Source of the DNA: a virus
Virus record (IMG/VR): IMGVR_UViG_3300031841_000964
Location: 1-25,545 of that record
Strand: one strand, 5' to 3'
Length of the DNA: 25,545 nt
Part shown: positions 1 to 25,545 of the stretch, in pieces
Layout of the letters: each line of letters begins with the position of its first letter
Numbering within the stretch: the stretch's first letter is position 1
Translations under genes and position numbers: made by a program
Notes under the pieces: generated by a model
Database searches by the model: none
What the model was told of the DNA's origin: nothing
What the model saw: only the letters and a program-made list of their open reading frames with translations

Positions 1-2722
1 AAGCCTTTAAGGGTTTCGGAACTAGGTATGCTTTCTTTGTGTCTGTTTCATATCGCGCTACTAACTTCCCGCGTGGTAGAGCATCCGGTATAACGATGCT
101 GTCTAGTCCATTACCCAAACCACTGCGTAGGTCGTCGGTGCTCTTAATCATCAGGATGTTGTTGTAGTTCTCAGTCAGATAGTCACTGACCGTCTGCTCT
201 ACTGACACGCCCATATCCATAACAGACTGCTTGTTGGACTTGAGCATGTTGATAGTCCAGTTGAATAGACCCTTCATGTCATAGTCAATCAGCTCCAGCT
301 TGTTGGCGATATACGCCCCAGCTAGTGTGGTAGCAGCTCCGGCAGACCAGAAACGGTTTTCTGCTGTAAGCCCTGCTGCTTTGTCCACTGCCTTCTGGAA
401 CTGAAGAACTAGCGCCTTAACCGCCTCTAGGTTCTGCATGACGTACTGGATGTATATGACCCCAGCGTGCCCGTAGTTTTCTGACACAGAGCGGTCGAAC
501 ACGTCAGTCTGCTCCTTGTCTTCCGTGCTGTGGAACACCCGCTGCGCTTTCCATTCCAGCATACGCTGCGCTTCCGCTTTCGGCTGCTGTTTCTCAATAG
601 CGATACGTTCAATAACACTAGCGTTACCGGTGGTAACAGATAGTAACTTCCAAGGTTCCCCTCTAACACGTTCTAGGTTTGCCCCGCCTGCCATACGACC
701 ACGCTGCTGCCCAGAAGATAGCTGGTAGGCCAAGTCACTGAGCTTGCCGCTTTTCTCGTTCGTAAGCTCATCTATGAAGAACGGTAGGTTATGCAGCACC
801 TCTGCGCGGTTGAACTTCATAGCGTCCGTATCGCGCTCTTCTATCATCAGTGCCTTTTCGCCTCCCCATACGGTAGCTGCGACACGTATCGCTGCGGTCT
901 TACCGCACCCCGAGATGTTACTGTGGATATGCAGGGCGCAAGAATTCTGAGGCATGAACTCCATAAGCGGAGAGCCGAACGCTGTGCATACGACGTACTG
1001 GTGCATAACCAATTCAGGCCGCGTGTTATAGAAGTTAGCCATCTTCTTCCACGCTTCTAACGTACCCTTCGGTTTGAAGTAGGGTATTGTTGCTGCTGTC
1101 GGTGTAGACGGCGGGTTGTGCCGAATCTCATGGGATAGTATTTCTCTGTCCCCAACAATGAACGACGTGTACGTGTCATCTACCCAGCCAAACTGACGGT
1201 GTGCCGTGTCCGCTGTGGACGTTGCCTGTAATTCGTTTACCCAAGTAATCATATAGTTCATCAGGTCATCAATTCGTGGGACAGCCACACCTTGCATGGA
1301 CATCTGCTTGCGGAACTCATCCCGTGAAGTAACCGCCGTGAGCGGCATTGTAAACTCGCGTACCCCGTCTTGAGGCAAGTGTATCCTACAGACTACAGAT
1401 TCACCGGCTTCTACATCCAGCAACCTGCGGGTGACGTACAGATCGTTGTGGTACAGCACATGCTCATCCACTTCGCCGTCTACCGTTATGTCCCTTATGT
1501 ACACACCGCCGTTTTGCCCACGAAAATATGGGCGCGGATAGACTGGTATAACGTGTTGTGTAGAAAGTTCTTGACCAATAATTTCTGCAACAAGCGTACT
1601 TTCTATTGGATCACTTGGATCACTTGGATCACTTGGAGCACCCGACTCAATCAGGTAGGTACCGTCTTCACTAGCTTCTGCTTCTTTGATCTTGCGCCCC
1701 AAAATAATAGGCGACTTGATCTTACCCCAGTGAGGGCATTCCGTGCAGATACCGCCTTCGTTCTCGTCAAACGTCGTGCAGCGATACGGCCCCTTAATCA
1801 GATTCAGCTTCTTTAGCGTCAGCTCTGGCGTGTACTCAGGGTGCTGGTTTGAAATCTTGTGGGCGGCTTCTTCGCCGTCTACGCAGAACTTGGCGATAGA
1901 CAGCCCCGCTCTCCACATAGGCTCACTAGTTTCGGCTTGCCCAGTTATTATGCGGCTTAGTTGCTCACAGCCGTTGCCGTTCTGCGCCTTCCGCACTATG
2001 TCGCCAAAACTGTAGTTGACGTTAGCTAACAGCGCATCACGCAGGCTTGCTGGGCCATCCGCAGGTGTGTACTTCTTGGGAACTGGTATCGTGTCCATTC
2101 CCAACCTACTGGCGAAGAAGTCAAAGTTAACCGCGTCAGGCTTCTTGTTGACCGTCACTACAGGCGCAGGTACGTCTGGCTTGTGGTTGTGCGTACCCAC
2201 TACACGCAGCACTCGCGCCACGTCTGAAGGTACGGCGGGGTCAATCTCTAGCCCAAACTCTTTGCACTTGGCTTTGAACTGGTCAGCCACGACTTTCCAC
2301 TGTTCCACTGGTACGGATTCTTCCAAGACCCAGTAGACGTGTATGCCGCGTCCAGAGTTAACAATAAGAGGTTTTGGTAGCTTGAGCGCAGCGCAGAACT
2401 CTTGAAGCCTACGTAATGCGTCCCCCTGCGTAGCGAATCCTTCGCCTTTAGCTACTTTATCTTCGCCGCAGTCCAAGTCTAAAAAGAACGACTTGATGTG
2501 CTTGGCGTCTTCCCCTCTACGAGTACCCTCTTCCTTGAAGTTACTCATGGCAAAATATATGTCCCAGCCTTCACTGTCGTAGTGTTCGGCGGCTTCCGCT
2601 AGCTCGTCGGTAGAATGGAAGTAGACTTGCTTAATTCCATTACCAAGAGATGCGTTATGCCGGAAGAGGACATACACCCCTTCAGTGGGTAACACCCACC
2701 GCAAAAATTCTCTTGTATTCAT
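1..2722 (-). CDS. PrimPol-type primase / DUF927 helicase, C-terminus cut by window edge
   Basis: This is a large replication protein, expected to prime and unwind phage DNA. Reading from ATG at 2722 the frame stays open to base 1, about 907 codons, so the C-terminus is missing. The N-terminal half has archaeo-eukaryotic primase signatures: DLD at residues 82-84, SGRGIHVYW near 123-131, and a DPAVPSDVARVLR...GTHNHK stretch near 161-181. A Cys pattern (CTTFDENEGGICTEC) follows and could bind zinc. The C-terminal half has a Walker A SGCGKT in a DUF927-like context, followed by FIDELTNEKSGKLSDLAYQL. A linker reads SDPSDPSDP, encoded by four 9-bp direct repeats at 1606-1641. The start has only a weak Shine-Dalgarno sequence, so a slightly different start is possible. 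It is the most distal visible gene of the minus-strand replication arm, downstream of SSB. Confidence 0.85.
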   Translation of the reverse strand, partial: MNTREFLRWVLPTEGVYVLFRHNASLGNGIKQVYFHSTDELAEAAEHYDSEGWDIYFAMSNFKEEGTRRGEDAKHIKSFFLDLDCGEDKVAKGEGFATQGDALRRLQEFCAALKLPKPLIVNSGRGIHVYWVLEESVPVEQWKVVADQFKAKCKEFGLEIDPAVPSDVARVLRVVGTHNHKPDVPAPVVTVNKKPDAVNFDFFASRLGMDTIPVPKKYTPADGPASLRDALLANVNYSFGDIVRKAQNGNGCEQLSRIITGQAETSEPMWRAGLSIAKFCVDGEEAAHKISNQHPEYTPELTLKKLNLIKGPYRCTTFDENEGGICTECPHWGKIKSPIILGRKIKEAEASEDGTYLIESGAPSDPSDPSDPIESTLVAEIIGQELSTQHVIPVYPRPYFRGQNGGVYIRDITVDGEVDEHVLYHNDLYVTRRLLDVEAGESVVCRIHLPQDGVREFTMPLTAVTSRDEFRKQMSMQGVAVPRIDDLMNYMITWVNELQATSTADTAHRQFGWVDDTYTSFIVGDREILSHEIRHNPPSTPTAATIPYFKPKGTLEAWKKMANFYNTRPELVMHQYVVCTAFGSPLMEFMPQNSCALHIHSNISGCGKTAAIRVAATVWGGEKALMIEERDTDAMKFNRAEVLHNLPFFIDELTNEKSGKLSDLAYQLSSGQQRGRMAGGANLERVRGEPWKLLSVTTGNASVIERIAIEKQQPKAEAQRMLEWKAQRVFHSTEDKEQTDVFDRSVSENYGHAGVIYIQYVMQNLEAVKALVLQFQKAVDKAAGLTAENRFWSAGAATTLAGAYIANKLELIDYDMKGLFNWTINMLKSNKQSVMDMGVSVEQTVSDYLTENYNNILMIKSTDDLRSGLGNGLDSIVIPDALPRGKLVARYETDTKKAYLVPKPLKA

Positions 2723-2745
2723 GTTTACACCCAATGCCGAGAATA

Positions 2746-2809
2746 CGCTATGGCAGAGATGTCGGCGCATCTTTTTCGGAGGATTAGCGATAACCCCCTA
2801 GCCATAGCG
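2746..2809. repeat. 9-bp inverted repeat in the SSB-primase gap
   Basis: CGCTATGGC at 2746-2754 and GCCATAGCG at 2801-2809 are perfect inverted arms separated by 46 nt. They lie in the 103-nt gap between the SSB stop and the primase start, so they would fold in the primase mRNA leader. A 26-codon minus-strand ORF (2805 to 2725) starts inside the outer arm and ends two bases before the primase ATG. It has no clear ribosome binding site and I do not call it a gene. A regulatory or processing role is a guess. Confidence 0.35.
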
Positions 2810-2825
2810 GAGTGATTGTTAGTGA

Positions 2826-3575
2826 TTAGTCGTCCCAATCTCCAACAATGGCACTCAGATCGTCGTCATCTTCCTTGGGTGCGGGGGCAGATTTCTTCAC
2901 GACCTTTTTCGGTTCCTCCACTTCGGAGGTGTCTGGCTCATCACCAAAGATGTCATCGGAGTCGTCATCGTCCAGATCAACGTCGGTGCTTTTGACACTA
3001 CTGGTAGTATCGTTAAACGGGTTATCGGGTTGCGCTACGAAGCCGCCTTCCACAACACCGAAGGGAGAGCGTGACACCATCGGCACGTATTCGATCACCT
3101 GTACGCCGTTCAGACGTAGGCTAACGCCATTGTCACGCATAGAGTACGGTACGAAAGTGAAAGCGATATTCACAGTGCTGCCACTGGTTAACTGAAAGTC
3201 CGCTGGCAGTTTGTTGTTCTGCGCGTCCACTTGCAGTGGTGGCGTGGTCTTGTCGGTGCCGTAAGCACCCTTCAACTTGGCCTTACCAACGTAGTTGCCG
3301 TCGTCATCTTTCTTGAACGGCAGTGCAAACTTGTCGGGCCAGCTCTTCTCTTTCTTGGCTTTGTAGGCCGCTGCCATCGCCTTGTACAAGGCTTTAGCTT
3401 CTGGCTCAGACATCACGAAAGACATCTCGTATGCCGCACCGTCATCCAGTGGGTCACACTTAACAGATCCGCCCTTACCACCGTTCGCTTTGTTATCGAA
3501 CTTGTAGGTGGCGTCGAGCTTCGGGTAGAGAGCTTTCACGCCCTCAATTGTGTAGTACATATTCGCTTCAGCCAT
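2826..3575 (-). CDS. single-stranded DNA-binding protein, acidic C-terminal tail
   Basis: This 249-aa protein is called as a phage ssDNA-binding protein that would coat single strands during replication and recruit partners. The N-terminal body (about residues 1-185) looks like a single compact domain with alternating hydrophobic segments (VNIAFTFVPYSM, VSLRLNGVQVIEYVPM), as in DUF2815/T7 gp2.5-type SSBs. From about 190 it becomes low-complexity and very acidic (DVDLDDDDSDDIFG) and ends DDDDLSAIVGDWDD. A flexible acidic tail of that kind is the hallmark of SSBs and binds replication partners. A strong ribosome binding site (AAGGAG) precedes the ATG. It overlaps the upstream Cys-rich gene by 8 nt and lies upstream of the primase-helicase, which fits the role. 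No OB-fold search could be run, so the exact family is uncertain. Confidence 0.75.
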   Translation of the reverse strand: MAEANMYYTIEGVKALYPKLDATYKFDNKANGGKGGSVKCDPLDDGAAYEMSFVMSEPEAKALYKAMAAAYKAKKEKSWPDKFALPFKKDDDGNYVGKAKLKGAYGTDKTTPPLQVDAQNNKLPADFQLTSGSTVNIAFTFVPYSMRDNGVSLRLNGVQVIEYVPMVSRSPFGVVEGGFVAQPDNPFNDTTSSVKSTDVDLDDDDSDDIFGDEPDTSEVEEPKKVVKKSAPAPKEDDDDLSAIVGDWDD

Positions 3576-4242
3576 TGTTGGTCTCCTTACTTTGGCTAGT
3601 TATCGTGAACCCTTCAGTCGCAGCGAAGGGCGAACCTTCGCGGTTGTGTGGAACAATGTCGAAAGCAATAGCTGCTAACGTGTCATCGTCGTCCACCATC
3701 AATTTAACTTTCCGTAGTTCCTCTTCTTCTAATGGTCGTTGTGGGTAGAAGAACAGCTTTGGTACAGGGCTACCCGCGTCAAAACTAATCCTCGTCACTA
3801 CCGCCGCACTTGGCGTGCCGTGCCCACTCAAAAATTTAGCGTAAGCCTGTAGAGGCATGGAGCTTCTACCAGTGGCCTTGCCAAATATGGATGAGGCAGG
3901 TACTTGCAGTTGATACACAGTATCTAACGCTTGTTCTTCAACAACAGCTAAACGCTGGCTAAATCTACAAGCCCTGCCGCCTCCAGTACCGGAGCCTCGG
4001 ACATTCTGCGAGCAATCAATGCAGCGCGTACTCTGTCTTTGGCTCGGTGGCACTTCGGGTGCCGGTCTCTGAGTATCGCTAGACCAACATGTCGGAAGGC
4101 GTTTGGCATTAGGGTCGTAAGCATCTTTGTAGTACGAGCGCGATACTGCCGCTGCGTTCACGATGATTACGTCTATAGCCGTGCTGTCCGACTGAATGTC
4201 TAACCCAGTAAACTTGCTACCCTGTATACTGATTCGGCGCAT
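3568..4242 (-). CDS. conserved-type phage protein with four-Cys motif, unknown function
   Basis: This 224-aa protein sits directly upstream of SSB and overlaps it by 8 nt. The centre has a Cys cluster, C52 followed by CIDC near residues 74-77 and then GRACRF near 89-94, which looks like a structural zinc site. It is preceded by DPNAKRLPTCWSSD. The C-terminal third (LEEEELRKVKLMVDDDDTLAAIAF) is more regular. I recall phage hypothetical proteins with this 'Cys-x2-Cys-...-ACR' layout beside replication genes but know no function. Its start ATG overlaps the previous stop in a TAATG. Position between an HTH protein and SSB suggests a replication or recombination accessory role, by inference only. 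Confidence 0.7.
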   Translation of the reverse strand: MRRISIQGSKFTGLDIQSDSTAIDVIIVNAAAVSRSYYKDAYDPNAKRLPTCWSSDTQRPAPEVPPSQRQSTRCIDCSQNVRGSGTGGGRACRFSQRLAVVEEQALDTVYQLQVPASSIFGKATGRSSMPLQAYAKFLSGHGTPSAAVVTRISFDAGSPVPKLFFYPQRPLEEEELRKVKLMVDDDDTLAAIAFDIVPHNREGSPFAATEGFTITSQSKETNNG

Positions 4243-4517
4243 TAAACGTCCGCATCAGGATCAAACGCTGTCGGATCAAAGTCGGTGTCATACATAACCT
4301 CGGCTAGATCCACCCCGCCTATCATCGGGTCGTCATCGTTTGAGTCGCCTTTTAACAAGGCTTCAGCAATGCTCGCTAGAGCAAATCGCTGCGTTTTTCC
4401 TACCTTGATATAGGTGTTGCTGGGAATAACCCCATCTCGTACCCATTTACGGGTCGTGGATAATGACACACCAAAGTGCTTTGCAACATCCTCAATTGGA
4501 ACTAATTGCTCCATCAT
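4242..4517 (-). CDS. small HTH (MerR/excisionase-like) DNA-binding protein
   Basis: The 91-aa protein begins with a helix-turn-helix of the excisionase/MerR N-terminal kind: VPIEDVAKHFGVSLSTTRKWVRDGVIPS, then VGKTQRFALASIAEALL, covering residues 5-55. The C-terminal 35 residues are acidic (DPTAFDPDADV) and probably disordered. Such proteins bind DNA as regulators, Xis-type architectural factors or terminase-like adaptors. Two ATGs occur in tandem; the first overlaps the upstream stop as ATGA and has AAGGAAGG just before it, so I use it. No integrase is visible in the window, so an excisionase role cannot be argued from context. Confidence 0.7.
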   Translation of the reverse strand: MMEQLVPIEDVAKHFGVSLSTTRKWVRDGVIPSNTYIKVGKTQRFALASIAEALLKGDSNDDDPMIGGVDLAEVMYDTDFDPTAFDPDADV

Positions 4518-4924
4518 GCCTTCCTTATCGTGAGCGCGTACTCTGCGTCTACGTTTAAGCCTTTAGGTAGAAGGTCTGGGTTTTCTTCTAGGAACTCCCG
4601 TACGTTCTTCTGATTAAGGCGTTTATCCAAGAACTCTGGCACTTCATGCTCAAGAATGAACTCACGCATAGAATCCCAATCGCTAGTCCAATACTTCTGC
4701 CTAACCGTACGGTAAAACGTACCAGCATCCGTTTTGACACTTTTGATGTCGTTCTCTTTTAAGTAGTCGAGTAGTGCGGCCTTTATTTTTTCTTGTTTAC
4801 TGACGAGCTTGCCGTCAGCTTCCCTGTATTCAGCGGATAGGCGTTCCCTTTCGTCCTTGATCTTGAGATATACCTCAGTCAATTTCCCAAGGGGTACTCC
4901 ACCCACTTTCTTCGCATCAGCCAT
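4514..4924 (-). CDS. Gp157-like coiled-coil phage protein
   Basis: A 136-aa, highly charged protein. Residues 14-60 look like a coiled coil (KLTEVYLKIKDERERLSAEYREA...), followed by LKENDIKSVKTDAGTFYRT, which resembles the core of Siphovirus Gp157-type proteins, where a helix is followed by 'IKsvkT..GTF'. The C-terminal part (FLDKRLNQKNVREFLEENPDLLPKGL) is helical and ends on a short strand-like segment. Gp157 proteins are typically found near phage recombination and SSB genes, as here. GGAAGGA precedes the start. It is the first gene after a candidate promoter (4954-4982) and is coupled by ATGA to the HTH gene. The family call is from motif memory only. Confidence 0.6.
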   Translation of the reverse strand: MADAKKVGGVPLGKLTEVYLKIKDERERLSAEYREADGKLVSKQEKIKAALLDYLKENDIKSVKTDAGTFYRTVRQKYWTSDWDSMREFILEHEVPEFLDKRLNQKNVREFLEENPDLLPKGLNVDAEYALTIRKA

Positions 4925-4953
4925 GTTTTCGTCCTTCCATTGCCGAGAAAGGT

Positions 4954-4982
4954 AATATAGTGGTAGGTAATGGCTTAATCAA
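4954..4982 (-). promoter_or_regulatory. candidate sigma70 promoter for the 4924-2826 operon
   Basis: On the minus strand TTGATT (4982-4977) and TATATT (4959-4954) are separated by 17 nt. The -35 box overlaps the last codons of the helicase gene. Transcription would start near 4947, about 23 nt before the ATG at 4924, and would serve the Gp157-like, HTH, Cys-rich and SSB genes. Matches are 4/6 and 5/6, so it may be fortuitous. Confidence 0.4.
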
Positions 4983-6510
4983 GTATTTCTTTGTAAAGAT
5001 CAATAATTTTTGTATGTGTGTCTATTTTGTTATCTAGTAATGCGTACACGCGCTTTTCTATGTGAGATCCTTGTAGCTGTACCACTGTACACTTGTGATC
5101 TTGCCCCGCTCTGTGGATACGTGCGTTGGCCTGTGCGTAAGTTTCTACTGAGCTGGTTGGCCCCCACCACACGATTGTATTTGCAGCGGTCAGCGTGACA
5201 CCGTGTGCCGCAGCTTGCGGCTGGATGACCAGCACTCGGGGGGTATCCGTCTCTTGGAACTCTTTGAATATGCGCGTGCGTTCGGTGGCACTGACAGCCC
5301 CACTGATAATCTCGGTAGGTATCTTGTCCTTGCGTAACTTGTCAGCTAGTAACTGAATCGTGTGCTTGAACGGCACGAAGATCAGGACTTTCTTACTGGA
5401 CTCGTCAATCACCTCGCGTAGCACCTTGTATCGGTGCTTGATGTCGAACTCCACCACCTCGTTGTCGTCGGTGTACACCGCACCGGAACTGATCTGAAGT
5501 AGCTTGTTCATGTTGACCGCAGCCGTAGCTGCCGTGACTGTCTCTTCCGCAGCCTCCATGACCATGCGGTTCTTCAGCTCTTTGTAGTATTTTTCTTGCT
5601 GACGTGTCAGCGGTACCTCGCGGGTGGTGTACACCATGTCGGGCAGATCCAGACATTCTTCCTTTGTATACCGTATGGCTGGTTGCAGTGCGCCGAACAC
5701 TATCTCGGTAGCTTCGGGCTTAGGTACCCACTTGAAGTTGGTCACTTTGTACATGACCTGATCGCGGAACGAGCCGAAGAAGCGTGGCACAGCTCTCGGG
5801 TTAACAAGTTTAGCCAGACCGTACGCATCCAGCGGACTCTGTGCAGCGGGTGTACCCGTCATCATCCACAGCCATGTGTCAGGGCCAAGTAACTTGTTGA
5901 GTGTCTTCCACCTGTCAGTCTGAGCATTCTTGTAGTGCGTGGCTTCATCCACAATCACTAGGTCGAACCCACCGTTGGCTATGGCGTCCGCTACGATTGC
6001 CACACCGTCATAATTTATTATCACGAACTCTGCATCGCTTTCGATTACAGCGGTTCTCTTCTTCGCTGAACCGTGGGCTATATCTACCTTGCGGTGCATA
6101 GCGAAGCTAAATAGATCCTCGCGCCACGCCGAATCCATGATTGATAGGGGGCAAATGACCAGAGCACGTTTGATACGGCCCTGTTTCATCAGGAAGTCTG
6201 CTGCCCAGATAGCACTGGCGGTCTTGCCCGTACCCTGTTCGTTGAAACAGAACGCACGTTTGTTAAGTGTCAGGAACCCAGCCGTGGTCTTCTGGTGCTC
6301 GAACGGTTTGTGCTTGCCCGTCCATTTATACTTGCCTTCGATGGGTGACGGCGCGTTGATGTTTAGATTCTTGAGTACGTGAGCCTCGTCTACACCCCAG
6401 TTAACCACCACACGGTTACCTGATAACTCCTTACTCTTTGGTATTACACTTGTGACTTTCTGTGGGTCACGCAGCCTTAGCAGTAGTGCCTTGTTGTCGA
6501 TTACTTTCAT
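4975..6510 (-). CDS. SNF2/DEAD-box superfamily 2 helicase
   Basis: This 511-aa protein is a superfamily 2 ATPase of the SNF2 branch that should translocate on or remodel DNA. Visible motifs in order: FEHQKTTAGFL near residue 70 (Q-motif-like), Walker A NEQGTGKTA at 90-98, motif Ib region NYDGVAIVAD, Walker B IVDEATHYKN near 186-195, motif III MTGTPAAQ near 217-224, then a second RecA lobe with VLIFVPFKHTIQLL, GVTLTAANTIVWW and motif VI QANARIHRAGQ. I place the start at 6510, where GGAAGGG precedes ATG. An upstream in-frame ATG at 6549 has no ribosome binding site. Proteins like this occur in many phages with Cas4-like and VRR nucleases, and both are present in this arm. Replication-fork repair or recombination is the likely role; the substrate is unknown. 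Confidence 0.9.
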   Translation of the reverse strand: MKVIDNKALLLRLRDPQKVTSVIPKSKELSGNRVVVNWGVDEAHVLKNLNINAPSPIEGKYKWTGKHKPFEHQKTTAGFLTLNKRAFCFNEQGTGKTASAIWAADFLMKQGRIKRALVICPLSIMDSAWREDLFSFAMHRKVDIAHGSAKKRTAVIESDAEFVIINYDGVAIVADAIANGGFDLVIVDEATHYKNAQTDRWKTLNKLLGPDTWLWMMTGTPAAQSPLDAYGLAKLVNPRAVPRFFGSFRDQVMYKVTNFKWVPKPEATEIVFGALQPAIRYTKEECLDLPDMVYTTREVPLTRQQEKYYKELKNRMVMEAAEETVTAATAAVNMNKLLQISSGAVYTDDNEVVEFDIKHRYKVLREVIDESSKKVLIFVPFKHTIQLLADKLRKDKIPTEIISGAVSATERTRIFKEFQETDTPRVLVIQPQAAAHGVTLTAANTIVWWGPTSSVETYAQANARIHRAGQDHKCTVVQLQGSHIEKRVYALLDNKIDTHTKIIDLYKEILD

Positions 6511-6560
6511 ATACCCTTCCATGCAAAATAGCGCGAAGTGGGTGTCCACAACACGCGGTT

Positions 6561-6592
6561 AAAAAGCCCGCCATACGACCACACCGGACGGG
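6561..6592 (-). terminator. possible weak intrinsic terminator
   Basis: In the 123-nt gap between the small HNH-like gene and the helicase, the minus strand reads CCCGTCC, a 13-nt loop, GGCGGG, then CTTTTT. The stem has six GC pairs with a bulged T. The large loop and short T-run make it a weak candidate, and it could equally be an attenuator before the helicase gene. Confidence 0.35.
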
Positions 6593-6633
6593 AACGGTGC
6601 CAACAGGCAGGAAAGTGCCTTGGTCTAAACTGT

Positions 6634-6936
6634 TTACGATCTACGTCGAGGTCGATGAGTCGCTTTCTTTAGGGGCTTCTTGCCATTGCGACTTCTATTC
6701 TTGCTGGCGCTCTCTATACGAACGCCGTCTTTGTTACTACCGCCACGACTTAACATCTTGTTGTGGCTTACGTCCTTACCCTCTCGCTTGTCCGCTTTGC
6801 CGTTGTTGTTGGCATCACGGCTTGTCCTGTCCATAGCGCGTCTGGCACGTTGTCTCTCCATACGTGCTTCGTGTGCAGGGCTACCCACTGGTGGGTTTTT
6901 CTGTTTCTTACGATCCTTTGGATTCTTGTACGGCAT
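6634..6936 (-). CDS. small basic HNH-like phage protein
   Basis: A 100-aa protein very rich in Arg and Lys. The segment GKDVSHNKMLSRGGSNKDGVRIESASKNRSRNGKK (residues 53-87) has the layout of the small phage HNH-like proteins that read 'vDHk.pLskGG....NLrv.s...Nr'. Here the usual D-H is S-H and the first Asn is missing, so catalysis is doubtful and the protein may only bind nucleic acid. The N-terminal half is an unstructured basic segment with GSPAHEARMERQRARRAMDR. Its start overlaps the stop of the Cas4-like nuclease (TGATG), so the two are co-translated. Nicking, packaging accessory or structural roles are all open. Confidence 0.6.
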   Translation of the reverse strand: MPYKNPKDRKKQKNPPVGSPAHEARMERQRARRAMDRTSRDANNNGKADKREGKDVSHNKMLSRGGSNKDGVRIESASKNRSRNGKKPLKKATHRPRRRS

Positions 6937-7607
6937 CAGTTCTTTCCGTTATGTGGACACTCCAACACAGGGCACCATGCTTTACACAGTCCGCTGGGAT
7001 TGGGGTTCCAAGTGTCATGCTCAAAAGAAGTTTCCATGTCGCTGTATTTACTCAGCCACTTCGTCCATAGCTTTTCTTGGTCTTCAATCGAATACCGGTC
7101 TCGGATTAAGTCATTGCTTACTACGAACAATAACCCTGCGCGAACGGTCTCTATCTCAGGATAGTGCTTGAAGGTAGCCAGAGCCATAAGCTCTAGCTGT
7201 CCCTTGTCCGCATATCTTGCCGACTTGCCAGTCTTGTAGTCAATCACCCATGCGAGCTTGTCTTCGCGGTTTAAGATTACAAGGTCAGCAATGCCTCGGA
7301 ACCAAACGTTATCGTCAAAGAAGCTACATGCTTCTAAGTCTTCCGTTAGCCCCATCTTGATCTCGCATAGCTTCTCGCCTTTCTTAGCGTTCAGCGCGTC
7401 GAGCGTACCTTTAGCGTAGTTGAACCGTGGATCTAGCTCACCCCCGTCACGGATATAAGTCTCCGCAGCTTCGTGAAAAGCTGTTCCATACAGTGTCGCT
7501 TCAGACTCCTTGAACGGGTACTGCTTGAGTACCTTCTCATGGTAGAACTGTTTAGGGCACTGCTGGAACGCCTTTATCTTACTGAATGACCACGGCGCTA
7601 CGCTCAT
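6936..7607 (-). CDS. Cas4/RecB-like PD-(D/E)XK exonuclease with Fe-S cysteines
   Basis: A 223-aa nuclease of the PD-(D/E)XK superfamily, RecB/Cas4 branch. It has the typical order: SFSKIKAFQQCPKQFYHE (C17) at the N-terminus, YGTAFHEAAE with H45, RGIADLVI with D108, WVIDYKTGK with D123 and K125, then QLELMALA with Q137. Near the C-terminus CKAWCPVLEC supplies C208, C212 and C217. Together with C17 these would bind a 4Fe-4S cluster, as in Cas4 and AddB. Phage Cas4-like exonucleases usually process DNA ends for recombination or degradation. No cas1/cas2 or CRISPR array is nearby, so an adaptation role is not supported. It is ATGA-coupled to the small upstream gene and TGATG-coupled to the HNH-like gene. 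Confidence 0.88.
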   Translation of the reverse strand: MSVAPWSFSKIKAFQQCPKQFYHEKVLKQYPFKESEATLYGTAFHEAAETYIRDGGELDPRFNYAKGTLDALNAKKGEKLCEIKMGLTEDLEACSFFDDNVWFRGIADLVILNREDKLAWVIDYKTGKSARYADKGQLELMALATFKHYPEIETVRAGLLFVVSNDLIRDRYSIEDQEKLWTKWLSKYSDMETSFEHDTWNPNPSGLCKAWCPVLECPHNGKN

Positions 7608-7789
7608 GGAGAATCAAATACCTGATTTAATCCACGTAACTCAGATATAAGTAGTGCCATGAGAGCTTGGTCAAACGTCATATCTCCATTTGCGAATATA
7701 TACATCGCATCGTCCATAACGGCACCAGCGGCGTCACGTCGCAGAAACTCGTCTAGCGTTTGCCGCTCTTCCCACGGTGTAGATTCCAT
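7604..7789 (-). CDS. small acidic protein, unknown
   Basis: A 61-aa protein, MESTPWEERQTLDEFL..., with a predicted helical C-terminal half (FDQALMALLISELRGLNQVF). I do not recognise it. I chose the ATG at 7789, which follows the upstream stop with one base between and has GGGAGG upstream. An in-frame ATG at 7816 inside the previous gene would add nine residues. The stop overlaps the nuclease start as ATGA, so it is part of the nuclease operon. Confidence 0.6.
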   Translation of the reverse strand: MESTPWEERQTLDEFLRRDAAGAVMDDAMYIFANGDMTFDQALMALLISELRGLNQVFDSP

Positions 7790-7790
7790 A

Positions 7791-7982
7791 TTAGTTGGGC
7801 CTCCCGCAGTAACCATACCCAGAAGTAGTAGCGAAGTGACCGCCTATACATTCCCACTGGCAGATTGTTTTTCCGTTCTGACCACGGAACTCGCTCACTT
7901 TCTGCCAGAGGTGATTGTGATAGGCATAAGCCGATGCACCTAGAGCCAAAAGAACTAACCCAAAAATAACTTTAATCTTCAT
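7791..7982 (-). CDS. small exported or membrane-tethered protein with three Cys
   Basis: A 63-aa protein with a clear signal peptide or single TM: MKIKVIFGLVLLALGASAYA, with a plausible signal peptidase I site after AYA. The mature part is about 43 residues and has three cysteines (KTICQWEC and YGYCG). It is TAATG-coupled to the gene for the C-terminally anchored protein and sits between it and the recombination nuclease genes. Small exported proteins in the early region of phages often modify the envelope or block superinfection. That is a possibility here, not something the sequence shows. No lipobox was seen. Confidence 0.6.
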   Translation of the reverse strand: MKIKVIFGLVLLALGASAYAYHNHLWQKVSEFRGQNGKTICQWECIGGHFATTSGYGYCGRPN

Positions 7983-8539
7983 TACACCACCTTCAAAACA
8001 GCATAGAACAACACTATAGCAGAAGTAGCGCCAAGTAGCGCACTCACATACTCCAATATAAACTTCAAGGGATTCTCTGGCTTCTCCATAACTGGCTGTT
8101 TTACAACTGGCTGTTTTACAACTGGCTGTTTCACAACTGGGTTAGGAGTCGCAGCCTTAGCCGCAGCCCTAGCTTCCCGCCGTTTTTGTTTAGCCAAATA
8201 CTTACGATGTGCAGCCTTGTTCCTCTCAAAAATCGTTCTGTACTCTTCAAGCGTTGCTATTCGGTAGTGATCCTTTTTCGTTTTTGTAATGTACCCTTTA
8301 CTGGTACCGCTTTGACTAAGCCACTTACGTAGCTCTTGCTTGTTTTTGGGTTTAGGTGCTAAGTCTGAGGCGGGAATTATCTTCCACATTCCTGTCAGCG
8401 TGGCGCTACCACCCAAACTCGACAGTATATCGTACAGATGCGCTGTCCTACTGTGCGGTTTTACTGGGTGAGGAGCGCGTTCCTCCGTAGTTTCTTCAGC
8501 CCAATCGTGCCCGTATATATTTTTTATTTTCGTATCCAT
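7982..8539 (-). CDS. tail-anchored protein with winged-helix-like N-terminus
   Basis: A 185-aa protein in three parts. Residues about 30-100 (HLYDILSSLGGSATLTGMWKII..., ELRKWLSQSGTSKGYITK..., DHYRIATLEEY) look like a winged-helix fold. Residues 100-135 form a very basic helix (RNKAAHRKYLAKQKRREARAAAKAA), followed by a VVKQP repeat linker encoded by 15-bp tandem repeats. The last 26 residues (FILEYVSALLGATSAIVLFYAVLKVV) form one transmembrane helix. The start at 8539 overlaps the DNA polymerase stop as TAATG, with GGAG upstream. The layout suggests a DNA-binding protein fixed to the inner membrane, perhaps tethering the replisome. Holins also have few TMs but lack the DNA-binding-like domain. 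Confidence 0.65.
   Translation of the reverse strand: MDTKIKNIYGHDWAEETTEERAPHPVKPHSRTAHLYDILSSLGGSATLTGMWKIIPASDLAPKPKNKQELRKWLSQSGTSKGYITKTKKDHYRIATLEEYRTIFERNKAAHRKYLAKQKRREARAAAKAATPNPVVKQPVVKQPVVKQPVMEKPENPLKFILEYVSALLGATSAIVLFYAVLKVV
8090..8140. repeat. 15-bp tandem repeat, 3.4 copies, coding
   Basis: The unit AACTGGCTGTTTTAC recurs at 8090, 8105 and 8120 (the third with one change), with a partial fourth from 8135. In the minus-strand gene it encodes the (VVKQP)n linker between the basic helix and the C-terminal membrane segment, so copy number would set linker length. Confidence 0.85.
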
Positions 8540-10371
8540 TATTCGCAATCTCCGTATGCGTTTGCTACGCCACTCTCACATTCAAGTGGCAACCCTTCGG
8601 CCCATGTCGGGACGTACCTCATGCACTTCTCAACATATTGTTGGGCCGTTTCTGCTTCAGACTCAGGTACACATGCGATAACTGAGTCGTGAACTGTAAG
8701 TACCGCTCGGTACTTGTTATTTATTAAGAGCATCTGGTCACCTATCACGCACCGTGCTAGGGCTTGGCAGACATTCTCTATGACTTTCCCACCGTAGATC
8801 CGTGTTCGGCCTCGGCGGGTCTTGTAGCTGTACTCAACCCCCCGCTCACCTTGCTCCCCACGTAGATCCTGATAACGCATTAGGAGCTTAGACGGTAGAC
8901 GTATGGCTTCTTGATTTCCTATAACCTTAATCGCACCTTCTCTGCCAAACTGTATGGAGTCACCCCGTTCCATGCCAGCGATTGCATGTTGGGCTTCTCG
9001 CCATACTTGGCTGATCCTCCAGTTTGCGTCACGATAGATATTGATGATGCGCCGTGCTTCGTCCAGCGATATGTCCGTACCAAACGATTTCAACTGTGCT
9101 TGAAACTTGAGCGCCCCCATACCATAACCGGCACCGAGGATTGTGGTCTTACCGACGAACCGCTGGTCTTTTGTTATCTGATCTTCCGGTGTTTCGTATA
9201 TACGTGCTGCCATCTTGACGTACACATCTTCTTTGTTGCGAAACGCATCAGTCAGGTCATCTTGCCCTGCAAACCACGCCAGCACCCGTGCTTCGATCTG
9301 CGATGAGTCACAGTCGATCAACGTGTACCCCCTCGGCGCTATGATGCTTCTCTTTAACATCTTACCGTTTGGCCCACGGCTAGGTAGGTTTTGTAGGTTG
9401 ATCTTGTCATCCCCACCCCACCTACCAGTGTGCGCTGCGTAGTACCTCACAGGAACCGGCAGAGTACCGCGCCCCGCTATGTCGATGAACCGCTGCGTGC
9501 GAGTCTCTTCCAGCGTACTTTTGTTACCTAGTCTGGCGGCTACCAGTGCTTGCACCGATGGGTTTTCATGCTCGGCAAGTGCCTTGAACCCTTCATCTGT
9601 TTTAGCAAATGCGAAGGTCTCTTTGCCTGTAGTGGGGCTGACCTTGGTAGGTGGTTCGACACCTTTAGAACGCAGTAACTCCGCAAACTTGTCGTTACTC
9701 ATTAGTTCTTTCTTGTCGGTCACACCGGCATCGGATAACAAGTTATCTTTATACTGCTTGATGTTCTCAAGGTGCTGCGCCAATAAGTCTTGGTCTAGCT
9801 CCAGCATCGGGTTAATGAACATACGTAAGGTGCAGTCGATGATCCTTAGTTCCTTCTTAGGGAAGCCTTGCTTCAAGAAAATGTTGAACAGGTCATACGT
9901 AAGCTGCACGTCGTTGATGCAGTAGTCGCCGTAACGATCTAACTCATCGTCAGTAAAATCCAAGCGGCGTTTATTTAGCGCGTTAAGTATCTCGGTACCT
10001 TTAGCACCTATATTGTATCTTTCCGCAAGCGCCTTGAGGCTTCCACCAACCTCCACCCCATGTACAGCACGGGCAATACAAAGAGTATCAGCGTAAACGC
10101 GAGGGCGAATACCAAATTTCCAAGATAATATAGCGCCATCGAACATAGTGTTGTGAGCCAGCAGCATACTGTTAGCCCAGTCAAACCCGCCAAGGTATTC
10201 TTTAAGTTCTTCGTGCGTTCCCGAAGCCCATTCAATGTCGCCATTATTTACCTTTACCCCTACGCCTACGATCTCAAAACGCGGATCGCGTACGTATTCT
10301 TCAGTCGTCATTTTTGTTAACGAGAAGTCCCTACTGTAGAACGTCTCGAAGTCCAAAGTTATAAGATCCAT
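8539..10371 (-). CDS. polA: family A DNA polymerase with 3'-5' exonuclease
   Basis: A 610-aa replicative polymerase in the phage Pol I family. Exonuclease motifs: DFE at residues 7-9, HNTMFD with D78, and YCIND with Y150 and D154, so proofreading should be active. Polymerase motif A is DCDSSQIEAR (D355, E360), motif B RFVGKTTILGAGYG (R404, K408, L412, Y416) and motif C VHDS (D562). The position equal to E. coli Phe762 is Leu (L412), and the residue after the motif A Asp is Ser rather than Tyr. No 5' nuclease domain is present, as is usual in phages. ATG follows the COQ4-like stop directly (TAAATG), with GGGAAG as ribosome binding site, so translation is coupled to that gene. Confidence 0.96.
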   Translation of the reverse strand: MDLITLDFETFYSRDFSLTKMTTEEYVRDPRFEIVGVGVKVNNGDIEWASGTHEELKEYLGGFDWANSMLLAHNTMFDGAILSWKFGIRPRVYADTLCIARAVHGVEVGGSLKALAERYNIGAKGTEILNALNKRRLDFTDDELDRYGDYCINDVQLTYDLFNIFLKQGFPKKELRIIDCTLRMFINPMLELDQDLLAQHLENIKQYKDNLLSDAGVTDKKELMSNDKFAELLRSKGVEPPTKVSPTTGKETFAFAKTDEGFKALAEHENPSVQALVAARLGNKSTLEETRTQRFIDIAGRGTLPVPVRYYAAHTGRWGGDDKINLQNLPSRGPNGKMLKRSIIAPRGYTLIDCDSSQIEARVLAWFAGQDDLTDAFRNKEDVYVKMAARIYETPEDQITKDQRFVGKTTILGAGYGMGALKFQAQLKSFGTDISLDEARRIINIYRDANWRISQVWREAQHAIAGMERGDSIQFGREGAIKVIGNQEAIRLPSKLLMRYQDLRGEQGERGVEYSYKTRRGRTRIYGGKVIENVCQALARCVIGDQMLLINNKYRAVLTVHDSVIACVPESEAETAQQYVEKCMRYVPTWAEGLPLECESGVANAYGDCE

Positions 10372-11085
10372 TTACTTCCCTTTTTGTTTGCGTAACCTAT
10401 CCATCATTGCCTTATATTTTGTGGGCTGACGTACACCGATACTTTGCTGCACAACCTCCAAAGGCTGACCTAACAAAGCAGGCCAATCTATACCGGCAAG
10501 CCACTGCGATTTCCTACCATGCCAGTACGCTTCAAAGGATGCGCTAAAAACACCCCATCCCTTTCTCCTAGCGTGGGTTATAGTCATGGGTATCGTCATA
10601 GCGATGATGCCTAGATTCGCAAAGTTACCGTGCAAGAACCAAAGAAGCACCACTTCACCAAAGGGGTTGCGTTCGTAACCGGTGACCGTGTGCGTAAGAT
10701 CATGCTGATCCCTATACCACTTAATGTAGGTGTTGAACTCTGACTCTGATGGCTTCTCGCCTTTGCCCTTGGTATCGCCTGCAAACTGCGCGGTGGAACG
10801 GCCTGTTTCTATTAAAAACTTTGAGTATTCGTTGCCAAGACTGCCAATAGGCATAGCCTGCAAGCGGTCTACGTCATCTAACACGTTAACCAGAGACTCT
10901 TTGTTCGATATTACCCTAGAGCCTAGATCCGTACTCCTAAACAGTTTGTGCTGCTTACGCACCGACTTGGTTGACAGCCAATTGAAAAGAACAAACGCTG
11001 CCGCCAAGTCATCTGGGTTCTTATAAAGACGGCGCAGTGCATTGAACACGCTACGCCATTTCAATTTGAATTTAGCTACACCCAT
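10372..11085 (-). CDS. coq4: COQ4-like ubiquinone biosynthesis family protein
   Basis: A 237-aa protein that matches the COQ4 family along its length. It contains the signature HDxxH(x11)E as HDLTHTVTGYERNPFGE, giving H128, D129, H132 and E144 as the metal site. Family-like blocks flank it: NPDDLAAAFVLFNWL near 23-37, DVDRLQAMPIGSLGNEYSKFL near 71-91, and FEAYWHGRKSQWLAGIDWPALLGQPLEVVQQSIGV near 184-218. COQ4 proteins act in coenzyme Q synthesis; recent work assigns them the oxidative decarboxylation at ring carbon 1 and they also organise the Q complex. The gene overlaps the radical SAM gene by 10 nt and abuts polA, so it is fully embedded in the phage operon and not a stray host fragment. 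Whether it works on quinones in the infected cell is unknown. Confidence 0.82.
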   Translation of the reverse strand: MGVAKFKLKWRSVFNALRRLYKNPDDLAAAFVLFNWLSTKSVRKQHKLFRSTDLGSRVISNKESLVNVLDDVDRLQAMPIGSLGNEYSKFLIETGRSTAQFAGDTKGKGEKPSESEFNTYIKWYRDQHDLTHTVTGYERNPFGEVVLLWFLHGNFANLGIIAMTIPMTITHARRKGWGVFSASFEAYWHGRKSQWLAGIDWPALLGQPLEVVQQSIGVRQPTKYKAMMDRLRKQKGK

Positions 11086-11900
11086 TGCTTATACCTCTCG
11101 ACTGTTTCAGGCTTTGCACACGGAACGTCGCACACGCTGCAAGGAGCTATGGCATCTCGGTTGCCATTGATAAGCTCGGTGTAGATGCGACGTAGCTCTT
11201 CGTTGTCGCGCCATTCCCTAAACATGTTTACGTCTTTGACGTTGGCGAAGCCGATTTGATGCGACCAGTCGTTACAGCACATCTGTAGCTCGCCATCAAA
11301 GTTTATAAAGATCCCCCGCATTGGGTGGACGCACGGGCCTTTTACAGCAGTGCCGCCAGCAATTAGCCCCGCTCGGTGATTAAAGACATGCGCGTACAGA
11401 AAGTTACCGCCCTTGGGATCTGGAAAATCAGGTAGTACGTTTATGTCTTCAACTGATCCGCCGTCAGGTTTCCAGTAATCTTCGATCCGCTCGCCGTTAT
11501 CTAAGCGCGGGTACTTTGCTCGCCTCGCTAGGAAGTCCTCTTCTGTCGTATAGGTATTCAGTACAAGGTTGTCTAGCTGCCGGTAGTATTTCCAATACCG
11601 ATCAAGCCTCCAGCCATTAGTTGTTACCTGTGTCTTATACCGATTCGGTTTGCGAAGAAGGCGTTTAATTATGTCTTCAAACTGCGGGTGGTTAGTGCTC
11701 TCACCTCGCCCAGCAAGGATCACGGTGCCACTGAACCTCCACTCCTCTATCTGATCCATGATCTGATCAAACAATTCCAGACTCATGTTCTGGTTGTTAT
11801 TGGGGTATATAGACGCATCAGACCGTGGGCAGAACGAACAAGTGCGATTGCATAAGTCCGTTATGTTTATGTCGATCTGACCAAGCCCCCTCAAGTCCAC
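11076..11900 (-). CDS. radical SAM / SPASM-type enzyme
   Basis: A 274-aa radical SAM protein. The cluster motif is CNRTCSFC (CxxxCxxC, residues 17-24 from this start), followed by ILAGRGESTNHPQFEDII, which fits the SAM-binding GGE region, and TQVTTNGWRL. The C-terminus has a SPASM-like second set of cysteines: GPCVHPMRGIFINFDGELQMCC and APCSVCDVPC. SPASM enzymes often modify peptides or bind auxiliary clusters, but the substrate cannot be read from the sequence. I use GTG at 11900, with AGGA nine bases upstream; an in-frame TTG at 11927 would add nine residues. It overlaps the upstream small gene and, by 10 nt, the COQ4-like gene, so the two enzymes are translationally coupled. Confidence 0.88.
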   Translation of the reverse strand: MDLRGLGQIDINITDLCNRTCSFCPRSDASIYPNNNQNMSLELFDQIMDQIEEWRFSGTVILAGRGESTNHPQFEDIIKRLLRKPNRYKTQVTTNGWRLDRYWKYYRQLDNLVLNTYTTEEDFLARRAKYPRLDNGERIEDYWKPDGGSVEDINVLPDFPDPKGGNFLYAHVFNHRAGLIAGGTAVKGPCVHPMRGIFINFDGELQMCCNDWSHQIGFANVKDVNMFREWRDNEELRRIYTELINGNRDAIAPCSVCDVPCAKPETVERYKQWV

Positions 11901-12157
11901 GACTTGCCGTCCTTTTCTGTTAGCCAAACACGGTAGTCGCCATCATTAGTGACCTTGCGACTTGTTATCTTCCAACCACGCCGCGCAGCAGCCACACGGA
12001 ACGCCCGTACTTTGTGTCCGTAGGGGTCAGTCACAACGAAAGAGTCTCCCAAACCCATACGGTCTAACGTGTTCTCGTATGGACGTTGATGGCTGTACTG
12101 TTTATCAAACAGTAGAACCCCCTTCTCGATCACGATGTCCTCTAGTTCGTCGCTCAC
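11891..12157 (-). CDS. small phage protein, DUF7303-like
   Basis: An 88-aa protein with the layout 'RPYENTLDRMGLGDSFVV...AFRVAAARRGWKITSRKV..DGDYRVWLT'. I recognise this as a small phage family (similar to DUF7303) in which a short 'xxxGDSFxV' strand is followed by an alpha/beta unit. Function is unknown. The start codon is GTG at 12157, overlapping the stop of the previous gene as GTGA. The last bases overlap the radical SAM start. Confidence 0.65.
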   Translation of the reverse strand: MSDELEDIVIEKGVLLFDKQYSHQRPYENTLDRMGLGDSFVVTDPYGHKVRAFRVAAARRGWKITSRKVTNDGDYRVWLTEKDGKSWT

Positions 12158-12336
12158 GCTTCTTCCTTCTCCACAACACGGGTGACAATCACATCAGTAG
12201 TGATTGGCTTGCGTACCCAGTTACCCCAAGAACCACGATCATCTATGACTTTGTACTGCGCCATCTCTTCGTCCTTGGCCTCTATTACTACCTGCCGTTC
12301 TACAGTCTCCGAGAAAGTTACAACAAACCTTTTCAT
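12154..12336 (-). CDS. small unknown protein
   Basis: A 60-aa protein, MKRFVVTFSETVERQVVIEAKDEEMAQ..., with beta-strand and helix alternation ending in VIVTRVVEKEEA. Not recognised; the 'VxAxDeexAxyk' pattern is common in tiny phage proteins with a beta-beta-alpha start. I take the ATG at 12336, one base after the upstream TGA and behind a G-rich ribosome binding site, in place of the longer frame that begins at 12453 inside the upstream gene. Confidence 0.6.
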   Translation of the reverse strand: MKRFVVTFSETVERQVVIEAKDEEMAQYKVIDDRGSWGNWVRKPITTDVIVTRVVEKEEA

Positions 12337-12337
12337 C

Positions 12338-12568
12338 TCAACCCCCCAACCGTTTAATTTCAGCGTCAATATAAAACCGGATCTTCTTCGCATCGCGTAG
12401 CTCGTCACTGTGAGATGCCTCACCCATGCGGTAACACGCACGGAATATCTCACCGATCTGCGCGTTCATGTTCTTATGTGAGATTAGATCTTGTAGCTCC
12501 TGCGCGTCAGCAGGTAACTCGTAATACGATGCAGTGCTGCCATCACTGACAGCGGTACCCTTCTTCAT
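12338..12568 (-). CDS. DUF3310-like small phage protein
   Basis: A 76-aa protein. The segment YYELPADAQELQDLISHKNMNAQIGEIFRACYRMGEASHSDELRDAKKIRFYIDAEIKRL follows the DUF3310 pattern, in which 'HY...E..D.I......F..Gni.KYi.R.g.K...edL.KA..Yl..el' is conserved. DUF3310 proteins are common in phages, sometimes called nucleotide kinase-like, with no firm function. AGGAGA lies seven bases before the ATG. It is separated by nine bases from the nuclease gene upstream. Confidence 0.65.
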   Translation of the reverse strand: MKKGTAVSDGSTASYYELPADAQELQDLISHKNMNAQIGEIFRACYRMGEASHSDELRDAKKIRFYIDAEIKRLGG

Positions 12569-12577
12569 CTGTCTCTC

Positions 12578-12910
12578 CTAGAAGTCAAACGCCAACTGGC
12601 GATCATCGACTTCAACTTCAGTTTTACACATGAGGATGTCTGCCACTGTGTGCAGGTTCTCCTCGTTCACTACGGCGGCTATGCCTCCCGCTTCTACAAT
12701 CTGACGCAGGTTCATGTCTTGTAGTGCAGTGGTTTTTCCCTTCCCCGCCTTGCACTCAATACCAAAGAACTTGCCGTTGTAGCACCCCACAATATCCGGT
12801 ACACCGCTCTTACCGTACCCGCCTGTCACGGGGTAAAAGTAGTATGCACCTAACTGCTTTAGGGTAGCCGCCACCTTCTTCTTAACCTTCGCCTCCGGCG
12901 TCATCGCCAT
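12578..12910 (-). CDS. VRR-NUC domain nuclease
   Basis: A 110-aa stand-alone VRR-NUC protein of the PD-(D/E)XK superfamily. Motifs: an N-terminal helix KVKKKVAATLKQLGAYYFY, then GGYGKSGVPDIVGCYNGKFFGIECKAGKGKTTALQ with D39, E52, K54 and Q64 as active-site residues. These enzymes cut branched DNA such as Holliday junctions or flaps and in phages probably resolve replication and packaging intermediates. GGAG precedes the ATG by seven bases; the start overlaps the upstream coiled-coil gene by 29 nt. A second ATG two codons later is also possible. Confidence 0.9.
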   Translation of the reverse strand: MAMTPEAKVKKKVAATLKQLGAYYFYPVTGGYGKSGVPDIVGCYNGKFFGIECKAGKGKTTALQDMNLRQIVEAGGIAAVVNEENLHTVADILMCKTEVEVDDRQLAFDF

Positions 12911-13115
12911 TGTTTATCTCCTCTAACAAACTGGTTACGCTGGTCGTCAGTTTCTTCATCTCACGCTGGTTTGTTTTTATGGCTTTAGCTAGAAACTGCA
13001 TATCGTCCAGCATCTCTTCCGTTGTTCTAGCAAGGCTCTCTACCGCCCGTAGACCAACAAGAACCTCCTCCAACGTCTGCTCGTCAATCTCAAGCTCAAC
13101 GCTTACCTTCGCCAT
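12882..13115 (-). CDS. small coiled-coil protein
   Basis: A 77-aa protein with a short beta-like start (MAKVSVELEIDEQ) and a long heptad helix over residues 13-68 (LVGLRAVESLARTTEEMLDDMQFLAKAI...KKLTTSVTSLLEEI), ending in an acidic Gly tail. Not recognised. GGAGAGACAG lies directly before the ATG. It is the first gene after the 13152-13169 palindrome pair and overlaps the VRR-NUC gene, which suggests joint expression. Confidence 0.6.
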   Translation of the reverse strand: MAKVSVELEIDEQTLEEVLVGLRAVESLARTTEEMLDDMQFLAKAIKTNQREMKKLTTSVTSLLEEINNGDDAGGEG

Positions 13116-13151
13116 ACTGTCTCTCCGTGGGAACTAATTTCAATCAGCAAT

Positions 13152-13169
13152 GTTATAACGGGTTATAAC
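13152..13169. promoter_or_regulatory. paired GTTATAAC palindromes, possible operator
   Basis: Two copies of the perfect 8-bp palindrome GTTATAAC lie 2 bp apart in the 58-nt gap between the 104-aa unknown gene and the coiled-coil gene. The spacing from centre to centre is 10 bp, one helical turn, as expected for a repressor or activator site. I found no convincing -35 box nearby, so I do not call a promoter. Confidence 0.35.
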
Positions 13170-13173
13170 TTCT

Positions 13174-13488
13174 TCATCCGTAGACCCAGTAGCTATCCTG
13201 CCCCGTTCGTAACCCTATGCCTTCTACCTCCGACTGTTGTGGCTCCAACATATTTAGAACCACTAACTTTTTCCGTAGGTCTGCCGGTAGGGTTTCCACA
13301 CCAAAGTACCTAGCTTTGTATGGCGAGTCAACACATTCCGCGCCCAGACATGTGACTTGCCACGCATCTTGGTCAGGATCTACTTTTACGTGATAGACCG
13401 GCCCCTTATGCGTTAACTTGTTTTGGTTGCCCAGCGTGATGGCTATGTCCTCGACCATACGTAGCGTCTCGAAGTATCTAGCTGACAT
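13174..13488 (-). CDS. small unknown protein
   Basis: About 104 aa, starting MSARYFETLRMVEDIAITLGNQNKL.... It contains VYHVKVDPDQDAWQVTCLGAECV, a possible small beta sheet. Not recognised. Several in-frame ATGs exist (13536, 13503, 13497, 13488); I prefer 13488 because GAGG is nine bases upstream and the overlap with the previous gene is only 11 nt. It is the last gene of the operon that begins with the MoxR ATPase. Confidence 0.55.
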   Translation of the reverse strand: MSARYFETLRMVEDIAITLGNQNKLTHKGPVYHVKVDPDQDAWQVTCLGAECVDSPYKARYFGVETLPADLRKKLVVLNMLEPQQSEVEGIGLRTGQDSYWVYG

Positions 13489-14335
13489 AGAACTCATCCT
13501 CATCCACACGCATACCAACGCTATGCACGTAGTCACCTATTTGTGCCACGCTCAGTACACTCAGCTTACCTACCAACTCGTTGTATTCTTCTGACCCCTC
13601 AGCGAAACGCACAGGTCGAGTATCGTCCGCCAAGTGTATGGGACTCCCAATTTTGCTGTACTCGTTAACTGATTCTAAGGAAAGGCCCGTGACTGTCTGC
13701 CGCCCACTACGGTCTTGGCCTACGTGAACGAACATGGGGCTTCCGCCAAACCCCTGTAGGTCTTGGGCATTCTGGGCAAACTGCAAGGTGTCCTGCACAA
13801 GTTGCTTAGTCTCGCCGTCGGTGATCTGTTCTAGCATAGCCGCCAAGGAGCGGAACGCAGGGGAATTCATACCGCCTGCACTGAAACCTAACTTGCGTAG
13901 GGCTTCTAGGCATTTGCTCCGCTCTGAACTTGTGTACCCCTCTCGGGTTGAAGCATATAAAGTGGCATTCATCGCGGCGATTTCAGCCACGTTGAACTCG
14001 GGCAGTGCTGCCGCTGCTTTCTTAACCGCCGTCTGAAGGTTCTTGCTCCAGAACATACGGTATTCAATCACACGGCTCTTAGCGTAGTACACCTTCTCAC
14101 CGCCTTCGGGACGCACACCAATAATCCCCCGTGCGTACTTCTCATGTGGGTAATAGACCCAGCATGAAGTGTGATTATCAACGCCCCTGCTGAATCTTAC
14201 CCCCCGCATCTTTCGGCTAAGTACGTGCTGAAAGTCAGCTAAGTCTTCGCGTGGAGTCGTTTCTTGAGGCCCAGCCGTTATATCTTTGACCTTAGCAACA
14301 AGGTCGCTGTCAGGCGCGTCTATGTATTGAGTCAT
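13478..14335 (-). CDS. unknown phage protein in the MoxR-VWA operon
   Basis: A 285-aa protein from the ATG at 14335, which has AGGAGA upstream; the preceding gene stops two bases before it. No signal peptide or TM. Residues about 55-100 (GVRFSRGVDNHTSCWVYYPHEKYARGIIGVRP...VYYAKSRVIEY) look like a beta-rich domain, and 110-200 are helical with FRSLAAMLEQITDGETKQLVQDTLQF. I do not recognise a family. Tight spacing with the 367-aa protein, metallopeptidase-VWA and MoxR genes suggests a shared function, possibly as a client or scaffold. Confidence 0.6.
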   Translation of the reverse strand: MTQYIDAPDSDLVAKVKDITAGPQETTPREDLADFQHVLSRKMRGVRFSRGVDNHTSCWVYYPHEKYARGIIGVRPEGGEKVYYAKSRVIEYRMFWSKNLQTAVKKAAAALPEFNVAEIAAMNATLYASTREGYTSSERSKCLEALRKLGFSAGGMNSPAFRSLAAMLEQITDGETKQLVQDTLQFAQNAQDLQGFGGSPMFVHVGQDRSGRQTVTGLSLESVNEYSKIGSPIHLADDTRPVRFAEGSEEYNELVGKLSVLSVAQIGDYVHSVGMRVDEDEFYVS

Positions 14336-14337
14336 GG

Positions 14338-15441
14338 TTACTCTCCTTTCGTTGTTGTAACTAAACCGCAGGCACGGTTGGCCCATCGGTTGAAGTGTGC
14401 GCGTACCCTCTTGGCATCTTCTGAGGTGGTAGCGTGTCTCATACCAGACTTAATCATGTAGGTAGTAAGTAGTGGTAAACGTAACTCATGGTCACTTGTA
14501 GTTATTATCTCTTGTACCTTGTCCCCATCAAACGTCTGCTGGTCTACCCAATAAAAGCCTTTCAGTACATTGTGCTCTCGCAACGTGTCCTTGGCGCTAC
14601 GCACATACTGCCAGTCATCAATGGGTAACATCTTTCCTACAGAACACGCCCACTGCCAGAACTCATCAAGGTGTGGTTTTAGTTGTTTCTTACGTTCCTT
14701 GTCCACACGCGACTTGGGGTTGACCGGCTTGAACTCAGGACTGATGAGTTTCCAAGTATCCATGTTGGTCGGAAACACGCCGGTCTTTTCCATAAGCTCT
14801 GGATCTGGCACGTATGCGTTCCTAGCGAATGTCAGATACTTGCAGTCATCCTCGCGTTGGTATTGTGCAGTCCAGTAATCCCGCGAACTTTGAGTGACGG
14901 GACTGCTGTTTACCCAATGATCCCACTGCCTTGCATCGACTGACCGACTCTTGGGCAGATAATACTTTCGGTGGGGCGGTGGGTTTTGTTGGTGTATCAC
15001 CTTGATGTGCTGCCTACCATCGGTACCGCCAACATACATCAGACCTTTAGGTAAGAACTCAGCTAGAAACTGATACCGACTTGTGTGTGCATGGCCGCCT
15101 GACCCATTGCGTACCTTGACCGTCTCTAGGTATGAGCCATCGGGTTGCGGTTGAATCTCCCACACAATAGGTGACAGGTTATATGTATCCTCCGCAGATA
15201 CAGGCACCGAATTGGGTCGGTAGTAGCCGCGATTAAACACTGGGTCGCCGTAATTACCGTCGCACAAGGCGTAGCAGGTAGGTGATAACTTAACAATGTG
15301 TTCCCACTTACGATCCCGTCTGTCGGCAGGACGTAGATCGTCCTCCTTCTTGTGATACTTACTGACCAACGGTTTGGTCTGGTTGTATTTGCGCTCGATA
15401 TGCCAGAACGAGTCCAGCCCTTTCTTATATGCGTATGCCAT
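14338..15441 (-). CDS. unknown phage protein in the MoxR-VWA operon
   Basis: A 367-aa protein rich in Trp, Tyr, His and basic residues. It starts MAYAYKKGLDSFWHIERKY... at an ATG overlapping the VWA stop as TAATG. The N-terminal half (RKWEHIVKLSPTCYALCDG, PIVWEIQPQPDGSYLETVKVRNG, SRYQFLAEFLPKGLMYVG) appears beta-rich and resembles part of the next gene's product (VYYPHEKYARGIIGVRP) only loosely. The C-terminal half is helical with basic clusters (SRVDKERKKQLKPHLDEFWQWA). No catalytic motif recognised. It is likely a partner of the AAA+/VWA pair because translation is coupled to it. Confidence 0.6.
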   Translation of the reverse strand: MAYAYKKGLDSFWHIERKYNQTKPLVSKYHKKEDDLRPADRRDRKWEHIVKLSPTCYALCDGNYGDPVFNRGYYRPNSVPVSAEDTYNLSPIVWEIQPQPDGSYLETVKVRNGSGGHAHTSRYQFLAEFLPKGLMYVGGTDGRQHIKVIHQQNPPPHRKYYLPKSRSVDARQWDHWVNSSPVTQSSRDYWTAQYQREDDCKYLTFARNAYVPDPELMEKTGVFPTNMDTWKLISPEFKPVNPKSRVDKERKKQLKPHLDEFWQWACSVGKMLPIDDWQYVRSAKDTLREHNVLKGFYWVDQQTFDGDKVQEIITTSDHELRLPLLTTYMIKSGMRHATTSEDAKRVRAHFNRWANRACGLVTTTKGE

Positions 15442-16685
15442 TAGTGAATCTCCGCTGAATCAATATGCACGACCTTGCCGTTGTCGGGAGTCGCATGTTT
15501 GTTGTCGATCACACACCACAGGGTTGGGCAGTCCCATGTACCCCAGCCACCGAACAGGTAACCGTCAGTGAGGATGATCGTTGCTTGTGGCTTGATCTGG
15601 TGATCTTGCATGTACTCGACCACGCACTCGACATCGGTGCCGCCACCGCCTTGGGGTTTGGTAGATTGAGCCAGCGTGTGTACCTCATGGGACTCGTATG
15701 ACTCGTCACCCACAACCTCATGGCCCCAGTACAGTAGGCGAACCTTGTCGGGCTTGACCGTAGTGCAGATCGACTGAACTTCTGACAAGAACACAGCCAG
15801 ATCAGCGTCGGGTATAGACCCTGACGTATCAACAGCAATCACAAGCTCATCGACTTTCTCGCTGATACCGTTGGGCAGATAGACACCGGCACCAATGTAT
15901 CGGCGGTTGGGACGTTTCCATGTGGAGTAGTCGTTGCCAGTACAGGTTGTCTGGATGAACTCGCGCAGTACCTCACGCCAATCGACCTGCGGTTGCATAA
16001 GCTCGGCAAGTAGACGGTTGCCCGTAGCGCCTGACTTACTAGCCATCATGCTGCCCTGACGTATCGCTACGTCGATCTCTTTCTCAAGATCTTTGACCTC
16101 ATCGTCTGACAGCTTATCTGCACCCTCCCAGTCGTGGTCATCGAAGCCTTGGGCGGAAGAAGTACCTTGTGGGTCATCTCCACCTTCATCGTCGCCGCCG
16201 TCATCGTCATCATCCAATGCCTTGAAGATCACAGCAGTATCCGACCATGACCCGTCGGGCTTGCGGAACCGTTCGTCATACAGCCCGATCTGATTGCCGA
16301 CCTCATCGCGTGGCATAGCGGCGAAGTCATCCTCTCGGTTTTCATCGACCAGCTTGCCGTTGATGTTGTAGTCGCATGACATGTTGGCGAGTCGGTGGTT
16401 CTTGTCGTGCAAGTGCTTCCACGTTATCAGGTGCCGGTACATCTTGTGATAGCACTCATGCAGTATCACGAAGCGAAGCTCGGCATCGGTCATGGAATCA
16501 ACGAATGCTCGACCATAAGTCTCGTCACGTCCGTTGGTACATGCAGTCGGTACGTCATCGCTGACAGTCTTGTTGCCCACCATGAGTACACCAGCCAAGG
16601 CCATGTACCGTGGGTGAGCAGTAATATCTACCACTGCTTTGGTGATCCGCTGCTCGGCGGTCAGTTGTTGGTTTAGTGCTAACAT
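15441..16685 (-). CDS. DUF2201/CobT-like metallopeptidase-VWA protein
   Basis: A 414-aa two-domain protein. The N-terminal domain has a zinc-peptidase motif HECYH (H76, E77, H80) followed by NMSCDYNING, where D105 may be a third ligand; this is the DUF2201 putative metallopeptidase layout. A linker at about 158-190 is strongly acidic (DDDDDGGDDEGGDD). The C-terminal VWA-like domain has a MIDAS set: DTSGS (286-290), GGGGTD with T350, and LTDG with D374. Proteins of this type work with a MoxR ATPase, which inserts metals or remodels targets; CobS/CobT of cobalt chelation is the best known pair. AGGAGGTAAC precedes the ATG. The MoxR gene ends nine bases upstream. Whether the peptidase site is active is unknown. 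Confidence 0.85.
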   Translation of the reverse strand: MLALNQQLTAEQRITKAVVDITAHPRYMALAGVLMVGNKTVSDDVPTACTNGRDETYGRAFVDSMTDAELRFVILHECYHKMYRHLITWKHLHDKNHRLANMSCDYNINGKLVDENREDDFAAMPRDEVGNQIGLYDERFRKPDGSWSDTAVIFKALDDDDDGGDDEGGDDPQGTSSAQGFDDHDWEGADKLSDDEVKDLEKEIDVAIRQGSMMASKSGATGNRLLAELMQPQVDWREVLREFIQTTCTGNDYSTWKRPNRRYIGAGVYLPNGISEKVDELVIAVDTSGSIPDADLAVFLSEVQSICTTVKPDKVRLLYWGHEVVGDESYESHEVHTLAQSTKPQGGGGTDVECVVEYMQDHQIKPQATIILTDGYLFGGWGTWDCPTLWCVIDNKHATPDNGKVVHIDSAEIH

Positions 16686-16694
16686 GTTACCTCC

Positions 16695-17798
16695 TTACAC
16701 CTTGTCCGCTGCGAACATGTAGTTGTTGTCCATAGCCCATTGAGTAAACAGCTTGTTCTGCATAATCATGGACTGCTTGGCCTTGTTGTATTTGCTGGAT
16801 CGAACGCCGTTGGCGAACAGACCTTGGGCTTCCTTGTCCAGCCGGTTCACATATGTCATCCACGCATCGGCCCAATCACGCTCCAATGCGGACAGTGCTT
16901 TGAACACCACCATGCAGGTAGCAGCTTGGGACGTTGGCACCGTGGCATTGTCAGGATCGTTCTTGATTGACTCCAATGACGGTAGCTGGTCAGCCAGCTT
17001 GAGGAATGACATGAAGTCTGCGGCGGCTCGGACACCGATGGTACCAATGAGTGCTGCCTGTAACGTGTCATCATCTAGCCCATCACGGCGTTTCAAGATG
17101 TCACTCGCTGCATGTAGTGAACGTGGCGTACAGAACGCAGCCCGATCCACAGCTTTGGGATGGAAGATGTACTGGTTGTCATCTGGATTCGGTACATCAC
17201 GGAAGTCTTGCATGACCTCGGGAGTCTCTTTGGCCCAGCCCAGTATTGTGTGATCTACACCGTTGCTGATGCCCCACTCGACCCATTCCATAGCGGTGGG
17301 CTTCTTAGTCTCGACCACGGTTATGCGGTTACGGGCATGTGCGGGTAACAGATCACCCACACCCTCGCTGCCAAGGTTAGTCGTGGCGAATATGATGGAG
17401 TCGGGGTGCAGTGTGTAGCTGCCGATCTTACGTTCGAGGATCAGACGTAACAGGGCATTCTTGACTGCGGGGTTGGCCTTACCGAACTCGTCAATCATCA
17501 GGATGATCGGCTTGTCGTGGTGGGCACCCAATTCCTCGTTGGTCAGGTACGTCACATAGCCAGTGCCGTCATCCAGCTTGGCGATGTTGGGTATCGTGAT
17601 GTCACCCAAGTCCTTGGTCGTGCAGTCGAGAAAACATGCTATGTAATCCGGCAGTGCCTCTGAGATTTCGGTAAGCAGTGATGACTTACCTGTACCCATG
17701 TGGCCTTGAAGTAAGACTGTGCGAAGCCGACCGATTGCCAAGATCAGTGCCTTGGCTTGTTCGAGAGTCAGTGCGTAAGTTTGTTGTGCATAGCTCAT
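16695..17798 (-). CDS. MoxR/CobS-type AAA+ ATPase
   Basis: A 367-aa AAA+ ATPase. Walker A is GHMGTGKSS (32-40), Walker B IILMIDEFGKANP (98-110), sensor 1 FATTNLGSEG (137-146), with R157 (ARNRIT) placed for an arginine finger. The short N-terminus and 'LTLEQAKALILAIGRLRTVLLQG' start fit MoxR/CobS ATPases, which act as oligomers that remodel a VWA partner and its client. The C-terminal 150 residues are helical and less typical. I start at 17798, with AAGGAGAT before ATG; an in-frame ATG at 17849 lies in the hairpin leader and has no ribosome binding site. The gene follows a sigma70-like promoter (17894-17922) and one copy of the polar hairpin, and leads the five-gene operon to 13174. Confidence 0.87.
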   Translation of the reverse strand: MSYAQQTYALTLEQAKALILAIGRLRTVLLQGHMGTGKSSLLTEISEALPDYIACFLDCTTKDLGDITIPNIAKLDDGTGYVTYLTNEELGAHHDKPIILMIDEFGKANPAVKNALLRLILERKIGSYTLHPDSIIFATTNLGSEGVGDLLPAHARNRITVVETKKPTAMEWVEWGISNGVDHTILGWAKETPEVMQDFRDVPNPDDNQYIFHPKAVDRAAFCTPRSLHAASDILKRRDGLDDDTLQAALIGTIGVRAAADFMSFLKLADQLPSLESIKNDPDNATVPTSQAATCMVVFKALSALERDWADAWMTYVNRLDKEAQGLFANGVRSSKYNKAKQSMIMQNKLFTQWAMDNNYMFAADKV

Positions 17799-17829
17799 GG
17801 CTATCTCCTTTCCGTTTTGTTGTTTTGGT

Positions 17830-17852
17830 TTTGTGTATAAGTCATACACAAA
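17830..17852 (-). repeat. polar hairpin element, copy 1
   Basis: Perfect 9-bp inverted arms TTTGTGTAT and ATACACAAA flank a 5-nt centre that reads AAGTC on the plus strand and GACTT on the minus strand. It lies between the promoter at 17.9 kb and the MoxR start, so it is transcribed, and is followed by an A/C-rich leader before the ribosome binding site. Confidence 0.9.
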
Positions 17853-17882
17853 GTTGGTTAGTGGTAGGCGGTATTGCCCTGT

Positions 17883-17893
17883 GGTGAATCACC
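17883..17893. promoter_or_regulatory. 11-bp palindrome at the predicted start of transcription
   Basis: GGTGAATCACC is a perfect palindrome with a single central base. It directly abuts the -10 box of the 17.9 kb promoter and would cover the transcription start, a typical repressor position. No further copy was noticed. Confidence 0.4.
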
Positions 17894-17922
17894 ATTATAC
17901 ATGGTATTTCGTGTTATGTCCA
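17894..17922 (-). promoter_or_regulatory. sigma70-like promoter of the MoxR operon
   Basis: On the minus strand TGGACA (17922-17917), a 17-nt spacer, and a perfect TATAAT (17899-17894), with TG just before the -10. TAACACG follows the -35 box directly, as it does at the 19.8 kb promoter. The predicted start near 17887 gives a leader of about 90 nt with one hairpin copy. Confidence 0.65.
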
Positions 17923-17936
17923 ATTACCTACCGACC

Positions 17937-18905
17937 TCAGAGATCCAAGGACGGTAGTTTGCTGATGATGTCTTTGACCTGCTGCTGTTTGTCCAGCCGC
18001 AACGTCTCGCTGGCCTTGAGCGCATCGGTGTTCACGCCGTACAGCGCATCCTCTAGCTGATCTGCAATCGCAGTCATCTGGGTGTCGCCAGTGATGTTGA
18101 ACCTACGCATCATACGAATCAGCTCTAGCGACGTGTCGAAGACGCTATCGTATAACTTGTTATATTTTTGATTACCCTTGGCATCTAGCTCGTCCTTCGG
18201 GGATAGCTGACGCAGCACAGTCGATAGGTTCTTGTGCAGCCGCGCCCAGATGTCATTCATCGCGGCTTCAATGTTCTCGCTGTAGAACTCGTCATACTGT
18301 TGTTTGACTACTTCCAAAGCCTCTGCCGGTAGATCCAAGCGTGGGTCGCCACGTCTCGGCACCTCAGAGAACACAATACGCCAGCGGAACTTCCTGCGTA
18401 GCTCATCAATCGGCGGGTACTCGCTGTGGTCAAACATGTTACCTAGCTCTGCCATCGCGGTAGATGTGCGCCACTGGTACGCATCCTCGAACAGTTGGTA
18501 TAGCCGGTGGAACTCTTGCTCCAGATCTGTCATGGTGTTCTGGTAGTCGAAGTATTCAGATGTCGGTATCAGACGCAGCCCCATGTCAGACCACGGCAGG
18601 GTCATTGCGTAGTGGGTGTTGCGTGCGTTACCTACAAACTTCTTTAGGTCTTCCAGCTCAGTACAACCGGCGAGCAGGTTCTTGTTGTAGTTACCGGCTT
18701 TGGCTGACGCACCGCTGTCACGGGCTACCTTGGCTGACGCGGCTTTGTCTTTCTTACGCGCAGTCCACGTTGAGATGTTTAGCTGTACCAGCATGGCAGA
18801 TGAACTGATGCTCGGTGCGTTTACGGTTGGCGTTTCGGTTAGTCGCTTGTGTATCAGCGCGTCGGTTTCTTGGTTGATTTGGTGAATGTTGCTTACTTGT
18901 TCCAT
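17937..18905 (-). CDS. DUF3150-like protein
   Basis: A 322-aa soluble protein. The middle segment (VPRRGDPRLDLPAEALEVVKQQYDEFYSENIEAAMNDIWARLHKNLSTVLRQL...) and the following FDTSLELIRMMRRFNITGDTQMTAIADQLEDAL fit my memory of DUF3150 proteins, which occur in phages and SXT-type mobile elements next to CobS/MoxR and CobT/VWA genes. The protein is mostly helical; no catalytic motif is evident. The start at 18905 has AAGGAG seven bases upstream. An upstream ATG at 18974 would read through the hairpin element and a low-complexity leader and is rejected. It is separated from MoxR by the 17.9 kb promoter, yet probably belongs to the same functional module. Confidence 0.72.
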   Translation of the reverse strand: MEQVSNIHQINQETDALIHKRLTETPTVNAPSISSSAMLVQLNISTWTARKKDKAASAKVARDSGASAKAGNYNKNLLAGCTELEDLKKFVGNARNTHYAMTLPWSDMGLRLIPTSEYFDYQNTMTDLEQEFHRLYQLFEDAYQWRTSTAMAELGNMFDHSEYPPIDELRRKFRWRIVFSEVPRRGDPRLDLPAEALEVVKQQYDEFYSENIEAAMNDIWARLHKNLSTVLRQLSPKDELDAKGNQKYNKLYDSVFDTSLELIRMMRRFNITGDTQMTAIADQLEDALYGVNTDALKASETLRLDKQQQVKDIISKLPSLDL

Positions 18906-18919
18906 TGGGAACTCCTTAT

Positions 18920-18952
18920 CGTTGGTTTTGGTTTGGTTTTGGTTGGTTTGGT
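18920..18952 (-). other. low-complexity A/C-rich mRNA leader
   Basis: Between hairpin copy 2 and the ribosome binding site of the DUF3150-like gene the minus strand is a run of AACCAA/AAACC units with almost no G or T. Shorter A/C-rich leaders stand in the same place after copies 1 and 3. Such leaders stay unfolded and would keep the ribosome binding site open. Confidence 0.6.
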
Positions 18953-18975
18953 TTTGTGTATAAGTCATACACAAA
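18953..18975 (-). repeat. polar hairpin element, copy 2
   Basis: Identical to copy 1 in the 23-bp core and in flanking GGTT and GTTGGTTA. It sits in the gap between the 132-aa gene (stop at 18981) and the DUF3150-like gene, where I see no separate promoter. That favours a function in the RNA, such as processing or 5' stabilisation. Confidence 0.9.
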
Positions 18976-18980
18976 GTTGG

Positions 18981-19379
18981 TTATTGAACTGATACGAGCA
19001 CTGCGCTCTTACGCAATGCCATGAGGTTGACGGTGCCGTGGCGTCGGCAGTCGAGATACTGAACGCCGCCCTTTGTGTATACGCGCTCGGGCATGTCGAG
19101 CAGACGGAACAGCGCATTGAGTCGGGACTGCGTGGTGCGCGACGGTGCGAGTACCTTACGCCCTTGACCAGCAGGTACGTTCAATCTCTTTTCATACCCG
19201 CCACATGACACCCATAACTTCTTAACCCCATCTCGATTCGACATGGTGGCGATGCGGTTGCCATGCAGTAACAGATCGAGATTGCGGGTGGCTTGGTTGA
19301 ACACGGACTGCGTGTTGCCCATCGTTTTGGTGTCGCCGTTGATGAACGCGCCGATCACTTCTTTTTCTATCTTACGCAT
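18981..19379 (-). CDS. unknown basic protein
   Basis: A 132-aa basic protein (MRKIEKEVIGAFINGDTKTMGNTQSVFNQATRNLDLLLHGNRIATM...). The phrase 'NRIAT....G.....CGGY' and the C-terminal half (QSRLNALFRLLDMPERVYTKGGVQYLDC) suggest a small alpha/beta fold that may bind nucleic acid. I recall similar small phage proteins beside early operons, but no name. The ATG overlaps the upstream stop by 8 nt, with GGAGAG inside the upstream gene as ribosome binding site. Confidence 0.6.
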   Translation of the reverse strand: MRKIEKEVIGAFINGDTKTMGNTQSVFNQATRNLDLLLHGNRIATMSNRDGVKKLWVSCGGYEKRLNVPAGQGRKVLAPSRTTQSRLNALFRLLDMPERVYTKGGVQYLDCRRHGTVNLMALRKSAVLVSVQ

Positions 19380-19704
19380 TGCTGCTCTCCTCTAATGCTG
19401 AATTGATTACATAGTCTTTAGGCATGTTGCTCCGTGCCTTAGCGTGCAGTCGCTCGTGCTTAACAGCGATCTGGGCAATCCTCTCGCACGACTTTTCCTC
19501 TAACATGTCCCACATACGGTCTAGCTGGTACTCGGTAACGTGCGGCTTGTCCTTGGCTAGACCGGCCTGCGCTATGGTCACGAGTGTGAATAGCTTTTCC
19601 AGCAGGTCATCGTGCTCGGCTTTTTGCTGGATGCGCTGGTAGTGCTGGTAGTTTAGGGCTTCGCTCAGGTCATTTACCTTGGCTTCGTACTCTTCATCTG
19701 ACAT
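19372..19704 (-). CDS. unknown helical protein, first gene of the leftward operon
   Basis: A 110-aa acidic, helical protein (MSDEEYEAKVNDLSEALNYQHYQRIQQKAEHDDLLEKLFTLV...). Not recognised. GAGGAGACAG precedes the ATG. It is the first gene after the candidate origin region and the promoter at 19.8 kb, so it is probably among the earliest expressed genes of this arm. Confidence 0.6.
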   Translation of the reverse strand: MSDEEYEAKVNDLSEALNYQHYQRIQQKAEHDDLLEKLFTLVTIAQAGLAKDKPHVTEYQLDRMWDMLEEKSCERIAQIAVKHERLHAKARSNMPKDYVINSALEESSNA

Positions 19705-19725
19705 CGCTGTCTCCTCGTTGTTGGT

Positions 19726-19748
19726 TTTGTGTATAAGTCATACACAAA
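19726..19748 (-). repeat. polar hairpin element, copy 3
   Basis: Same 23-bp core and same orientation as copies 1 and 2 (GACTT centre on the minus strand). It lies in the leader between the 19.8 kb promoter and the first gene of the leftward operon. Only 21 nt separate it from the ATG. Confidence 0.9.
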
Positions 19749-19758
19749 AAATGAGTGT

Positions 19759-19783
19759 GTCGGGCAGGGATCTCCCCACCGAC
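19759..19783 (-). promoter_or_regulatory. GC-rich stem-loop at the 5' end of the leftward transcript
   Basis: GTCGG at 19759 pairs with CCGAC at 19779, and GGGA (19767) with TCCC (19773), giving an imperfect GC-rich stem of about 25 nt. It begins where the transcript from the 19.8 kb promoter should start, so the message would open with this stem and then the A/T-rich hairpin copy 3. There is no T-run, so it is not an intrinsic terminator. Confidence 0.5.
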
Positions 19784-19790
19784 AAGAGAT

Positions 19791-19819
19791 ATTGTCTCAT
19801 ATATAACGTGTTATGTCAA
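19791..19819 (-). promoter_or_regulatory. sigma70-like promoter of the leftward early operon
   Basis: On the minus strand a perfect TTGACA (19819-19814), 17-nt spacer, and GACAAT (19796-19791; 4/6). TAACACGTTAT follows the -35 box and contains an imperfect ATAAC/GTTAT palindrome. It faces away from the repeat cluster and drives the genes from 19704. Confidence 0.55.
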
Positions 19820-19856
19820 GTAGTGGTCAGGCGTGGTGTTTGGTGGTGGGAAGTGT

Positions 19857-20231
19857 AATGTTACGTAATGTTACGTCCTATGGGTTGGTAAGTCCTTGAT
19901 AAATAAGTAATGTTACATTGTTGCGTTTTTGGGGAAATTGAATGGGTGTTGGCTTGCGCGGAGAGAAACGTAACATTAGTTCTGTGTAACGAGATTTTCT
20001 GCAAGTAGAGGGGTAAACGGGCAGGGTATATATATATTTTGGTAAAAACGTAACATTGTAAGGACTACTATATATATATACAGGTTTTTGTATAAATACA
20101 TACTAATACTTACAACTAGATACCACGAAATACAACGAGGATAATGTTGCCTTTTTGCCATTTGAAAACGCAACATTGCGTAACATTAGCGTTTCAAACG
20201 CAACATTAGCCCTGCTGAAAACGCAACATTA
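19857..20231. repeat. iteron-like repeat cluster, candidate replication origin
   Basis: About ten copies of a motif with consensus AAACGYAACATTA occur in 375 bp. Plus-oriented copies lie at 19966, 20046, 20166, 20178, 20196 and 20219. Reverse copies (AATGTTRC) lie at 19857, 19867, 19909 and 20143; the first two are back to back with a 10-bp period. AT-rich tracts (alternating TA runs) lie at about 20028-20040 and 20069-20081. Direct and inverted short repeats next to AT-rich DNA in a gene-free region at the boundary of an operon are what initiator-dependent origins look like. A transcription operator array is the main alternative. The rest of the 746-nt gap holds the other repeats and promoter listed here. 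Confidence 0.65.
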
Positions 20232-20235
20232 CCCC

Positions 20236-20392
20236 GCACATCTAATCTAGGAACTGGTTTCGTGGTAACGTGTTGTTTTGTGTATGACTTATACACAAAA
20301 CGTATCATCCTGTGCCGCACATCTAATCTAGGAACTGGTATCAGAGGCGCACTCCACAATGCGTTCGGCGCACCTCGAATCTAGGAACTGGT
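20236..20392 (+). repeat. three copies of a 23-bp direct repeat
   Basis: Copies at 20236-20258, 20317-20339 and 20370-20392 share the 15-bp core AATCTAGGAACTGGT and a GCAC start; copies 1 and 2 are identical and copy 3 differs at two bases. Gaps are 58 and 30 bp. The set lies between the iteron-like cluster and the terminator of the 20.45 kb gene. A protein-binding array at an origin, or a small transcript, are both possible. Confidence 0.85.
20276..20300 (+). repeat. polar hairpin element, copy 4, reversed
   Basis: Arms extend to 10 bp (TTTTGTGTAT and ATACACAAAA) around GACTT, which here reads on the plus strand, opposite to copies 1-3. It lies between the first and second 23-bp direct repeats. 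No plus-strand gene follows closely. Confidence 0.9.
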
Positions 20393-20409
20393 CTCAAAGA
20401 ATTTGAGGC

Positions 20410-20435
20410 AAAAAAAAGCCCCCTTGCGGGGGCTT
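20410..20435 (-). terminator. strong intrinsic terminator
   Basis: On the minus strand the arms AAGCCCCC and GGGGGCTT (8 bp, 4-nt loop GCAA) are followed by a run of eight T. It lies 16 nt beyond the stop of the 20451-21206 gene and closes that unit. Confidence 0.92.
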
Positions 20436-20450
20436 CAGTTGGTGGGTGGG

Positions 20451-21206
20451 TTATTTGGCTTCGCGATTCGCTCGGATGCGGTTTATATTCAGCGTGTGCG
20501 TCAATCCCTCTAGCAAGTTTTGCACTGCTTGGCTCTCCGCAATCACTCCCTGTTGACCTACATCGAATGCTGCTAGCTTATTAACCAATTCAATCAGCAC
20601 GGGATGTTGAATCGAGCGCGGTACCGGCGAAGTCTTAACTTCAGGTAACGGGCCAGATTCAACATGCGTGTCGGTTGAGACGCTACCAGTTTGGCTATCC
20701 TTACCTTTGGCGGTTTGCGTTTTAGGCGCTTTGTTCGGCGCTACCGTCTTGGTCTCGAATGGCGCTAACAAGCTGGTCAGTGTGCCGCGAAGGTTAGCCA
20801 TGCCGCTGCTGACTATGTTATGCGCCCTACCTTGCGCTGCCGTGAATTTATCAACCGCCGCTTTTTGCGCTTTGGTGACGGGTTTTTTGTTCCCGCCGGA
20901 CAGCTTCAGTTTGTGTGCCTTCACCGCATCGCGATCCATGCCTTTTATCTCGGCCAAGGTAAACCCCGCAAACTGGCGACCAAATCCTTTGCTGCGCGAT
21001 GCGATGAACCCCGTTCGCAATTGCGCGTACACTTCAGGATCGCCCTTCGTTTCGTAGGTATCCGCGATTGTGACCGATGGTTTACCGGCTTTTACAAAGC
21101 GCGATCCGTCCGCGCTGCGCTTTAGTCCGACCATTCGCGCCGCTATCACGCGGGCATTTTCTTCAGCATTGAAGTAGTTAGTAGCTGTTTCAATTAAGTT
21201 GGGCAT
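20451..21206 (-). CDS. unknown basic protein in its own transcription unit
   Basis: A 251-aa protein. Residues 1-115 (MPNLIETATNYFNAEENARVIAARMVGLKRSADGSRFVK..., KGFGRQFAGFTLAEIKGMDRDAVKAHKLKL) seem folded. Residues 150-200 are a low-complexity Thr/Pro/Lys linker, and the last 45 residues are helical (VLIELVNKLAAFD...VQNLLEGLTHTLNI). I do not recognise a family. Strong ribosome binding site GGAGAAAGG. Its promoter (21265-21293) and terminator (20410-20435) make it monocistronic, beside the candidate origin, so an initiator, regulator or nucleoid-like role is possible. It is rich in K and R without a clear HTH. Confidence 0.7.
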   Translation of the reverse strand: MPNLIETATNYFNAEENARVIAARMVGLKRSADGSRFVKAGKPSVTIADTYETKGDPEVYAQLRTGFIASRSKGFGRQFAGFTLAEIKGMDRDAVKAHKLKLSGGNKKPVTKAQKAAVDKFTAAQGRAHNIVSSGMANLRGTLTSLLAPFETKTVAPNKAPKTQTAKGKDSQTGSVSTDTHVESGPLPEVKTSPVPRSIQHPVLIELVNKLAAFDVGQQGVIAESQAVQNLLEGLTHTLNINRIRANREAK

Positions 21207-21264
21207 AGTGCCTTTCTCCGATTTGTTAAGTTAATGCCGACAGATCATTCCGCCGACACCCCAA

Positions 21265-21293
21265 ATTATAACATCATGACGTGTTACACTCAA
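21265..21293 (-). promoter_or_regulatory. sigma70-like promoter of the 20451-21206 gene
   Basis: On the minus strand TTGAGT (21293-21288), a 17-nt spacer and a perfect TATAAT (21270-21265). GTAACACG follows the -35, as in the promoters at 17.9 and 19.8 kb. The predicted start near 21258 lies about 52 nt before the ATG. Confidence 0.65.
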
Positions 21294-21326
21294 GCAAACC
21301 GTGGTATATGGCGGTAAATAGTGGTT

Positions 21327-21351
21327 TTTTGTGTATGACTTATACACAAAA
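21327..21351 (+). repeat. polar hairpin element, copy 5, reversed
   Basis: Same 10-bp arms and plus-strand GACTT centre as copy 4. It lies upstream of the 21.3 kb promoter and so is not in that transcript. The nearest plus-strand gene is the small terminase, 960 bp away, with a minus-strand gene between. Confidence 0.9.
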
Positions 21352-21782
21352 CCGGCAAATCTGACCCCACCGCCCCCCGACCCCCGCGCACTGCTAGCAG
21401 CTACGCACGGCGCATGTATTACTAATCTGCGCGAATTATCAGTATCACCACGAGTTTGCACATCATTTTGTGTTTTCTGGTGGTATTTGGTGGTTTTTAC
21501 GGCAGAAGCACCCCACCCCCTCTATATAGGGAAACCCCCCACCCCAAAAATAAAAGTCCCAGCAAAAAATTTTTTGTGTGTCAAGGGTCTGAAATACCGG
21601 GTTTAAGGTACCCCCGTACGTGTCACGTAACCTATTGATTATATTGGGTTATTCGGTTATTCGGGTTTTCAGACCCCTCGGTGTGCCCGGCACGTAAATA
21701 CTTGTAGAAAATTTGGTTACACAGAAGTAGTTACGTGAGGGTGTCCACAAAATCACATATATAGCGTTTTGGACTTTTTGGA
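21352..21782. other. gene-free region with palindromes before the packaging genes
   Basis: No convincing gene here; open frames lack ribosome binding sites. Visible elements: a C-rich stretch near 21361-21389, a perfect 13-bp palindrome TACGTGTCACGTA (21617-21629), a tandem GGTTATTC pair near 21647-21664, inverted arms GGGTCTGAAA (21585-21594) and TTTCAGACCC (21667-21676), and the palindrome GTGCCCGGCAC (21683-21693). Because it sits beside HNH and terminase genes, a packaging (cos/pac) site is a reasonable guess, but none is recognisable. Confidence 0.45.
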
Positions 21783-22259
21783 CTATTCGCGGGTGAGGTT
21801 GTCGTTGATGTGCCGAATCCAGAAAAAGAAGTCTGGTAGCGGTAGGGCGTGCTTCATTTTGTTGGCCTGCCAGCATACGAGATGCACGTTTGAGCGTACG
21901 TATCCTTTGGTTGGGTCTATCCGGTCTACACTTGCATTGGTGGTGGTCTCTCCAAACCCACGATGCCGGGTCATTACCAAACCACTCAAGGCACATCGCC
22001 CCTCTTGTTCTTCCCACAGCTCTACTAGGTCTGCAACTGTTATGGCGAATTCTAGGTCTTCCCGCTTCTTACGGCTGTGCTTGAGTCCAGCTAAGGAGTA
22101 TCGAAGGAACGCCTCAACGCTGGCGTTACGTAGTTTGTTTTTAGCTTTATGCTTACAGCCCTTGCAGGTATATAATCTGTATATACCATTCATAGAGAAT
22201 GCTTCGATAGGTTTCTCTTCGTGACAGACTTTGCAAGTTCTTGTATCTTCTGATGCCAT
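21783..22259 (-). CDS. HNH endonuclease with zinc-ribbon N-terminus
   Basis: A 158-aa HNH protein. The N-terminus has two CxxC pairs (C9/C12 and C32/C35) for a zinc ribbon. The segment KKREDLEFAITVADLVELWEEQEGRCALSG leads to the nuclease core ASVDRIDPTKGYVRSNVHLVCWQANKMKH (about residues 109-137). It contains the usual D-R-I-D-P and N-V-x-L-V-C-x-x-x-N-x-x-K pattern. HNH proteins next to terminase genes often assist DNA cutting during packaging. This copy is on the strand opposite to terS, divergent from it with 50 bp between, so it may instead be a free-standing homing-type or accessory nuclease. GGGGAAAG precedes the ATG. Confidence 0.88.
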   Translation of the reverse strand: MASEDTRTCKVCHEEKPIEAFSMNGIYRLYTCKGCKHKAKNKLRNASVEAFLRYSLAGLKHSRKKREDLEFAITVADLVELWEEQEGRCALSGLVMTRHRGFGETTTNASVDRIDPTKGYVRSNVHLVCWQANKMKHALPLPDFFFWIRHINDNLTRE

Positions 22260-22309
22260 ATTGTACTTTCCCCGCGTGAATACGTATGTTTAAGTTACAG
22301 GCATAACCC

Positions 22310-22984
22310 ATGACTTTATTTGTAGAACCTGAGATCGGTGTTCCGTTTTCAGATGACACCCCCACAGTCGATCTGAAGGAGCGGGCCGAAGCAGCCTGCA
22401 ACACGGCGCTCAAACTAGCAGAACATGGATTAGATTTGGAACCCACGGCGGAAGATGAAGACACGGCTGCGAAACTTGCTTTGGCTTATGCTGACGACCC
22501 TGAAAAAACTTCTAAAAAGGTTACTACGAAGAAGGCGGCGAAACTCACCCCTGCCTCCATGGTGCTGACGAACAACATACTTCAAGAGTTTGGGCATTCG
22601 GTCGCAGAAAGCGCGACTCAGATCCGACACCTCGTAACTAATAAGCTCTTATTGGAGTCGGAGAACGACGACCCACGCATTCGCATACGAGCTTTGGAAC
22701 TTCTAGGTAAGATCTCAGATGTTGGGTTGTTTGCCGAGAAGTCCGAGGTGACTATAACACATCAGTCTACAGATGATCTGCGTGACAAGTTACGTGGTAA
22801 GCTAGAGAAGCTGGTGCAGCCGGTAGAGATAGAAGCCGAGGATGCGGTCTATCAAGAGGTTGTGCTAGACGGTGAGGTGCTGGACATCAACAAAGAGCTT
22901 GGTCTGGATGAGTTGGAAGCGGCAGTAGAAGAAGTGGCAGAAGACGAAGCGAAAGTAGAAGGCGAAGAAGGCTACGATGACTGA
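22310..22984 (+). CDS. terS: terminase small subunit
   Basis: A 224-aa protein preceding the large terminase and overlapping it by 8 nt. Its middle (LTPASMVLTNNILQEFGHSVAESATQIRHLVTNKLLLESENDDPRIRIRALELLGKISDVGLFAEKSEV) has the helical DNA-binding and oligomerisation layout of phage small terminases, with the 'RirAleLLGKisdvGLFaeksev' phrase I associate with that family. The ends are acidic. It should recognise the packaging site and regulate the large subunit. The ribosome binding site is weak (ACAGG, eight bases before the ATG). A faint plus-strand promoter (TTGTAC, 18 nt, TATGTT) lies at 22260-22290, and I do not list it separately. Confidence 0.85.
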   Translation: MTLFVEPEIGVPFSDDTPTVDLKERAEAACNTALKLAEHGLDLEPTAEDEDTAAKLALAYADDPEKTSKKVTTKKAAKLTPASMVLTNNILQEFGHSVAESATQIRHLVTNKLLLESENDDPRIRIRALELLGKISDVGLFAEKSEVTITHQSTDDLRDKLRGKLEKLVQPVEIEAEDAVYQEVVLDGEVLDINKELGLDELEAAVEEVAEDEAKVEGEEGYDD

Positions 22985-24530
22985 GGCCGTTCCCAGTTTT
23001 ACTGAGGAAGAGGTACAGCAGATGCTGGACAACCTCGACGCCTTTTCTGATGAAGAGGTTGTTGAGATAAACCGCATCGTAGATGAGCTGGAATCGCGTA
23101 AGGCGAACGAAGCGGCGTACGACGACCTGATAGAATTCTGTAAGAAGATGCAGCCAGACTACATTGTGGGCAAACACCACAGGATTTTGGCGAATATGTT
23201 GATGTCGATTGAATCTGGTGACAAAGACCGGATTTGTGTGAATATCCCACCGCGCCACGGCAAGTCCCAACTTGTCTCTATCTTCTTTCCAGCGTGGTTT
23301 TTGGGTCGAAATCCGAACAAGAAAGTGATGATGGTGTCGCATACCACCGATTTGGCGGTGGATTTTGGTCGTAAGGTGCGGAATCTCATCTCTACGGACG
23401 AGTATCAGGCCATATTCTCCACAGTTCAGCTTGCCAGCGACTCGAAATCAGCCGGTAGATGGAACACGAACTCCGGTGGCGAGTATTATGCGTGCGGTAT
23501 TGGCTCTGCATTGGCCGGTCGTGGTGCTGATTTGCTACTGGTGGACGACCCACACTCGGAACAGGACGTAATTAACGGCAACTTTGCCGTATTTGAGAAG
23601 GCATACGAGTGGTTTACCTTCGGTGCGCGTACTCGTCTGATGCCCGGAGGCCGTGTTGCAATAATTCAGACCCGATGGCACCAAGATGACCTGACTGGGC
23701 GGGTTATACGCGACATGACGCAGAATGACCGCGCTGATGAGTACGAGGTGGTCGAATTCCCTGCCATACTGGAGATTGAGGACGAGGAGACGGAGGAGAT
23801 CGTAGAGAAACCCCTGTGGCCTGAGTTCTTCGACCTAGATGCACTGCTACGAACCAAGGCGTCGATGCCTACATTCCAGTGGAACGCGCAGTATCAGCAG
23901 ACACCCACGGCGGAAGAGGCTGCGCTGGTCAAGCGCGAGTGGTGGCAGATCTGGGAGCAGGACAATCCGCCGTCATGCGAGTACATAATTATGTCGCTGG
24001 ACGCGGCGGCAGAGAAACACAACCGCGCAGACTTCACGGCGTTGACTACGTGGGGCGTGTTCCTCAACGAGGAGTACAATGCGTACCACATCATCCTGCT
24101 GAACAGTATAAAGAAGCGGTTAGAATTTCCAGAGCTGAAGGACTTGGCGCTGGAGGAGTACAGCGAGTGGGAACCCGATGCGTTCATTGTGGAGAAGAAG
24201 TCATCAGGTACGGCGCTGTATCAAGAGATGAGGCGTATGGGGCTGCCCGTATCAGAGTATACGCCCCACAGAGGATCAGGTGATAAGTTAGCGCGTCTTA
24301 ATGCAGTATCTGATATTGTTGCGTCTGGTTTGGTGTGGGTACCTCCTACACGGTGGGCAGAAGAGGTAGTCGAAGAGATTGCCGGATTTCCGTTTATGAG
24401 CCATGATGACTTAGTTGACTCAACGGTCATGGCACTCATGCGTTTTAGGCAGGGCGGGTTCATACGACTGCCGACAGATGAGCCGGAAGAACAAAGATAC
24501 TTTAAGTCGCGGCGAGGCGGCTTCTACTAG
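22977..24530 (+). CDS. terL: terminase large subunit
   Basis: A 517-aa packaging motor with both domains. ATPase: Walker A PPRHGKS (91-97), Walker B LLLVDD (186-191) and the following QTRWHQDDLTG (231-241). Nuclease (RNase H fold): SLDAA with D342, VEKKSSG with E406, and HDDLVDS with D477/D478. Length is normal for the family. It translocates DNA into the prohead and cuts the concatemer. It begins within the end of terS (ATGACTGA), so translation is coupled, and the portal gene follows nine bases after its stop. Confidence 0.97.
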   Translation: MTEAVPSFTEEEVQQMLDNLDAFSDEEVVEINRIVDELESRKANEAAYDDLIEFCKKMQPDYIVGKHHRILANMLMSIESGDKDRICVNIPPRHGKSQLVSIFFPAWFLGRNPNKKVMMVSHTTDLAVDFGRKVRNLISTDEYQAIFSTVQLASDSKSAGRWNTNSGGEYYACGIGSALAGRGADLLLVDDPHSEQDVINGNFAVFEKAYEWFTFGARTRLMPGGRVAIIQTRWHQDDLTGRVIRDMTQNDRADEYEVVEFPAILEIEDEETEEIVEKPLWPEFFDLDALLRTKASMPTFQWNAQYQQTPTAEEAALVKREWWQIWEQDNPPSCEYIIMSLDAAAEKHNRADFTALTTWGVFLNEEYNAYHIILLNSIKKRLEFPELKDLALEEYSEWEPDAFIVEKKSSGTALYQEMRRMGLPVSEYTPHRGSGDKLARLNAVSDIVASGLVWVPPTRWAEEVVEEIAGFPFMSHDDLVDSTVMALMRFRQGGFIRLPTDEPEEQRYFKSRRGGFY

Positions 24531-24539
24531 AGACATACT

Positions 24540-25545
24540 ATGGCTATAGAAAAAGGTTTATACGCAGCACCTGAAGGTATTGATGCGGGTGAAGAGGAAG
24601 AAGCGGCGCTAGAGATTGATATTGTCAATCCAGAAATGGTTACGTTAGACGACGGCAGCGTCGAGATTACAATTATCCCCGATGCCGAAATTGGTGACAT
24701 GCTACCTTTCGACGCAAACCTAGCCGAAGCAATGGACGAAGCGGAGCTAAATAGGTTAGCCGACGACCTAGTAGGTTTGGTATCCGCCGACATCGACAGC
24801 CGCAAAGACTGGGCCGACACATTCGTCAAGGGTCTGGACGTGCTGGGCTTCAAGTACGAAGAGCGTACTGACCCGTGGGAAGGCGCGTGTGGCGTGTACT
24901 CTACAGTCCTCGCTGAAGCGGCAATTCGTTTCCAAGCAGAAACAATGTCCGAGACGTTCCCAGCCGCTGGCCCTGTACGGGTCAAGATTGTTGGCGTAGA
25001 AGACAAGGACAAGGCTGAAGCGGCAAACCGCGTGAAAGCGGATATGAACTACGAACTCACCGAGCGCATGGTGGAGTACAGACCCGAGCACGAGCGACTG
25101 CTGTACAGCCTTGGCTTGGCTGGTAGTGCGTTCAAGAAAGTTTATTTCGATCCGAACATAGGCCGACAGGTAGCTCTATATATCCCCGCTGAAGATGTGG
25201 TCGTGCCATACGGTGCCTCACATATCGAAACAGCAGAACGTGTTACGCACATCATGCGTAAGACTAAGAACGAGATGAAGAAGCTACAAGTCAGTGGGTT
25301 CTACCGCGACGTAGATCTGGGTGACCCGCAGGCATACCACACTGACATTGAAGAGCGTAAGGCTGAAGAGGGTGGCTACTCTATTCAGGACGATAATCGT
25401 TTCTCGATATACGAGATACACGCCGATCTGGTCATTGAAGGATCTGGCGACTCTGATGACGGTATTGCCAAGCCATACGTGGTGACGTTGGAGCGTGGCA
25501 CTAACGAGATCCTGTCTATCTACCGTAACTGGAACCCCGAAGACC
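24540..25545 (+). CDS. portal protein, P22-like, C-terminus cut by window edge
   Basis: The frame from ATG at 24540 stays open to the end, 335 codons. After an acidic N-terminus (GIDAGEEEEAALEIDI) comes RKDWADTFVKGLDVLGFKYEERTDPWEGACGVYSTVLAEAAIRFQAETMSETFP, followed by LLYSLGLAGSAFKKVYFD and a strand-rich clip/wing region. This fits the P22-type portals of many aquatic podoviruses. The portal forms the dodecameric channel at the capsid vertex and docks TerL. It comes nine bases after the terL stop. The family suggests a short-tailed virion, but tail genes lie outside the window. Confidence 0.85.
   Translation, partial: MAIEKGLYAAPEGIDAGEEEEAALEIDIVNPEMVTLDDGSVEITIIPDAEIGDMLPFDANLAEAMDEAELNRLADDLVGLVSADIDSRKDWADTFVKGLDVLGFKYEERTDPWEGACGVYSTVLAEAAIRFQAETMSETFPAAGPVRVKIVGVEDKDKAEAANRVKADMNYELTERMVEYRPEHERLLYSLGLAGSAFKKVYFDPNIGRQVALYIPAEDVVVPYGASHIETAERVTHIMRKTKNEMKKLQVSGFYRDVDLGDPQAYHTDIEERKAEEGGYSIQDDNRFSIYEIHADLVIEGSGDSDDGIAKPYVVTLERGTNEILSIYRNWNPED

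Follow-up and report, generated by a model that had tools for sequence, protein, structure and literature searches.

The enzymatic role of COQ4 in coenzyme Q synthesis has been assigned only recently, and its chemistry is still debated. The protein has long been described as an organizer of the CoQ synthome; a homologue was crystallized with oleic acid (PMC9774615). In vitro, an ancestral animal COQ4 acted as a C1 decarboxylase in a Zn-dependent manner (PMC7615680), and oxidative C1 decarboxylation is the role cited for COQ4 in a review (PMC11050807). Here we analyzed a COQ4-family gene found in a phage sequence of 25,545 nucleotides (IMG/VR record IMGVR_UViG_3300031841_000964), the whole of which is referred to below as the window. 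The phage protein shares the profile, the fold and the HDxxH(x11)E motif with COQ4 of eukaryotes and bacteria (PF05019). It differs from cellular COQ4 in being only about 25-36% identical at best, in carrying W for R(-5), N for Q154 and K/Q for R213, and in being encoded behind a radical-SAM gene. The best fold match is Alr8543 of Nostoc (PDB 6e12; E 2.5e-8, TM 0.71/0.79), which has the metal motif in common with the phage protein at about 20% identity; it is a cellular protein of unknown function that was crystallized with Mg and oleic acid. The closest COQ4-like matches in the plasmid collection, at 28% identity, are encoded on the sphingomonad plasmids NZ_CP009123 and NZ_CP033228, where they are paralogues outside a ubiquinone operon, like the phage gene, but stand in an acyl-CoA/P450 catabolic operon without a radical-SAM gene, unlike in the phage. 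For the partner protein, the closest solved relative is BtrN, a twitch radical-SAM dehydrogenase (4m7s, 4m7t), which shares the CxxxCxxC motif, although the alignment covers part of the sequence only and no equivalog cut-off was reached. Pelagiphages of the HTVC023P type (PMC9599517), whose podovirus genomes are similar in size, encode a related terminase (46%); they too have 2OG-oxygenase genes as partners, and sets of genes have been transferred across families. The main text on these phages mentions neither ubiquinone nor radical-SAM genes.

The COQ4-family gene and its phage operon

The features of the window that are relevant to this analysis are as follows.

10372..11085, minus strand: COQ4-family gene (237 aa, ATG start, TAA stop; from translation, Pfam Coq4 at 5.3e-14, and model and fold match)
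10654..10704, minus strand: HDxxH(x11)E metal motif, codons H128 to E144 (ligands H128, D129, H132, E144)
10717..10719, minus strand: codon W123 (arginine in 97% of 102 cellular rows, W in 11/11 phage rows)
11076..11927, minus strand: radical SAM/SPASM (twitch-like) enzyme gene (PF04055 7.8e-13, PF13186 6.4e-5; CxxxCxxC motif CNRTCSFC)
8539..10371, minus strand: DNA polymerase gene, A-type (PolA), directly downstream of COQ4
6936..7607, minus strand: PD-(D/E)XK nuclease gene, same operon as COQ4 (PF12705 1.5e-17)
4975..6549, minus strand: helicase gene, same operon as COQ4 (phrog_62 4.3e-112)
2826..3575, minus strand: single-stranded DNA-binding-like gene, same operon as COQ4 (PF21265 4.8e-5 and PF10991 7.8e-5, both under the curated cut-off)

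The preliminary description of this DNA had proposed an open reading frame for a COQ4-like protein at 10372-11085. The frame is present and reads on the minus strand, the plus-strand frame at these positions being full of stops, and the translation contains the H128/D129/H132/E144 motif and the quoted COQ4 blocks exactly as described. The match to PF05019 (E 5.3e-14, 52.5 bits against a curated cut-off of 22.9) is too strong to be due to chance. When a profile of 90 relatives was compared with the PDB, the only convincing matches were 6e12 (3.6e-31) and 3msq (4.5e-28). The AlphaFold model had a pLDDT of 85.9 and a pTM of 0.83 with a 70-row alignment that leaves out three plasmid-record proteins; this alignment was used instead of one of eight close phage rows alone, which gave a pLDDT of 43. 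In a Foldseek search with this model, the same two COQ4 homologues, 6e12 and 3msq, were the sole PDB matches under E 0.001, so that the suggested comparison with COQ4 structures also agrees with the assignment. All four ligands are invariant in 11 of the 11 phage rows of the alignment, and among 102 cellular rows H128, H132 and E144 are kept at 100% and D129 at 99%. By every family test available, the phage protein genuinely belongs to the COQ4 metalloproteins. Sequence and overall fold together suggest the geometry of its metal site, and the protein is predicted to bind a divalent metal.

The gene is a genuine phage gene, as the preliminary description had maintained. That description had it overlapping both neighbors: its start does share 10 nt (ATGGGTGTAG) with the end of the radical-SAM gene upstream, and a GAGAGG site precedes this overlap, but the DNA polymerase gene is only abutted (TAA|ATG), without overlap. 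The replication operon is as stated, with PolA, helicase, PD-(D/E)XK nuclease and SSB-like genes downstream on the same strand. COQ4 of the same clade was found in 21 other IMG/VR contigs (69-100% identity), one of which, L001, is near-identical to the window (12 differences in 10.5 kb). The 10 COQ4 genes compared were all intact, and median dN/dS values were 0.10 for COQ4 (from the 17 of 45 pairs that were not saturated), 0.06 for radical SAM and 0.21 for 2OG; COQ4 is under purifying selection in these phages. The terminase of the window phage has its relatives, at 46-48%, in pelagiphage HTVC027P and a gammaproteobacterial phage. We found no COQ4 among 50,697 annotated phage records and no COQ4 fold in the viral structure library, so that the group is absent from sequenced-phage collections; the open-access full texts contained no relevant paper on a phage role of COQ4, in line with the earlier remark that no such role is established. 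Elsewhere in the window, a large protein encoded at 15441-17849 on the minus strand matches phrog_1314 (annotated HNH endonuclease) and lies beside an ATPase (phrog_1297); by eye, this pair of the early operon resembles a VWA-type and MoxR-type AAA pair.

The radical-SAM partner, the 2OG oxygenase and the placement of the cassette

The earlier account left out the partner genes. A radical-SAM/SPASM gene stands immediately upstream of COQ4 in all 20 contigs able to show this (one further contig begins inside COQ4 and is uninformative), and all 19 radical-SAM matches have COQ4 directly downstream; the pairing is obligate in these phages. The C-terminal SPASM/twitch cysteines of the partner protein are present, and C199, C217, C218, C263, C266 and C270 are invariant. 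Its translation may actually begin at the GTG at 11900, in agreement with the start in the relatives. The best PDB match is BtrN (4m7s, 4m7t; E 1.4e-5), though no whole-length match to the BtrN equivalog was found, only N-terminal profile matches that reach no NCBIfam cut-off, along with weak sub-cutoff matches to several peptide maturases.

In most contigs COQ4 is followed by a third gene, which encodes a 2OG-Fe(II) oxygenase of about 168 aa; its residues H80, D82, H136 and R146 (HxD...H...R) are invariant, and its Pfam match (PF13640) falls just below the cut-off. Within viral contigs, members of this gene family occurred nowhere but immediately behind COQ4 (17/17, three of these contigs beginning inside COQ4). 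The relatives L002 and L003 carry it between COQ4 and DNA polymerase; it is absent from the window, from L001 and from the group L008-L013, where an endolysin gene directly follows COQ4. As the contigs are fragments, a gene missing from a contig is weak evidence of absence.

The cassette occurs in different genome modules of two phage types. In the window type (L001-L003) it adjoins PolA and belongs to the replication operon; the other type (e.g., L005, L018, L019, L021) has it in the lysis module, flanked by a small lipoprotein-like gene and a phage lysozyme gene. When G002 (56.8 kb) was compared with G008 (50.2 kb), the shared structural module had diverged to 30-60% identity for the most part, whereas radical SAM (86%) and COQ4 (72%) were above most other shared genes. 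None of the 80 cellular COQ4 loci or the three plasmid loci carried the radical-SAM and 2OG genes; thus a cellular counterpart of the cassette was not found among them. Two adjacent genes of the tail region (G002:52929-53650 and G008:42160-42881) are 94% and 98% identical although the two phages have otherwise diverged, which points to recent exchange. A JmjC_2 (PF08007) oxygenase gene, with distant relatives in cyanophages, is 85% identical between the two phage types (L034:15702-16481, minus strand, and L037:6608-7318, plus strand); it is not adjacent to the cassette and may be part of the same functional set.

Divergence from cellular COQ4 and the host context

The main phage clade forms one group with support of 100/100 and a stem of 2.4-2.7 changes per site, which falls inside a gammaproteobacterial group in one tree and is unresolved in another. 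The best cellular matches come from marine Gammaproteobacteria (34-36% identity). A genome scan with phage-only patterns returned no cellular COQ4 relatives; a mixed phage-plus-plasmid alignment used as query returned 80. The best reading is that COQ4 was acquired long ago from a bacterium, the nearest sampled relatives being marine Gammaproteobacteria. Several changes are fixed in all phage rows at positions that are 79-98% conserved in cells (R123W, Q154N, R213K/Q, D140N, G138E); residue 213, for instance, is K or Q in the phage rows and R in 98% of the cellular rows. Counted without gaps, position 123 precedes the HD pair by five residues and corresponds to R158 of human COQ4, whose metal motif starts at H163 (PMC9774615). 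The variant p.Arg158Gln is a listed COQ4 disease variant, R158 being mutated in CoQ10 deficiency (PMC11050807). The replaced near-universal residues and the long stem argue against an unchanged ubiquinone reaction, though they do not disprove it. No ubiquinone genes share an operon with phage COQ4, its neighbors being radical SAM, 2OG oxygenase, DNA polymerase or lysis genes.

A second phage COQ4 was found in a 46-kb record (IMGVR_UViG_3300012952_003062, G032) that is T4-like by its replication and nrd-type genes, as read by eye from the translations. This COQ4 is 83% identical to that of marine gammaproteobacterial MAGs. It follows a holin (PF11351) and a lysozyme (PF00959) gene and precedes a 2OG-oxygenase gene and one similar-looking gene; no radical-SAM relative was found in this record. 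In the tree it falls inside marine gammaproteobacteria, apart from the main phage clade. This split may reflect two separate acquisitions by phages, but a constraint joining all phage sequences was not rejected (p-AU 0.53).

Among the nearest genomes, 17 bear COQ4 (16 gammaproteobacterial and one Kordiimonas); UbiA was over the cut-off in 14 of the 17, and UbiD was present in one, the Kordiimonas, which is indicative that the host COQ4 may perform the C1 decarboxylation there. In the wider host family (61 genomes, many of them incomplete), COQ4 occurred in 30, UbiD in 3, both in none and neither in 28, and class-wide COQ4 occurred in 3 of 140 genomes, one of the three also having UbiD. A clean replacement of UbiD by host COQ4 was therefore set aside, the pattern being suggestive in the 17 genomes but not clean across the family or the class.

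Cellular COQ4 genes also occur in other settings. In four marine gammaproteobacterial MAGs (L045, L047, L051, L053), COQ4 is oriented divergently next to a conserved small DUF1993-like gene and a peptide-transporter-like gene, as judged by eye, and not beside ubiquinone genes. Myxococcota genomes and bacterium TMED88 (G028-G031) have two to nine COQ4 matches each, which points to many family members outside a single ubiquinone role. On the sphingomonad plasmids L030 and L031, a COQ4-like gene lies within an acyl-CoA dehydrogenase/P450 catabolic operon and is likely another COQ4 with a role other than ubiquinone synthesis.

Candidate functions of the cassette

We lean, with modest confidence, towards phage COQ4 being a metal-dependent COQ4-type enzyme in a two- or three-enzyme cassette with the radical-SAM enzyme, acting on a substrate other than the standard ubiquinone precursor. 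Conceivably, the reaction, the substrate and the benefit to the phage would be as follows. A COQ4-type reaction would remove or oxidatively replace the ring carboxylate of a carboxylated aromatic or lipid, which would differ from the standard ubiquinone precursor; the BtrN-related radical-SAM enzyme would oxidize the substrate before or after the COQ4-like step; the optional 2OG enzyme would hydroxylate it; and what results would take effect in the infected host, with the membrane or respiration as the probable place of action. Against this reading, a changed conserved residue is not proof of a changed substrate, and the long stem of the phage clade could also have arisen through fast phage evolution, the function being unchanged. 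The operon position in the window phage is one of replication, not metabolism, and because the 2OG gene is missing there, a three-step pathway is not general.

The gene may instead be an auxiliary metabolic gene for the usual COQ4 step in ubiquinone synthesis, the metal-dependent C1 (oxidative) decarboxylation of the 4-hydroxybenzoate precursor, and so sustain host respiration during infection, a role that the preliminary description had put forward. We regard it as unlikely: the constant partner is a radical-SAM enzyme and no known ubiquinone enzyme, R123W and the other fixed changes affect near-universal positions, and the clade has a long stem, while the UbiD/COQ4 pattern of the hosts is mixed, with neither gene in 28 of the 61 genomes of one host family, even though the retained family, fold and metal site would suit such a role, as would the nearest COQ4-bearing hosts (UbiA 14/17, UbiD 1/17), in which COQ4 may be the C1 decarboxylase, the near-host COQ4 of the T4-like phage, and the in vitro Zn-dependent C1 decarboxylation by the ancestral animal enzyme (PMC7615680). 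Comparisons of sequence do not support, nor do they disprove, that the phage protein plainly boosts ubiquinone, and a divergent clade with near-invariant residues replaced and a constant radical-SAM partner lends no support as such to the sustaining of respiration.

Improbable to a greater degree is a non-catalytic, metal-stabilized lipid-binding or assembly protein that would tether either the radical-SAM enzyme or the machinery of replication to the membrane. A complex would fit the translational coupling to the radical-SAM gene, and COQ4 has been seen as an organizer of the CoQ synthome, with a homologue crystal containing oleic acid (PMC9774615). However, the four metal ligands are invariant despite about 70% divergence elsewhere, so that the recruited scaffold suggested earlier is disfavored, and the cassette also occurs in the lysis module, away from the replication genes that such a scaffold would serve. 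Peptides are frequent substrates of SPASM radical-SAM enzymes, and the partner protein has weak sub-cutoff matches to peptide maturases, but modification of a peptide or protein (RiPP-like or post-translational) by radical SAM and COQ4, with the COQ4 fold as an accessory enzyme, is very improbable, as no conserved short ORF for a precursor accompanies the cassette in both phage types and the best named relatives of the radical-SAM protein are BtrN-like or twitch enzymes, not RiPP maturases.

Returning to the enzyme cassette, we propose tentatively, and with some doubt, that radical SAM, COQ4-like and 2OG enzymes may constitute a new mobile phage pathway that, in marine bacteria under infection, would produce or modify a quinone-like or lipid metabolite and thereby redirect respiration or time lysis. 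If this is true, phage COQ4 would be the first family member shown to work outside ubiquinone synthesis. With its metal site kept, its conserved residues changed and its radical-SAM partner constant, it is a natural variant that probes the catalysis of the COQ4 fold. In essence, the cassette would add quinone- or lipid-type chemistry to the possible effects of phages on host metabolism.
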